DNA of 64,000 nucleotides from Aureimonas ureilytica (GTDB lineage: Bacteria; Pseudomonadota; Alphaproteobacteria; Rhizobiales; Rhizobiaceae): positions 1 to 64,000 of the forward strand of contig NZ_LDQA01000001.1 in NCBI RefSeq assembly GCF_001475935.1, written 5' to 3'. A program made the translations under genes and the position numbers. The notes beneath the pieces are model-generated. The model had not been told where the DNA came from and did no database searches. It saw only the letters and a list, made by a program, of their open reading frames with translations. Of the stretch, positions 1-64,000 are shown piece by piece (position 1 is the stretch's first letter; the number at the start of each line of letters is the position of its first letter).

Positions 1-876
1 CTGCGCCATCCGGATGGCGCCCGCGATGTTGATGCCCGATGAACCGCCGAGGCACAGGCCTTCGTCACCGATCAGATCGAACAGGATCGGCAAAGCCTCT
101 TCATCGGGAATTTGATAGGCGAAGTCGGGCTCGAACCCGTCGAGATTGGCCGTGATACGACCTTGGCCGATGCCTTCGGTGATCGAGCTGCCTTCCGAAT
201 GGAATTCGCCCGTCGTGTAATAGCTGTAGAGCGCTGCGCCCAAGGGATCGGCAATGCCGATCTTGATATGGCTGGAATGGCGCTTCAGCCCCATGGCAGT
301 GCCCGCCAGCGTGCCCCCGGTTCCCACGGCGCAGATGAAGCCATCGACCTCACCGCCGGTCTGGTGCCAGATTTCCTCGGCGGTGGTGACCACATGCCCC
401 TCGCGATTGGCAAGGTTGTCGAACTGGTTGGCCCAGATCGCACCGTTCGGATGGGTCTTGGCCAGTTGCTCGGCCAAGCGGCCGGACAGCTTCACGTAGT
501 TGTTGGGGTTCTTGTAGGGGACGGCCGGAACTTCGATCAGCTCCGCGCCCATCAGGCGGAGCGCGTCCTTCTTTTCCTGCGCCTGCGTCTCGGGAATGAC
601 GATGACGGTCTTGTAGCCGAGCGCGTCCGCTACGAGCGACAAGCCGATGCCCGTATTGCCCGCCGTCCCCTCGACGATAATGCCGCCCGGCTGAAGCAGG
701 CCCCGCGCTTCGGCGTCGCGAATGATGAAGAGCCCGGCGCGATCCTTCACGGATTGACCGGGGTTCAGGAATTCCGCCTTCCCGTAAATCTCGCAGCCCG
801 TGAGTTCGCTGGCTTTGGCGAGGCGGATCAACGGCGTGTTGCCGATGGCGTCGATCACGGAGTTGAATCTGGACAT
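1..876 (-). CDS. cysK: Cysteine synthase A (O-acetylserine sulfhydrylase), 3' end cut by window edge
   Basis: This PLP enzyme makes L-cysteine from O-acetylserine and sulfide in the cytoplasm. The first 292 codons are visible, starting at the ATG at 876, and the frame runs open to the window edge, so the C-terminus is missing. The N-terminus carries the fold-type II signature: IGNTPLIRL at residues 11-19 and the lysine that binds PLP in SVKDR (K44). The substrate loop reads GTAGNTG at residues 70-76, where many CysK proteins have TSGNTG; the TAG form is the one I associate with rhizobial CysK. A GTGGT phosphate-binding loop and a late GGSSG motif follow. No partner gene is visible in the window. 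Confidence 0.93.
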   Translation of the reverse strand, partial: MSRFNSVIDAIGNTPLIRLAKASELTGCEIYGKAEFLNPGQSVKDRAGLFIIRDAEARGLLQPGGIIVEGTAGNTGIGLSLVADALGYKTVIVIPETQAQEKKDALRLMGAELIEVPAVPYKNPNNYVKLSGRLAEQLAKTHPNGAIWANQFDNLANREGHVVTTAEEIWHQTGGEVDGFICAVGTGGTLAGTAMGLKRHSSHIKIGIADPLGAALYSYYTTGEFHSEGSSITEGIGQGRITANLDGFEPDFAYQIPDEEALPILFDLIGDEGLCLGGSSGINIAGAIRMAQ

Positions 877-1158
877 GGCGGCTCCGAATCGAGTGCGTTG
901 ATGAGCAGGAGCCTAGGGTGGCGGCAGGGGGGCGGCAAGGATGCGGCATCCCCCGAATGCCCAACCGTTGGAAGCTTGATCTCGTATCGGACCCATCGGC
1001 GCAACGCTGATTTCGTTGGAAGCACGCTCGGTGTGGCCTACTCAAGCGATGATCGTAAGCGGAAGAACGCTGTCTCCGCGGATGCACACGCAAGCATCCT
1101 TCGCGAAACGTCGCACGTCGCGAGCTGGCTATCATAAAGGATAGGGGAAAGTTTCTTG
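877..1158. other. Intergenic region between cysK and tRNA-Asn
   Basis: This 282-bp stretch separates the start of cysK from the 3' end of tRNA-Asn. It should hold the cysK promoter, reading leftward, and the tRNA terminator. I see a short inverted repeat CTATC/GATAG near 1129-1144 and TCGCGA repeats near 1104 and 1119, but no convincing promoter or coding frame. The long frame crossing it on the plus strand is a shadow of cysK. Confidence 0.4.
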
Positions 1159-1233
1159 TGGCTCCCCGGGCCGGATTCGAACCAGCGACCGATCGATTAA
1201 CAGTCGATTGCTCTACCACTGAGCTACCGGGGA
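1159..1233 (-). tRNA. tRNA-Asn (GTT)
   Basis: The 75-nt minus-strand sequence folds as a cloverleaf. The 7-bp acceptor stem TCCCCGG/CCGGGGA is perfect, the discriminator is G, and CCA is encoded. The anticodon loop CTGTTAATC places GTT at positions 34-36, which reads AAC/AAU asparagine codons. The T-loop is GTTCGAATC. Confidence 0.97.
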
Positions 1234-1463
1234 ATGGCTCGCATCTGCTGCGAACGAGGAGCCCTATACATCGAGTCGTTTTGATTTGGAAAGAGGGCGG
1301 GCACCTGTCGCGGCTGTTTTTTCGATCTGCCCTTCTTTCGGCACCGTCATGGTGAAGATGCTTTCTCCTACGCGTCAGCCCTTGTCTCGACCGCCTCTGG
1401 AGAAGCGGGGATCATGATCCTATGTCGATCAAGTCAGACGCTGTTTCGAGGGGCATCAGGTGC

Positions 1464-1814
1464 ATGAGCGTTGATCCGCCGCGCAAGCGCGAATTCTTCA
1501 AGCTTCGCGGCAATCGAATCGAGATTTTCGGCCGCTCGATCCGCTTGCCGGCCAATCGGTTCGCACGCATGGGCCTGGGAATCGCCTTCATGATCGGCGG
1601 CGTCTTCAGCTTCCTTCCCATTCTGGGGCTCTGGATGCTACCGCTCGGGTTGGTGATTCTGTCGGTCGATATGCCCTTCGTGCGACGGTTTCGGCGTCGA
1701 AGCGAGATAAAATGGGGGCGTTATCGTCGGCCCAAATACGTGGCCGCTGCCACGGGTGAGAAGAGCAAAGGCTGGTATCGCTGGGTCCGGCTGCCGTCCT
1801 TTGGTCGGCGATAA
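1464..1814 (+). CDS. Small membrane protein, function unknown
   Basis: This protein of about 116 residues (ATG at 1464; an in-frame ATG at 1422 would add 14) has a basic N-terminus and a hydrophobic centre around residues 36-66 that can form one long or two short membrane segments (IAFMIGGVFSF, then ILGLWMLPLGLVIL). A strongly basic, arginine-rich tail follows. The pattern of a membrane hairpin between two basic arms resembles small alphaproteobacterial inner-membrane proteins of the PGPGW-like kind, but I do not recognise it securely. It lies alone between two tRNA genes. Base composition matches its neighbours. Start choice and function are uncertain. Confidence 0.65.
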   Translation: MSVDPPRKREFFKLRGNRIEIFGRSIRLPANRFARMGLGIAFMIGGVFSFLPILGLWMLPLGLVILSVDMPFVRRFRRRSEIKWGRYRRPKYVAAATGEKSKGWYRWVRLPSFGRR

Positions 1815-1888
1815 GACGCATAGATGCGAATGTCGTATGACAGGGCTTGCGCAAGTGCGGATCGCCCGGTAGGTAGCCATCCCACAGG

Positions 1889-1962
1889 GGCCTCGTGGCG
1901 GAGTGGTTACGCAGAGGACTGCAAATCCTTGCACGCCGGTTCGATTCCGGCCGAGGCCTCCA
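1889..1962 (+). tRNA. tRNA-Cys (GCA)
   Basis: This is a 74-nt cloverleaf. The acceptor stem GGCCTCG/CGAGGCC is perfect, the discriminator is U, and CCA is encoded. The anticodon loop CTGCAAA gives GCA for cysteine. The T-arm reads GCCGGTTCGATTCCGGC. The gene lies 121 bp upstream of the methyltransferase gene with no obvious terminator in between. Confidence 0.97.
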
Positions 1963-2083
1963 ATCCCAGAATACTGTGAGCTTGATCGAAACCGTGCTGC
2001 CCATTCGCGCAGGACCGGTTTCTCTTGCCAGTGTTTCGGCAGACGCCTATGGGTGGCGCGAAACCTCCAATCCGGGAACTGCC

Positions 2084-2734
2084 ATGGATTTCGCGGCTGC
2101 TCGCACCAAAATGGTCGACAACCAGATTCGCACGACGGACGTCACCTCGCACGAGATTCTTCGCGCGTTCTTGACCGTGCCGCGCGAAATGTTCGTGCCC
2201 GCAGAGCGGCAGGCGCTGGCCTATATCGACGAGGATATTCCGCTGGGTGGCGGGCGCTATCTGATGGAGCCGTCGCCTATCGCCAAGCTCATCCAGCTGG
2301 CGCAGATCGGTCCGCAGGACGTGGTTCTGGATGTCGGATGCGCCACCGGTTACTCGTCGGCGATTCTGGCTCATCTGGCGGGCTCGGTTGTCGCGCTCGA
2401 AGAGAACGAAGCCTTGGCCGATCAGGCAAGTGACATTCTGGCGCGAATCGGTGGCCTGTCCTGCGCCGTTGCCAAAGGCCCCCTCAAGGCCGGCTATGCT
2501 GCCGATGCGCCCTATGACGTGATCATCTTTCAGGGTTCGGTCGAAGAAATCCCTTCGGCGTTTTTCGAACAACTGCGTGATCGCGGTCGTCTCGTGGTCG
2601 TGGAAGGCAAGGGTCTGTCGGCCGATGCCAAGCTTTACGTCAAGGAAGATGGAGTCGTTTCGGGCCGGTTCGCCTTCAATTGCGGTGTGAAGCCGCTGCC
2701 CGGCTTCGAGCGCGAGAAGACTTTCGTTTTCTAA
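2084..2734 (+). CDS. Protein-L-isoaspartate O-methyltransferase family protein
   Basis: This 216-residue SAM-dependent methyltransferase belongs to the PCMT family, which methylates isoaspartyl residues in damaged proteins. The SAM motif I is LDVGCATGYSSA (about residues 84-95), preceded by the family's substrate region (MVDNQIRTTDVT near residues 10-21, then VPREMFVP). It is one of two PCMT paralogues in the window; the other is at 23485. This copy sits just upstream of tolC and popZ, a common order in Hyphomicrobiales. The ATG at 2084 is chosen because the longer frame runs back through tRNA-Cys. It may act on a different substrate from the canonical Pcm, since the pair diverge strongly. 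Confidence 0.85.
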   Translation: MDFAAARTKMVDNQIRTTDVTSHEILRAFLTVPREMFVPAERQALAYIDEDIPLGGGRYLMEPSPIAKLIQLAQIGPQDVVLDVGCATGYSSAILAHLAGSVVALEENEALADQASDILARIGGLSCAVAKGPLKAGYAADAPYDVIIFQGSVEEIPSAFFEQLRDRGRLVVVEGKGLSADAKLYVKEDGVVSGRFAFNCGVKPLPGFEREKTFVF

Positions 2735-2737
2735 CTG

Positions 2738-2840
2738 TCCTCGATGCTGGCCGAGGACGTTGTGCGCCTCGGCCCTGTGGACAATTGAAATCGAATCCGA
2801 AAATCATCAGAGGCGCGCCGCGTTGCGGCGCGCCCTTTTT
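2738..2840 (+). terminator. Rho-independent terminator after the PCMT-family gene
   Basis: A perfect 10-bp stem GGCGCGCCGC/GCGGCGCGCC with a 3-nt loop occupies 2812-2834 and is followed by C and five T residues (2836-2840). A smaller hairpin, TCCTCG/CGAGGA, lies just after the stop codon at 2738-2757. Confidence 0.85.
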
Positions 2841-3075
2841 CTTAAGTGCTTGAAGCGTCGGGCAGGAACCAGACTGGTCAGTACGGAGCTTGCCTGAATC
2901 TCGGCGAAGGGCTCGGGTGTTTACGTGCTGTAAGTGTTTTAGCCCGGCCACACTCTTGAGCAAAATGGCGACTTTCGGCACGGGTGATCTGGTGTTCACG
3001 GGTTCGAAGGTTCATTCGAGTAGGTAAGGGAAGCCAAGGTTCGGGCTAGGCTTGTCTGATGTTGAAGATATCCTG
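2841..3075 (+). other. Leader region of the tolC gene
   Basis: Between the terminator and the outer-membrane channel gene lie 235 bp without a coding frame. It must hold the tolC promoter, but I cannot name a -35/-10 pair with confidence. Confidence 0.35.
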
Positions 3076-4536
3076 ATGCCATCAGGTTCGACGCCCGATA
3101 TTCGGAGTGAGCCATTGCGGAAGAAGTCCTGGGTTCTGCTGTCCCTATCGGCGGCGCTTCTGCTGGGAAGCGGTAGCTTTGCCGGTGCCGAGACGCTTCG
3201 CGGTGCGCTGGCCAAAGCCTACGCCAACAATCATGATCTGAATGTCGCGCGCGCCCAGCTTCGCGCGACGGATGAAAACGTTCCGATCGCCAAGGGCGGA
3301 CTTCGCCCGACCGTTTCGGCTGTTGGTCAGACGCAGGCGTCGCGGTCCAGCACGACCTTCGGCGACAATATCCGCTCGACCCGCTCCCGCACGGGCGCGC
3401 TGGTCGGCGGCATCGAGATCAACCAAACGATCTTCGACGGTTTCCAGACGCCGAACAATGTGAACGCCGCCGAGGCACAGGTCCGCGCGTCCCAGAAGAA
3501 TCTGGAAAACACCGTTCAGAACACGCTTCTGAACACGGTGACCGCTTATATGAACGTTCGTCGCGACCGCGAGATCGCCGCGTTCCGGCGCCAGAGCCTC
3601 GCCTTCCTGAACGAACAGGTCCGGGCTGCGCGGGCACGTTTCGACGTGGGTGAGGGCACCCGTACCGACGTGGCGCAGGCCCAGTCGCAACAGGCGTTGG
3701 CGACGGCGCTTTTGAATAGCGCATTGGCTCAGGTCGCCAGCAGCGAAGCGCAGTATCTCGATATTGTCGGCGATCCGCCGGGCGAGCTCGACAATGGCAG
3801 CCTGCCGCCGCGCGCGACCTTGCCCCCGAGCGTGTCTCAGGCTTTGACGATCTCGCAGAACGAGCACCCCGCCATTCAGGCGACGCAATTCGCCGTGGAT
3901 GCGGCGTCGTTCCAGGTGAAGGCGACCGAAGGCCAGCGCCTGCCCAATCTGGCCGTTACCGGTTCGGTCGAGAACACCTACTCGCTGAACGACACCGATC
4001 CCAACAGCGCCAGCCTGCCGGGCGTCGATGTGGTGACGCAGAATCAGGTGTCCGCCACGGTCGGCGCACGTCTGACCGTCCCGATCTATCAGGGCGGTAT
4101 CGTCTCGGCCCGTGTTCGTCAGTCCAAGGAAGTCCTCGGTCAGCGCCGCATCGAAGTCGATTCGACGCGCGATCAGGTGCGCTCGGCCGTCGCAACCGCC
4201 TGGGCCCAGAAGCAGGCGGCGGAGGCCAATGTCACCGGCTACCGCGCGCAGGTTTCGGCCGCGCAGCTGGCTTTGAACGGCGTCATCGAAGAGCGCAATG
4301 TCGGACAGCGGACGACGCTCGACGTCTTGAACGCGCAGTCCGATGTCATCACCGCGCAGATTCTTCTGGCCGGCGCGCAGCGTGACGCCGTGGTTGCGGC
4401 CTATACGCTGGTGTCCTCCGTTGGGCATCTTTCGCCCCAGCGCTTGAGCCTGAACGTCGCGACTTACGAGCCTGAAGAGCATTATCAGGCCGTCAAGGAC
4501 AAGTGGTACGGATTGCGCACGCCGGACGGTCGTTAA
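3076..4536 (+). CDS. tolC: TolC family outer-membrane efflux/secretion channel
   Basis: This is the outer-membrane exit duct for tripartite efflux pumps and type I secretion. The protein is about 486 residues. A basic start and hydrophobic core (about residues 14-32) ending in SFAGA form the signal peptide, and the mature protein begins near AETLRGAL. Two repeats follow, each with long alanine- and glutamine-rich helices and Ser/Thr-rich strand regions, as expected for the family. The family motif FDGFQT lies near residue 119. No inner-membrane pump or adaptor gene is adjacent, so it may serve several systems, as rhizobial TolC/BepC does. The ATG at 3076 is used; an in-frame TTG at 3052 would add eight residues. 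Confidence 0.93.
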   Translation: MPSGSTPDIRSEPLRKKSWVLLSLSAALLLGSGSFAGAETLRGALAKAYANNHDLNVARAQLRATDENVPIAKGGLRPTVSAVGQTQASRSSTTFGDNIRSTRSRTGALVGGIEINQTIFDGFQTPNNVNAAEAQVRASQKNLENTVQNTLLNTVTAYMNVRRDREIAAFRRQSLAFLNEQVRAARARFDVGEGTRTDVAQAQSQQALATALLNSALAQVASSEAQYLDIVGDPPGELDNGSLPPRATLPPSVSQALTISQNEHPAIQATQFAVDAASFQVKATEGQRLPNLAVTGSVENTYSLNDTDPNSASLPGVDVVTQNQVSATVGARLTVPIYQGGIVSARVRQSKEVLGQRRIEVDSTRDQVRSAVATAWAQKQAAEANVTGYRAQVSAAQLALNGVIEERNVGQRTTLDVLNAQSDVITAQILLAGAQRDAVVAAYTLVSSVGHLSPQRLSLNVATYEPEEHYQAVKDKWYGLRTPDGR

Positions 4537-4546
4537 GAATAAGCCG

Positions 4547-4561
4547 CTAACCATTTATTAA
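4547..4561. promoter_or_regulatory. Candidate CtrA-like box upstream of popZ
   Basis: The sequence reads CTAA, seven bases, then TTAA, one mismatch from the CtrA consensus TTAA-N7-TTAA. It lies about 118 bp before popZ. Such short AT-rich sites are found by chance, so this is a weak call. Confidence 0.25.
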
Positions 4562-4573
4562 AAAAGCGTTGCG

Positions 4574-4618
4574 AAGCGTCGTTAAGGCCCAGAAAAGGCT
4601 TCAACGGCGCTTTCTTTG
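4574..4618 (+). terminator. Terminator after tolC
   Basis: An imperfect stem of about 15 pairs (AAGCG-TCGTT-A-GGCC against GGCT-AACGG-CGCTT, with GU pairs and one mismatch) spans 4574-4612 with the loop CAGAAAA. A T-rich tail TTTCTTTG follows. Confidence 0.6.
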
Positions 4619-4678
4619 TCTCTACCTATGTTTCATCGAGGTCGCGTCAGGCCGCGAGTCGAGATCGGGTGCGGAGTC

Positions 4679-5521
4679 ATGAGCAAGGCGAACGTCGCGC
4701 AAGAACCGTCCATGGACGAAATTCTGGCGTCCATTCGGCGGATTATCGAGACAGGGGAGGATCGGACGTCGCCGTCCGGCATGCGACCGACGCCGGTTCG
4801 AGATGTCGCTCTCGACGCCATTCGCCGCGCGGCGGAGGATGTGGAAGCGGCCGACGAGATATCTCTCTCGCAAGCTCCTGTTCATCGAGCGGACGACCGC
4901 GCGACGGCGTCGGTTACGCCGCTTCGCGACACGGCGCCGGAAGCCTCGATCCATTCGCATGGTGTGGATGTCGATCATCTGACGGTTGAGCTGGAAAGTG
5001 AACTCGCCGCCTCCTGGGGCGATTTCGAGATACATCACCGCATGGATGGCGGGTCGCTGGCCGCCGTTCAGCCGGCAACAGCCTATGCGGCGCAAACGCA
5101 TGTCGCGCCCATCCCAGTGCAGCCCCATTCGCAAGCCACGCCAGACCCGATGCCGACCGCCCCCAACAGGGAAGACACAGAGATGAGCGAAACCGCACGC
5201 CACCCGGCCCCCACCGACCGTTCGTCTTTCGAGCCCGCCAATACCGATCGCCGCGATCTCGAATCCCATGCCGATTATCAGACCTATTCCACGGCAGGAC
5301 ATGATCCGCTTCTGTCGGGGTCGTCCGGGCAGATGGTCGCGGCCTCCTTCGAGGAATTGGCCCAGGCCATTCGCAACGGCGAATTGAAATCGCTCGAAGC
5401 CATGGCGCAGGACATGCTGAAGCCGATGCTGGCCGAATGGCTGGACGACAATTTGCCCCGCATGGTGGAGCGTCTGGTGCGCGAAGAAATCGAGCGCCTG
5501 TCGCGCGGCGGCCGTCGCTGA
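4679..5521 (+). CDS. popZ: Cell pole-organizing protein PopZ (DUF2497)
   Basis: PopZ self-assembles at the cell pole and anchors ParB-parS and signalling proteins. The 280-residue protein has the hallmark N-terminal helix SMDEILASIRRII at residues 11-23. A long, variable, acidic and proline-rich disordered middle follows (about residues 30-215). The conserved C-terminal helices that drive oligomerisation are FEELAQAI and then MLKPMLAEWLDDNLPRMVE, about residues 223-275. The ATG at 4679 is chosen because the conserved helix follows directly. Position next to valS matches Caulobacter and rhizobial genomes. A terminator follows at 5544. Confidence 0.9.
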   Translation: MSKANVAQEPSMDEILASIRRIIETGEDRTSPSGMRPTPVRDVALDAIRRAAEDVEAADEISLSQAPVHRADDRATASVTPLRDTAPEASIHSHGVDVDHLTVELESELAASWGDFEIHHRMDGGSLAAVQPATAYAAQTHVAPIPVQPHSQATPDPMPTAPNREDTEMSETARHPAPTDRSSFEPANTDRRDLESHADYQTYSTAGHDPLLSGSSGQMVAASFEELAQAIRNGELKSLEAMAQDMLKPMLAEWLDDNLPRMVERLVREEIERLSRGGRR

Positions 5522-5543
5522 GCCGCTAACCCGACGGGTTGCG

Positions 5544-5575
5544 AAAGGGGGCGGTCCGACCGCTCCTTTTTTGTT
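5544..5575 (+). terminator. Terminator after popZ
   Basis: The stem AAGGGGGCGGT/ACCGCTCCTT closes on a CCG loop and is followed by a run of T residues and TTGTTTTC. Confidence 0.75.
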
Positions 5576-5613
5576 TTCGGGGGCGCGGCGCGCGCTTGAG
5601 CGTTGCCGCCGCG

Positions 5614-5641
5614 TTGACACCCGCAAAACTCTGCCTGTAAC
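5614..5641 (+). promoter_or_regulatory. Predicted sigma-70 promoter of valS
   Basis: A perfect -35 hexamer TTGACA (5614-5619) is separated by 16 bp from TGTAAC (5636-5641). The valS ATG lies 33 bp further on. Confidence 0.6.
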
Positions 5642-5673
5642 CGACAATCCTCCTTTGGAATGGTTGGACAATC

Positions 5674-8451
5674 ATGATCGAGAAGACCTACGACGCGGCC
5701 GTCGTCGAGCCCCGAATCGCGGAGCGTTGGGAAAGCGCCGATGCCTTCGCCGCCGGTGCGGCTGCCAAGCCCGACGCCGAGCCCTTCTCGATCGTGATTC
5801 CCCCGCCCAACGTCACGGGCTCGCTCCATATCGGCCATGCGCTCAACAACACGCTTCAGGACATTCTGGTGCGAAGCGAGCGAATGCGCGGCAAGAACGT
5901 CTTGTGGCAGCCGGGTCTCGATCATGCCGGCATCGCCACGCAGATGGTGGTCGAACGTCAACTGGCCGAGCGGCAGGAGCCCTCGCGCCGTACCATGGGC
6001 CGCGAGGCCTTTATCGAGCGCGTGTGGAAATGGAAGGGCGAATCGGGCGGGACGATCCTCGGCCAGCTCCGTCGTCTCGGCGCGTCCTGCGACTGGTCGC
6101 GCGAGCGCTTCACGATGGACGAGGGTCTGTCGAAAGCAGTGCGGAAGGTCTTCGTCCAGCTGTATCGCGAGGGGCTGATCTATCGCGACAAGCGCCTGGT
6201 GAACTGGGACCCCAAACTGTTGACGGCAATTTCCGATCTGGAAGTCGAGCAGCAGGAGGTGAAGGGTTCGCTCTGGCACTTCCGCTATCCGGTGGAAGGT
6301 CGCAATTACGACCCGGAGAACCCGGAAACCTTCGTCACAGTCGCCACCACACGGCCGGAAACCATGTTGGGCGATACCGGCGTGGCCGTGAACCCCGACG
6401 ACGAGCGCTATTCCGCGCTGGTCGGGAAGATGGTGCGCCTGCCCCTGATCGGCCGTCTCATTCCGGTGGTCGCCGACGATTACGCCGATCCGGAAGCCGG
6501 GTCCGGCGCCGTCAAGATCACGCCGGCGCATGACTTCAACGATTTCGAAGTGGGCAAGCGCAACGATCTGCGCCGCATCAACATCATGGCGGTGGATGGC
6601 ACGATCGCGCTGCGCGACAATGCCGATTTCCTCGAAGGGCTTTATCCCGCCGATGGCGAGCGCGCGATCGGGCTGTTCGAGGGGCTCGACCGCTTTGCCG
6701 CGCGCAAGCTTCTGGTCGACTGGATGGAGTCGGAAGGCTATCTCGCCAAGATCGAGGACCACACGCATATGGTCCCCCATGGCGACCGCAGCGGCGTGCC
6801 GATCGAGCCGTACCTCACCGACCAATGGTATGTCGACGCCGCGACGCTCGCCAAGCCCGCAATCGCCAGCGTGCGCGAGGGACGCACCCAGTTCGTGCCG
6901 CGCAACTGGGAAAAGACCTATTTCGAGTGGATGGAGAACATCCAGCCCTGGTGCATTTCCCGCCAGCTTTGGTGGGGACACCGCATTCCGGCCTGGTATG
7001 GCCCGGACGGCACCATCTTCGTCGACGAGGACGAGGAGGCGGCGATCGCGGCCGCTCTGGCCCATTACGTCACCAACGGCACGATCACGGATGCGGAAGC
7101 CCGCGCCTACGCCGACGATCAGGAGCGGCTCGACGCGTTCTTGACGCGCGATGAGGACGTGCTCGACACTTGGTTCTCCTCAGCGCTCTGGCCCTTCTCC
7201 ACGCTGGGTTGGCCCGACCAGACGCCGGAGCTGAAGACCTATTATCCGACGAGCGTGCTCGTCACCGGCTTCGACATCATCTTCTTCTGGGTCGCCCGGA
7301 TGATGATGATGGGCCTTCACTTCATGGAGCAGGAGCCGTTTCACACGGTCTACGTCCACGCTCTGGTCCGCGACAAGAGCGGCGCGAAGATGTCGAAGTC
7401 GAAAGGCAACGTCATCGATCCGCTCGACATCGTGAACGAGTATGGCGCCGACGCCCTGCGCTTCACGCTGGCCATCATGGCTGCGCAGGGGCGGGACGTG
7501 AAGCTCGATCCGCAGCGTATCGCCGGGTATCGCAATTTCGGCACCAAGATCTGGAACGCCACGCGCTTCGCGGAGATGAACGGCGCGATCCATGGCCAAA
7601 GCGTACGCGGCGAGGAACTGACCCTTGCCGTCAACCGCTGGGTCGTGACGGAATTGTCCCGCGCCATCGCGGATGTCGATACGGCCTTGGCGTCCCATCG
7701 CTTTAACGATGCAGCTGCGACGCTCTATCGCTTCGCCTGGAACATCGTGTGCGATTGGTATCTCGAACTCGCCAAGCCGATCTTCCTGTCGGGCGACGAG
7801 GCGGCCAAGGCCGAGACGCGGGTCGTCACCGGCTTCGTGCTGGATCAGCTCTACGCGCTTCTGCATCCCTTCATGCCCTTCCTGACGGAGGAGCTGTGGG
7901 ACGTGACGTCGCCGGAAGGGCGCTCGCGCGACACGCTCCTGTGTCATGCGCCTTGGCCCAGCATGTCCTTCCGCGACGAGACGGCCGCCAGTGATCTGAA
8001 CTGGCTGGTCGATCTCGTCAGCGCCATTCGCTCGGTGCGAGCGGAGATGAACGTCCCGCCATCGGCGGAGGCGGCTCTGGTCGCCGTGGCGGCGGACGAG
8101 GCCGTGCGGGAGCGCCTGGCACGGCATGATGCGGCGCTGCGTCGTCTGGCCAGGCTTTCGGAAGTGTCCGTGGCTGCAACCGCGCCGGCGCAATCCGCGC
8201 AGCTCGTTCTGAGCAACGTCACCTACGCGCTGCCGCTGGCGGGAATGATCGACTTTGCCGCCGAGCGGACTCGCCTGCAGAAGGCCGAAGCCAAGCTCGT
8301 GGGCGAAGTGGAGCGAATCGACAAGAAGCTATCGAACGAGAAGTTCGTGGCGAATGCGCCCGAAGAGTTGGTCGAGCAAGAGCGTGAGAAGCGCGAAACG
8401 TTCTTGGGCGAGGCTCGCAAACTTCGCGCGGCGCTGGACATGCTGCAGTGA
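5674..8451 (+). CDS. valS: Valyl-tRNA synthetase
   Basis: This enzyme charges tRNA-Val with valine. The 925-residue protein is of normal length for the bacterial class I enzyme. The HIGH motif is in [11 protein letters not shown] (HIGH at residues 52-55) and the KMSKS loop at residues 572-576 (KMSKSKGN). The editing domain (CP1) lies between them, with [11 protein letters not shown] near residues 226-236. The anticodon-binding domain and a C-terminal tRNA-binding coiled coil (charged, from about residue 860) complete it. It has its own predicted promoter at 5614-5641 and terminators after the stop. Confidence 0.98.
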
Positions 8452-8498
8452 CGAAAAAATTGGCGCACCGCATTATGTGACTTACGCGCAACGAATTT

Positions 8499-8578
8499 GA
8501 ACTCTTCCGTAAAGGGAAGAGTTCCATATCGATCGGACGGCGGAAGGATCGCGCAGGCAGGTCCTCCGCCTTTTCTTT
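8499..8578 (+). terminator. Double hairpin terminator after valS
   Basis: A perfect 10-bp stem GAACTCTTCC/GGAAGAGTTC with a 6-nt loop occupies 8499-8524. A second stem, GGCGG(A)AGGA/TCCTCCGCC, occupies 8539-8570 and is followed by TTTTCTTT. The remaining 190 bp up to 8772 should hold the promoter of the next gene, which I cannot place. Confidence 0.7.
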
Positions 8579-8772
8579 AAATAGACTGGAATCGCAAGAT
8601 CTTGGCGCTTGCGCTTCGCATCACGCTTCAGGTGTTGAGGCGGGATCACAGCACTGCCACAATTCGCGAGATGGCCAGATCGTAAGGTTTCAACCAGAAG
8701 GCACTTATGACAGGCTCCCAGCAAGCCGAAGCGTCTAGACTTCGCGCGCAGACCGGTCTGGGGGAAATTTGT

Positions 8773-10122
8773 ATGAAGTTCGCGCGTCAACTGATCATCG
8801 CTTCGACGGCGCTCGCGTCGACCATGGGAATGGCGCAGGCCGGCGGCTTCCAGCGTGGAACGGCAGATACCGACATTCTCTACGAACCGGGCACGTTCTC
8901 CAATCGACTGAGCTTTACCTATGTTTCGCCCCAGCGCGGCTTCGAGTCGATCAACGGGGTTCGCGGCGACTACGGGACCTATACCGGCAGTTATCAGATC
9001 CCCAGCGCGGCCATCAAATTCGGCGGCGAAGCGGCCGCCTGCGCTGGCAACTACGTGGAGTCCTTCGCAGGGGAAGGCGATTACCGATCGCTTCCCGGGG
9101 GCGCCCAGCCCGCGCAGTTTCCCGGCGGGGCGCGCGTGCGCGATCTGGAATTCAAATCCAACGAATGGAGCGCGACCTGCCGCGTGAGCTATACGCAGGA
9201 TCGAATGCGCTTCAGCCTGCTTGGCGGATTGTTCGTCGAGGATTTCGAGTTCAACGGAACTTCGCTTGCCAACCGCAATATTTCGGCCAGCCTGCCGGCT
9301 TCCCTGAGCCGGACGTTGGGCGGTCTCGGGGCCAGCCTTCTGGTTCCGGTCGCACTGACGGCCGATACCGACGCAAGCAACAAGCCTGGCTATCGCATCG
9401 GCGCGGCCTTCGAGATCCCGGAGATCGCCCTGCGCGCTCAGGTGCTCTACCGCTCCGAAGTGAAGCATGACGACATCACAGGCACAGGCACTCTGGCCGC
9501 GACGGGAGACGCATTCGTCCAACTCGCGGATGGTCGTCGCCTTTCGATCCCAACCGCTGCGGCCTTCCTCGCCGGCAACGGTATTGCCGTTCCGTCGGCG
9601 CTGCTCTCGGCCCTTCCGACCACGGGAACGGTTCTGGCGAGCGGTCTTCCGGCCTATCAGAACACGGCCACGAGCCCGCAAAGCCTGAACGTCAATTTCC
9701 AGACCGGCATAGCAGAAGGCACGCTTCTGCTCGCTTCGTTCCGCTGGACGGACTGGAGCACCAACAAGGCCGTTGTGACGACGGTGGCGGGCATTTCCAA
9801 TGTCAGCCCCTATAATTGGGATGATGGCTACACCGTGAGCCTCGGCGTCGGCCGGGCCTTCAACGAGAACGTCTCGGGCAGCATTTCGATTGGCTACGAC
9901 AGCGGCGTCTCGCGCGGGTCCGAAACGACCTATACGGATATCTACACGCTGTCCGGCGGCGTCTCGCTCAAGAACAACAAGTGGGCGGAACTCCGCTTCG
10001 GTGGTCTCGTCGGCTACTGGACCGGCGGGAGCCAGAGCGTCAGTCGGGGTGCGCTTTTCAATGCGACGGTCGGCGACGACTGGGTCTATGCGGCAAATGC
10101 CTCGCTGAAGCTCAACTTCTGA
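8773..10122 (+). CDS. FadL/OmpP1-type outer-membrane transport protein
   Basis: This beta-barrel of about 449 residues is predicted to let long-chain fatty acids or other hydrophobic compounds cross the outer membrane. A signal peptide (FARQLIIASTALASTMG, cleavage after AQA near residue 22) precedes GGFQRGTADTDILYEPG. That block is the N-terminal hatch region typical of the family. The rest alternates aromatic and polar residues as beta strands do and ends in LKLNF, a C-terminal phenylalanine as expected for BAM-dependent barrels. The ATG at 8773 is used because a signal peptide follows it; the frame could extend to 8707. The gene stands alone, followed by a terminator. Confidence 0.85.
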   Translation: MKFARQLIIASTALASTMGMAQAGGFQRGTADTDILYEPGTFSNRLSFTYVSPQRGFESINGVRGDYGTYTGSYQIPSAAIKFGGEAAACAGNYVESFAGEGDYRSLPGGAQPAQFPGGARVRDLEFKSNEWSATCRVSYTQDRMRFSLLGGLFVEDFEFNGTSLANRNISASLPASLSRTLGGLGASLLVPVALTADTDASNKPGYRIGAAFEIPEIALRAQVLYRSEVKHDDITGTGTLAATGDAFVQLADGRRLSIPTAAAFLAGNGIAVPSALLSALPTTGTVLASGLPAYQNTATSPQSLNVNFQTGIAEGTLLLASFRWTDWSTNKAVVTTVAGISNVSPYNWDDGYTVSLGVGRAFNENVSGSISIGYDSGVSRGSETTYTDIYTLSGGVSLKNNKWAELRFGGLVGYWTGGSQSVSRGALFNATVGDDWVYAANASLKLNF

Positions 10123-10151
10123 CCGTCGTACCTACCGATCAATGAGCGTCT

Positions 10152-10178
10152 GCGCCCGGCTTCGTCCGGGCGCTTTTT
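10152..10178 (+). terminator. Terminator after the FadL-type gene
   Basis: A perfect 8-bp stem GCGCCCGG/CCGGGCGC with a 6-nt loop is followed directly by five T residues. Confidence 0.85.
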
Positions 10179-10625
10179 GTGTTGCCGGCTCGAAATCAAC
10201 TCGTTCGCAAAGTTGCCGAGGGGCATTCTGTGGAGTGACGGCAACAGTATTGTGCGATCTCATCGGATAACATGAATCCGCGAGATGGTGCCCCGTTGCC
10301 GCCATAAAAGAACGGCAAGACCCGGCAAGCATCATCGCTGGAAAGACTCGATTTTCCCTTGGGATTGGTCGGGTCGTTGAGGTGTCATGACGTTCGACCA
10401 AATTCCCGTCAGTAAGGTCGCTCAGGCCCTCGTCAGGCAACCGAATCTTCCTGGGAGCCGCCGCGATGTTGCGTGTCAACAAACGTCCGTCTCTCAGATG
10501 TCCGCTCAAAGGCGGAAGACGTTTGGCGCGATCACGATCGGTTCGTCTTGGGAAACTCGCGTCGAAGGTTCGATGGGCTCCAGCATGATTGTCCTTCGGA
10601 CTCGAGACGCTTGAGTTTCGTGCCG
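10179..10625 (+). other. Long leader upstream of exoR with paired inverted repeats
   Basis: No coding frame here is convincing over 447 bp. Two hairpins share the same stem core: GTTGCCG/CGGCAAC at 10212-10245 with a 20-nt loop, and TTGCCG/CGGCAA at 10296-10318 with an 11-nt loop. They could be operators or leader RNA structures. I cannot identify the promoter. Confidence 0.4.
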
Positions 10626-11441
10626 ATGCGTCTGACCGGTGTTTCCGTCCTATGCCTGCCACTTGTGATCGTCTGCAGCTTGGTGGGGCAAGCGTGGGCG
10701 CTCGATCCCTTGTCTCTGGCGGCAGACCCGCACAGCAAATCGCCGCGCGAGTTTTTCTCGATGGGCTTTGCGGCCTATAAGCGCGGCCACAAGCTCGAAG
10801 CCTTACAGGCTTTGCAGCGTGCGGCCGATCTCGGTCATGCCGGCGCGCGTTGGAAGCTCGGTCAGATGTATGCCGAAGGCGATGGCGTCAAGGAAGACGA
10901 TTTCGAAGCCTTCAAGATGTTCGAGGAAATCGTTCGGGATCAGGAAGACGATACGTCCTCCTCACCAAACGCGGCCTATGTCGCGAGCGCGGTGATCGCG
11001 CTGGCGGAGTATATGCGAAGCGGCATTCCCGGCACGCCCGTTTCGGCGGACCCGGCGCAGGCGCGCCAGCTTTACGCTCATGCGGCGACTTATTTTGGGG
11101 ACGCGCAGGCGCAGTTCGAACTGGGTCGAATGCTGCTCGCGGGCGAGGGCGGGCGCCCCAATCCTCGCCAAGCCGCGCGCTGGCTGCAACTCGCCGCCAA
11201 GAAGGGCTATGCGAAGGCCGAGGCGCTGCTCGGCTATCTTCTGTTCGATGGGGAGACGATCTCACTGCAGGCCGAGCCGGCCAAGGGGCTCGCCATGCTG
11301 ACGCGCGCGCTGAAGGCGGCGCCCGACAAGGACAAGGATTGGATTCGTCCGCTTCAGGAGGAGGCCTTCTCCCTGTCGAGCGAAACCGAACGACGCACAG
11401 CGCTGGCGTACGCGTCCCAGAGCGACTTGGACCCGCAATAA
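10626..11441 (+). CDS. exoR: Exopolysaccharide production regulator ExoR (Sel1-repeat periplasmic protein)
   Basis: ExoR is the periplasmic inhibitor of the ExoS-ChvI two-component system, which controls exopolysaccharide, motility and host-interaction genes in rhizobia. The 271-residue protein matches the family length (268 in Sinorhizobium). A signal peptide (residues 1-26, ending AWA) precedes Sel1/TPR-like repeats such as HAGARWKLGQMYAEGDGV and AQFELGRMLLAGEGG. The block GIPGTPV, and the sequence near the end WIRPLQEEAFSLSSE followed by RR, fit the ExoR pattern I know. The ATG at 10626 gives a clean signal peptide. It is convergent with xthA, an association also seen in rhizobia. ExoS and ChvI are not in the window. 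Confidence 0.85.
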   Translation: MRLTGVSVLCLPLVIVCSLVGQAWALDPLSLAADPHSKSPREFFSMGFAAYKRGHKLEALQALQRAADLGHAGARWKLGQMYAEGDGVKEDDFEAFKMFEEIVRDQEDDTSSSPNAAYVASAVIALAEYMRSGIPGTPVSADPAQARQLYAHAATYFGDAQAQFELGRMLLAGEGGRPNPRQAARWLQLAAKKGYAKAEALLGYLLFDGETISLQAEPAKGLAMLTRALKAAPDKDKDWIRPLQEEAFSLSSETERRTALAYASQSDLDPQ

Positions 11442-11479
11442 GCGGCCAGCCGAATCGGCCAGCTTTCAGTCGCGGGTTC

Positions 11480-12262
11480 TCAGTCTTCGATATTGAGCAC
11501 GACCGGAACGTGGTCGGAGGGCTTTTCCCAAGCCCGGACATATTTGTCGATCCGCACGCCCTTCATGGCCGCCGATAGCTCGGGAGACAGGAGCATATGG
11601 TCGATGCGGATGCCGTTGTTCTTCGGCCAAGCGCCGGCCTGATAGTCCCAGAACGTGTAGGTCTGCGCGCGGTCCGTGGTGGCGCGAAGGGCATCGACCA
11701 GACCCAGATTCATCAGGCGACGATAAGCGGCGCGGCTTTCCGGCTGATACAGCGCGTCCCCCAGCCAATCGGCGGCATTCTTGGCGTCTTCCGGCTGCGG
11801 GATCACGTTGTAATCTCCCGCGAGAACGAACGGCGTCTCCTCAGCCAACCATTGCCGTGCAGTGCTCTCCAGACGCTCCATCCAGCGAAGCTTATAGGGG
11901 AATTTATCCGTGCCGACCGGGTTGCCGTTGGGAAGGTACAGGGAGGCGATGCGGATCGGACCTCGGCTCGTCGACCATAGCCCCGATAGGAAGCGCGCCT
12001 GCTCGTCCGTCTCGTCGCCAGCCAGCCCGCGCTCGATCGAGAGGGCTGGGGTCTTCGACACGAGCGCGACGCCGTTGAAGCCTTTCTGGCCATGTGTTTC
12101 GATCTGCCAGCCGCGCGCTTCGATCTCGGAGCGCGGGAAGGCCTCATCAACGCTCTTGATCTCCTGAAGGCAGGCCACGTCAGGCTGACACTCGTCCAGC
12201 CATTGAAGAAGAGCGTCGAGCCGCGCCTTGACGCCGTTGATGTTCCATGTGGCGACCAGCAT
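11480..12262 (-). CDS. xthA: Exodeoxyribonuclease III
   Basis: This AP endonuclease and 3'-5' exonuclease works in base excision repair. The 260-residue protein starts at the ATG at 12262 and carries the exonuclease III family motifs in order: ATWNINGVKARL near residue 4, CLQEIK with the catalytic glutamate, LYLPNGNP, AGDYNVIP, and IDHML and SDHVPV at the C-terminus with the catalytic aspartate and histidine. A longer frame reaches 12313, but homology starts at MLVATWN. Confidence 0.95.
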   Translation of the reverse strand: MLVATWNINGVKARLDALLQWLDECQPDVACLQEIKSVDEAFPRSEIEARGWQIETHGQKGFNGVALVSKTPALSIERGLAGDETDEQARFLSGLWSTSRGPIRIASLYLPNGNPVGTDKFPYKLRWMERLESTARQWLAEETPFVLAGDYNVIPQPEDAKNAADWLGDALYQPESRAAYRRLMNLGLVDALRATTDRAQTYTFWDYQAGAWPKNNGIRIDHMLLSPELSAAMKGVRIDKYVRAWEKPSDHVPVVLNIED

Positions 12263-12396
12263 CGAAACTCTCCGTGAAACCCGAGGCCGGCGAAGACCGT
12301 TTGGGACCACCACAATCCATCATAGCGGCCCCAAAAGACGCGGCTGGCGCTTTTGGGTCGCTGACCTGCCGGCCATGCCCTTGCGGGCGCGCCCTG

Positions 12397-12744
12397 TCAA
12401 ATCGAGAAGGAGGTTCCGCATCCGCAGGAGGCGACGGCGTTCGGATTGCGGATCTGGAAGGACTGGCCCATGAGATCGTCCACGAAATCCACGACCGATC
12501 CGTCCAGATAGGCGAGGGAGGTCTGGTCGATAACCACCCGCGCGCCGTCCTTCTCGATCACCAGATCGTCGGCTTCGGAATCGTGCGTCAGGTTGAACTT
12601 GTAGGAAAAACCGGAGCATCCGCCCCCTTCCACCGAAATGCGCAAGGCGTTCTCGCTGGGCGTCTTTTGTAGGATGGACAGGATCCGCCGTGCGGCTGCG
12701 TCGGAAACCGTGACGGGCGTCGTCGTTGCGAGCACTTCGCTCAT
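12397..12744 (-). CDS. erpA: Iron-sulfur cluster insertion protein, ErpA/IscA type
   Basis: This A-type carrier delivers Fe-S clusters to apoproteins. The 115-residue protein has the three conserved cysteines: C43 in GGGCSGFSY and C107 and C109 in the C-terminal CGCGTSF. It is transcribed divergently from dgt, with about 135 bp between their starts, a pairing common in this order. A longer open frame upstream (to 13581) is a shadow of dgt. Confidence 0.94.
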   Translation of the reverse strand: MSEVLATTTPVTVSDAAARRILSILQKTPSENALRISVEGGGCSGFSYKFNLTHDSEADDLVIEKDGARVVIDQTSLAYLDGSVVDFVDDLMGQSFQIRNPNAVASCGCGTSFSI

Positions 12745-12879
12745 GTCGAATTCGGCCAGCGGAACGCGCTGTCCGACCTCTGCTTGTTGACCTCGTGCTC
12801 CTAACGTATGGATGCGCTCCCGGTGGGTCAACGCCGGGCCGGACCGATGTTTCGGCGCGCAGGCGAAGGGATAGGCTGC

Positions 12880-14097
12880 ATGGCGGAGGACTCGAGCTTT
12901 ATCCCGATCGGCTTCGGCCGCTGCGCTCTCGCGCCCTTTGCGAGCGATCCCGAGCGGTCGCGCGGCCGCCTCGTGGCGGAGTCGGACAGCCCGACGCGCA
13001 CGCCGTTTCAGCGCGACCGGGATCGGATCATCCATTCCACAGCCTTTCGCCGGCTCAAGCACAAGACCCAGGTTTTCGTCGCCTATGAGGGCGATCACTT
13101 CCGCACGCGCCTGACCCATACGATCGAGGTTTCGCAGATCGCTCGCGCCTTCGCGCGTGCGCTTCGGCTGGACGAGGATCTGACCGAGGCGATCGCGCTG
13201 GTCCATGATTTCGGCCATACGCCCTTCGGCCACGCCGGAGAGCGAGCGCTCGACCGCTGCATGGCGCCCTATGGTGGCTTCGACCACAATGCGCAGTCGC
13301 TGCGGATCGTGACGGCGCTGGAACGGCGCTATGCGGAGTTCGACGGTCTGAACCTCAGCTTCGAAACGCTGGAGGGGCTGGTCAAACACAATGGACCCAT
13401 GCTCGGTCCTCACTCGACCTGGCAGGGTGAGGTGCCCCGCCCGATCCTCGAATTCGACGCGCGCTATCCACTCGATCTCTCTCGGTTCGCGAGCCTGGAA
13501 GCCCAGGCGGCCGCAATTTCCGACGACATCGCCTATAACACTCACGATCTGGACGATGGGCTGCGAGCCGGGCTGATCCATTTGGATGATCTCGCCGAAC
13601 TGGATCTAGCAGGTTCCATTCTGCGGAACGTTCGAGCCCAATATTCCAATCTCGACCCGGCCCGCATGGCGAACGAGATCATGCGCCGCCACATCACGCG
13701 CATGGTCGAAGACGTGATCACCGCGACCTTGCGACGGTTGCAGGAGGATCGCATCGAGACGGCGCAGGATGTGCGCGATGCTGGCCGCACCCTCCTATGC
13801 TTCTCGCCCGAGATGGAAGAACTGGCGCGCCGGACCAAGAGCTTCCTGTTTGCCCGAGTCTATCGCAGCCCAAGCGTCTCGCGTGTCATGACGCGGGCGG
13901 AGACCTTGGTCGAGGATCTGTACCATCGCTTTGTCGCCGCTCCTCGAGAAATGCACGGAGCCTGGAGCGAGGCGTTGGAAGGTCTGGACGAGGCGCGCCT
14001 CGCACGGCGCGTTTCGGACTATCTCTCCGGTATGACCGACAGCTACGCGGTATCGGAACATCGCCGCTTGTTTGACGATACGCCCGAATTGCGTTAG
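12880..14097 (+). CDS. dgt: Deoxyguanosinetriphosphate triphosphohydrolase-like protein
   Basis: This is an HD-domain dNTP triphosphohydrolase, which removes triphosphate from dGTP and related nucleotides. The protein has 405 residues. Metal ligands are visible in order: [12 protein letters not shown] (H near residue 80), then [15 protein letters not shown] containing the HD pair, and the late [13 protein letters not shown] block. The N-terminal [13 protein letters not shown] stretch is the family's substrate-binding signature. The ATG at 12880 is used; a start at 12808 is possible but extends toward the erpA promoter. Confidence 0.94.
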
Positions 14098-14175
14098 GCG
14101 CGCCGCTTCAACTCCCGTTCGGAAGAGCGGTGGGCGGCGTTTCGTTGTGCCGGTTTCTCCAATCTGGACCTGATC

Positions 14176-15927
14176 ATGAATATCTTCACCGACTTCGAGC
14201 AGCGCGTTCGCAAAGCAGTGGAAGCTATTCTCTCCGCACGCGGAATTGAGGGAGCCGATCTCTCCCGCATTACCGTCGAGCCGCCACGCGACGCCAGCCA
14301 TGGCGATCTGGCGACGAATGCCGCCATGGTTCTCGCCAAGCCGCTGGGACTGAAGCCGCGCGACCTGGCGGACGATATCGCTGCCAAGCTCGCGGACGAC
14401 GCGGATGTCGCATCGGTCGAGATCGCCGGGCCGGGTTTCATCAATCTGCGTCTCCACCCGGCTTTTTGGACGAACCATCTCCACGCGCTTCTGATCCAGG
14501 GCTTGGATTACGGTCGTGGTGCGTCGACCGGGCACCGCGTGAACGTCGAATATGTATCGGCCAACCCTACCGGGCCCCTTCACGTCGGCCATTGCCGGGG
14601 CGCTGTCGTCGGTGATGCGATCGCCAATTTGATGGGCTTTGCCGGTCATGACGTGACCAAGGAATATTACATCAACGATGCGGGCGAGCAGGTGAACGTC
14701 CTCGCCCGCTCCGTTTTCCTGCGCTATCGCGAGGCGCTGGGGGAAACGATCGGCGAGATTCCGGCCGGGCTTTATCCCGGCGACTACCTGAAGACGGTCG
14801 GCTCGGCACTCGCCATCCGCTACGGCCGCGCGCTTCTGGAGCAGGATGAGGCCGAATGGCTTCCCGTCGTGAAGGCCTATGCCATCAGCGCCATGATGAT
14901 GAGCATTCGGGACGACCTGAAGGCGCTCAACATCGCGCAGGACGTGTTCTTCTCCGAGAAGACGCTGCATGAGGGCGAGCCGAGCCGTATTGCCGCCAGC
15001 GTGGAGGCGCTGCGCGAGCGTGGTTTCGTGTATCAGGGCACATTGCCGCCACCCAAGGGCCAGCTCCCGGAGGATTGGGAAGACCGCGAGCAGACGCTGC
15101 TGCGCTCGACCGATGTCGGGGATGACGTCGACCGCCCGCTCGTCAAGTCGAATGGCGCCTACACATACTTCGCGGCCGACGTGGCCTATTTCGCGGACAA
15201 GTTCGCACGCGGCTTCGATGAGATGGTCTATGTGCTCGGCGCGGACCATGGTGGCTATGTGAAGCGTCTGGAAGCGGTGGCCAAGGCCGTGTCCGGCGGC
15301 AAGGCCGAGGTCGATGTCGTCCTGTGTCAGCTCGTGAAGCTGTTTCGCAACGGCGAGCCGGTTAAAATGTCCAAGCGCGCCGGCGAGTTCGTGACGTTGG
15401 CTGATGTGGTGGAAGAGGTCGGCCGCGACGCCGTTCGCTTCATGATGCTCTTCCGCAAGAGTGACGCGCCGCTGGACTTCGACTTTCAGAAAGTCACCGA
15501 ACAGTCGAAAGACAATCCGGTTTTCTACGTTCAGTACGCACACGCCCGCGCTCGGTCGATCGTGCGTCAGGCGCAGGCCGAGGGCATCGACGTGTCGGCT
15601 CTGGACCGGGTCGATCGCGATGCGTTGGCGCGTCTGACGGACGAGGGGGAGGTCGCGCTGGTGCGCAAGCTGTCGGAATATCCACGTTTGATTCAAAGCG
15701 CGGCCCAGGCCAAGGAACCACACCGCCTTGCATTCTATCTCTACGACGTCGCGTCGGCCTTCCACGGGCAGTATAATCGCGGCAAGGATCAGCCTGAGTT
15801 ACGCTTCGTTAAGCCTAACGATGTGACAATGACCGCAGCTCGATTGGGATTGGTTCAAGCCGTCGCCTTCGTCATCGCCTCGGGTCTCAGTCTGGTCGGC
15901 GTATCGGCCCCCGAGGAAATGCGTTGA
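14176..15927 (+). CDS. argS: Arginyl-tRNA synthetase
   Basis: This 583-residue class I synthetase charges tRNA-Arg. It has the N-terminal Add-1 domain, then the HIGH region [14 protein letters not shown] (about residues 131-144). The KMSKS-like loop is [10 protein letters not shown] near residue 397, so this enzyme has KMSK-R. The C-terminal DALR anticodon-binding domain includes the [11 protein letters not shown] block. It heads the block argS, SPOR protein, nagZ that is conserved in Hyphomicrobiales. Confidence 0.98.
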
Positions 15928-16030
15928 CGCTCCACGCTTTGACCATGTTCGACCCATAGGGCGGAAGGACGTTCAGGAAATGACGGGTCGCCTCGGTTCT
16001 AGGGGGTGATCCTTGCGTGAGGTCGGCGCG

Positions 16031-17449
16031 ATGAAGGACTACAGGGACGCCCATTTCTCCGCGGCCGATCGCGATCCTTTTGCGGATCTCGTTCGCGCCG
16101 TCGAGGGCTCGTCGGGGCGTGGTTCTTCGCAGGCTGCCCGCCAGGATTGGGCGGGTTCGCATGGCTATGAACCCGTTCTCGGGCCGGAAGATCGCGTGGC
16201 CGCCCCCATGCCGCAGGGGCGCCCGTCGCGACCGGTGAACGCGGAGACCCAGGAAGCCCTGCGCAATCTTAGCCAACCTGCACGCCCCCGCGATCGTTAT
16301 CCGACGGAAACACAATCGTTCGCGCCGGCTCGGGAAATCGAGCCCGAGCCCTATGTCGCGCCGCGTCAGCAATTGTCCGACACCCGCCAGACTTTGACGC
16401 TGGATGATTTCGACGATCTCATCGCCAGCGAATGGGCCGCGATGCAGCCCGCTCCACAAGCCTATGACGAAGACGAATACGGCTATCACGATGATCGGTA
16501 TGGCGAAGAGGCCGCCGCCAACGTGCGTCGTCCGTCGCGCTTGCGCAAGTTCGCGATGGTCATGGGCGGCATGGCCGCGACCGTTGTGGTCGCCGTGGCT
16601 GGAACGATGGTTTACACCGGCGGCGGCTCGCTCGCGCCGGGCAATGACGGACCGATCCTGATCAAGGCCGACGCTCAGCCCTACAAGGTCGTTCCGGCGG
16701 AGACGGGCGGTCGAACGATCCCGAACCAGAACAAGGCGGTTTACGAGCACGTTGCGGCCGGAAACGCCAAGGTCGATGCGCCGACGCAGCGCAAGCTCGT
16801 GACCGCGATGGAAGAGCCGATCGACATTTCGGAGAACGACGACGCATCGTCCGCCGCTCTTCCTGGCGTCATGGTCGGAGAGAATGTCGCATTACCGAGC
16901 GAATCGGATGCCGAGCCCGAAGTGCCGCCGGCGCCCGGCGCGCAGGTCGCCTCGGCAGAAGGGACGCTCCAACCGCGCAAGGTTCGCACACTGACGGTGC
17001 GCCCGGACGGCTCGCTCGCGCCTGCAGCCGAAGAGGCGAGTATCGCCGGCCAGCCGGCCATGCTGCCGACGTCTTCGACGCCGATCGCCCATAAGCCGGC
17101 CGCGGCGGCCCCGGTTGCCGCAGTTGTTGCGCCGACCATGCCGGCCGCCGCTCCGCAGCCCGACCCCGTTCAGGTGGCGTCGGTTCAGCCAGCGCAGCCG
17201 AGCGACGATGCGTTCTTTGTGCAGATTTCCTCGCAGCCGAGCCAGGCGTTGGCCGAAGAATCGATGGCCAACCTGTCCAAGCGGTTTTCCAGCGTGATCG
17301 GCGGCCGCAATGTCGGCATCAAGTCGGCCGAGATCGCGGGCAAGGGAACGTTCTATCGCGTTCGCGTGGCAGCCAAGACCAAGGGCGAGGCGGCATCCCT
17401 GTGCGACAGCCTGAAATCTGCCGGCGGAAGCTGTTTCGTGACGCGCTGA
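16031..17449 (+). CDS. SPOR-domain membrane protein
   Basis: This protein of about 472 residues is predicted to bind denuded peptidoglycan at the division site. A long, proline- and charge-rich cytoplasmic part (residues 1-172) precedes one membrane segment (FAMVMGGMAATVVVAVAGTM, about 174-193). A disordered alanine- and proline-rich periplasmic linker follows. The C-terminal SPOR domain (about residues 395-472) begins with FFVQISSQPS and contains GTFYRVRV. The start is uncertain: the ATG at 16031 has GAGG eight bases upstream, while an in-frame TTG at 16013 has AGGGGG six bases upstream. Confidence 0.88.
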   Translation: MKDYRDAHFSAADRDPFADLVRAVEGSSGRGSSQAARQDWAGSHGYEPVLGPEDRVAAPMPQGRPSRPVNAETQEALRNLSQPARPRDRYPTETQSFAPAREIEPEPYVAPRQQLSDTRQTLTLDDFDDLIASEWAAMQPAPQAYDEDEYGYHDDRYGEEAAANVRRPSRLRKFAMVMGGMAATVVVAVAGTMVYTGGGSLAPGNDGPILIKADAQPYKVVPAETGGRTIPNQNKAVYEHVAAGNAKVDAPTQRKLVTAMEEPIDISENDDASSAALPGVMVGENVALPSESDAEPEVPPAPGAQVASAEGTLQPRKVRTLTVRPDGSLAPAAEEASIAGQPAMLPTSSTPIAHKPAAAAPVAAVVAPTMPAAAPQPDPVQVASVQPAQPSDDAFFVQISSQPSQALAEESMANLSKRFSSVIGGRNVGIKSAEIAGKGTFYRVRVAAKTKGEAASLCDSLKSAGGSCFVTR

Positions 17450-17544
17450 GCCTCGCGGCGGGTCTCACGATCGGCGTTCACGCGCCTCGGAGTGGCGGGC
17501 CGACTGCGCCCGCTCCAGAGCAATTGCATCCTATGGACGTGTCG

Positions 17545-18570
17545 ATGAGTGGAACCAAGGCTTGGATTTCCGGCTGCAGCGGACTTCGGCTGACCGCCGA
17601 CGAGCGCAGTTTCTTTCAGGACGCGCGGCCCTGGGGCTATATCCTTTTCGGTCGAAATATTTCCGAAGCTGCGCAGGTTCGTGACCTCGTGGCGGAGTTG
17701 CAAAGCCTCGACGGCCGCGACACCGTGCCTGTCTTGATCGACCAGGAAGGCGGCCGCGTTCAGCGCCTCCGGCCTCCGCTTTCGCCGCGCTTTCCGCCTT
17801 CGGCGACGATCGGGCAGGTCTACGCTGCCGATCGCGACAAGGGCAGGCGGGCCGCATGGCTTCAAGGCCGCCTGCTGGCACACGACCTTCGACAGGGTTA
17901 CGGCATCAATGTCGATTGCCTTCCCTGTCTCGACGTGCCGCAACCCGGCGCGCATTCGGTGATCGGGGACCGCGCCTATTCGGACGATCCGGGCAGCGTC
18001 GCCGAACTCGGCGGACTCGCCGCACGTGGCCTGATGGCGGGCGCGGTTCTTCCCGTCATGAAGCACATACCGGGGCATGGGCGTGGCAACGCCGATAGCC
18101 ATTTGGAACTGCCGCGCGTAACGGCGGAGCGCGCCGATCTGGAAGGTTTCGATTTCCGGCCATTCCGCGATCTGCGCGATCTGCCAGCGGGAATGACCGC
18201 CCATCTCCTGTTTGAGGCGCTCGACCCGGCGCATCCCACGACGCTGTCTTCCATCGTCATCAACGAGATCATTCGCGGCCTGATCGGCTTCGACGGATTG
18301 TTGATGAGCGACGACATGTCGATGAAGGCGCTACAGGGCGAAATGGGCGAGCTGGCGAAAGGCGCGATTTCTGCGGGCTGCGATCTGGCGCTTCATTGCA
18401 ACGGCGACATGACAGAGATGGTGCAAGTGGCCGCCGGCGTTCCCGAACTGGGCGGACGCGCCAGCGAGCGCGCGGAACGGGCGCTGGACGTAATTCGCGT
18501 CGCCCCGGAAGCTCTGGACGAGCCGATGCTTCGCGAAGAGTTCACCAGACTCACGGCGACTCTCGCTTGA
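17545..18570 (+). CDS. nagZ: Beta-N-acetylhexosaminidase (cell-wall recycling)
   Basis: This glycoside hydrolase family 3 enzyme removes N-acetylglucosamine from anhydro-muropeptides in the cytoplasm. The 341-residue protein carries the family signature KHIPGHGRGNADSH (about residues 173-186), with the catalytic His and Asp. VLIDQEGGRVQRL lies near residues 64-76 and LLMSDDMSMKAL near residue 253, the latter with the aspartate nucleophile. An in-frame ATG at 17533 would add four residues. In related genomes scpA and scpB usually follow; here they do not. Confidence 0.94.
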   Translation: MSGTKAWISGCSGLRLTADERSFFQDARPWGYILFGRNISEAAQVRDLVAELQSLDGRDTVPVLIDQEGGRVQRLRPPLSPRFPPSATIGQVYAADRDKGRRAAWLQGRLLAHDLRQGYGINVDCLPCLDVPQPGAHSVIGDRAYSDDPGSVAELGGLAARGLMAGAVLPVMKHIPGHGRGNADSHLELPRVTAERADLEGFDFRPFRDLRDLPAGMTAHLLFEALDPAHPTTLSSIVINEIIRGLIGFDGLLMSDDMSMKALQGEMGELAKGAISAGCDLALHCNGDMTEMVQVAAGVPELGGRASERAERALDVIRVAPEALDEPMLREEFTRLTATLA

Positions 18571-18649
18571 GGGCAGTGGGCTTCGGCTTTAATTGACTGA
18601 GACGATCAAGTTCTGATCGGTCGATGAGCGAGGCTGAGGAGCGCGACAC

Positions 18650-19762
18650 ATGACACTTCACATGCGTCCGGTCGCTCCAGCGGACACCCCTGCTCCTGAT
18701 ATCCATGCGGGGCGATCCGCCCTTACGTTTCGCGATCTATCCTTCGAGGCCGGGGGACGTGAGATCCTGCGGGACGTATCGATCCAAGCGGAGGCTGGGA
18801 AGGTCTTATGCCTGCTGGGACCATCCGGCTCTGGCAAAACCAGCCTTCTGCGGATGGCGGCGGGTATCGAGCGGCAAACCCGAGGTGAAATCTGGATCGG
18901 GGATCGCCTGGTTGCCGGCCCCGAACGATACGAGCCACCTGAAGCAAGGGGCGTCGGGCTGGTCTTTCAAGACTTCGCCCTGTTTCCGCACAAGACACTT
19001 CGCGACAACGTACTCTACGGCCTTGCCGGTCTTCCGCGTCGGGAGGCCAAGGCCCGAGCGGAGGCTGCGCTCGACCATGTCCGGCTCGGGCCTCTCGCCG
19101 ATTCGTTTCCGCATCATCTGTCGGGCGGGGAACAACAAAGGGCTGCCCTGGCCCGCGCTCTGGCGCCGCGTCCTCGCGTGATCTTGATGGATGAGCCCTT
19201 CTCCGGGCTCGATAGTCGCCTCAAGGATGAGGTGCGTGCCGAAACGCTGGCGATCCTCACGCAAACGCGATCGACGGCCGTGATCGTCACGCATGATCCG
19301 GAAGAGGCGATGCGCATGGGCGATCGGATCGCGCTTTTGCGGAACGGGCGCCTCGTCCAGACGGGAACGCCAAGACAGCTCTACCTCAATCCATCCAGCC
19401 TCTTTGCAGCCGGTTTCTTGGCCGAGATCAATGTCTTGGCAGGGAGCGTGCAGGCAGGAAAAGTGACGACGCCCCTGGGCATCGTCGCACACTCGCCACG
19501 ATCGGATGGCACGAAAATGGACGTTGCAGTTCGTTTGACCGGTGTCAAACTGGCGACCTCGACGGGGGGAACGTCTGCTCGCGTTCTGGAGCGGCGTTTC
19601 CTGGGCGGAGAGGAACTGGTTCTTCTCGCGGTCGATGGGGTGTCCGCTCCCGTCAGGGCGAGGTTTCATCCTGGCGAACTCGCCGACAATGTGCACGATG
19701 TCTTTGTAGCCGTTGATCCGGTTGAGACTTTCGTGTTTGAAAGGACCGAGGGTTCGGTTTGA
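18650..19762 (+). CDS. ABC transporter ATP-binding protein, FbpC/PotA-like, orphan
   Basis: This 370-residue ATPase has a complete nucleotide-binding domain: Walker [10 protein letters not shown] (residues 57-65), the Q-loop [10 protein letters not shown], the signature [15 protein letters not shown] from about residue 157, Walker B VILMDEPF (177-184) and the switch [13 protein letters not shown]-terminal TOBE-like domain (about residues 265-365) places it with importers of ferric iron, spermidine or other small solutes. No permease or binding protein gene is adjacent, so the substrate is unknown and its partners must be encoded elsewhere. It fills the position between nagZ and tatA where scpAB normally lies. 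Base composition does not differ visibly from its neighbours. Confidence 0.85.
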
Positions 19763-19800
19763 ATTTGGTGCGCGGCCTGCCCGCGCCATGGAGGCGTATC

Positions 19801-20031
19801 ATGGGTAGCTTCAGCATTTGGCACTGGCTCATCGTTCTGGCCGTCGTGCTGCTTCTCTTCGGGCGCGGAAAGATTCCCGAATTGATGGGCGATGTCGCCA
19901 AGGGCATCAAGAATTTCAAGAAGGGTATGGCCGACGACGAAACGCCGGTCACGCAGGAGCGTCGTTCTCTGGACGCTCGCGAGGGCGACGCCATGACCCA
20001 CGACTCCGTCACGGAGAAGTCCCGCATCTAA
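19801..20031 (+). CDS. tatA: Sec-independent (Tat) translocase protein TatA
   Basis: TatA oligomerises to form the conduit for folded twin-arginine substrates. The 76-residue protein has one N-terminal membrane helix ([15 protein letters not shown]) and the hinge and amphipathic helix [21 protein letters not shown] hydrophilic tail follows. GGAGG at 19790-19794 sits six bases before the ATG at 19801, so this start is preferred over an in-frame one at 19759. It is the first gene of tatABC. Confidence 0.96.
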
Positions 20032-20079
20032 GGGACGGGCGGCACGCATCGTGCCGCCGTTCGCCTTCCGGGGATCGTC

Positions 20080-20583
20080 ATGTTCGACATCGGTGGACTT
20101 GAGCTTCTAGTAATTGCGGTCGTTCTGATCGTCGTCGTTGGTCCTAAGGATCTCCCCAAGATGCTGCGCACCTTCGGGCGCGTCAGCTCGCAAATGCGTC
20201 GTATGGCGGGGGATTTTCGCCGCCAGTTCGACGAGGCCTTGAAAGAGGCCGAGTTGGAGGAACTGCGCCAGACCGCCAAGGATGTGCGTGATCTCGATCC
20301 GCGCAACGACCTTCGCAAGGCGATGAATCCGATCCGCGCGGTTGGCGACGAAATTCGTTCGTCCATCAAGGCGGCGGCGGAGGCGCCGGAACCCAAGGTT
20401 CCGTCTCCGACGCAATCGCCTGTACCGATGGAGTCCGCGCCCGTTCTTCAACCCGATTCCGCTGTGAATGGGAGCGCCTATCCCCTAACGGATGCAAGCT
20501 CGACGCCGATTCAGGTTCGTCCCGAAACGTCGACGGCCAGCGAATCCTCGGCTTCGCGCACGCCCGTTGGAGGCATTCAGTGA
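20080..20583 (+). CDS. tatB: Twin-arginine translocase subunit TatB
   Basis: TatB is part of the substrate-receptor complex with TatC. The 167-residue protein begins MFDIGGLELLVIAVV, with the membrane helix at about residues 5-20, then VGPKDLPKMLR and a long amphipathic charged region. A proline-rich tail follows. It is longer than TatA and has the family's conserved glutamate at residue 8. Its stop codon overlaps the GTG start of tatC. Confidence 0.96.
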   Translation: MFDIGGLELLVIAVVLIVVVGPKDLPKMLRTFGRVSSQMRRMAGDFRRQFDEALKEAELEELRQTAKDVRDLDPRNDLRKAMNPIRAVGDEIRSSIKAAAEAPEPKVPSPTQSPVPMESAPVLQPDSAVNGSAYPLTDASSTPIQVRPETSTASESSASRTPVGGIQ

Positions 20584-21395
20584 CCGAGCGTTCCGAGTCC
20601 GACATCGAGGCATCGTCCGCCCCGCTGATCGAACATTTGATCGAGTTGCGTCGTCGGTTGATCTGGTCGATCGCCGGCTTCTTCGTGATGTTCCTGATCT
20701 GCTTCTTCTTCGCGAAGGGCATCTTCAACGTTCTGGTGGTCCCGTACCAGATCGCCAGCGGTTGGGCTGGGCTCGACCCGTCCAATGTGGAGCTGATCTA
20801 CACGGCCCCTCAGGAATATTTCTTCACGCAGGTGAAGGTCGCTGCTTTCGGCGGCGTCTTCCTCGCCTTTCCGGTGATCGCGATCCAGATCTACAAGTTC
20901 GTGGCACCCGGTCTTTATCGGGACGAACGCGCGGCTTTTATTCCCTTTCTTATCGCGACGCCGCTCCTGTTTCTGCTGGGAGCGCTGCTGGTCTATTTCT
21001 TCTTCACCCCGATGGTGATGTGGTTCTTCCTGTCCATGCAACAGCCAGGGCAGGGAAGCGATGCGGCGATCCTCTTGTTGCCGCGCGTATCCGAGTATTT
21101 GTCGCTGATCATGACCCTGATCATCGCTTTCGGTCTCGTGTTCCAGCTGCCAGTAATCTGCTCGCTTCTCGTCCGGGCGGGGATCGTGACGGCGGATGGT
21201 CTGCGCTCCAAGCGCAAATATGCGATCGTCTTGTCCTTCATCGTGGCGGCGGTGCTGACGCCGCCCGATCCCATGTCCCAGATCGGTCTTGCGATCCCGG
21301 CCATCATTCTCTACGAGATTTCCATCATCACGGCGCGGATGATCGAGAAGAAACGTGGCGTGCGTCTGGCGGCCAGAGAAGCCGGCACGGAGTAA
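20580..21395 (+). CDS. tatC: Twin-arginine translocase subunit TatC
   Basis: This 271-residue inner-membrane protein recognises the twin-arginine signal. Six membrane segments can be traced, and the N-terminal LIEHLIELRRRLIWS motif (about residues 17-31) is the family's conserved cytoplasmic region. The start is a GTG that overlaps the tatB stop by four bases, so translation is probably coupled. The loop PGLYRDERAAFIPF is also typical. Confidence 0.97.
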   Translation: MTERSESDIEASSAPLIEHLIELRRRLIWSIAGFFVMFLICFFFAKGIFNVLVVPYQIASGWAGLDPSNVELIYTAPQEYFFTQVKVAAFGGVFLAFPVIAIQIYKFVAPGLYRDERAAFIPFLIATPLLFLLGALLVYFFFTPMVMWFFLSMQQPGQGSDAAILLLPRVSEYLSLIMTLIIAFGLVFQLPVICSLLVRAGIVTADGLRSKRKYAIVLSFIVAAVLTPPDPMSQIGLAIPAIILYEISIITARMIEKKRGVRLAAREAGTE

Positions 21396-21434
21396 TCCGG
21401 ACGGTTCCGGCCCGCCTGTAGCGGACTGGAAAAG

Positions 21435-22718
21435 ATGCTGGATATCAAATGGATCCGCGAAAACGCGGAAGCTCTGGACGAAGCTCTGACACGTCGCGGC
21501 TCGTCCGCGACGGCCTCCGACATTCTTCGCCTGGACGAAAAGCGGCGCCAGCATCTCAAGGCTCTGCAAGATTGGCAGAGCCAGCGCAACGAAGCCTCCA
21601 AGCAGATCGGCAAGGCCAAGGCGTCCGGCGACGCGGCAGCTGTCGACGAGGTCATGCGCGCGGTCGCCGACCTGAAGACAAAAATTCAGGACGGCGAAAA
21701 GCTCGAGCGCGAGATCGATGCCGAGATCGACGCCGTGCTCGCCACGCTGCCCAATGTCCCGCTACCCGAGGTGCCATTCGGCACCGACGAAACAGGCAAT
21801 GTCGAGGTTCGGCGCACAGGCGAAAAGCCGACCTTTGCCTTCAAGCCCAAGGAGCATTTCGAACTGGGCGAAGCGCTAGGTCTCATGGACTTCGAGCGCG
21901 CCGCCCGCATGTCCGGCTCCCGCTTCACGGTGCTTCGGGGGGATCTGGCGCGGATGGAACGCGCGCTCGGTCAGTTCATGGTCGACACTCACACGCATGA
22001 GTTCGGCTATGAAGAGGTGTCGCCGCCTTTGCTGGTGCGAGACGAGGCGCTGTTTGGAACCAGTCAGCTCCCGAAGTTTGCCGAGGACCTGTTCCAGACC
22101 ACGGACGGGCGCTGGCTGATCCCGACGGCCGAAGTGTCGCTGACGAATCTCGTCCGGGAGGAGATCACCGACGAATCCGCGCTTCCGCTCCGTTTCACCG
22201 CCCTGACGCCCAGCTTCCGATCTGAAGCGGGGTCCGCCGGCCGCGACACGCGCGGAATGCTGCGTCAGCATCAGTTCTACAAGGCTGAACTGGTTTCCGT
22301 GACGACCCCGGAAACATCGTTGGAAGAGCATGAGCGCATGACGGCGGCCGCTGAAGCCGTGCTGAGCAAGCTCGGTCTGCATTTCCGCACGATGATGCTG
22401 TGCACAGGCGATATGGGTTTCTCCTCCCGTAAGACCTACGACATCGAGGTGTGGCTGCCGGGACAGGACGCTTACCGCGAGATCTCGTCCTGCTCCGTTT
22501 GTGGAGATTTCCAGGCGCGCCGAATGAACGCTCGCTATCGCCCGGCTGGGGAAAAGGCCGCGCCGCGCTTCGTTCATACGTTGAATGGGTCGGGAACGGC
22601 GGTTGGCCGGGCTTTGATCGCCGTGATGGAAAACTACCAGCAGGAAGATGGCACCATCCTCGTTCCCGAGGTACTGAAACCTTATCTCGGTGGTCTCGAG
22701 CGGATCGGGGCTCGCTGA
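21435..22718 (+). CDS. serS: Seryl-tRNA synthetase
   Basis: This 427-residue class II synthetase charges tRNA-Ser. An N-terminal coiled-coil arm (about residues 30-105, rich in K, E and A) contacts the tRNA variable arm. Motif 2 is [21 protein letters not shown] (about 257-277, quoted in part) and motif 3 is [19 protein letters not shown] near residue 381. It lies 39 bp after tatC and is likely co-transcribed with surE. Confidence 0.98.
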
Positions 22719-22722
22719 TCTC

Positions 22723-23478
22723 ATGCGAATCCTCCTGACGAACGACGACGGCATTCATGCCGAAGGCTTGAGGATCGTCGAAGAGATCGCACGCCAGCTC
22801 TCTGATGATGTGTGGGTCGTGGCGCCGGAAACGGACCAAAGCGGCTTGTCGCATTCGCTGACGCTGTCATCGCCGCTTCGGCTCCGTCAGGAGGGGGAGC
22901 GTCGCTTCGCGCTTCGCGGTACGCCAACGGATTGCGTGATCATGGCGGTGAAGCATGTGATGCCCGAGCCGCCGGACCTCGTTCTATCCGGCGTCAATGC
23001 CGGGCAGAATATAGGCGACGACGTCTCCTATTCCGGGACCGTCGCCGGCGCGATCGAGGGCATGATGCTCGGCATTCGCTCGATTGCGCTCAGTCAGGCC
23101 TATCGCCCGAACTCGGGTCGCGATGTGGTTTGGGCCACGGCGCTCCAACACGGCGCTCGGATCGTACAACGCCTGCTTTCGGTGGATGCGCCGGCCGGCA
23201 CGCTTTTCAACGTCAATTTTCCGGCTGTGGAACCCGACGCTGTGGAAGGCGTCGAGGTGACCCGGCAGGGAAAGCTGGATTATGCCTTGGGCGTTGAAGA
23301 GCGTCTCGACGGTCGTGGCTTCCCGTATTTCTGGCTGAAGTTCGGCCGCCAGGCGGGGGGCGAACTGGACGGGTCCGATATCGGTGCACTCAACGCCCAC
23401 CGGATCTCTGTGACACCGCTTCATCTCGATCTGACGCATCACGCCCTGCGAGAGCAGATGCGCGATCTCTTCCGCTGA
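22723..23478 (+). CDS. surE: 5'/3'-nucleotidase SurE
   Basis: This metal-dependent phosphatase acts on nucleoside monophosphates and polyphosphate. The 251-residue protein begins [16 protein letters not shown], with the paired aspartates of the metal site at residues 8-9. The [20 protein letters not shown] block (about 88-107) is the other active-site signature. The ATG at 22723 starts four bases after the serS stop and is preferred over an upstream in-frame ATG inside serS. pcm follows after six bases, the common surE-pcm order. Confidence 0.97.
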
Positions 23479-23484
23479 TCCGCT

Positions 23485-24135
23485 ATGTTGAACTCCATGC
23501 TTGATCGTGAGCAATTGGCCGCTTTCCTGATGACGGTGCGAACGGTGGACGGCATGACGCCTCGCGTTCTGACGGCCGTCGAGTCCGTGCCGCGACGCCT
23601 CTTTGTTCCGCAGGATGCGAAGGACGCGTACTGCGACAAGGTGTTTCCAATCGATTGCGGGCAATCCATGCCGGGCGCGCGCCACGCGGTACGCCTCGTT
23701 GCGGCGTTGAAGATCGCACCCGAGCACCGGGTTTTGGAGGTCGGGACCGGAAGCGGCTATATTACGGCACTTATGGCCAAGCTTTGCGTGCAGGTGTTGA
23801 CGCTCGACCGCTACCAAACGCTCCTGACCAAGGCGCAGGATCGTTTGAAAAGCTGCGGCATCGGCAACGTGACCTATCTGAAAGAAGACGGGCGGACGGG
23901 CTATCCTGACCAGGCGCCGTTCGATCGCATCGTCGTTCATGGCTCGTTCGAGATGCTGCCTCGAAATTTCGTCGAGCAGACCTCCTCTCAGGGCATTCTT
24001 CTCTGCGCCTTGGGCGATCCGAGCCATGTTCAACGGGTCGTCCGTCATCAGCGCCTTGGCAGTCGCTTCGAAGAGGAGACGCTGTTCCACGCGCGTCTCC
24101 AGCCGCTTGAGACGGGTGTCGCCAGCTACCTCTAA
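23485..24135 (+). CDS. pcm: Protein-L-isoaspartate O-methyltransferase
   Basis: This repairs isoaspartyl damage by SAM-dependent carboxyl methylation. The 216-residue protein has motif I VLEVGTGSGYITALMA (about residues 80-95) and the N-terminal VPRRLFVP block. It lies next to surE, as in many proteobacteria, and so is the likely true Pcm of the two paralogues here. The substrate-loop serine of GQSMPGARHAV differs from the common GQTIS, so its substrate pocket may be altered. Confidence 0.9.
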   Translation: MLNSMLDREQLAAFLMTVRTVDGMTPRVLTAVESVPRRLFVPQDAKDAYCDKVFPIDCGQSMPGARHAVRLVAALKIAPEHRVLEVGTGSGYITALMAKLCVQVLTLDRYQTLLTKAQDRLKSCGIGNVTYLKEDGRTGYPDQAPFDRIVVHGSFEMLPRNFVEQTSSQGILLCALGDPSHVQRVVRHQRLGSRFEEETLFHARLQPLETGVASYL

Positions 24136-24162
24136 AGAATTCGATCGCTGACCTGACGGCGT

Positions 24163-24197
24163 TTAACCCTCGGGTAACATTAACGCGCTCTAATGTT
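24163..24197. promoter_or_regulatory. Inverted repeat and CtrA-like half-sites upstream of the LytM gene
   Basis: TTAA, seven bases, then GTAAC at 24163-24178 is one mismatch from the CtrA box TTAA-N7-TTAAC. An overlapping inverted repeat AACATTA/TAATGTT with an 8-nt spacer lies at 24176-24197, 15 bp before the start codon. Confidence 0.35.
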
Positions 24198-24211
24198 CCC
24201 AGGTTGGGCGA

Positions 24212-25591
24212 ATGCTTTTGGGGACTGCAATGCGGACGGACGTGTTGAATCAGAGTCGGTTTCGGCTTGTGCGCTCGGCGGGGCTGATCGCGCTCGCCGC
24301 CTTGGCTGCTGGTTGCAGCGCGGACGCCACGCGCTTGCAGGATAGTTTCTATACCGGTGCCATACCGAAGGCGCCGATCCAATCGCAGCCCGCTATGGCC
24401 GAGGCGGCCCCGTCCTATGGGCAGGTTCAGCCCAACGCGTCCTACGGGGCAGGCACGACAGGTGCTCCGCGCACCTACGCCGCCGCGACGCCGCGCGTTT
24501 CGCGCTCGGCCCTGCCGCCTCCGCCGGCCGCGTCCTATAGCGGCGGCAACGAGACCTATGAGCCGATCCGCCCGGCGGCAGCGGCCGCCATGTCCCAGCC
24601 GGTTTCCTCGCCTGTCAATCGCGCCGAAGTCGCTCGTACGGAAGCGTCCCGCGCCATTTCGCCTACTTCGACTGGCTCGGCCGGCACCTATGTCGTGACA
24701 TCAGGCGACTCGCTTCTGGGTATCGCGCGCCGCCACGGTGTACGGTCGAGTGACCTGCGGGCCGCGAACCGCATGAGCGACGACAATGTGAAGATTGGCC
24801 AGAAGCTGGTGATTCCGGCGGGCGGTAGCATGACGGCAGCCGCGCAGCCGGCCGCCAACACGCGCTATGCCGCGCTCGGAGCCCCGCCGACGACGCTTCA
24901 GGCACAGGCCGCCGCGATCGCCGTTCCGCGTTCCCCTCCGGCTCATTCGCGCCCGGCACCCGTCGCCGCGCCGCCCGTGGCGCACGAGGCGGCCTCGGCG
25001 AAGCCGGCGGCTGCTATGACTGCACCGGCTACGACTCCGCCGGTTGCGGCGGCAGCTCCGGTCGCGACGGCGCCCAAGCAGGTTGCGCATGAGGCCCCCG
25101 CGCAGCCTGCGGCGGCGCCCAGCGCTTCCAGCACGGCGCTTGCCACGGCGGCTCCGGCAGCACCCGCTTCGAAAGAAGACGAAGAGGAGACCGTGTCGAT
25201 CCCGAGCGGTACGGGCATCGACCAGATGCGCTGGCCGGTTCAGGGTCGCGTCATCAAGAGCTTCGGGGACAAGGTCGGTTCGCGCCGCAACGACGGTCTC
25301 AACATCTCCGTGCCGCGCGGCACGCCGATCAAAGCGGCCGAAAACGGCGTGGTCATCTATGCCGGCGAAGGGCTCAAGGAGTTCGGCAAGACCGTTCTCG
25401 TGAAGCACGACAATGGTCTCGTAACGGTTTACGGACACGCTGACGACATCAAGGTGCAGCGCGGCGCAACCGTGAAGCGGGGGCAAGAGATCGCGACGGC
25501 TGGTATGACCGGGGACGCCGACGCCCCGATGCTCCACTTCGAAGTGCGCAAGGACTCCTCGCCGGTTAACCCGATGACCTACCTTCGCTGA
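24212..25591 (+). CDS. LysM/degenerate LytM (M23) murein hydrolase activator-like lipoprotein
   Basis: This 459-residue protein is predicted to sit in the envelope and bind peptidoglycan. The lipobox is LAAGC, with the lipid-anchored cysteine near residue 33. One LysM domain (TYVVTSGDSLLGIARRHGV, about residues 159-205) follows. A long alanine- and proline-rich linker leads to the C-terminal LytM domain (about 340-459). The zinc-site motifs are broken: HxxxD reads NDGLN and HxH reads MLH. It therefore resembles NlpD or EnvC, which activate amidases rather than cut the wall. It follows surE-pcm, where nlpD lies in many bacteria. Confidence 0.87.
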   Translation: MLLGTAMRTDVLNQSRFRLVRSAGLIALAALAAGCSADATRLQDSFYTGAIPKAPIQSQPAMAEAAPSYGQVQPNASYGAGTTGAPRTYAAATPRVSRSALPPPPAASYSGGNETYEPIRPAAAAAMSQPVSSPVNRAEVARTEASRAISPTSTGSAGTYVVTSGDSLLGIARRHGVRSSDLRAANRMSDDNVKIGQKLVIPAGGSMTAAAQPAANTRYAALGAPPTTLQAQAAAIAVPRSPPAHSRPAPVAAPPVAHEAASAKPAAAMTAPATTPPVAAAAPVATAPKQVAHEAPAQPAAAPSASSTALATAAPAAPASKEDEEETVSIPSGTGIDQMRWPVQGRVIKSFGDKVGSRRNDGLNISVPRGTPIKAAENGVVIYAGEGLKEFGKTVLVKHDNGLVTVYGHADDIKVQRGATVKRGQEIATAGMTGDADAPMLHFEVRKDSSPVNPMTYLR

Positions 25592-25615
25592 GCGTCGGAT
25601 CATCGATTGTCATCG

Positions 25616-25653
25616 AACGCCGCGCCGAGCTTATCGAAGCTCGGTGCGGCGTT
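25616..25653. terminator. Bidirectional terminator between the LytM gene and the DUF815 gene
   Basis: A 17-bp stem (AACGCCGCGCCGAGCTT against its near-perfect complement, one GU pair) closes on the loop ATCG. It lies between two convergent stops and has A/T-rich flanks on both sides. Confidence 0.85.
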
Positions 25654-25657
25654 CTTA

Positions 25658-26524
25658 TTAACGCGTCAGGGACCGCCCGAGGCGTCCTGCGAGGTCCGTT
25701 ACATATTGATAGGCGACGCGGCCCGATCGGCTGCCCCGGGTCGTGCTCCATTCCAGCGCATCCCGTCGCATCTCTGCAGGTTCCAGATCAATTCCCGCTG
25801 CGGCGAGGTAGCCATCGACCATCGCAAGATAGTCGTCCTGCGAGCATTTGTGGAAACCCAGCCAGAGACCGAATCGGTCGGAAAGAGAAACCTTCTCCTC
25901 CACGGCCTCGCTGGGGTTGATCGCCGTCGACTGCTCGTTCTCCATCATGTTTCGCGGCAAGAGGTGCCGCCGATTGGAGGTGGCGTAGAACAGGACGTTC
26001 TCGGGCCGACCTTCGACGCCACCATCGAGCGCCGCTTTCAGGGACTTGTAGGATGTGTCGTCGTGATCGAATGACAGATCGTCGCAAAACAGCAGGATGG
26101 GGAAGGGCAGATCGCGAAGCATCGTCATCAACTGCGGAAGATCATCGATGTCCTCGCGATGGACTTCGATCAATTTCAGCGCCGTACGTTCACCTCGCGA
26201 CGAATTGACCTTCGCGTGCACGGCCTTCACCAGCGAGGATTTGCCCATGCCGCGCGCGCCCCAGAGAAGGGCATTGTTGGCGGGTAGCCCTGCTGCGAAG
26301 CGCTCCGTGTTGTCGAGCAGAATGTCACGGGAGCGATCGATCCCGCGAAGCAGTTCGAAATCCACGCGATTGACGCGGGGTACGGGCGTCAAACCAGAAG
26401 GCGGTGCGAAGACGAAACAATCGGCGGCTTCCAGGTCTAGGGGCGGTGCCGCGCACGGCGCGAGCCGTTCCAGCGCATCCGCCGCACGGCGCAGGAGAGA
26501 AAGAAGTTCCGTTTCGGACGTCAC
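25658..26524 (-). CDS. DUF815 family AAA ATPase
   Basis: This predicted P-loop ATPase of unknown role has about 288 residues. Walker A is GARGMGKSSL near residue 87, Walker B is ILLFCDDLSF near residue 137, and YATSNRRHLLP near residue 170 is a sensor-like block. Family members are widespread in alphaproteobacteria and often lie beside yajC-secDF, as here (divergent). I prefer the GTG at 26524, because AGAGGT lies seven bases upstream on the minus strand; the frame also allows an ATG at 26560, which has no visible ribosome-binding site. Confidence 0.85.
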   Translation of the reverse strand: MTSETELLSLLRRAADALERLAPCAAPPLDLEAADCFVFAPPSGLTPVPRVNRVDFELLRGIDRSRDILLDNTERFAAGLPANNALLWGARGMGKSSLVKAVHAKVNSSRGERTALKLIEVHREDIDDLPQLMTMLRDLPFPILLFCDDLSFDHDDTSYKSLKAALDGGVEGRPENVLFYATSNRRHLLPRNMMENEQSTAINPSEAVEEKVSLSDRFGLWLGFHKCSQDDYLAMVDGYLAAAGIDLEPAEMRRDALEWSTTRGSRSGRVAYQYVTDLAGRLGRSLTR

Positions 26525-26659
26525 GGGCTGACCTCTGGAAAGACGGATACCGCCGGGCATCGCCGGTCGGCGCGTGTTGCAATCGGTTCGACCGATCGTA
26601 TATTGCGCGCATCTTGTGAAGGGCCGGGCGCCCTGTTTTCCGTTTGTTGGGAGATCTTG

Positions 26660-27001
26660 ATGTTCGTATCGCCGGCTTTCGCACAGACCGCCACCGCAGC
26701 GGGGGGGCCGGAGAGCATCCTCATCAGCATTCTGCCGTTCATTGCCGTTTTCGCGATCATGTATTTCCTGATCATTCGCCCGCAGCGCTCCGCGGCGAAG
26801 AAGCGAGACGAAATGCTGCGCAATATTCGTCGTGGTGACACGATCGTCACCGGTGGCGGCATCATCGCCAAGGTCACCAAGGTCCAGGAGAATGGCGAAC
26901 TGGAAGTGCAGATCTCCGAGCAGACCAAGATTCGGGTGCTCCAGTCCATGGTCGCGGATGTGCGCGTGAAGGGCGAGCCCACGGCGGCGAATTCGAAGTA
27001 A
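26660..27001 (+). CDS. yajC: Preprotein translocase subunit YajC
   Basis: YajC is the small partner of SecDF in the inner membrane. The 113-residue protein has one membrane segment (ILISILPFIAVFAIMYFLII) followed by RPQRSAAKKR and the conserved DTIVTGGGIIAKV block. The ATG at 26660 lies directly before this. Two hairpins follow the stop, and secDF comes 123 bp later. Confidence 0.96.
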   Translation: MFVSPAFAQTATAAGGPESILISILPFIAVFAIMYFLIIRPQRSAAKKRDEMLRNIRRGDTIVTGGGIIAKVTKVQENGELEVQISEQTKIRVLQSMVADVRVKGEPTAANSK

Positions 27002-27010
27002 TCTGTCAGC

Positions 27011-27060
27011 GGATCGGGGTCGTCCCGATCCATTTTCGTATTCGGCAGATCACTCTGCCG
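27011..27060 (+). terminator. Two hairpins between yajC and secDF
   Basis: GGATCGGG/CCCGATCC with a 5-nt loop (27011-27031) is followed by ATTTTCG, and CGGCAGA/TCTGCCG with the loop TCAC (27043-27060) comes next. The first could terminate or attenuate the yajC transcript; secDF may then have its own promoter in the remaining 64 bp. Confidence 0.55.
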
Positions 27061-27124
27061 TACCGCATTTTCGGAGCGCCGCAGGCCAGAAGGTCCGGTG
27101 CTCCGATTGTCGTTCGGGAACGCC

Positions 27125-29710
27125 ATGCTCTATTTCTCGCGGTGGAAGACCACCTTCATCTGGCTCGCCGTTCTCTTGGGCGTGCTGTTCGCGCTCCCGA
27201 ACCTTCTGACGGAACAGCAGAGGGCCAGTCTGCCCTCCTTCATGCCGAAACAGCCCATGACACTGGGGCTGGATCTCCAGGGAGGCTCCTATGTGCTTCT
27301 GGAGGTCGATCGCGCTTCGTTGATCAACGATCGGCTTCAGAGCCTGCGCGAGGACGTGCAGGTCAGCTTGCGCTCGGCCAATGTCGGCTTCACGAATCTG
27401 CGTGAGAACAATGGTGCGATCCAGTTCGCCCTGCGCGATCCCGCTCAGGCTCAGGCCGCGCGCACGGCCTTGCAGGGCCTGACCTCGCCAATTTCCAGCG
27501 GGCTTCTAGCCGGCGGATCGGTCACGGAAACCGACCTCACCGAGCCGCAGTCTGGCACGTACCGCTTGGCGCTGACGAATGCCGGCATCGATTATCGACT
27601 CTCGACCGCCGTGTCGCAGTCGATCGAAGTGGTGCGTCGTCGCGTTGACGAACTCGGCACAACCGAACCGGTGATTCAACGCCAAGGCCTCGACCGAATC
27701 ATGGTTCAGGTTCCAGGCCTGCAAGACCCGGCTCGTCTGAAAAGCCTCCTCAACCAAACCGCGCGTCTGACCTTCCGCCTCGTGGACGTCAATAACTCGG
27801 CCGAAGCCGTGGCGAGTGGCGCGCAGCCTCTGCCGGCCGGTGACGAGTTGCTCGAAACGACGGATACCAAGCCGCATCCGATTTTGGTGCAGCGTCAGGT
27901 CATGATTTCGGGCGAGAACCTGACGGACGCACAGGCCGGTTTCGAGCAGCAGACCAACCAGCCGGTCGTCAATATTCGCTTCGACGCCCGGGGCGCGCAG
28001 CGTTTCGGTCAGGTGACGCAGGAAAATGTCGGGCGGCCGTTTGCCATCGTCCTCGACAACAAGGTTCTGTCCGCGCCCAATATCCGCGAGCCGATCCTCG
28101 GCGGGCAGGCGCAGATTTCCGGCAATTTCACCGTTCAATCCGCCAATGATCTAGCCGTCCTGCTGCGCGCCGGTGCGCTTCCGGCGACGCTCGACATCAT
28201 CGAAGAGCGGACGGTCGGGCCTGGCCTCGGCGCCGATTCGATCGCGGCGGGCAAGGCCGCCGGTATCATCGGCGGCGCGCTGGTCGTGGTCTTCATGTTC
28301 GTGGCCTATGGGTTCCTGGGCGTGATTGCGAACATCGCGCTGCTGGTGAACGTCATCCTGCTCGTGGCGCTTCTGTCGGCGCTCGGCTCCACGCTCACCT
28401 TGCCTGGCATTGCCGGCATCGTGCTCACGATGGGCATGGCGGTCGACTCCAACGTTCTCATCTACGAGCGCTTGCTGGAGGAACGGCGAAACGGGCGATC
28501 CGTCGTCCAGTCGATCGATGCCGGGTTCCATAAGGCGCTCGGCACGATCATGGACGCGAACGTCACCTCGTTGATCGCTGCCGTCGTTCTGTTCTTCCTG
28601 GGATCCGGCCCGGTGCGTGGCTTCGCCATTACACTGGCGCTCGGCATCTTCACGACCGTTTTCACCGCACTCACGCTCACGCGCTGGATGGTGTCCTATT
28701 GGCTGCGTCATAGCCGCCCGAAGGAAGTGCCGAAGGGCTGGGTGTCGTTCGTTCCGCATGGAACGCGCATCCGCTTCATGAGCATTCGTCGCTGGGCCTT
28801 CGCGATCACGATCGGCCTGTCGCTGGCGTCGATCGGCAGTCTCTTCGTCGGCGGCCTGAATTTCGGCATCGATTTTACCGGTGGCACGGTCCTCGAACTG
28901 CGCGCCAAGAATGGAACGGCCGACGTCGGGGCGATTCGTCAGGATCTCTCCGGCATTGTCGAGGGGGACGTCCAGGTTCAGCAGTTCGGCGCCGCGAGTG
29001 ACGTTCTCGTCCGCTTCGGAGTGCAGCCCCAGGACGCGCAAACACCGCAGGCCAGCGTCAACGCAGTACGCTCGGCTCTCGCCAACGACTATGATTTCCA
29101 GCGCGTCGAGGTGGTCGGTCCGACCGTGTCGGGCGAGCTGGCCTGGGCGGCAGTGTTCGGAGTCGGGGCCGCGCTTCTCGCGATTTCGATCTATGTCTGG
29201 CTGCGCTTCGAATGGCAGTTCGCCATCGGTGCTTTGCTCGCGACGGCCCATGACGTCGCGATGACGATCGGCTTCTTGGTCGTGTCGCAGTTGGAGTTCA
29301 ATCTTTCCTCTATCGCAGCGATCTTGACGATTGTCGGCTACTCGCTGAACGACACGGTCGTCGTGTTCGACCGAATTCGCGAAAACCTACGCAAATACAA
29401 GAAGATGCCGATATCGGACATCATCGATCTTTCTCTGAACGAAACCCTATCGCGCACACTGCTCACGGCCGTGTCGCTCGTTCTCGCCCTCGTCGCCTTG
29501 TACGCCTTCGGTGGAGACGTCATTCGCGTCTTCGTCGCGCCGATGCTGGCGGGTGTGTTGGTCGGTGTTTATTCCTCGATCTTCATCGCGGCGCCGGTCC
29601 TGATCTACTTCAAGCTTCGCCCGGAAACGATCCGAGGCGGAGACAAGAGCGATGCGCTCGAGCCGAAATCCGTCGGCGGCTCGACGCCGTCGACCTCCGG
29701 CAAGGCCTGA
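27125..29710 (+). CDS. secDF: Fused protein translocase SecDF
   Basis: SecD and SecF use the proton motive force to pull proteins across the inner membrane. Here they form one 861-residue polypeptide. The SecD half (about residues 1-520) begins with a membrane segment and the GLDLQGGSYVLLEVD block and has a large periplasmic domain and five further helices (GMAVDSNVLIYER). The SecF half (about 550-861) has the matching NFGIDFTGGTVLE and GYSLNDTVVVFDR blocks. The ATG at 27125 is used. The DUF498 gene follows after three bases. Confidence 0.97.
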   Translation: MLYFSRWKTTFIWLAVLLGVLFALPNLLTEQQRASLPSFMPKQPMTLGLDLQGGSYVLLEVDRASLINDRLQSLREDVQVSLRSANVGFTNLRENNGAIQFALRDPAQAQAARTALQGLTSPISSGLLAGGSVTETDLTEPQSGTYRLALTNAGIDYRLSTAVSQSIEVVRRRVDELGTTEPVIQRQGLDRIMVQVPGLQDPARLKSLLNQTARLTFRLVDVNNSAEAVASGAQPLPAGDELLETTDTKPHPILVQRQVMISGENLTDAQAGFEQQTNQPVVNIRFDARGAQRFGQVTQENVGRPFAIVLDNKVLSAPNIREPILGGQAQISGNFTVQSANDLAVLLRAGALPATLDIIEERTVGPGLGADSIAAGKAAGIIGGALVVVFMFVAYGFLGVIANIALLVNVILLVALLSALGSTLTLPGIAGIVLTMGMAVDSNVLIYERLLEERRNGRSVVQSIDAGFHKALGTIMDANVTSLIAAVVLFFLGSGPVRGFAITLALGIFTTVFTALTLTRWMVSYWLRHSRPKEVPKGWVSFVPHGTRIRFMSIRRWAFAITIGLSLASIGSLFVGGLNFGIDFTGGTVLELRAKNGTADVGAIRQDLSGIVEGDVQVQQFGAASDVLVRFGVQPQDAQTPQASVNAVRSALANDYDFQRVEVVGPTVSGELAWAAVFGVGAALLAISIYVWLRFEWQFAIGALLATAHDVAMTIGFLVVSQLEFNLSSIAAILTIVGYSLNDTVVVFDRIRENLRKYKKMPISDIIDLSLNETLSRTLLTAVSLVLALVALYAFGGDVIRVFVAPMLAGVLVGVYSSIFIAAPVLIYFKLRPETIRGGDKSDALEPKSVGGSTPSTSGKA

Positions 29711-29713
29711 TCC

Positions 29714-30109
29714 ATGGCCGAGCCAAGCGACCCCGAAATTCGCGACGCGCATTATCCGCGTCGCGCTCCGATCGACGCCTACGGGAACGGCGGCTTCCGG
29801 TTCGCCGACATGTCGCATCGCGGATCGATTCTCTGTCTCCCGTCCGGCATTTATGGCTGGTCCGCTGACGCGGACGAGCCCTTCGGCGGCGCGAGGCTGC
29901 TGAAGGCGTTCGAGGAAGCGGAGGATATCCGGTTTTTCCTGTACGGCACCGGCGGCGATATTCGCCGTGTTCCGCCGGCTTTGCTGGATCGGTTTCGAAA
30001 GGCCGGGATCTCCTGCGATCCCATGTCGACGGGCGCCGCCGTGCGAACCTACAATATCATGCTCGCGGAAGGACGCCCGGTCGCGGCGGCGCTGATCGCC
30101 GTTGACTGA
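29714..30109 (+). CDS. Mth938-domain (DUF498) protein, NDUFAF3 homologue
   Basis: This 131-residue protein matches the Mth938/DUF498 family, whose mitochondrial member NDUFAF3 helps assemble respiratory complex I. Family features visible here are the YGNGGFRF and SGIYGWSA blocks and the C-terminal MSTGAAVRTYNIMLAEGR. It begins three bases after secDF and overlaps the next gene, so the three are probably one transcript. Linkage to secDF is known in alphaproteobacteria. A role in complex I assembly here is inferred. Confidence 0.9.
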   Translation: MAEPSDPEIRDAHYPRRAPIDAYGNGGFRFADMSHRGSILCLPSGIYGWSADADEPFGGARLLKAFEEAEDIRFFLYGTGGDIRRVPPALLDRFRKAGISCDPMSTGAAVRTYNIMLAEGRPVAAALIAVD

Positions 30110-30935
30110 TTCAGCTCCTTCCGGCGGCCTACTGTCCGCTTACGCCGAATGTGAGCGAATCGTTCAGGACGGCGATCCCGATCGTGCTGTTGCGGTGGGG
30201 TTCGCCACGAAGCCGGCGCAGAAGCACCTGTTTGCGCTCTACGCCTTCCATCTCGAAACGCTGCGCATTCGCGACGTGGTATCGCAGTCATTGCCCGGCG
30301 AAATCCGCCTTCAATGGTGGCGCGACCGCTTGGCGAGTGAGGAACCCTTGGAGGACGCCGCTCAGGGCTCCCGGATCGCGACGGCTCTGATCTCGACGAT
30401 TCGCGAACACGCCCTGCCGCTCGATGCGTTCGAGCGCTATCTCGAGGCTCGGGTTTTCGACCTCTACAACGACCCGATGCCGTCGCGCGCCGACTTCGAA
30501 GCCTATGCAGGAGAGACGTCTTCCGCCTTGATCATGATGGCGACGATGGTGCTCGATCGCTCGGCCGCGCCCCGTCTGGCGGACGCGTGCGGCCACGCCG
30601 GAGTGGGCCAAACCGCGATCTCCGTGCTGCGCTCGGAGGCGATTCATCGCAACCGTCACCAAGTCTACGTGCCCACCGATATTCTGGCCGCGACCGGCAT
30701 CGATGCCTCGACTTGGTTGGCAGGTGGAGCCGGATCTGAGCGCGCCCGCGATGCCATGCGCGCGTTCGCGCGAGAGCATCTCGATCGCGTCCTGCATCAG
30801 TGGGCATCCATTCCCGTCTCCGTCCGCCCGGCACTTCTGCCTGCGCTCTGGGTCGGCAAGGCTCCGATCACGGCCGGTGCGAAACCGAGCGCTCTCCGAC
30901 GGCTTTGGTTCTACTGGCGGCAGATGCGCTCTTGA
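30102..30935 (+). CDS. Squalene/phytoene synthase-fold protein, NDUFAF6-like
   Basis: This 277-residue protein has the all-helical isoprenoid synthase fold but resembles NDUFAF6, a complex I assembly factor, more than a true squalene synthase. The block LPGEIRLQWWRDRL (about residues 64-77) is typical of this subgroup. The catalytic DxxxD motifs of carotenoid synthases are not evident, and no carotenoid genes are nearby. The start is a TTG at 30102 overlapping the stop of the DUF498 gene by eight bases, which suggests coupled translation. Confidence 0.8.
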   Translation: MTDSAPSGGLLSAYAECERIVQDGDPDRAVAVGFATKPAQKHLFALYAFHLETLRIRDVVSQSLPGEIRLQWWRDRLASEEPLEDAAQGSRIATALISTIREHALPLDAFERYLEARVFDLYNDPMPSRADFEAYAGETSSALIMMATMVLDRSAAPRLADACGHAGVGQTAISVLRSEAIHRNRHQVYVPTDILAATGIDASTWLAGGAGSERARDAMRAFAREHLDRVLHQWASIPVSVRPALLPALWVGKAPITAGAKPSALRRLWFYWRQMRS

Positions 30936-31042
30936 GGTGATTACAAGGAACCGGTTCTGAAAGCGGAAGAGGGCATTGCATCAGTCCGCTTCGAACCGGG
31001 ATGGCTACCCTGAATCGCTGGTTCCGAGTTTGAGGATCGATC

Positions 31043-32785
31043 ATGCTGGGACGCATCGCAGGCATCGGTCGTAGTCTCGCCCATAACGCCGCGTCCGGTC
31101 TTCAGAGATTCCCCATTCCTGCCTTGTTGATCGTGGCCTTCTCGGTTGCGTCCAATCTCGAGGCCGGTTCAATCGATGGTTTCGACCGTTCGCTCCTATT
31201 TTTGACCGCACTGTCGCTCGCCGCAATGGCTGGGTTAATCGTCGCATTGGCGGCGGAAGGGCAGGGATGGGGGCGCCTGATCGGTCTGCTCTTGTCGATG
31301 CTGACGGCTGGATGTGTCGGAGCGATCGTCCTCTTCGTCGACGTCTCACCTTATCAACTAGCCGGCCTCTCGTCCGCCATGATGTTCGCCGTGCCACTTG
31401 CGCCTTTCGTCCGGCACGGCGGCTCGGACGAATTCTGGAGCTTCGGTCTTTGGGCGGCGGTCGGGCTCGTTATCGCGTTTCTGTCCGCCTGCGTTTTCCT
31501 CGTCGGGCTCTACGCTATCGTGGAAATGGTTCGAACCTTGTTCGAAACCGATCTTTTCGAGAACGCGGATCGCTACGTCCTCGTGACAGGGCTGACGCTC
31601 GTCGCACCGCTGATCGCGCTCGGTCGCGTGCCCGAAGTGTCTCCGTCCCCCGTCATCTCAGGTTCCGACGATCGACTGGCAAAGGCGATTCGGCCGTTGT
31701 TCGATTGGATTCTGGCGCCGCTCGTCTGGCTCGCAGCGTTGGTGCTTCACGCCTACATCATTCGCACGTTGCTCTTGGGCGGTTTGGAAGCGAGTGAAGC
31801 GCGGTGGCTTTTCTTCGTGTTCTGCAGCCTTGCGCTGATGCTGAGAATCGGCGCTGACCCATTCGCGCCGACCAGTGCGACGTCGACCCGGCTTTTCCAT
31901 CGATACTGGGTTGGCGTGACGATCGCTCCCATTGCGACCCTGGCAGTCTCTCAATGGCGCGAGGTGGATGTTTGGGGCCTCACACCGTCGACCTACTACT
32001 CCGCCCTGTGGATCGCGACCTTCACTGGCATCATTCTCATCCAGATCGTCCCGCGCGCCCGAGGGGATATTCGTTGGATGGTCGCCATTCCCATGACGGC
32101 CATGATCGCCTCCAGCTTCGGCCCCTGGAGTATGATCGCCAGCGTCGAACGAAGCCAAACATCGGCTCTTCGTGCTTTGAGCGTGGATGTCTGGCGAACG
32201 GGCGATCCCGGTCGGCGCGCGGAGATCCGCGAGCGGCTTGCCATCCTGGAAGATGTGGGAGGTATGGACGCGGTTCGCTCAGCATTGCCCGCGCAGTTGG
32301 TCGCCGACAAACATCTGGACGGTTCGATGTCTTCGCTTCCCGTTTTGTTTCAGGCGCTGGGCTGGGACAGCCCAGCAGAGCAACCGACGCCGATCCGCTC
32401 CTTTCGCGCACCGCAAGGCCAAGCTGTTTCGCTGACGGGCTATGACCTCGCGCTGATCGATCTACAAACGGGGAGCGGCGAGGAGCAGACTGGACGAGGG
32501 CGTCTTGAGCTGGAGAGCGATGGCCGTCGTTTGGCGATCCATTTCGAGGGTCGCGCAGACCATGTCCAAACGGGCCTGTTGCTACGCAGGCTGATCGAAC
32601 TGGGCGTGTCGGTGGCCGAGCCTCTGGTGCTCGACCTAGGTACTGAGAACGGGCGCGGGATCAGGCTTTATGTCACGCGCGCGAACTACGAGAGCCAGCC
32701 ACCACGGCTCACAGCGCTGACCGCCACACTATTGATCCGCGCCGATCAGTGGCATGTGTCGCCCGGCGCTGAACCGGCGCGCTGA
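31043..32785 (+). CDS. DUF4153 family membrane protein
   Basis: This 580-residue polytopic protein has at least ten hydrophobic segments in its first 370 residues and then a soluble C-terminal part (about 380-580). The arrangement and blocks such as SSFGPWSMIASVERSQ match DUF4153 proteins, which have no established function. It converges on trmFO with 54 bp between the stops. It lies 107 bp after the NDUFAF6-like gene. I cannot assign a role. Confidence 0.75.
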   Translation: MLGRIAGIGRSLAHNAASGLQRFPIPALLIVAFSVASNLEAGSIDGFDRSLLFLTALSLAAMAGLIVALAAEGQGWGRLIGLLLSMLTAGCVGAIVLFVDVSPYQLAGLSSAMMFAVPLAPFVRHGGSDEFWSFGLWAAVGLVIAFLSACVFLVGLYAIVEMVRTLFETDLFENADRYVLVTGLTLVAPLIALGRVPEVSPSPVISGSDDRLAKAIRPLFDWILAPLVWLAALVLHAYIIRTLLLGGLEASEARWLFFVFCSLALMLRIGADPFAPTSATSTRLFHRYWVGVTIAPIATLAVSQWREVDVWGLTPSTYYSALWIATFTGIILIQIVPRARGDIRWMVAIPMTAMIASSFGPWSMIASVERSQTSALRALSVDVWRTGDPGRRAEIRERLAILEDVGGMDAVRSALPAQLVADKHLDGSMSSLPVLFQALGWDSPAEQPTPIRSFRAPQGQAVSLTGYDLALIDLQTGSGEEQTGRGRLELESDGRRLAIHFEGRADHVQTGLLLRRLIELGVSVAEPLVLDLGTENGRGIRLYVTRANYESQPPRLTALTATLLIRADQWHVSPGAEPAR

Positions 32786-32839
32786 GGATTGGGCGGACGC
32801 CGGCGGCACTCGCGGAACCACCGATGCCGGATGGCCGAG

Positions 32840-34264
32840 CTATTCTGCAGCTTCGGAGAGGGATTCGGGTTCGGACGTGTTCGCCAGCCAAGCTGCGAAG
32901 TGCTCCAGGGCACGTGCGGACAAAGCCATTTTCTTGGCGATGGTCTTCTCCTTGCCGCGAAGCCGTTTTCCGTCTTCGCGAGGAATGGTGATCGGCGGAA
33001 ACAAACCAAAATTGACGTTCATCGGCTGGAACGAACGTTTGCCGGGTTCCTCATCGGTCACGAGATGACCGCCCGTGATATGACCGAGCAGAGCGCCCAT
33101 CGCGGACGTCGCGGGGGGCGGCGAGACGATCTCGCCGCGCGCTTCTGCCGCCGCGAAACGGCCCGCGAGAAGACCGATCGAGGCCGATTCCACATAGCCC
33201 TCGCAGCCTGTGATCTGCCCGGCGAATCGCAGGCGCGGCAGGCTTTTGAGCCTCAACGTCCCGTCCAAAAGCGTCGGCGAGTTCAGGTAGGTGTTGCGAT
33301 GCAAGCCACCCAGCCGCGCGAACTCGGCATTCTCCAAGCCCGGAATGCTGCGAAAAATACGTACCTGATCGGCATATTTCAGCTTCGTCTGGAAGCCGAC
33401 CATATTGTAGAGCGTGCCGAGCGCGTTGTCTTGCCGCAACTGGACGACCGCGTAGGGCTTGATGTCCCGCTGATGCGCGTTGGTGAGACCCATCGGCTTC
33501 ATCGGGCCGTGTCGCAACGTCTCGACGCCGCGTTCCGCCATCACCTCAATGGGAAGACACCCATCGAAATAGGGTGTGCCTTCCCATTGTTTGAACTCGG
33601 TTTTGTCGCCGGCGATCAGCTGCGCGACGAAACTCTCATATTGATCACGATCAAGTGGGCAGTTCACATAGTCCTTGCCCGTCCCGCCGGGGCCGACCTT
33701 ATCGTAGCGGGACTGAAACCACGCCTTCTCCAGATCGATCGACTCGAAATGAACGATAGGGGCGATCGCATCGAAGAAGGCGAGTGCATCCGCACCTGTC
33801 GTATCGCGAATAGCCTCTGCCAAGGCGGGCGCCGTCAGCGGCCCGGTCGCGACAATGGTCGAGCCCCAGTCTTCGGGCGGCAGGCCGGCGATTTCCTCGC
33901 GGCGGATTTCCACCAGCGGATGAGCGGATAAAATCTCGGTGACGGCCTCGGCGAAACCGTCCCGATCCACGGCCAACGCCCCGCCGGCGGGCACCTGATG
34001 CGCGTCGGCGCATCGCATGATCAGCGAGCCCGCAAGGCGCATTTCCGCATGGAGAACGCCCACTGCATTGGTCGAGGCATCGTCCGAGCGGAACGAGTTG
34101 GAGCAGACCAACTCCGCCAAGGCATCGGTCTTGTGCGCGTCCGTTTCGCGGACACCACGCATTTCATGAAGAATAACGGGCTGGCCCGCCTGCGCGATCT
34201 GCCAAGCGGCTTCCGAGCCGGCAAGGCCGCCGCCGATAATGTGAATGGGTGTGATCTTGGTCAT
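32840..34264 (-). CDS. trmFO: Methylenetetrahydrofolate-tRNA-(uracil-5-)-methyltransferase TrmFO
   Basis: This folate- and FAD-dependent enzyme makes 5-methyluridine at position 54 of tRNA. The 474-residue protein starts with the FAD-binding [17 protein letters not shown] (about residues 8-24). [10 protein letters not shown] (about residues 52-61) and [11 protein letters not shown] (about 353) hold the conserved cysteines. It uses methylene-THF, unlike the unrelated SAM-dependent TrmA. The start is the ATG at 34264. Confidence 0.96.
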
Positions 34265-34343
34265 ACCCTTGTCTTACCGCATCGACTGCCCGATCGGAAC
34301 GGGCTTCGACAACCAGTCGGGTGCGAAAGACATATCCCCGAAA

Positions 34344-34455
34344 CGACAACACCCGCCGGGGGAGGACCGGCGGGTGTCGTTAGGAAGCCTGCGATGGGAG
34401 GAGGAGCCGCAGGCTTGCTGTCCACAAGGGCTCATGGGAGGAGGAGAGAGCCCGA
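34344..34455 (-). ncRNA. Candidate cuckoo/CcsR-like small RNA array downstream of DUF1127
   Basis: Three hairpins follow the DUF1127 gene on its strand. The first, GGGCUC/GAGCCC (34428-34453), and second, AAGCCUGCG/CGCAGGCUU (34385-34416), both have 14-nt loops containing CUCCUCCUCCC. The third, ACACCCGCCGG/CCGGCGGGUGU (34349-34377), has the 7-nt loop UCCUCCC and a U-containing tail, so it is likely the terminator. These loops are anti-Shine-Dalgarno sequences. The layout is that of the CcsR small RNAs, processed from transcripts of a DUF1127 gene in Rhodobacter. This is a prediction from structure and context. Confidence 0.8.
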
Positions 34456-34469
34456 GGGATAAAGGGAAT

Positions 34470-34613
34470 TCAGCGAACGGCCTGACGGGCGACCGACGGG
34501 ATGTCGGACCGGGCGATACCGAGATCCGACAATTCGCGCTGCGAAAGGCGGTTCAGCTCGGTGCAGGTTTCGCGGTAGCGGCGCCAAGTCGAATACGAGC
34601 GGATAATGTTCAT
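34470..34613 (-). CDS. DUF1127 small protein
   Basis: This gene encodes 47 residues, starting at the ATG at 34613. The sequence contains YSTWRRYRETCTELNRLS and QRELSDLGIARSDIP, the classic DUF1127 pattern of a basic, arginine-rich, YjiS-like domain. Members of this family bind RNA or affect phosphate, carbon and stress metabolism in alphaproteobacteria. The gene is followed 17 nt later by three CUCC-loop hairpins, as in the Rhodobacter ccsR locus. A stress-type promoter upstream is expected but I could not place one. Confidence 0.9.
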   Translation of the reverse strand: MNIIRSYSTWRRYRETCTELNRLSQRELSDLGIARSDIPSVARQAVR

Positions 34614-34848
34614 CGGTCGGGTTCCGTGATCGGTTCTAATCGATTGAAGTCGAGATCGAGAGGCGATCCGCTTCCGTGGTCACAACATACGGGAGCCTAC
34701 TCCCGACTGGTATGGCCGGGCTCGCATGGCAGGTCTGCGAATGATGCAATGCAACATGAACCGATTTAAACGATTGGGACGGCGTTTCGGCGCGGCAGCT
34801 CGGCGCAAGGCGCATACAACTGGCTTTGTCGCAAACCTGTTTTAAACT
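34614..34848. other. Divergent intergenic region between DUF1127 and tRNA-Leu
   Basis: It should contain the promoter of the DUF1127/small-RNA unit (leftward). A perfect hairpin CGGGAG-CCTA-CTCCCG at 34690-34705 would lie in its leader; its loop and stem resemble Shine-Dalgarno-like sequence on one strand. I found no clear RpoH-type or sigma-70 match for the leftward promoter. Confidence 0.4.
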
Positions 34849-34876
34849 TTGACGCGGCAGGCACCGATGATATAGA
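34849..34876 (+). promoter_or_regulatory. Predicted promoter of tRNA-Leu
   Basis: TTGACG (34849-34854), 16 bp, then TATAGA (34871-34876). The tRNA begins 38 bp after the -10. Confidence 0.65.
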
Positions 34877-34913
34877 GCGCGCGTCGTGCAAGCCGTATGG
34901 TTCACGACACCGG

Positions 34914-34997
34914 GCGGGTGTGGCGGAATTGGTAGACGCACCAGATTTAGGTTCTGGCGCCAAAAGCGTGGGGGTTCGAGTCCCTCCACCCGCACCA
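34914..34997 (+). tRNA. tRNA-Leu (TAG)
   Basis: This is an 84-nt class II tRNA with a long variable arm. The acceptor stem GCGGGTG/CACCCGC is perfect, the discriminator is A, and CCA is encoded. The anticodon stem CCAGA/TCTGG encloses TTTAGGT, giving TAG. Seventy-seven bases separate it from tig, with a leader hairpin at 35028 but no U-run, so tig may be co-transcribed. Confidence 0.97.
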
Positions 34998-35027
34998 TGT
35001 CTGAACCCAGGCAAACGAGATAGACGC

Positions 35028-35055
35028 GCGACGACGGACCAGGGGCCGCCGTCGC
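35028..35055 (+). other. Hairpin in the tig leader
   Basis: A 10-bp stem GCGACGACGG/CCGCCGTCGC with one mismatch and an 8-nt loop ends just before the tig ribosome-binding site (AAAGGG at 35063). It lacks a U tail, so it is more likely a leader or processing structure than a terminator. Confidence 0.45.
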
Positions 35056-35074
35056 AGACCATAAAGGGTTGATG

Positions 35075-36430
35075 ATGCAGGTTAAGGAAACCAAGGCCGA
35101 AGGCCTGTCGCGCGAGATCGAGATCGTCGTGCCGGCGTCGGACCTTGAGGCACGGCTGCAGACCCGCCTCTTCGAAATCAAGGATCAGGTGAAGATCAAG
35201 GGCTTCCGGCCCGGCAAGATCCCGATGAGCCATATGCGCAAGACATATGGTCGGTCGATCATGGCGGAGATCGTGAACCAGATCATCAACGAGACGCCGC
35301 GTTCGGTGATCGCGGAGCGCAACGAGCGCTCGGCCATGCGTCCCGAAATTCAGATGACGGAAGACGAGTCCGAGGCCGAGAAGGTTCTGCGCGGCGAGGG
35401 CGATTTCCGCTTCACCGTGGCTTACGAAACCCTGCCGACCTTCGAGCTCAAGGGCACGGACGGGATCAAGATCGAGCGTCCGGTCGTCGAGATCGACGAG
35501 ACTGAAGTCGAGGATCAGGTCAAGCGCATCGCCGAGAGCGCGCGCACCTTCCAGCCGAAGGATGGCGCGGCCGAAACCGGTGATCGCGTCACGATGGATT
35601 TCGTCGGCAAGGTGGATGGCGAAGCCTTCCAGGGTGGTTCGGCGACCGACTCGAATCTCGTTTTGGGGTCTGGCCAGTTCATCCCCGGCTTCGAGGACCA
35701 GCTCGTCGGTTTGTCCGCTGGCGAGGACAAGACCCTCGAAGTGACGTTCCCCGAGGATTACGGTGCCGAGCACTTGGCCGGCAAGCCCGCGACCTTCGAA
35801 GTGAAGGTCAAGGCCGTCGCGAAGCCCGATGAGATGGAACTGAACGACGAGTTGGCCAAGAAACTCGGCCTCGAGTCGATCGATCGTCTGCGCGAGATCG
35901 TGCGCGGCCAGATTGAAAGCCAGTTCGGTCAGGCCACGCGCCAGAAAGTGAAGCGCCAGCTTCTGGACGCGCTGGATGCGGATTATTCGTTCGAACTGCC
36001 GTCAAAGCTCGTCGAAGCCGAGTTCCAGAACATCTGGGCGCAGGTGACGCGCGAGCTGGAGCAGAGCGGGAAGTCGTTCGAGGACGAAGACACGACCGAG
36101 GAAAAGGCTCGCGACGAGTATCGCAAGCTCGCCGAGCGTCGTGTTCGTCTCGGTCTCGTCCTCTCCGAGATCGGCGAAAAGGCCGGCGTCACGGTGTCCG
36201 ACGAGGAACTTCAGCGCGCCGTGATCGAGCAGGTACGCCAGTATCCTGGTCAGGAGCAGCAGGTCTACGACTACTTCCGCAACACGCCGGACGCGGTCCA
36301 GAGCCTGCGCGCCCCGATCTTCGAAGAGAAGGTCGTGGACCATCTTCTGGCCACGGTGGATGTCACCGACAAGACCGTTTCCAAGGAAGAGCTCCTGAAG
36401 GACGACGAGGACGAGGCCGTCGCGGCCTGA
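35075..36430 (+). CDS. tig: Trigger factor
   Basis: This ribosome-bound chaperone with prolyl isomerase activity meets nascent chains. The 451-residue protein has the N-terminal ribosome-binding domain with the signature GFRPGKIPM (about residues 47-55). The FKBP-like domain is at about 150-235 ([17 protein letters not shown], then FIPGFEDQL) and a helical C-terminal cradle follows. The codons at 35069 (TTG), 35072 and 35075 (ATG) could all start it; I use 35075, which gives the family start MQVKET. A terminator follows, then clpP-clpX-lon. Confidence 0.97.
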
Positions 36431-36452
36431 TCCTTGGACGTAATGACCATTT

Positions 36453-36488
36453 GAAGGCTGGCCCATGGGCCAGCCTTCTTCGTTTTCA
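36453..36488 (+). terminator. Terminator after tig
   Basis: The palindrome GAAGGCTGGCCCATGGGCCA plus its mirror (26 bp in total, 36453-36478) is followed by TTCGTTTTC. Confidence 0.8.
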
Positions 36489-36516
36489 GCGGACCGTAAC
36501 GCTCCGGCGGCCAAGG

Positions 36517-36546
36517 TTGCGAAGCGGCCCGGCAAAGCCCTATCTA
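36517..36546 (+). promoter_or_regulatory. Candidate promoter of clpP
   Basis: TTGCGA (36517-36522), 18 bp, TATCTA (36541-36546), 77 bp before the clpP ATG. Confidence 0.35.
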
Positions 36547-36623
36547 GGGGGCTCCGGACGAAAGCCCGATTCGACGCATTGCGGTGGCACCACCGACCCC
36601 TCCATCAACGGACGATTCCTCCT

Positions 36624-37256
36624 ATGAAGCATCCCCTCGAAACCGCGATGAACCTCGTGCCCATGGTGGTGGAGCAGACCAATCGTGGAGAGCGCGCCTA
36701 CGACATCTTCTCGCGGCTCCTCAAGGAGCGCGTGATTTTCATCACCGGGCCGATCGAGGATTCGATGGCCACGCTGGTCTGCGCTCAGCTCCTGTTCCTG
36801 GAAGCCGAGAACCCGAAGAAGGAAATCTCGCTCTACATCAACTCGCCGGGCGGTGTGGTGACGTCCGGAATGGCGATCTACGACACGATGCAGTTCATCA
36901 AGCCGGCCGTGTCGACGCTCTGCATCGGGCAGGCGGCCTCCATGGGGTCGCTTCTCCTGTGCGCGGGTCACAAGGATATGCGCTTTGCCACGCCCAACGC
37001 GCGCATCATGGTTCACCAGCCCTCGGGTGGCTTCTCCGGCCAGGCCTCGGACATCGAGCGCCATGCTCTGGACATCATCAAGCTCAAGCGTCGTTTGAAC
37101 GAAGTCTATGTTCAGCATACGGGCCAGGACTACGAGACGATCGAACGCACGCTCGACCGCGACCATTTCATGACGGCCGACGAGTCCCGCGAGTTCGGCC
37201 TGATCGATAAGGTCTATTCCTCGCGCGAGGCGCTGGAAACTAACACCGCGAACTGA
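36624..37256 (+). CDS. clpP: ATP-dependent Clp protease proteolytic subunit
   Basis: ClpP forms the tetradecameric serine-protease chamber used by ClpX and ClpA. The 210-residue protein shows the catalytic triad S106 ([11 protein letters not shown]), H131 ([10 protein letters not shown]) and D180 (DRDHFM). The N-terminus [21 protein letters not shown] includes the loop that docks the ATPase. The ATG at 36624 is used; the longer frame upstream includes the tig terminator. Its ATPase clpX follows 242 bp later with its own predicted promoter. Confidence 0.98.
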
Positions 37257-37283
37257 TCGACGAAACGACCTTGATGTTGCCAT

Positions 37284-37325
37284 CGCCGGTTTCTACCTTG
37301 AACAGTGGAAGCCGGCGTTGTCGTT
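37284..37325 (+). terminator. Terminator after clpP
   Basis: An 11-bp stem CGCCGGTTTCT/GGAAGCCGGCG (two GU pairs) with a 12-nt loop is followed by TTGTCGTT. Confidence 0.7.
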
Positions 37326-37403
37326 AAGCGTCGATCAAGGATGATCCGGCTACCTTGTAGTGACGGAACTGCGACGAAGCCTTCTGCCGGTCGACTTGAA
37401 CGA

Positions 37404-37431
37404 TTGCTTTGTGAGCGTTGCAGCATAGGAT
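37404..37431 (+). promoter_or_regulatory. Candidate promoter of clpX
   Basis: TTGCTT (37404-37409), 16 bp, TAGGAT (37426-37431). The clpX ATG at 37499 is preceded by GGAAGGAAG. Confidence 0.35.
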
Positions 37432-37498
37432 GACGAAAAGGGTCTGACGACCCATCTCCGGACCTCCAAGTCCGAGGTGCGGAACGGAAGGAAGAACG

Positions 37499-38767
37499 AT
37501 GAGCAAAGTGAGCGGCGGCGATAGCAAGAACACGCTCTATTGCTCTTTCTGCGGAAAGAGCCAGCACGAAGTCCGCAAGCTGATCGCCGGGCCCACGGTC
37601 TTCATCTGCGATGAGTGCGTCGAACTCTGTATGGACATCATCCGCGAGGAAAACAAATCCTCGATGGTGAAGTCACGCGAGGGTGTGCCGACTCCGCAGG
37701 AGATCATTGCGGTTCTCGATGATTACGTGATCGGCCAGTCCTTCGCCAAGAAGGTTCTGTCCGTTGCGGTGCATAACCACTACAAGCGATTGGCCCACGC
37801 GCAAAAGAACAACGACGTCGAACTGGCGAAGTCGAACATTCTGCTGATGGGTCCGACGGGCTGCGGCAAGACATTGCTGGCGCAGACGCTGGCGCGCATT
37901 CTCGACGTGCCGTTCACCATGGCGGATGCGACGACGCTGACCGAAGCCGGTTACGTCGGTGAGGATGTCGAGAACATCATTCTCAAGCTGCTGCAGTCGG
38001 CCGACTACAATGTCGAGCGCGCGCAGCGTGGCATCGTCTATATCGACGAGATCGACAAGATCAGCCGCAAGTCCGACAATCCTTCGATCACGCGCGACGT
38101 GTCGGGTGAGGGTGTTCAGCAGGCTCTGCTGAAGATCATGGAAGGCACCGTCGCGTCGGTTCCTCCTCAGGGTGGTCGCAAGCATCCCCAGCAGGAGTTC
38201 CTGCAGGTAGATACGGCCAATATCCTCTTCATCTGCGGCGGCGCTTTCGCCGGACTCGACAAGATCATCTCGGATCGCGGTCGCAAGACGTCGATCGGCT
38301 TCGCAGCCAACGTCGAGTCACCCGAGGATCGTCGCACAGGCGAACTGTTCCGCCGTGTGGAGCCTGAGGATCTTCTGAAGTTCGGTCTGATTCCCGAATT
38401 CGTTGGTCGTCTGCCGGTTCTCGCGACGCTGGAAGATCTGGATGAGCCCGCGCTGGTTCAGATCCTGGTGGAGCCGAAGAACGCGCTCGTGAAGCAGTAT
38501 CAGCGCCTCTTCGAGATGGAGAATGTCGAGCTGACATTCCACGAGGACGCCCTGAAGGCGATCGCTCGCAAGGCCATCGAGCGCAAGACAGGTGCTCGCG
38601 GTCTTCGCTCGATCATGGAAGCCATGCTGCTCGACACGATGTTCGACCTGCCGACGCTCGAAGGCGTTCGGGAGGTGGTCATCTCGGAAGAGGTGATCGA
38701 TGGAAACGCGCGTCCGCTCTATATCTATTCCGAGCGGAAGGACGAAAAGGAACCGGCGAGTGCCTGA
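37499..38767 (+). CDS. clpX: ATP-dependent Clp protease ATPase subunit ClpX
   Basis: ClpX unfolds tagged substrates and feeds them to ClpP; in alphaproteobacteria it also degrades cell-cycle regulators. The 422-residue protein has the N-terminal zinc domain with C15, C18, C37 and C40. Walker A is [10 protein letters not shown] (from residue 119), Walker B is [10 protein letters not shown], and the AAA+ arginine finger region follows. The pore loop GYVGEDVE is present at about residue 149. A strong Shine-Dalgarno sequence precedes the ATG. Confidence 0.98.
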
Positions 38768-38799
38768 CCGTCTGAACACTCCGAAAGTTTGATCGTTGG

Positions 38800-38842
38800 A
38801 TGGCCCGTTCCGGCAAGACACCGGAGCGGGCCATTCGCTTTT
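38800..38842 (+). terminator. Terminator after clpX
   Basis: A 14-bp stem ATGGCCCGTTCCGG/CCGGAGCGGGCCAT (one GU) with a 7-nt loop is followed by TCGCTTTT. Confidence 0.85.
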
Positions 38843-38892
38843 ATATTCCGTTGAGCGACCGACCCGCTCGTTCTTTCGCGTCGCGCCAGACG

Positions 38893-38922
38893 CTTGAACG
38901 GGCCGGAAGAAATAGCCACATT
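38893..38922 (+). promoter_or_regulatory. Predicted RpoH (sigma-32) heat-shock promoter of lon
   Basis: CTTGAA (38893-38898) and CCACATT (38916-38922) are 17 bp apart. This fits the alphaproteobacterial sigma-32 pattern (CTTGAA-N17-CCATAT-like) well. The lon start is 85 bp downstream. Confidence 0.6.
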
Positions 38923-39006
38923 GCAGTTCGATGACGGCTTTCGTCTCGGTGCCTGAACGGGCCGGGATGAGGGGCCTCCAGCGGCTCAGCCGCAGAAAGG
39001 AATTTC

Positions 39007-41433
39007 ATGTCCATTCCGACATCCGCCAGCGGTCACGGCTCCGAGAACGCCCAGACCTATCCGGTTCTCCCGCTCCGCGACATCGTGGTGTTCCCGCACA
39101 TGATCGTCCCACTTTTCGTGGGGCGGGAAAAATCGATCAAGGCTCTTGAAGAGGTCATGGGGTCGGACAAGCAGATCCTGCTTGCCACTCAGAAGAACGC
39201 CGGCGACGAAGATCCTGCGCCCGACGCGATCTATGATCTCGGCACGCTCGCCAATGTTCTGCAACTTCTGAAACTGCCCGATGGAACGGTAAAGGTTCTG
39301 GTCGAGGGGATCGCGCGCGCGTCGATCACGGATTTCACGGATCGCACCGAGTGGCACGAAGCCAATGCCTTCATCGTCGAAGACGAGGAAGACGATCAGG
39401 TCGAAGTCGAGGCCCTTGCCCGCTCTGTGATCTCGGAGTTCGAGAATTACGTCAAGCTGAACAAGAAGATCTCGCCCGAGGTTGTCGGCACGGCCGGTCA
39501 GATCGATGACTATTCCAAGCTCGCCGATACCGTGGCGTCTCATCTTGCGATCAAGATCCCCGAAAAGCAGGAGATGCTCGGGATCGTGAGCGTGCGCGAG
39601 CGTCTGGAGCGGGCCCTCGGCTTCATGGAGGCCGAAATCTCGGTACTCCAAGTCGAGAAGCGTATCCGATCGCGCGTCAAGCGTCAGATGGAGAAGACGC
39701 AGCGCGAGTATTATCTGAACGAGCAGATGAAGGCGATCCAGAAGGAACTCGGCGACGGCGAGGAAGGCCGCGACGAGTTGGCTGAGATCGAAGAGCGTAT
39801 CAAGAAGACCAAGCTGTCGAAGGAAGGCAAGGAGAAGGCGTCCGCCGAGCTCAAAAAGCTCCGGCAGATGAGCCCCATGTCTGCCGAGGCGACGGTGGTC
39901 CGCAACTATCTCGACTGGCTGCTCGGGCTGCCTTGGGGGAAGTCGTCTAAGGTTCGGATTGATCTCAAGCGCGCGGAGGAGATTCTCGACGAAGAGCACT
40001 ACGGTCTGGATAAGGTGAAGGAGCGGATCGTCGAATATCTGGCGGTTCAGGCTCGTCAGCCCAAAATCAAAGGTCCGATTCTCTGCCTGGTCGGCCCTCC
40101 GGGTGTTGGCAAGACGTCGCTTGCCAAGTCGATCGCCCGCGCGACGGGCCGTGAATATGTCCGTATGGCGCTGGGCGGCGTGCGAGACGAAGCGGAGATT
40201 CGTGGTCATCGTCGAACCTATATCGGCTCGATGCCCGGCAAGGTCATTCAGTCGCTCAAGAAGGCGAAGCGGAACAACCCGCTCTTCCTGCTCGATGAAA
40301 TCGACAAGATGGGTCAGGACTTCCGCGGCGATCCGTCTTCGGCGATGCTGGAGGTGCTCGATCCCGAGCAGAACGCGAGCTTCATGGATCACTATCTGGA
40401 GGTCGAGTACGACCTCTCGTCGACGATGTTCGTGACGACGGCGAACACGCTGAACATTCCCGGTCCCCTCATGGATCGTATGGAGATCATTCGGATCGCC
40501 GGCTACACCGAAGACGAGAAGGTCGAGATCGCCAAAAGGCACCTTCTGCCTAAGGCCATTAAGGATCATGCGTTGCAGGACAGCGAGTTCTCGGTCTCCG
40601 AAGATGCGCTTCGAGAGATCGCCCGCCGTTACACGCGGGAAGCGGGTGTGCGTTCCTACGAGCGCGAGCTGATGAAGCTCGCACGTAAGGCGGTCACGCA
40701 AATCGTTCGCGGTGATGTCAAGTCCGTCGCCGTGACGGCCGCCAATCTCGCCGATTACCTGGGCGTACCACGTTATCGGTACGGCGAGGCGGAGTTGTCG
40801 GATCAGGTTGGTGTCGTCACGGGCTTGGCCTGGACGGAGGTGGGCGGCGAGTTGCTGACGATCGAAGGCGTCATGATGCCCGGCAAGGGCAAGATGACGG
40901 TGACGGGCAATCTTCGCGATGTGATGAAAGAGTCGATTTCCGCAGCTGCATCCTATGTCCGCTCACGGGCCATTGAGTTCGGAGTCGCGCCGCCACTATT
41001 CGACAAGCGCGACATCCACGTTCACGTTCCAGAGGGCGCGACACCGAAGGACGGACCGTCTGCGGGTACCGCGATGGCGACGGCGATCGTTTCGGTGATG
41101 ACGGGCATTCCCGTGCGTCGTGACATAGCCATGACGGGGGAGGTCACGCTACGCGGCCGCGTCCTGCCCATCGGTGGCTTGAAGGAGAAGTTGCTCGCGG
41201 CTCTGCGCGGCGGCATCAAGACGGTTCTGATTCCTGAGGAGAACGCGAAGGATCTCGCGGAAATCCCGGACAATGTGAAGAACAGTCTCGAGATCATCCC
41301 GGTCTCGCACATGAACGAGGTTCTCGCTCACGCGCTAATACGCAAGCCCGAACCGATCGAGTGGACCGAGGTGAGCGAGCCGACGCCCACCCGTGATTCG
41401 GGAGAGGATGCCTCCCCCACGATTGCTCACTGA
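39007..41433 (+). CDS. lon: ATP-dependent protease La (Lon)
   Basis: Lon degrades misfolded and regulatory proteins in the cytoplasm. The 808-residue protein has the N-terminal LON substrate domain (from [14 protein letters not shown]), a coiled-coil linker, and the AAA+ domain with Walker A GPPGVGKT (363-370) and Walker [12 protein letters not shown]. The C-terminal protease domain has the Ser-Lys dyad S685 (DGPSAGT) and K728 ([10 protein letters not shown]). It is preceded by a predicted heat-shock promoter and followed by hupB, the usual order. Confidence 0.98.
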
Positions 41434-41460
41434 AAGCGATCGACCGCTAAAAATGGAGAG

Positions 41461-41516
41461 ATGCCGCCCTCCGGGGCGGCATTTTGCTTGCAAAAGCCTT
41501 GTTTCGAGGGCTTTTG
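41461..41516 (+). terminator. Terminator after lon plus a second hairpin
   Basis: ATGCCGCCC/GGGCGGCAT with the loop TCCG (41461-41482) is followed by TT. A second stem CAAAAGCC/GGCTTTTG (41491-41516) lies between it and hupB. Confidence 0.75.
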
Positions 41517-41598
41517 GTCCATCTCTCCTTGAACCTGGGCGGCATTTTCAGCATCGTCACCGCCTGAGTCGGGAAGACAGAACGTTTGGAGATTTGGC

Positions 41599-41877
41599 AT
41601 GAACAAGAATGAGCTCGTATCCGTCGTTGCGGAGAAGGCAGGTCTTTCGAAGCAAGACGCAACGACGGCTGTCGATGCCGTCTTCGATGCGCTCCAGGCA
41701 ACTATGGCCAAGGGCGACGACGTCCGCCTCGTCGGCTTCGGCACCTTCTCCGTTTCGCACCGCGCCGCCTCGAAGGGACGCAATCCGTCGACGGGTGCGG
41801 AAGTCGATATTCCCGCCCGCAACGTGCCGCGCTTCACGCCTGGCAAGGGGCTCAAGGACGCCGTCAACGCGAGCTGA
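41599..41877 (+). CDS. hupB: DNA-binding protein HU
   Basis: HU is a histone-like protein that bends and compacts DNA. The 92-residue protein has the HU helical start MNKNELVSVVAEKAGLSK and the family signature GFGTFSVSHRAASKGRNP (about residues 46-63). The beta-arm NPSTGAEVDIPA follows. A single HU gene after lon is typical. A terminator follows. Confidence 0.97.
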   Translation: MNKNELVSVVAEKAGLSKQDATTAVDAVFDALQATMAKGDDVRLVGFGTFSVSHRAASKGRNPSTGAEVDIPARNVPRFTPGKGLKDAVNAS

Positions 41878-41901
41878 CCACCTTCATAGAATGCAGTTTG
41901 G

Positions 41902-41930
41902 AAAGCCGGCGCTCGACGTCGGCTTTTTTT
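41902..41930 (+). terminator. Terminator after hupB
   Basis: The stem AAAGCCG/CGGCTTT with internal GCG/CGT pairing is followed by a run of T residues. Confidence 0.8.
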
Positions 41931-42174
41931 GGGGGGTTGGGGCCTTCGGCAGATCCACGGCGCAGGGGACGATATGCAAACCATTGCGCGAGGAGCGGAG
42001 CCGTAGAGGCCAACGCTGCGATGCGTTTTCGGAGTCGGACGACGAGGTAGGACAAAAAAAGGCCGAGCGCCGTGTCTCGTACAACAACGGCGTACGAGAC
42101 AGCTGAAGCGTCGCTTTCACAGCATGATGGAAATCGTGCTATAAGTATAAACCTGAACCGCAATCGATCGGGCA
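41931..42174. other. Intergenic region between hupB and tRNA-Val
   Basis: No coding frame is convincing here. A perfect hairpin GTCTCGTAC/GTACGAGAC with a 9-nt loop lies at 42074-42100. On the minus strand it is followed, 13 nt later, by seven T residues (42055-42061), so it probably forms part of the tRNA-Val terminator. Confidence 0.45.
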
Positions 42175-42250
42175 TGGTGGGCGATGACAGGCTCGAACTG
42201 CCGACATCCTCGGTGTAAACGAGGCGCTCTACCAACTGAGCTAATCGCCC
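42175..42250 (-). tRNA. tRNA-Val (TAC)
   Basis: This 76-nt minus-strand cloverleaf has the acceptor stem GGGCGAT/ATCGCCC, discriminator A and encoded CCA. The anticodon stem CTCGT/ACGAG-like region encloses TAC. The T-loop is GTTCGAGCC. Confidence 0.97.
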
Positions 42251-42441
42251 GACGCCGCATCGGATAAGCGGTCTGGACCGGAAATGCAAGGCGTCCCTGG
42301 TGCGATTCGAAGATCGCGTTCGCACCATGCTCCTCGTCCGCTCGATTCGTCATCAGCCTTTGGTGATTCCGTCGTACGACCGCCATGCAGCCTCGCGTCC
42401 GACCATTAAGTCGTTGATCTCGAAGGACCGATAGAATCACG

Positions 42442-42470
42442 TTGACACCCCCGGCGGCAGGCCTTAAACG
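42442..42470 (+). promoter_or_regulatory. Predicted promoter of tRNA-Asp
   Basis: A perfect -35 TTGACA (42442-42447) is followed 16-17 bp later by TTAAAC/TAAACG, about 41 bp before the tRNA. Confidence 0.6.
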
Positions 42471-42510
42471 ACCGCTCATACCGCTGAAGGAGACGACAGC
42501 GATATGAGGA

Positions 42511-42587
42511 GCGGGTGTAGCTCAGTCGGTTAGAGTGCCGGCCTGTCACGCCGGAGGTCGCGGGTTCGAGCCCCGTCACTCGCGCCA
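42511..42587 (+). tRNA. tRNA-Asp (GTC)
   Basis: This 77-nt cloverleaf has the acceptor stem GCGGGTG/CACTCGC (one GU), discriminator G and CCA. The anticodon stem CCGGC/GCCGG encloses CTGTCAC, giving GTC. The T-arm is CGGGTTCGAGCCCCG. Confidence 0.97.
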
Positions 42588-42850
42588 TTATTACAGCTAC
42601 GCACTGCCTGACTGTTCGATTCCGATCCGTGACCGATGCTTTTCAAGCTTGCACGAAGTGGGTGCGCAGCGACGTTTGATGCCTTGCTTCTAGTTTGGGA
42701 AGAGTCTAATTCTCGCCTCGATTTGATGAGGCGGAAGCGGCTTCGAGATATTCGACGGCTTGAGCAACGTGGTTTTAACGCTGCTGAAAGTAGAGCTGCT
42801 TCAAGCTGTTATCTGGTCGCGACAGGGTCGCGATATGGAGAGTTAGGCTT
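42588..42850 (+). promoter_or_regulatory. Leader and candidate promoter of the nuo operon
   Basis: This 263-bp stretch precedes nuoA. TTGCTT (42684-42689), 17 bp, TAATTC (42707-42712) is the best sigma-70-like match, 138 bp before the GTG start. A 72-codon frame overlapping nuoA's start here does not look coding. Confidence 0.35.
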
Positions 42851-43216
42851 GTGAACGAGCTCCTTGGTTCTTATCTCCCGATTGTGATTTTCGTTGGCGT
42901 CGCGCTGCTGATCGGTCTCGCCCTCCTGGTGTCGCCGTTCCTTCTTGCGTTCCGAGCGCCGGACGATGAGAAGCTCTCGGCGTACGAGTGCGGTTTCGAT
43001 GCGTTCGATGATTCCCGAATGAAGTTCGACGTTCGATTCTATCTCGTGTCGATCCTGTTCATCATCTTCGACCTTGAGGTCGCGTTCCTGTTCCCATGGG
43101 CTGCGTCCTTTGGTGAACTCGGCTGGGCCGGTCTTTGGTCTATGATGGTGTTCCTCGGCGTGCTGACCGTCGGCTTCGTCTACGAATGGAAGAAAGGTGC
43201 TTTGGAATGGGATTGA
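42851..43216 (+). CDS. nuoA: NADH-quinone oxidoreductase subunit A
   Basis: This small membrane subunit of respiratory complex I has 121 residues and three membrane helices. [22 protein letters not shown] (quoted in part) and the [11 protein letters not shown] block are the family signatures. The start is a GTG. Its end overlaps nuoB by ten bases, and it opens the 14-gene operon that runs to 58478. Confidence 0.97.
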
Positions 43217-43764
43217 ATCCCTCTTCCTCTTCGCTGGGGTCTCGCTCGAATCTCCAGGTCAGCCCCGCTGCTGATCCGTTCGTTGCCGATGTCAGCAGCG
43301 AGCTTGCCGATAAGGGCTTCATCGTCACGTCGACCGAAGACCTCATCCAATGGGCCCGCACGGGTTCGCTGATGTGGATGACGTTTGGTCTCGCGTGCTG
43401 CGCCGTCGAGATGATGCAAATGTCGATGCCGCGCTATGATGGCGAGCGTTTTGGCTTTGCTCCTCGCGCGTCGCCTCGCCAGTCCGATTTGATGATCGTG
43501 GCGGGGACGCTGACCAATAAGATGGCGCCCGCGCTGCGCAAGGTTTACGATCAGATGCCGGAGCCTCGGTATGTGATTTCCATGGGTTCGTGCGCGAATG
43601 GCGGTGGCTACTACCACTATTCGTACTCCGTCGTGCGCGGTTGCGACCGCGTGGTGCCTGTGGACGTTTATGTTCCCGGTTGCCCGCCGACCGCCGAAGC
43701 GCTGCTTTACGGCATGTTGCTGCTTCAGAAGAAGATTCGCCGTCTTGGAACAATCGAGCGCTGA
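43207..43764 (+). CDS. nuoB: NADH-quinone oxidoreductase subunit B
   Basis: This 185-residue peripheral subunit carries the terminal [4Fe-4S] cluster N2. The ligand cysteines are in [19 protein letters not shown] and [10 protein letters not shown]. An N-terminal serine-rich extension of about 30 residues precedes the conserved core, which begins near [16 protein letters not shown]. Confidence 0.98.
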
Positions 43765-43765
43765 T

Positions 43766-44365
43766 ATGAGTACAAGCGAGCTCTCCGATTTTCTGGGCGA
43801 AACGTTGGGTGGGAAAATCGTCGACCGCAAACTCGCCTATGGTGAGTTGACGCTCGTAATTCGTCCCTCCGATGTTTTGGACGTTGTCACTTTTCTGCGC
43901 GACCATCCTCAATGTCAGTTCAAGAATTTCATTGATGTCGCAGGGGTCGATTACCCCAATCGGGTTGATCGGTTCGAAGTCGTTTATCACTTTCTCTCCC
44001 CGTATCTGAATCAGCGGATCCGTGTGAAGGTGACGACGAATGAGGATCGCCCTGTGCCGTCCATCACGGGAATCTTTCCGGGAGCAGATTGGTTCGAGCG
44101 GGAGGCCTACGACCTCTACGGGATCCTCTTCACCGGGCATCCGGATCTTCGTCGCATCCTGACGGATTATGGTTTTGAGGGGCATCCGCTTCGGAAGGAT
44201 TTCCCTCTGACCGGCTTTGTCGAAGTGCATTACGACGAGGAGCGCAAGCAGGTGGTCTACGAGCCCGTCGAGCTGCGCCAGGAGTTCCGCAATTTCGATT
44301 TCCTGTCGCCTTGGGAGGGAACGGACTACGTTCTTCCAGGGGACGAGAAGGCAAAGGCGAACTGA
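43766..44365 (+). CDS. nuoC: NADH-quinone oxidoreductase subunit C
   Basis: This 199-residue subunit belongs to the peripheral arm (30-kDa family). The signature is [29 protein letters not shown] (cited in part), around residues 112-140. It starts one base after nuoB. It is separate from nuoD, not fused as in Escherichia coli. An unrecognised ORF follows it directly. Confidence 0.98.
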
Positions 44366-44366
44366 G

Positions 44367-44801
44367 ATGCCGTCGGGGCGAGAAGCTGAGGCGAGGGCGC
44401 TCCATGTTTTGCGCACTCCGCTTCGAAGCTCGCCCGACAAAACGCGCATTCGGCTTTCGTCATGGCGAGATGTGTCGCCGATGGGTGGTTTTGACTTTAT
44501 GGTCACCCCCGGCGAAAACGCATTAAAGCTGACCCAATCGGAGATGGTCGGTATCTACCCGTCGTCGAACGACAGCGAGTGGCTGGTTTGCCGAGACGGC
44601 GGATCGAGCATCGCGTGGCGTCCTCATGACGGTTTCCAACTCGCCGAAGCCGTCCAGGCGTCGGATGATCTGAGCAGGATCGTGTTCGCGGAAGAAGTCT
44701 TCGAGGACGCGAAACCCGCGATGTATGACCCCGCCTATCATACGCAAGAGCTGACGGGCGCCACCGCTATGGCGCAATCTGCAAACGAACAAGGGGCCTG
44801 A
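44367..44801 (+). CDS. Hypothetical protein encoded between nuoC and nuoD
   Basis: This frame of 144 codons begins one base after the nuoC stop and ends two bases before the nuoD start, so it is translated within the operon if real. An internal ATG at 44481 would give about 106 residues. The C-terminal half is acidic and soluble, with [13 protein letters not shown] and [15 protein letters not shown], and no membrane segment or known domain. The N-terminal 38 residues are arginine- and serine-rich. I do not recognise a family. Tight spacing and in-frame codon use support a gene. Confidence 0.7.
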
Positions 44802-44803
44802 CC

Positions 44804-45994
44804 GTGGCCGAGATCGACGTCCGAAACTTCAACATCAATTTCGGTCCGCAGCACCCGGCTGCGCACGGTGTGCTTCGCCTCGTTCTGGAATTGGACGGCG
44901 AAAACGTCGAGCGGGTCGATCCCCATATCGGGCTTCTGCATCGGGGCACCGAGAAACTGATCGAACAGAAGACATACCTGCAGGCCATACCTTATTTCGA
45001 TCGTCTCGATTATGTCGCGCCGATGAATCAGGAGCATGCCTTCTGTCTGGCCGTCGAGCGTCTGGCGGACGTCGAGGTCCCGATCCGGGGCCAGCTGATC
45101 CGTGTTCTGTACTGCGAAATCGGCCGTATCCTTTCGCATCTTCTCAACGTGACGACCCAGGCGATGGATGTCGGTGCGCTGACGCCTCCGCTCTGGGGTT
45201 TCGAAGAGCGCGAAAAGCTGATGGTCTTCTATGAGCGGGCAAGTGGTGCTCGTCTCCATGCGGCTTATTTCCGCCCGGGTGGCGTCCATCAGGATCTGGA
45301 CGCACGATTGGTCGATGACATCGGCGCGTGGTGCGATCCTTTCCTCAAGGCTCTCGCCGATATCGATGAGCTGCTGACCGAAAACCGGATCTTCAAGCAG
45401 CGTAACGTTGATATCGGCGTCGTATCGCTGGAAGACGCATTCGCGCTCGGTTTCACCGGTGTCATGGTTCGCGGCTCCGGCGCTGCATGGGATTTGCGCA
45501 AGTCGCAGCCCTACGAATGCTACGATCAGATGCAGTTCGACATTCCGATCGGCAAGAATGGGGATTGCTACGACCGCTATCTGATCCGCATGGAAGAGAT
45601 GCGTCAGTCCACCGCGATCATGAAGCAATGCATCGAGCGTCTGGCGGGCAGGGATCGTGTCGGCCCCGTCTCGTCGACGCAGGGCAAGGTCGTCCCGCCG
45701 AAACGTGGCGAGATGAAGCGTTCGATGGAAGCGCTTATCCATCATTTTAAGCTCTACACCGAAGGCTTCCACGTGCCGGAAGGCGAGGTTTATGCGGCGG
45801 TTGAAGCCCCCAAGGGTGAATTCGGCGTCTATCTCGTCTCCGATGGAACGAACAAGCCCTATCGCTGCAAAATTCGCGCTCCGGGCTTCGCCCATCTTCA
45901 GGCTCTGGATTTCCTCTGCCGCAATCATATGCTCGCAGACGTTTCCGCGATCCTGGGATCGTGCGACATCGTTTTCGGCGAAGTCGACCGCTGA
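44804..45994 (+). CDS. nuoD: NADH-quinone oxidoreductase subunit D
   Basis: This 396-residue 49-kDa subunit forms the quinone-binding site with Nuo[16 protein letters not shown] (about residues 10-24) and the [12 protein letters not shown] block are family signatures, and the C-terminus ends [10 protein letters not shown] as expected. The start is a GTG at 44804. A structured 151-bp gap follows before nuoE. Confidence 0.98.
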
Positions 45995-45996
45995 AA

Positions 45997-46145
45997 CGAA
46001 GCGAGGCTTTCCGCAGCCTCGCTTCGCCCTTGCCGTCTAGCGTTCCAGCGCTCGCGTCCACGTGAAGTCGCTGGCCTTTTATGCATTCTATGTTAGAACG
46101 CGCCGCAACATAAGCATGTTGGAACCGTTCTGAAGTCGAGGTCCA
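45997..46145 (+). promoter_or_regulatory. Structured gap between nuoD and nuoE
   Basis: A perfect 12-bp stem CGAAGCGAGGCT/AGCCTCGCTTCG (45997-46026) has the loop TTCCGC. A second stem CCAGCG/CGCTGG (46045-46074) is followed by CCTTTT. Competing pairs then occur: TATGTT/AACATA (46089-46112) or AACAT/ATGTT (46107-46120). The U tail on the second makes it a possible weak terminator or attenuator. A separate nuoE promoter is possible but not visible. Confidence 0.55.
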
Positions 46146-47327
46146 ATGTCTGTCCGACGCCTTGCGGAAGATGCCGTTCAACCCCAGAGCTTTGCGTTCT
46201 CGGATGAAAACGAACGGTGGGCTCTCGCAACTATCCAGAAATATCCGGAAGGCCGCCAGCAATCAGCGGTCATCCCGCTGCTGATGCGCGCTCAGGATCA
46301 GGAAGGCTGGGTGACCAAGGCGACGATCGAGCATGTCGCTGATCGCCTGCGCATGCCGATGATCCGCGTATTGGAAGTCGCCACCTTCTACACCCAGTTT
46401 CAGCTGAAGCCCGTCGGCACGCGCGCGCATGTTCAGGTCTGTGGAACGACGCCCTGTATGCTGCGCGGCGCGGAAGATCTGAAAGCTGTTTGTCGTAAGC
46501 ATATTCACCCGGAGCCGCTCCACACGAACGCGAGCGGTACGCTTTCGTGGGAAGAGGTGGAGTGCCTTGGCGCGTGCGTCAATGCGCCCATGGTGATGAT
46601 TTTCAAAGATACATACGAGGATCTGACGCCCGAGCGGCTCGAGCAGATCATCGATGCGTTCGAGACCGGTCAGGGTGGTCAGGTGAAGGTCGGTCCGCAG
46701 ATCGACCGCCATCTGTCCGTACCAGTCGGCGGATTGACCACTCTGAATTCGTTCGAAGACGAAACGGCGTCGGACTCAGTGGGTCCTGCGGACGATAACA
46801 CTTCGTCGGAAGGTGTCGCGTCGCCGTCTCAATCCGGACGAGTCGATACGCATGCAGCCGAGACGGACCCGAGCCTTCAGACACCGGGAAAAGCGCCTGC
46901 TGCGGCGTCTTCCTCGCCTAGCCAAGAGCACGAGAGTGACGGCGCGGCCGAAATTCGAGAGGAGTCGGCTGACGGGTCGACTGGCGGCACGCAGCGAGGC
47001 CCGACGGGACAGAAAGAGCGGGATGAGGCGGAGTTCGGTTCAGCCTCTGGCTCGACGTCGGGAAAGCCTCGTAGCGACGGACCTTTGAGTTCCAAAGGTG
47101 TGGCGGCGGAGGACGCGGTCGTTTCCGACGCTCAACGCGTCCCTGGAGACGCTGCGATGCCTGGCGTGACCAAGGCCGATCTGTCCAATCGCGCTGCATC
47201 GCCCTCCAACCGTTTGGAAGGCGAGCGTACCGAAACATCCGATGTCGCGCCCAATCCGACGAGTGATCGTGGGGCATCGGGCAGCGAAAATCGCAGTGTC
47301 CCTGACACTGGCGAAAGCAAGCGCTGA
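46146..47327 (+). CDS. nuoE: NADH-quinone oxidoreductase subunit E with long C-terminal tail
   Basis: NuoE is the 24-kDa subunit that holds cluster N1a. The first 200 residues match it, with the four ligands C99, C104, C140 and C144 (CGTTPC and CLGAC). Residues from about 203 to 393 form a low-complexity tail rich in S, D, E, G and P. It has no hydrophobic core and looks disordered. The total of 393 residues is well over the usual 160-200 for this subunit, though extended forms occur in Hyphomicrobiales. nuoF starts 17 bases after the stop. Confidence 0.95.
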
Positions 47328-47344
47328 GAGGCGGAGAGGCGAAC

Positions 47345-48652
47345 ATGCTGCAAGATCAGGATCGCATCTTCACCAATATCTACGGCCTTCGCGACAAGAG
47401 CTTGAAGGGCGCGATGCGACGCGGCCATTTCGATGGCACGGACGAAATCATCGCCAAGGGTCGCGACTGGATCATCAACGAGATGAAGGCTTCCGGCCTT
47501 CGCGGACGTGGTGGTGCTGGATTCCCGACCGGTCTCAAATGGTCCTTCATGCCGAAAGAGGTCGGTGATCGGCCGCATTATCTCGTCGTGAATGCCGACG
47601 AGTCTGAGCCCGGTACGTGCAAGGACCGCGAAATCCTTCGTAACGACCCATTCACGCTCATTGAGGGCTGCATCATCGCGAGCTTCGCGATGGGGGCTCA
47701 CGCGGCTTACATCTATGTCCGTGGCGAGTACGTTCGTGAGCGCGAAGCCCTGCAGCGTGCGATCGATGAATGCTACGATGCTGGTCTGCTCGGTCGAGAT
47801 AACAAGTGCGGCTGGGATATGGACGTGTTTGTCCATCACGGTGCCGGCGCTTATATCTGCGGCGAAGAGACAGCTCTGCTCGAAAGCCTCGAAGGCAAGA
47901 AGGGCCAGCCGCGGCTGAAGCCTCCGTTCCCCGCCAATATGGGTCTCTACGGATGCCCAACCACCGTCAACAACGTTGAGTCTATCGCTGTTGCTCCGAC
48001 GATTCTGCGTCGGGGCGGTGCTTGGTTCGCGGGCTTCGGTCGCCCGAACAACACGGGCACTAAGCTGTTTTCCATTTCCGGCCACGTCAACCAGCCGTGC
48101 ACGGTCGAAGAGACGATGGGCATCTCGTTCCGCGAACTGATCGACCGCCATTGTGGTGGCGTTCGTGGGGGGTATGACAATCTGCTCGCGGTCATTCCCG
48201 GCGGTTCGTCTTGCCCACTCGTGCCAGGCGAGCAGATGGTTGATGCGCTCATGGACTTCGACGGCATGCGCGAAGTCAAGTCGTCCTTCGGGACCGCCGC
48301 CGTGATCGTCATGGACAAGTCGACGGACATTGTCCGCGCGATCGCTCGTCTTGCTTACTTCTACAAGCACGAGAGCTGCGGTCAGTGCACGCCCTGCCGC
48401 GAAGGTACGGGCTGGATGTGGCGCGTTATGGAGCGCATGGTGGTCGGCAACGCCCATAAGCGCGAAATCGATATGCTTCTCGACGTCACCAAGCAGGTCG
48501 AAGGTCATACGATCTGTGCGCTCGGCGATGCCGCGGCATGGCCGATTCAGGGGCTCGTTCGGCATTTCCGCCCTGAAATCGAGCGGCGGATCGACGAATT
48601 TTCACGCAACGCCGATAAGGATCGGCCCGCAGTCCTGCAGGCTGCGGAATAA
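47345..48652 (+). CDS. nuoF: NADH-quinone oxidoreductase subunit F
   Basis: This 435-residue subunit binds NADH, FMN and the [4Fe-4S] cluster N3. [18 protein letters not shown] (about residues 56-73) is the nucleotide and flavin region, and [16 protein letters not shown] (about 342-357) holds cluster cysteines, with a further one near residue 396 (HTICALGD). It lies between nuoE and nuoG as usual. Confidence 0.98.
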
Positions 48653-48721
48653 TCGATCGACGCGAAGCGGGGCAGGGCGCCGGCAGAGCTGGAAACGGCC
48701 GCCGGAACTGAGAAAAGTCAG

Positions 48722-50797
48722 ATGGCAAAGATCAAAGTCGACGGAAACGAGATCGAAGTCCCGGATCACTACACGCTGCTTCAGGCGGCGGAGGAGGCTG
48801 GCGCTGAGGTTCCCCGCTTCTGCTTCCACGAGCGACTGTCGGTCGCCGGCAATTGTCGCATGTGCCTCGTTGAGGTGAAGGGCGGCCCGCCGAAGCCGGC
48901 GGCGTCTTGCGCCATGGGCGTTCGTGATCTTCGTCCCGGACCTAACGGCGAGGCGCCCGAAATCTTCACCAACACGCCGATGGTGAAGAAGGCGCGCGAA
49001 GGGGTGATGGAGTTCCTCCTCATCAACCATCCGCTCGACTGCCCCATCTGTGATCAGGGCGGCGAATGCGATCTGCAAGACCAGGCCATGGCCTTCGGTG
49101 TGGATTCGTCCCGCTACACCGAAAACAAGCGCGCCGTCGAAGACAAATATATCGGCCCCCTCGTCAAGACGATCATGACGCGCTGCATCCACTGCACGCG
49201 CTGCGTTCGCTTCACGACGGAAGTGGCCGGCATCTCGGAGTTGGGCTTGATCGGGCGCGGCGAAGACGCCGAGATCACGACCTATCTCGAGCAGGCGATG
49301 ACGTCCGAACTTCAGGGCAACGTGATCGATCTCTGCCCTGTCGGTGCGCTGACCTCTCGTCCCTACGCGTTCCAGGCCCGTCCTTGGGAACTGACCAAGA
49401 CGGAAACCGTAGACGTCATGGACGCCGTCGGCTCGGCCATCCGCGTAGACACGCGGGGACGCGAAGTCATGCGTATCCTGCCGCGTACCAATGAGCTTGT
49501 GAACGAAGAATGGATCTCGGATAAGACCCGCTTCGTTTGGGACGGTCTACGTACGCAGCGGCTTGATCGCCCCTACATTCGCCGGGATGGTCGTCTGCAG
49601 CCGGCGAGCTGGTCGGAGGCATTCGACACGATCAAGGCTCGCTTGTCATCGGTCGACGGTTCCCGGATTGGGGCAATTGCCGGTGATCTGGCCAATGTCG
49701 AAGAGATGTGGGCGCTGAAGCGTCTGATGGGTCTCCTCCGCTCGAACAATCTCGATTGCCGCCAGGATGGGTCCAAGATCGATCCGGCGGACGGGCGTGC
49801 TTCCTACCTCTTCAACACGACGATCGCGGGCATCGAGAACGCGGACGCGCTTCTGATCATCGGGGCCAATCCGCGGTTCGAAGCGCCTGTTCTGAACGCC
49901 CGCATCCGAAAGCGCTGGCGGCGCGGTGGTTTCCCGGTCGGCGTGATCGGCGAGCCGGTCGACCTGCGCTATGCCGTAACGCATCTGGGCGCCGGGCCGC
50001 AGACGCTGGGCGAAATCGAGACCGTCAATCGGGACTTCTACGAGGCTCTCCGCAAGGCCGAGCGTCCCATGATCATACTGGGGCAGGGACCGCTTGCTGG
50101 GGCGAATGGCGCGGACGTTCTGAGTTCGGTCGCGGCGCTGGCTCGCGAGATCGGAGCGGTAACCGAGGGCTGGAACGGCTTCAACATCCTCCACACCGCA
50201 GCCTCGCGTGTCGGTGGTTTGGACATCGGCTTCGTCCCGCAAGAGGGCGGCCTCGATGCCTCGCGCATCGTTTCAGGCGGCGTCGAGGTCGTATTCAATC
50301 TTGGCGCGGACGAGATCGAAATCGCTCCGGGCGCTTTCGTGATCTATATCGGAACGCATGGTGATCATGGCGCACATCGTGCGGACGTAATCCTGCCAGG
50401 CGCGGCCTACACCGAGAAGGCCGGGACCTACGTCAACACGGAAGGCCGCGTGCAGTCTGGGAGCCGCGCTTCGTTCCCACCGGGAGATGCCAAGGAAGAT
50501 TGGGCCATCCTGCGCGCCCTTTCGGCCGTGCTGAACAAGACGTTGCCGTTCGACTCGCTGGGTCAGCTCCGGGCAGACCTTTTCGCTCAGGTTCCCCACC
50601 TGTCGATCGAAGAACTGTCGAACGTCGATGCGGCGGCCATTACGACATTGGCAGATCGGGCAGGGCCGCTCAGCGGAGACGTTTTCCGTTCGCGGATTGG
50701 TGACTTCTATCTGACAAACCCCATCGCCCGAGCCTCGAAGGTGATGGCGGAGTGCTCTCGCCTCGCTCGCGGCGAGCAGCTTCAAGCGGCCGAGTAA
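48722..50797 (+). CDS. nuoG: NADH-quinone oxidoreductase subunit G
   Basis: This 691-residue subunit carries several iron-sulfur clusters. The 2Fe-2S motif is [16 protein letters not shown] (about residues 35-50). [18 protein letters not shown] (about 102-119) and [10 protein letters not shown] (about 157-166) supply the other clusters. The molybdopterin-oxidoreductase-like domain follows from about residue 220. The extra N7 cluster motif of some NuoG proteins is not evident. Confidence 0.98.
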
Positions 50798-50811
50798 GGA
50801 AGACGAGACAC

Positions 50812-51858
50812 ATGGACATCTTCACGTCCTATATCTGGCCGGCGCTGGTGATCCTGGGGCAGAGCCTTCTCTTCCTCGTGGTCCTTCTGGTTCTGATCGC
50901 GTACATTCTGCTGGCTGACCGGAAGATCTGGGCGGCTGTCCAGATGCGGCGCGGGCCGAATGTGGTTGGGCCTTTCGGTCTGTTTCAATCCTTTGCCGAC
51001 CTGCTCAAATTCGTTCTGAAGGAGCCGGTCATCCCGGCTTCTTCCGATAAGGTGGTCTTCCTCGTCGCCCCCCTTGTGGCGGTCACCTTGGCTCTCGCGA
51101 CATTCGCCGTTGTTCCCATCGCCGACGGTTGGGTCATCGCGAATATCAATCTCGGTATCCTCTACATCTTCGCCATCTCCTCGCTCGAGGTCTACGGCGT
51201 GATCATGGGTGGCTGGGCTTCCAATTCGAAATACGCATTCCTCGGCGCCCTCCGCTCGGCGGCGCAGATGGTTTCGTACGAAGTCTCGATCGGTTTCGTG
51301 ATCGTGACGGTTTTGCTCTGCGTGGGTTCGCTGAACCTCACGGACATCGTGATCTCCCAGAACGATGGCTTGGGGACGATGTTGGGATTGCCTTCCAGCT
51401 TCTTGGACTGGCACTGGCTGTCGCTCTTCCCGATGTTCGTGATCTTTTTCATTTCGGCTCTTGCTGAAACCAACAGACCGCCGTTTGACCTTCCCGAGGC
51501 GGAGTCCGAACTCGTGGCCGGCTTCATGGTCGAGTATGGTTCGACACCTTACATGATGTTCATGCTCGGCGAGTATGCTGCCATCACCCTGATGTGCTCG
51601 CTCATGACGATCCTGTTCCTTGGGGGATGGCTGCCGCCATTGGCCTTCGCGCCTTTCACTTGGGTTCCGGGCGTCATTTGGTTCCTGATCAAGGTCACAT
51701 TCTGCTTCTTCCTGTTCGCGATGGTGAAGGCTTTCGTTCCCCGCTACCGCTACGATCAGTTGATGCGACTGGGCTGGAAGGTCTTCCTTCCGATCTCGCT
51801 GGCCATGGTGGTGATCGTCGCCTTCGTTCTTCAGTTGACCGGTTGGGCTCAGGCCTGA
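50812..51858 (+). CDS. nuoH: NADH-quinone oxidoreductase subunit H
   Basis: This 348-residue membrane subunit links the quinone site to the proton-pumping arm. About eight membrane helices can be traced; the conserved loops are [22 protein letters not shown] (cited in part) near residue 35 and [23 protein letters not shown] near residue 215. The ATG at 50812 is preceded by AAGGAAG. Confidence 0.98.
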
Positions 51859-51859
51859 T

Positions 51860-51902
51860 CTTGCGCGGGCGGCGTCGTAGCCGCCTCGCCATCATGCGCA
51901 AG
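51860..51902 (+). other. Nested hairpins between nuoH and nuoI
   Basis: The outer stem CTTGCGC/GCGCAAG (51860-51902) encloses GGCGGC-GTCGTA-GCCGCC (51868-51885). There is no U-run, so it is more likely a processing or stability element than a terminator. Confidence 0.4.
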
Positions 51903-51967
51903 GCCCGCACGGCGCAGGGGTGAGGGCCGGCCCCATTTCTCTCCGAATCCCGGAGGCAAGGTTTAAG

Positions 51968-52459
51968 ATGAGCGCTCTGACGCAGACTATCCGATCGCTG
52001 TTCCTGCTGGAGTTCCTGGCGGCTTTCCGTCTTTCGATGCGCTATTTTTTCGCGCCGAAATCGACCGTGAACTATCCTTTCGAGAAGGGGCCTGTGAGTC
52101 CGCGCTTCCGCGGTGAGCATGCGCTGCGTCGGTATCCGAATGGGCAGGAACGCTGCATCGCCTGCAAACTCTGCGAGGCGATCTGCCCTGCGCAGGCCAT
52201 CACAATCGAAGCCGGACCGCGCCGAAACGACGGAACACGTCGAACGGTTCGATATGACATCGATATGGTGAAGTGCATCTACTGCGGCTTCTGCCAGGAA
52301 GCCTGCCCCGTCGACGCGATCGTTGAAGGTCCGAATTTCGAGTTTTCGACCGAGACACGTGAAGAGCTCTACTACGACAAGGAAAAGCTGCTCGCGAACG
52401 GCGATCGCTGGGAACGCGAGATCGCTCGCAATATCGCTCTCGATGCGCCGTACCGTTAA
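51968..52459 (+). CDS. nuoI: NADH-quinone oxidoreductase subunit I
   Basis: This 163-residue ferredoxin-like subunit carries clusters N6a and N6b. Its two CxxCxxCxxxCP motifs are [12 protein letters not shown] (about residues 64-75) and [12 protein letters not shown] (about 103-114). The N-terminus [17 protein letters not shown] anchors it to the membrane arm. Confidence 0.98.
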
Positions 52460-52568
52460 TCGTTAGAGGTTGTCGCCCGCGACATCCGGGGATCCAACCG
52501 AGGCGGCGAGGGACGTTTACGATCCTCGTCCGCCGTTGAACCGCACCTTTTTGGGGGAGCCCGCCACG

Positions 52569-53183
52569 ATGGGCCTACAGTCGTTTTTCTTCTATCTCTT
52601 CGCCATCGTCAGCGTCGGTTCGGCGCTCATGGTCGTTGTTTCCCGAAATCCGGTTCACTCGGTCCTGTTTCTCATTCTCACCTTCGTGGCCTCCGCTGGT
52701 CTGTTCCTTCTGACCGGGGCGGAGTTTCTCGCGCTGATCCTGATCGTCGTTTATGTCGGCGCCGTCGCGATCCTCTTCCTGTTCGTCGTGATGATGCTGG
52801 ATTTGGACTTTGGGCGAATGAAGCAGGGCGCGCTGAAATACGCGCCGATTGGTGCGATCATCGGGCTTGTTCTACTGGCGCAGCTGATCATCGCAGTCTC
52901 GGGTGGTTACTTCCAGCCCACGCCAAGCGCCGGAACGGTGCTTCCGACGCCTCCGCTCGAGACCATGTCGAACATCGAAGCCATCGGGCAGGTGCTCTAC
53001 ACGCGCTACGTCTTCTTCTTCCAGATGGCCGGTCTGGTTCTGTTTGTGGCCATGGTCGGTGCGATCGTCCTGACGCTGCGCCATAAGCCTGGCCTTAAGC
53101 GCCAATCCATCCCTCAGCAGGTCGCTCGCAATCCGGCGACGTCCATCGAGGTCGTCAAGGTCGAAACCGGTCGCGGTATCTGA
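52569..53183 (+). CDS. nuoJ: NADH-quinone oxidoreductase subunit J
   Basis: This 204-residue membrane subunit has about five helices. The pi-bulge helix region is [19 protein letters not shown] (about residues 61-79). The ATG at 52569 lies close before the first helix, and GGGGAG lies a few bases upstream. nuoK follows after 23 bases. Confidence 0.97.
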
Positions 53184-53206
53184 GCGGGCTCCAAGGAATA
53201 GACATC

Positions 53207-53515
53207 ATGGCCGTTGGTCTAGGACATTACCTTACGGTTGCCGCCATCCTGTTTGTGATCGGCGTCTTCGGCATCTTCATGAACCGGAAGAATATCATCA
53301 CGATCCTCATGTCGGTCGAGCTGATCCTCCTTTCGGTGAATCTTAACCTCGTCGCGTTCTCAGGTTTCCTGAACGACCTCGCAGGCCAGATTTTCGCTTT
53401 GTTCATTCTGACCGTCGCAGCTGCTGAAGCGGCGATCGGTCTCGCAATTCTGGTCGTCTTCTTCCGCAACCGCGGCTCCATCGCGGTCGAAGACGTCAAT
53501 ACGATGAAAGGCTGA
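53207..53515 (+). CDS. nuoK: NADH-quinone oxidoreductase subunit K
   Basis: This 102-residue antiporter-like subunit has three membrane helices. The conserved glutamates are in [19 protein letters not shown] (about residues 35-53) and [12 protein letters not shown] near residue 71. Length and motifs match the family exactly. Confidence 0.98.
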
Positions 53516-53523
53516 AGGCGAGG

Positions 53524-55500
53524 ATGTATACCCTCATCGTTCTACTCCCGCTAATCGGCTTTCTGGTCGCGGGCCTCGCCGGCCCGACGATCGGACACAA
53601 GGCGTCTGAGTACGCCACGACCGGCCTGCTTGTTCTGGCCGCAATCCTCTCCTGGATTGCGTTCATCTCGTTCGGATTCGGAAACGGCGAAACACTGCAT
53701 GTTAACGTTCTGCACTGGATGCAGGCCGGTGCTCTGGATGTTTCCTGGGCTCTGCGCATCGATCGCCTGACCTTGGTCATGTTGGTCGTGGTGAACACGG
53801 TCTCCTCGCTCGTGCATATATACTCGATCGGGTACATGCATCACGACGAGTCGCGATCGCGGTTCTTCGCCTATCTGTCGCTCTTTACGTTCGCCATGTT
53901 GACGCTGGTGACGGCGGACAACCTCGTCCAGATGTTCTTCGGCTGGGAAGGCGTGGGTCTCGCCTCGTACTTGCTGATCGGCTTCTGGTACAAGAAGCCG
54001 TCCGCGAATGCGGCCGCGATGAAGGCGTTCGTCGTCAACCGCGTGGGCGATTTCGGCTTCCTGCTCGGCATTTTCGGTCTGTTCGTCGTGTTCGGCTCGG
54101 TCAGCTTCGAGACCATCTTCGCCGGCGCGCGACAGCTGGGCGAGAGCCTGGCCGGGGAGGCGGCAGGTAACGGAGAGGCCGTTCTGCACTTTGCCGGATA
54201 TTCGCTCGGTGCCGCCGGCGCGATGACCGCCATTTGTTTGCTTCTCTTCATGGGCGCTATGGGTAAATCCGCCCAGATCGGCCTGCACACGTGGTTGCCC
54301 GATGCTATGGAAGGCCCGACCCCAGTGTCGGCTCTGATCCATGCGGCCACGATGGTGACGGCGGGCGTCTTCATGCTGGCACGCATGTCGCCCGTTTTCG
54401 AACTCAGCCACTCCGCGCTGACCTTCGTCACGTTCATTGGCGCGACGACGGCCTTTTTCGCGGCGACGATCGGTCTCGTTCAGAACGACATCAAGCGCGT
54501 CATCGCTTATTCGACCTGTTCGCAGCTCGGCTACATGTTCGTGGCACTGGGTGTCGGCGCTTATGGCGCGGCCGTCTTTCATCTCTTTACCCACGCGTTC
54601 TTCAAGGCGCTCCTGTTCCTCGGTGCCGGTTCGGTGATCCATGCCGTGTCGGACGAGCAGGATATGCGCCGTATGGGTGGCCTGCGTCGTCACATTCCCA
54701 TGACATACTGGATGATGATCGTCGGAACGCTCGCGCTGACGGGCTTCCCGTTCACGGCTGGCTACTATTCGAAGGACGCGATCATCGAGAGCGCGTTCGT
54801 GGGTGAGAACGCCTTCGCCATGTACGGTTACATCATGACCGTCATCGCGGCGCTGCTGACGAGCTTCTATTCCTGGCGTCTCATCTTCATGACGTTCCAC
54901 GGCAAGCCTCGCGCATCGCATGAGGTCATGCACCATATCCACGAGTCGCCCCCGGTCATGCTGGTGCCTCTCTATGTCCTGGCGGCTGGGGCGCTGCTGG
55001 CGGGTATCGTTTTCTACCCGTTCTTCCTTGGCGAAGGATACGAAAGCTTCTGGCATACGGCGATCTTCACGGGACCGGAGAACCACGTGCTTCACGAAGC
55101 ACACCACGTCTCCGCTCTGGTGGCCTACTCGCCGACCATCGCCATGGTGATCGGGTTCGTGCTGGCCTACATCATGTATATCCGCTCTCCGGAGAAGGCG
55201 TCTCAACTCGCGGCCCGCAATCCGGGCCTCTACAAGTTCCTGCTCAACAAGTGGTATTTCGACGAGCTTTACGACTTCATCTTCGTTCAGAATGCAAAGC
55301 GCCTTGGGCGGTTCCTATGGAAGACCGGTGATACGAAGGTCATCGACGGTCTTGGCCCGAATGCCATTTCGGCCCGCGTCCTCGATGTGACCAGCCGCGT
55401 CGTCCAGATGCAGACGGGTTATCTTTATCACTACGCCTTCGCCATGTTGATCGGCGTCGCGGCGCTCGTCACCTTCATGATGTTCCGGGGAACCATCTGA
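53524..55500 (+). CDS. nuoL: NADH-quinone oxidoreductase subunit L
   Basis: This 658-residue Mrp-antiporter-like subunit pumps protons at the distal end of the membrane arm. About 16 helices can be traced, with [19 protein letters not shown] (about residues 139-157) and [24 protein letters not shown] (cited in part, near residue 256) as signatures. A long C-terminal lateral helix precedes the last membrane segment. Its stop overlaps the nuoM start. Confidence 0.98.
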
Positions 55501-57008
55501 TGTCCGGTTGGCCGATCTTATCGACCGTCACGTTTCTCCCACTCGTCGGCGTTCTGATCATCCTCTTCACGCGCGACGACAGCGAGCTCGCGCGCCGAAA
55601 CATCCGCAACGTCGCTCTCTTGGTGACGATCTTCAATTTCCTTCTATCGCTTCTCATCTGGGTCGGCTTCGACAAGAGCAGTGCCGGCTTCCAGATGGTG
55701 GAGCGCGTCGAGTGGCTGGAAGGCGGCATCTCCTATCATATGGGCGTGGACGGTATTTCCATGCTCTTCGTCATCCTGACGACCTTCCTGCTGCCGATCT
55801 GCATCCTGGCCAGCCGGGATTCCGTCACCGTCCGGGTGAAGGAATATATGATGGCCTTTCTGGTGCTGGAGACGCTGGTGATCGGCGTGTTCTGCGCGCT
55901 GGATATCGTTCTCTTCTACCTCTTCTTCGAAGGCTCCCTGATCCCGATGTTCCTCATCATCGGCGTGTGGGGTGGCAAGCGTCGCGTCTACGCGTCCTAC
56001 AAGTTCTTCCTCTATACGTTCCTCGGCTCGGTCTTCATGCTCGTCGCCATCATGGCGATGTATTGGACGAGCGGTACGACATCCATCCCTGAACTTCTCG
56101 CCTATCAATTCCCAGCCGGGATGCAGAACTGGCTCTGGTTCGCCTTCTTCGCGTCCTTCGCTGTCAAGATGCCGATGTGGCCTGTTCACACTTGGCTTCC
56201 CGACGCTCACGTCGAGGCGCCGACGGCGGGTTCGGTGATCCTGGCCGGCATCCTTCTGAAACTCGGCGGCTACGGATTCCTGCGCTTCTCGCTGCCGATG
56301 TTTCCGCTGGCGTCGGCGGAATTCGCTCCGCTCGTCTACACACTCTCCGTCGTTGCCATCATCTACACCTCGCTGGTGGCGCTCATGCAGGACGACATCA
56401 AGAAGCTGATCGCTTACTCATCCGTCGCTCACATGGGCTTCGTCACCATGGGCATCTTCGCCGCGAACGAACAGGGTGTGCAGGGCGCGATCTTCCAGAT
56501 GCTGTCGCACGGACTGATTTCCGGCGCTTTGTTCCTTTGCGTCGGCGTGGTTTACGACCGGATGCATACCCGCGATATCTCGGCCTATGGTGGCTTGGTC
56601 AACCGAATGCCAGCCTATGCCGCGATGATGCTTCTCTTCACGATGGGCAATGTCGGTCTTCCGGGCACCAGCGGCTTCGTGGGCGAGTTCCTGACCTTGA
56701 TGGGCGTGTTTCGCGTCAACTCCTGGGTCTCGATCTTCGCGGCGACGGGCGTCATCTTGTCCGCAGCCTATGCATTGTGGCTCTACCGCCGCGTGATCCT
56801 CGGCAGCCTCGATAAGGAGAATCTGAAGGCGATCCTCGATCTGACGCCGCGAGAAAAGGTTCTTCTCTATCCGCTAGCTGTTCTGACGGTCTTCTTCGGC
56901 GTCTATCCGATGCCGGTCTTCAATGTGACCTCGGCGTCCGTCGAGCATCTCCTGGGCGGCTATACCGCTGCGCTGCAAGCTGCGGCCAGCGTCGCCTCCC
57001 TGCATTAA
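55500..57008 (+). CDS. nuoM: NADH-quinone oxidoreductase subunit M
   Basis: This 502-residue antiporter-like proton-pumping subunit has about 14 helices. Signatures are [18 protein letters not shown] (about residues 142-159) and [26 protein letters not shown] (cited in part, near 220), with [13 protein letters not shown] near residue 304. Its ATG overlaps the nuoL stop by one base, so the two are coupled. Confidence 0.98.
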
Positions 57009-57029
57009 CCGACTGGGGCTACACAGATC

Positions 57030-58478
57030 ATGTTCTCCCAATTCGTGGCGCAAAGCCTCCCTATCGTCGGTCCTGAACTGATCCTGTCGGTCGGGGCGAT
57101 GCTCCTTCTGATGATCGGCACGTTTCAAGGCGAGCGCAGCGGCGGTTTCGTCATGTCGCTGGCCGTCGGTCTGCTCGTCTTCGCGGCCGGATGGCTCTGT
57201 TTCGTCACGCCGAACGGCGTGGCGTTCGGCGGGTCCATGATTCTCGATCCGTTCGCTCGCTTCATGAAGGTGCTGGTGCTGATCGCATCCGCTGCCGCTC
57301 TTCTCATGTCGAACGCCTTCGCGAAGCGAGAGCGTTTCGACAAGTTCGAGTTTCCCGTCCTGATCGTGCTATGCACCGTCGGTATGCTGGTAATGGTATC
57401 GGCGGGAGATCTGATCGCGCTTTATATGGGCTTGGAGCTCCAGTCTCTGGCCATCTACGTCATTGCGGCGATCGCTCGTGACCACATCAAGTCGACGGAA
57501 GCCGGCCTGAAGTACTTCGTTCTCGGCGCACTTTCGTCGGGCATGCTGCTTTACGGCGCCTCGTTGGTCTATGGTTTCACAGGCCAGATTGGCTTTCACG
57601 AGATCGCGCTCGCCGTCGCGTCTCAAGAAACTCGTTCGACCGGTTTGCTGATTGGTCTGGTTTTCGTTCTGGCGGGCCTGGCATTCAAGATTTCGGCCGT
57701 ACCGTTCCATATGTGGACGCCTGACGTGTATGAGGGCGCACCCACGCCGGTCACGGCTCTTTTGGCCGGCGCGCCGAAGGTCGCGGCAGTGGCCTTGCTG
57801 ACCCGCCTCACGGTTCAAGGCTTCGGCCCTATGACGGCGGATTGGCAGCAGGTTATCATTTTTATCTCGATCGCTTCGATGCTGCTGGGCTCCTTCGCGG
57901 CGATCGGCCAGCGCAACATCAAGCGCCTGATGGCCTATTCCTCCATCGGCCACATGGGGTACGTTCTTGTCGGCCTTGCCGCAGGCAATGAGGCGGGCGT
58001 GCGCGGTGTCCTGATCTACATGGCGACTTATGTTGCTATGACGCTCGGTACGTTCGCTGTGATCCTGTCGATGCGTCGCCGCGACGAGATGATCGAAGAC
58101 GTGTACGAGCTCGCCGGCTTGTCCCGCAGCAATCCGATCCTGGCTCTAGCTCTGACGACGCTGATGCTGTCGCTGGCAGGTCTGCCGCCGCTTCTCGGCT
58201 TCTGGGGCAAGTACTACGTCTTCGTCGCCGCTGTCGGCGCGGGACTGGTGCCCTTGGCAGTGATCGGCGTCGTCGCCTCGACGGTCGGCCTGTTCTACTA
58301 CCTCCGCGTCGTGAAGGTCATGTGGTTCGACGAGCCTGTTGGTGGTTTCGAGCCCATGGGTACCGAACTGAAGATCGTTCTGGGTGCTGCAACCCTGTTT
58401 GTCTTCCCGGCTTACATTTTCGTGGCAGGGCCGATGTTCGCTGCCGCCGCCAACGCAGCGCGCGGCTTCTTCCTCTGA
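57030..58478 (+). CDS. nuoN: NADH-quinone oxidoreductase subunit N
   Basis: This 482-residue third antiporter-like subunit closes the operon. About 14 helices can be traced. Signatures are [18 protein letters not shown] (about residues 130-147), [20 protein letters not shown] near residue 226, and [14 protein letters not shown] near residue 299. birA follows three bases later, so the two are likely co-transcribed. Confidence 0.98.
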
Positions 58479-58481
58479 TCA

Positions 58482-59258
58482 ATGCTCCGAACCGGACCTT
58501 CGACGCGCCGCCATCTCGCTCTCGGGCAGGTCACTTCGACCAATACGATAGCGCTTGAGGCGGCGCGTTCAGGTGATCCCGGAGCGCTTTGGATCACGGC
58601 TGAAAGTCAGTCGGCGGGACGAGGGCGGCGTGGCCGCCCTTGGTCGTCTCAGCAGGGCAATCTCTACGCGAGTCTCTTGTTGGTGGACCCCGCGCCCGTG
58701 CATGCGATGGGTCAAATTCCTCTCGTTATTGCGGTCGGTTTGCGAGACGGGCTGCTTAAACTGCCAGGTGCCGATCCCGCTGCGATCCGGATCAAATGGC
58801 CCAACGATCTTCTCATAGGTGGTGCCAAATGCGTTGGCATCCTGGTCGAGAGCGAGCGGACGCCTGACGGACGTCAAGCCGTCGTCATTGGATTCGGCGT
58901 GAACGTCGCGTCTGCGCCCGAGGGTGCGCCCTACGCAGTGACGACGCTTTCCAAAGGCGGTATCATCGCTGGCGTGCGTGATGTGTTCCTGTCCGTTGCT
59001 ACCGGAATCGAGGGCGCTCTGGACTTATGGCGCCAAGGCGCCCATTTTTCTGATATTCGCCTCCATTGGCTGTCGGGTGCGGCGGGGATCGGTGGTCCGT
59101 GCCGCGTCAATCTTCCCAATGAGACAATCGAAGGGCGTTTCGCCGATTTGGATTCCTCGGGTCGTCTGGTGCTGGATTTGCCGGACGGGACTCGACGCGA
59201 GGTGTCGGCTGGAGACGTCTTCTTACTGCCGCGCGATGATGCAGCGGCGGTGCTGTGA
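58482..59258 (+). CDS. birA: Biotin--[acetyl-CoA-carboxylase] ligase
   Basis: This attaches biotin to the biotin carboxyl carrier protein. The 258-residue protein is the short form without a DNA-binding repressor domain. The biotin-binding signature is SAGRGRRGRPWSSQQGNLYASL (cited in part, about residues 45-66) and the catalytic-loop block is IKWPNDLLIGGAKCVGIL near residue 104. It starts three bases after nuoN. Confidence 0.96.
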   Translation: MLRTGPSTRRHLALGQVTSTNTIALEAARSGDPGALWITAESQSAGRGRRGRPWSSQQGNLYASLLLVDPAPVHAMGQIPLVIAVGLRDGLLKLPGADPAAIRIKWPNDLLIGGAKCVGILVESERTPDGRQAVVIGFGVNVASAPEGAPYAVTTLSKGGIIAGVRDVFLSVATGIEGALDLWRQGAHFSDIRLHWLSGAAGIGGPCRVNLPNETIEGRFADLDSSGRLVLDLPDGTRREVSAGDVFLLPRDDAAAVL

Positions 59259-59327
59259 GTTTGCAGGTAACCCCTGCCTTTATGAAAGTCGGCGCCGCCT
59301 TGCGGCTTGTAGGAAAGTGATAGTGCA

Positions 59328-60986
59328 TTGAACGAACTGGTATTCGTGCCGCTGGGCGGCATCGGCGAGATCGGTATGAATCTCGCCCTGTATGGCTATG
59401 GTCCCGCCGATAATCGCGAATGGATCGCGATCGATTGTGGCGTTTCCTTCGCCGGCCCTGAGATGCCGGGCGTAGATTTGATTCTGCCGGATACGACATT
59501 CCTGGAGTCCGAGCGCCATTCTCTGAAAGCTCTCATCATCACCCATGCGCACGAGGACCATTACGGGGCCGTTCTCGATCTCTGGCCTCGCTTGAAGGCT
59601 CCGGTTTACGCGACGCCTTTCACGGCAGCGCTTCTCGCCGCAAAGCGTGAGGGCGAGCCGGGCGCACCCAAAGTGCCGGTCACCATTTTCAAGGCGGGAG
59701 ATCGGTTCGATGTCGGGCCGTTCTCGATCGAAGCGATCAACGTGACGCATTCGATCCCCGAGCCCGTAGCTCTTGCGATCCGAACGCCGCTGGGTACGGT
59801 ACTGCATACGGGCGACTGGAAGATCGATCCGACACCCGGTTTGGGTCAGCCGACCGACGAGGCACGTCTGCGCGAGATCGGCGACGAGGGCGTGCTCGCT
59901 CTCGTCTGCGACTCGACCAACGCGATGCGCGAAGGCGAATCGCCCAGCGAGAAGCAGGTCTCGGCGTCCTTGTCCGAGATCATTCAGGCGGCCAAGGGCC
60001 GCGTGGCTGTCACAACCTTCTCGTCCAACGTCGGCCGCATTCGCTCGATCGCGCAGGCGGCCGAGATCGCCGGTCGTCAAGTTCTGCTGATGGGCCGATC
60101 CATGAAGCGCGTCGCCGATGTCGCGTCGGAACTCGGCTATCTCGAGTCGCTTGCGCCTTTCGTGAGTGAGCAGGACTTCGGCTATATCCCTCGGGAAAAG
60201 GCCGTCATCGTTCTGACCGGCAGTCAGGGCGAGCCGAGGGCCGCTCTGTCGAAGCTCGCAAAGGACGAGCATCCCGCCGTCGCGCTGTCTCGTGACGACA
60301 CGGTGATCTTTTCGTCGCGCAGCATTCCTGGGAACGAGAAGGCGATCAACGACATCAAGAACGCGTTGATCGAACGCGGGATCGTCGTGATCGAGGATCA
60401 CGACAAGCTGGTTCACGTGTCGGGCCACCCGAGGCGTTCCGAGCTGCGCCGCATGTATGAATGGACGCGTCCGAAGATCGCCGTACCCGCGCATGGCGAG
60501 CCAGCGCATCTTGTGGCACATGCCCAGCTCGCGAAGAACCTCGGCGTGCCAGACGTGGTTTCGCTGCGGAACGGGAAGATGGTGCGTCTTGCACCGGGGC
60601 CGGCCACCATTATCGATGAAGTGCCCGTCGGTCGGTTCTACAAGGACGGCTTCCTGATCGGCGGCACGAAGGAAATGGGCATCGACGAGCGCCGACGTCT
60701 GGCGTTCGCGGGACACGTTTCCGTTCTGGTCGAACTCAGCGCGAAGCTGGAACTGGACGTCGATCCCGAAATCGTTGCCATGGGCCTTCCCGAGCGCGAT
60801 GAGAACGGCGACGAAATGGTCGAAATCCTGCTCGACGCCGCCGCTGGTGCGGTAGAGAGTATCCCTCGGGGCCGCCGCAAGGATGTCGAGCTCGTGCGCG
60901 AGGCCGTTCGTCGTGCTGTTCGCAGCGAGGCGCATGATGCCTGGGGCAAGAAGCCATCGGTGACGGTGTTCGTCGTCAAGGGCTGA
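59328..60986 (+). CDS. rnj: Ribonuclease J
   Basis: RNase J is a metallo-beta-lactamase endo- and 5'-3' exoribonuclease for rRNA and mRNA processing. The 552-residue protein begins ELVFVPLGGIGEIGMN and has the zinc motif HAHEDHYGA (about residues 74-82). VCDSTNAMREGESPSE near residue 194 and SGHPRRSEL near residue 365 are the beta-CASP region motifs. The start is a TTG at 59328, with AGGAAAG ten bases upstream; no ATG fits the conserved N-terminus. Confidence 0.96.
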   Translation: MNELVFVPLGGIGEIGMNLALYGYGPADNREWIAIDCGVSFAGPEMPGVDLILPDTTFLESERHSLKALIITHAHEDHYGAVLDLWPRLKAPVYATPFTAALLAAKREGEPGAPKVPVTIFKAGDRFDVGPFSIEAINVTHSIPEPVALAIRTPLGTVLHTGDWKIDPTPGLGQPTDEARLREIGDEGVLALVCDSTNAMREGESPSEKQVSASLSEIIQAAKGRVAVTTFSSNVGRIRSIAQAAEIAGRQVLLMGRSMKRVADVASELGYLESLAPFVSEQDFGYIPREKAVIVLTGSQGEPRAALSKLAKDEHPAVALSRDDTVIFSSRSIPGNEKAINDIKNALIERGIVVIEDHDKLVHVSGHPRRSELRRMYEWTRPKIAVPAHGEPAHLVAHAQLAKNLGVPDVVSLRNGKMVRLAPGPATIIDEVPVGRFYKDGFLIGGTKEMGIDERRRLAFAGHVSVLVELSAKLELDVDPEIVAMGLPERDENGDEMVEILLDAAAGAVESIPRGRRKDVELVREAVRRAVRSEAHDAWGKKPSVTVFVVKG

Positions 60987-61024
60987 AATCTTTCCGCCCT
61001 AGAATACGTTGAGGAATATAACAG

Positions 61025-61291
61025 ATGAGCATCGTCACTTATGTTGCGATCTATTTCGTGATCTGGTGGACGGTGCTCTTCATCGTTCTGCCGATCGGCA
61101 TGCGATCACAAATCGACGATGGCGATATCGTTCTCGGCACGGCCCACAGCGCGCCGAGCCGGTTCAAGGTTGGGCAAGCGGCGCTCCGCACGACGCTTCT
61201 CGCCTTCGCGGTCTTCGCAGTCTTTTATCTCGTCACGGAGGTCTGGGGATACAGCATCGACATGATCCCCCATATCGTGCCGGGAACCTGA
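61025..61291 (+). CDS. DUF1467 family small membrane protein
   Basis: This 88-residue protein has two membrane segments (VAIYFVIWWTVLFIVLPIG and LLAFAVFAVFYLVTEVW) separated by a polar loop. The start motif MSIVTYVAIYFVIWWTVLF is typical of DUF1467, an alphaproteobacterial family of unknown function commonly located between rnj and proS, as here. Confidence 0.9.
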   Translation: MSIVTYVAIYFVIWWTVLFIVLPIGMRSQIDDGDIVLGTAHSAPSRFKVGQAALRTTLLAFAVFAVFYLVTEVWGYSIDMIPHIVPGT

Positions 61292-61739
61292 GTGAGATTG
61301 CGGAGGGCCAAGCGGTATAAAGCTGCCTGGCGGGAATGCGCAGGCAAAAAAAATGCGAGGCCAAGCCTCGCATTTTAGATCACAAACCTGGACCTTGCAT
61401 CGACCCTTGGGCCGAGGCTGCGCTTTAGCGCGCCGAAGGTCACGTCCTCCCAAACGCGGTCTGCGGAAGTATGCGTCGTTCGACGCTTTTTGATGGACCG
61501 AACTTAGACTCTAAATCATGGTGCTGTCGAGTGCGAATGGCAGAAATGTGACGATTTCTTTCTCATCGCGCCTAGGACTTGAGCATGGCATGCCTCGAGC
61601 AAGCTTCGTGCTCGCCGGATACGATGCGATCCGGATTGATGGACGGCCTGTATTAGCTTCGCTTTGCATTCGGTGTTCGAGCCGTTAAGAAGCCGGGGCA
61701 GGGTATCCCTCCTCCTTTCTCGCCGAGCTTCGAGTTCTC
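61292..61739. other. 448-bp intergenic region with orphan reading-frame tail
   Basis: On the minus strand a frame runs from 61503 to a TAA at 61375, with 42 codons ending KRSLGPRVDARSRFVI. Codon use looks coding, but an upstream stop at 61504 leaves no ATG; the only standard start is a GTG that gives 22 codons. The stop overlaps a strong minus-strand terminator. A hairpin CGAGCA/TGCTCG lies at 61596-61614. The region also must contain the proS promoter. Confidence 0.45.
61346..61376 (-). terminator. Strong minus-strand terminator
   Basis: A perfect 12-bp stem AAAATGCGAGGC/GCCTCGCATTTT with a 3-nt loop (61350-61376) continues on the minus strand into eight T residues in all. On the plus strand the T-run is only four, so this mainly ends a leftward transcript; it may also stop the DUF1467 transcript. 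Confidence 0.8.
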
Positions 61740-63062
61740 ATGCGTCTGTCTCGCTACTTTCTGCCGATCCTCAAGGAAACCCCGAAGGAAGCGGAGATCG
61801 TCTCGCACCGTCTCATGCTGCGCGCGGGGATGATCCGCCAGCAGGCGGCCGGGCTTTATTCCTGGCTGCCGCTCGGTAAGCGTGTTCTGGACAAGGTCTC
61901 GCGTGTCATTCGCGAAGAGCAGGACCGCTCCGGCGCGATAGAGATGCTGATGCCGACGATTCAGTCGGCCGATCTCTGGCGCGAGAGCGGGCGCTACGAC
62001 GATTACGGCAAGGAGATGCTGCGAATCGAGGACCGCCACGAGCGGGATCTTTTGTTCGGTCCGACGAACGAAGAGATGATCACGGACATTTTCCGCTCCT
62101 ATGTCCGCTCCTACAAGGACCTGCCGCTCAACCTCTACCATATTCAGTGGAAGTTCCGGGACGAGGTACGTCCGCGCTTCGGCGTCATGCGCTCACGCGA
62201 ATTTCTGATGAAGGACGCTTATTCGTTCGACATCGATTACGAGTCCTCGAAGACGGCCTATGACCGGATGTTCGTGGCCTATCTGCGCACCTTCGAGCGG
62301 ATGGGCTTGAAGGCCATCCCCATGCGCGCCGATACGGGGCCGATCGGCGGCAAGCTCAGCCACGAATTCATCATATTGGCCTCGACGGGCGAGAGTGAAG
62401 TCTTCTGCCATCGCGATTATCTCGATATGGCCGCGCCTGGTGAGGGCGTCGATTTCACCGATGCGGCAGCTCTTGCCGATATCGTGAACACTTGGACGAC
62501 GCCCTATGCGGCTACCGAAGAGATGCACGACGAAGCCGCTTGGAACGCGGTTCCCGAGGGCGAGAGGGTCGCAGCCCGAGGCATCGAAGTCGGGCACATC
62601 TTCCATTTCGGTACGAAATATTCCGAGCCGATGAAAGCCTATGTCACCGGGCCTGATGGGAAGGACGTGCCCGTTTTCATGGGTTCCTACGGTATCGGTC
62701 CGAGCCGGTTGATCGCTGCCATCATCGAAGCGTCTCACGACGAGAACGGTATCATCTGGCCGAAGGGCGTTGCGCCCTTCGATGTCGGTCTCATCAATAT
62801 GAAGCCGGGCGACGCCGAATGCGACGTGGTCTGCGAGCGTCTTTATGCCGAGCTGCAGGCAGCGGGGCAGGACGTCCTTTACGACGACCAGGACACGCGA
62901 GCGGGCGCGAAATTCGCGACGATGGACCTGATCGGCCTGCCGGTGCAGATCATTGTCGGGCCGCGCGGTGCCAAAGCAGGCGAGGTCGAATTGAAGCTGC
63001 GCGCCGGTGGCGAGCGCGAGACGCTGCCCGTTGGCGACGTCCTGCGTCGTCTCTCGGCTTGA
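61740..63062 (+). CDS. proS: Prolyl-tRNA synthetase
   Basis: This 440-residue class II synthetase charges tRNA-Pro. Length fits the short alphaproteobacterial form, which lacks the editing insertion between motifs 2 and 3. Class II motifs include [23 protein letters not shown] (cited in part, about residues 108-130) and [24 protein letters not shown] (motif 2, cited in part, from about 140). [17 protein letters not shown] near residue 316 is motif 3. The anticodon-binding domain ends the protein. lolC follows. Confidence 0.97.
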
Positions 63063-63117
63063 CGATCGGCGCCCGATGACGGTCGGTCCCGCAGCCGGCA
63101 TCGCTCCGGAGCCCCTC

Positions 63118-64000
63118 ATGAAGACCAAGCCTTTCTCGCGCTTCGAATGGATGATCGCGGGCCGGTATCTCCGGTCACGTCGGCGAGATGCGGGTGTCTC
63201 CGTCATCGCCGGCTTCTCCTTCGTGGGCATCATGCTCGGCGTGGCGGCACTGATCATCGTCATGTCGGTGATGAATGGATTTCGAGGGGAGTTGCTGACG
63301 CGCATTCTGGGCGTCAACGGGCATGTCATCATGCAGCCCATGGATCAGCCTCTGACCGACTATGACGAGGTGGCCAAGCGCATTGCGGCGGTGCCCGGCG
63401 TCGCCTTCACCATGCCCCTGGTACAGGGACAGGTTCTGGCGACGGGCACAAACAATGCCAGCACCGGCGCTCTGGTGAAAGGCGTTCGAGGCGCCGATCT
63501 CCTGCGGCTGAAGCCCATCGCGTCGAATATCAAACTCGGGACAATCGAGAATTTCGACACCAGCCAGGGTGTCGCGATCGGAAGCCGTCTGGCGGACTCG
63601 CTCGGGCTGCGCCTCGGCGACTCCATCACGCTCGTTTCGCCTGAGGGTGACGTGACGCCGCTGGGTGTCACGCCACGCGTCAAAGCCTATCCGATCGTCG
63701 CGATCTTCGAGATTGGTTTGTCGGAGTATGATGCCGCTTATGTCTATATGCCGCTCAGTGAAGCGCAGCTCTTCTTCAATTCGGAAAACCAAGCGCAGTC
63801 GATCGAGATCTTCGTGAACGACCCCGACAAGGTGTCGGCCATGCAGGCGCAGATCGAGCAGGCCGCCGGACGGCCGAATTACACCATCACATGGCAGCGT
63901 CAGAACGAGAGCTTCTTTTCGGCTCTGGAGGTCGAGCGCAACGTCATGTTCATCATCCTGACCCTGATCGTTCTGGTCGCCGCGCTGAACATCATCTCCG
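63118..64000 (+). CDS. lolC: Lipoprotein-releasing ABC transporter permease, 3' end cut by window edge
   Basis: LolC/LolE with LolD releases lipoproteins from the inner membrane for transport to the outer membrane. The first 294 codons are visible. The N-terminal FEWMIAGRYLRSRRRDAGVSVIA and the first membrane helix (GIMLGVAALIIVMSVMNGF, about residues 35-53) are family signatures. A periplasmic domain follows, then a second membrane helix begins near the window edge. GGAG lies six bases upstream of the ATG at 63118, so this start is preferred over an in-frame ATG at 63076. Continuation as lolD and dnaE is expected but not visible. Confidence 0.92.
   Translation, partial: MKTKPFSRFEWMIAGRYLRSRRRDAGVSVIAGFSFVGIMLGVAALIIVMSVMNGFRGELLTRILGVNGHVIMQPMDQPLTDYDEVAKRIAAVPGVAFTMPLVQGQVLATGTNNASTGALVKGVRGADLLRLKPIASNIKLGTIENFDTSQGVAIGSRLADSLGLRLGDSITLVSPEGDVTPLGVTPRVKAYPIVAIFEIGLSEYDAAYVYMPLSEAQLFFNSENQAQSIEIFVNDPDKVSAMQAQIEQAAGRPNYTITWQRQNESFFSALEVERNVMFIILTLIVLVAALNIIS

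Follow-up and report, generated by a model that had tools for sequence, protein, structure and literature searches.

The window analysed here is a 64,000-nt stretch of DNA from Aureimonas ureilytica. Re-reading of the sequence showed that, the minus strand carries, in this order, a short DUF1127 gene (34470-34613), three hairpins (34346-34453) and trmFO (start 34264). The features of the locus are as follows.

34470..34613, minus strand: gene of a small arginine-rich DUF1127 protein of 47 aa (Pfam PF06568, 49.2 bits; cut-off 23.3)
34344..34464, minus strand: ar14-family sRNA, an array of CCUCC hairpins (RF02344, 76.5 bits; cut-off 58.8; fold z -8.5)
34428..34453, minus strand: hairpin 1, stem GGGCUC/GAGCCC, 14-nt loop UCUCCUCCUCCCAU at 34434-34447 (folding and sequence)
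34385..34416, minus strand: hairpin 2, stem AAGCCUGCGG, 12-nt loop CUCCUCCUCCCA at 34395-34406 (folding and sequence)
34346..34380, minus strand: hairpin 3, a probable terminator, 14-bp stem, loop UCCUCCC at 34360-34366 (folding and sequence)
32840..34264, minus strand: trmFO, 81 nt beyond hairpin 3 and a neighbour of such arrays in many relatives (NCBIfam NF003739, 671.5 bits)

The loops of hairpins 1, 2 and 3 contain CUCCUCCUCCC, CUCCUCCUCCC and UCCUCCC, respectively. The 130-nt stretch folded at -58.3 kcal/mol (z = -8.5), and 0 of 200 dinucleotide shuffles folded as well. The gap between the stop codon of the DUF1127 gene (34470) and the ar14 match (34464) is 5 nt. An earlier note on this DNA had described a 47-residue DUF1127 gene with three hairpins on the same strand, and the Pfam match, the hairpin coordinates and the fold z-score confirmed this description. 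The stems and loops were also as described, except that the second loop, given as 14 nt, has 12 nt in the minimum-energy fold and reaches 14 nt only with the last G-U pair open. The terminator role given to hairpin 3 can be kept as probable only; its U-rich tail is interrupted, and a simple terminator scan did not list it. Elsewhere in the window, positions 61347-61493 (minus strand) matched Rfam ar9 (RF02343), an alphaproteobacterial sRNA family, with 47.2 bits (cut-off 45).

RNA family, loops and stems

Rfam analysis revealed a match of positions 34344-34464 to the full length (1-123) of the ar14 model (RF02344), with 76.5 bits against a cut-off of 58.8 (E 5.2e-12). The CcsR1 model (RF02791) scored 24.1 bits at the locus, far under its cut-off of 65.3, and an overlapping 6C match scored 40.6 bits, under the cut-off of 47. 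ar14 was found in 21/21 genomes of the genus and, at E <= 0.001, in 97 of the 101 genomes sampled from the family; with stricter filters, 91/101 had a match over the cut-off. The complete 9-mer CCUCCUCCC is present in hairpins 1 and 2; hairpin 3 has UCCUCCC alone, as it does in other members of the genus.

Conservation of loops and stems was compared in an alignment of the window with 30 loci of the family. In 31/31 rows, hairpins 1 and 2 kept CCTCCTCCC and hairpin 3 kept TCCTCCC without change, and 29 of the 32 predicted pairs had changed on both sides with pairing kept in at least one sequence, although in hairpin 1 several pairs were broken or gapped in up to 9/31 rows. The earlier claim that the loops, not the stems, are under selection was thus borne out; drift of the loops as fast as the stems was looked for among these ar14 loci and was not seen, in a set whose 30 loci had been picked as top ar14 matches and are therefore biased towards that model. 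A second comparison, in which hairpins were sought blind to loop letters, is free of that bias. Of 201 hairpins lying up to 260 nt downstream of 64 DUF1127 genes, 91 had CCTCC loops, versus 7 of 768 control hairpins from 260-nt stretches (plus strand) on the far side of 80 named trmFO loci among the matches listed. For the 64-gene set, identical stretches were kept once and at least 200 nt of downstream sequence was required. The DUF1127 pattern missed one copy of the window's own genome (C35), which was added by hand to the later cassette tree and selection analysis. None (0/12) of the DUF1127 genes with an MNPIRIAK-like sequence, most of which come from Rhizobium and Sinorhizobium, was followed by a CCTCC hairpin.

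The possibility that the array arose by chance or reflects low complexity in a GC-rich genome is refuted by these conservation results and retains almost no probability. CTCCTCCTCCC does occur 7 more times elsewhere in the genome, and a reversed control pattern is no rarer (13 vs 9); however, the fold z-score, the ar14 E-value, the hairpin counts and the presence of ar14 in nearly all sampled family genomes cannot be reconciled with chance.

The cuckoo RNA family, as defined by Reinkensmeier and Giegerich in 2015, reportedly comprises two to four adjacent hairpins with a conserved CCUCCUCCC loop and variable stems. The features of this type are all present here: two hairpins with the complete motif and a third whose loop is shorter, an invariant loop and covarying stems. 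The CIN1 feature, a short DUF1127 gene directly upstream of the array on the same strand, is also present. Because ar14 scores over its cut-off and the loops are invariant while the stems are compensated, the locus is, as judged from its sequence, a cuckoo/CIN1-type sRNA locus of the ar14/cuckoo RNA group. The earlier assignment to a cuckoo/CcsR type therefore holds in its cuckoo/CcsR-like part and is not supported for CcsR1 itself, the matching family being ar14.

RNAs with several hairpins were described from Rhizobiales in 2011; their loops carry CCUCCUCCC, their stems vary, and they are present in several copies per genome (PMC3927594). Short DUF1127 proteins have often been associated with CcsR-like sRNAs in alphaproteobacteria, as in the CIN1 locus (PMC10253847). 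Since both the RNAs and the CIN1 pairing are already published, the window locus is of a known kind. The order is known as well: ar14/NfeR1 and DUF1127-linked CCUCCUCCC RNAs have been published for Rhizobiales and alphaproteobacteria, and the suggestion that the locus would place the type in a different order was mistaken.

Published RNA systems were compared with the locus. ar14/NfeR1 (RF02344) of Sinorhizobium and relatives shares three hairpins with anti-Shine-Dalgarno (aSD) loops, diverged stems and the order Hyphomicrobiales; the LsrB-type box upstream of the window array is one mismatch off the NfeR1 form. NfeR1, however, has been described as a transcript of 123 nt that has a promoter of its own (PMC10746234), whereas the window array follows a DUF1127 gene, has its box 135 nt before that gene and carries only UCCUCCC in its third loop. 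The CcsR1-4/ccaF1 operon of Rhodobacter sphaeroides (RF02791) shares a short DUF1127 gene directly upstream of, and on one strand with, a CCUCCUCCC-loop RNA. It differs in that the CcsR1 model has two hairpins and the R. sphaeroides cluster four RNAs, against three hairpins and a CcsR1 score of only 24.1 bits at the locus; CcaF1 has 71 aa, against 47 aa for the protein of the locus; and the operon has an RpoHI/HII promoter, whereas no RpoH-like site was detected at the locus with a crude pattern. The cuckoo RNA family and CIN1 locus (Reinkensmeier and Giegerich 2015), together with the SmelA075 and SmelA099 families (PMC3927594), share adjacent hairpins, CCUCCUCCC loops, variable stems, multiple copies and linkage to short DUF1127 genes. 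In contrast to the situation described below, the part of those accounts available to us contains no multiplication of a whole box-to-terminator cassette.

The position before trmFO recurs in relatives. Among the matches listed, 80 named trmFO loci were kept, 79 of them with at least 400 nt upstream. By pattern search, 53 of these 79 listed loci had a same-strand DUF1127 frame within 2.2 kb upstream; in 29 of the 53, DUF1127 and at least two CCTCC hairpins preceded trmFO, and this arrangement was lacking in the other 24. The array-bearing loci include Brucella, Phyllobacterium, Mesorhizobium, Aminobacter, Aureimonas, Aurantimonas, Oricola, Chelativorans and Roseibium. Of the 80 loci kept among the matches listed, the one from Aureimonas flava has the TrmFO most similar to that of the window (86% identity). 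One genus genome (G104) has a DUF1127 protein letter-identical to that of the A. flava locus (L045), and ar14 scored 78.8 bits in both. Across the 21 genus genomes, 49 of 81 ar14 matches (28 of the 40 over the cut-off) lay within 260 nt downstream of DUF1127, and their spacing was fixed, with a distance of 28-46 nt to the end of the Pfam match in 45/49.

At the trmFO locus of Aurantimonas sp. 22II-16-19i (L057, 2078-2884), twelve tandem CCUCC-loop hairpins lie between DUF1127 and trmFO, as six repeats of a hairpin plus a terminator-like hairpin. Given six successive terminator-like hairpins, one may ask how transcription reaches the more distant units.

Promoter and candidate regulator

An LsrB/VtlR-like LysR box was found 135 nt before the DUF1127 start codon. 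The promoter features are as follows.

34735..34748, minus strand: LsrB-like box TGCATCATTCGCAG, one mismatch to the published NfeR1 form TGCA-N6-GCAT (sequence)
34724..34738, minus strand: VtlR-like box GCAGACCTGCCATGC, overlapping the LsrB-like box, one mismatch to the published GCAT-N3-TG-N3-T (sequence)
34684..34689, minus strand: possible -10 hexamer TATGTT (suggested by the sequence and the spacing in PMC10746234)

The LsrB motif TGCA-N6-GCAT lies upstream of NfeR1 at -72 to -57 (PMC10746234). The VtlR box has been given as GCAT-N3-TG-N3-T (PMC7486931), and the reported VtlR-binding motif is CAATGCAGCCATGCA (PMC12595884). By analogy with the spacing of the LsrB box at NfeR1, the transcript may start near 34676-34677, a position that TATGTT would fit. 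A sigma-70 scan of the locus gave 0 sites.

The DUF1127 pattern collected 66 promoters. Genes were classed as array-linked (46 genes) when at least one CCTCC hairpin was present, and a few of the 46 may therefore be so by chance. The relaxed box TGCR-N6-GCAK, a pattern chosen after inspection of these promoters, was present 85-175 nt before the start of 34/46 array-linked DUF1127 genes vs 3/18 genes without arrays; random genomic stretches gave a mean of 1.2/46 and a maximum of 5 in 200 draws. The strict box was present in 23/46 array-linked genes and 2/18 others (random 0.5/46, maximum 4), the published VtlR form in 19/46 and 4/18 (random 0.5/46), and the relaxed VtlR form in 26/46 and 4/18. 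These box counts are not independent, because promoter rows are related: the window's genome supplies six of the 46 genes, of which five are close paralogues, and the Mesorhizobium rows are also close relatives. When the six genes were left out, the relaxed box was present in 28/40.

Among 29 distinct array-linked genes of the genus, 15 had the relaxed box without mismatch, 12 with one mismatch and 2 with two. Random stretches of these same loci contained it in 31/1120 cases, and in 260/1120 when one mismatch was allowed; a relaxed box with one mismatch is thus common by chance. At several trmFO-type genes of the genus, the box ends in GCAG or GCAA, not GCAT.

In the window's genome, a LysR-type gene lies directly after trxB (G000:C152), the arrangement given for vtlR (PMC7486931). 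For this gene, the cut-off was reached by none of the 25 listed of 52 NCBIfam matches. ar15/AbcR, another known VtlR target, had no match in the genome at E up to 0.1. VtlR of Brucella is a positive regulator of three DUF1127 genes and AbcR2 (PMC12595884). These Brucella genes share short DUF1127 proteins and a VtlR-type box with the window locus; the account differs in covering proteins only, and the downstream hairpins are unmentioned in the part of it available to us (PMC12595884). At the Brucella rhizosphaerae and B. endophytica loci L043 and L047, DUF1127 and an array are found by trmFO.

The earlier note had cited heat-shock sigma factors for the CcsR RNAs of Rhodobacter sphaeroides. The crude RpoH-like pattern occurred in 0/46 promoters (random mean 0.8), a result that weakens heat-shock control rather than excluding it; enrichment was seen for the LysR-type box instead.

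Copies in the genome and the dispersed cassette

The window's genome contained 10 DUF1127 matches. Three CCTCC motifs followed DUF1127 at seven sites: the window (C1), C95, C99, C103, C132, C133 and C173. C35 had two such motifs, its first loop having drifted to UUCUCCCC; in C133 the first hairpin was absent from the best fold, and the C99 array scored 34.9 bits with ar14, under the cut-off. No such array was seen by eye at the DUF1127 matches C106:43236 and C124:63226, and the weak ar14 match of C124 (25.5 bits) lacks a CCUCC loop. An array behind a diverged frame without Pfam match (C162) and one without DUF1127 (C116) bring the CCUCC arrays to ten in all. The window array is of the trmFO-linked type with CUCCUCCUCCC loops and is the only one of the ten with that 11-mer. 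At E <= 0.001 the genome has 10 ar14 matches, the most among the 101 family genomes (next 8); of the other genus genomes, G113 has 9 and the rest have 1-5.

Several other RNA-like elements were observed in this genome. The C116 array (G000:C116:72696-72803, plus strand; L034), an ar14 array without DUF1127, has its own LsrB-like box 73 nt upstream, which is an NfeR1-like layout. At G000:C68:36820-36937 and G000:C106:74729-74804 (both plus strand; L036 and L041), a CUUCCUCCCAG / UUUCCUCCCAG segment precedes a terminator whose loop contains CCUCC. Their ar14 scores were weak (32.5 and 21.8 bits), with no Rfam match at E <= 0.01. These two segments are possibly diverged AbcR-like RNAs; the ar15/AbcR model matches nothing in the genome at E up to 0.1. 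G000:C113:28539 (plus strand; L037) matched ar7 with 55.1 bits, just under the cut-off of 60.

C35, C95, C103, C132, C133 and C173 share a cassette of 410-465 nt with 86-94% identity at dispersed places. The six-copy alignment extends from the box, or shortly after it, to the terminator, so that the cassette consists of box, DUF1127, array and terminator. Comparison of the 1.5-kb flanks gave two further matches, one of 73 nt (C133/C173) and one of 287 nt at 89% (C173/C35); the latter pair may belong to a larger duplication, given the length of its flank match. When the reading frames flanking nine arrays were listed (90 aa or longer) and the nearest neighbours inspected by eye, no transposase was recognised, and the flanking frames look ordinary. 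In a tree of 25 cassettes, in which 10/22 inner branches were weak, the six copies grouped together (99/98), apart from the cassettes of G113, G119, G114 and G111. Pairing by genome was also seen for two copies each of G119 and G113, but one G114 copy paired with G111 instead. This topology would fit separate multiplication in lineages or gene conversion. G113 had 11 DUF1127 matches, and 8 of the 11 stretches had at least two CCTCCC motifs downstream. In the six cassettes, CCTCCC of the second and third loops was identical (6/6) and the first loop was variable. Mean dN was 0.021 and mean dS was 0.179 over 15 pairs, indicating that the DUF1127 protein is under purifying selection in the duplicated copies.

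Selection on the protein is compatible with another explanation of the array, namely that it acts mainly in cis as a 3' element that protects or terminates the DUF1127 mRNA, or shields trmFO from read-through, with no use of the loops in trans. The terminator-like last hairpin, 81 nt before trmFO, points the same way. However, an invariant loop is needless for stability or for a terminator role, and it is the stems that vary while the loops stay constant. Moreover, 12 of the 40 over-cut-off ar14 matches of the genus have no DUF1127 just upstream, and neither has C116, which has its own box. We therefore consider a mainly cis-acting role improbable.

The leaders of the six cassettes, ~200 nt before DUF1127, contain long conserved blocks after the box and, immediately ahead of the start, an inverted repeat (GCCGGCC...GGCCGG); they may form a structured 5' UTR. 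A DUF1127 gene of S. meliloti is subject to uORF-dependent attenuation (PMC12218461).

As a tentative and rather doubtful proposal, the derived cassette of the genus (LysR box, DUF1127, three hairpins whose loops are mostly UCCUCCC, and a terminator) may be a dispersed, repeatedly multiplying regulatory unit, copied separately in lineages without a recognised adjacent transposase, selection having maintained its protein in every copy examined. A cell would then hold a co-regulated family of small proteins and anti-Shine-Dalgarno RNAs whose dosage or loop variants might tune the translation of many genes. No description of a multiplied cassette was found in the open-licence literature among the matches listed, which is weak evidence of absence.

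Proposed function and implications

By analogy with published relatives, the locus probably encodes a LysR-activated DUF1127 gene with a three-hairpin precursor that is processed into an aSD sRNA silencing many mRNAs; we hold this reading with fairly good confidence. A LysR regulator (LsrB/VtlR) would switch on one transcript comprising the short DUF1127 protein and the three terminal hairpins. The 3' part would accumulate as an sRNA of ~120 nt through RNase E processing, perhaps assisted by the DUF1127 protein as with CcaF1. The exposed CUCCUCC loops would serve as redundant anti-Shine-Dalgarno seeds that pair with ribosome-binding sites of the GGAGG type, and translation of many mRNAs, probably of transport and metabolic genes, would be silenced. 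What the sequence itself shows is the anatomy, the family membership, constant loops on covarying stems, the recurring place before trmFO, the box enrichment and a LysR gene next to trxB; transcription, regulator, processing, the part of the protein and the targets are carried over from published relatives. In the related systems, the three aSD motifs of NfeR1 are redundant in silencing and LsrB activates NfeR1 (PMC10746234), and the ccaF1-CcsR co-transcript is processed by RNase E (PMC10253847).

The loops might instead bind a protein, either the neighbouring DUF1127 protein or another binder of C-rich RNA, and act as a decoy or autoregulatory site rather than on Shine-Dalgarno sequences. The DUF1127 protein CcaF1 has RNA-binding activity and is involved in the maturation of the downstream CcsR RNAs (PMC10253847), and DUF1127 and the array are kept together at a fixed spacing. 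Silencing by NfeR1, however, needs the aSD seeds in reporter assays (PMC10746234), and many ar14 arrays have no DUF1127 neighbour, so that protein binding is an unlikely principal role. DUF1127 proteins of Agrobacterium and E. coli bind PhoR (PMC12501420); since such proteins elsewhere act through contact with PhoR, not RNA, the DUF1127 protein and the RNA may share only a transcript.

Targets were sought in the window. Outside the array, three start sites with a strong Shine-Dalgarno sequence precede frames of at least 100 aa, and none is compelling. As a check on self-silencing, GGAGG was found before the start of 1/46 array-linked DUF1127 genes vs 13/532 first-ATG frames, a comparison that is uninformative because the starts are uncurated.

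These findings fix the identity of the locus and propose its regulator. One unit from promoter to terminator joins LsrB/VtlR control, short DUF1127 proteins and aSD sRNAs, which have hitherto been studied apart in Hyphomicrobiales. Published phenotypes of DUF1127 deletions (phosphate, fucose and C1 metabolism) may partly stem from the downstream RNA, if the deletion touched it. Genomes with many copies, such as that of the window, offer natural material for asking how many interchangeable anti-Shine-Dalgarno RNAs a cell holds and whether their targets differ.
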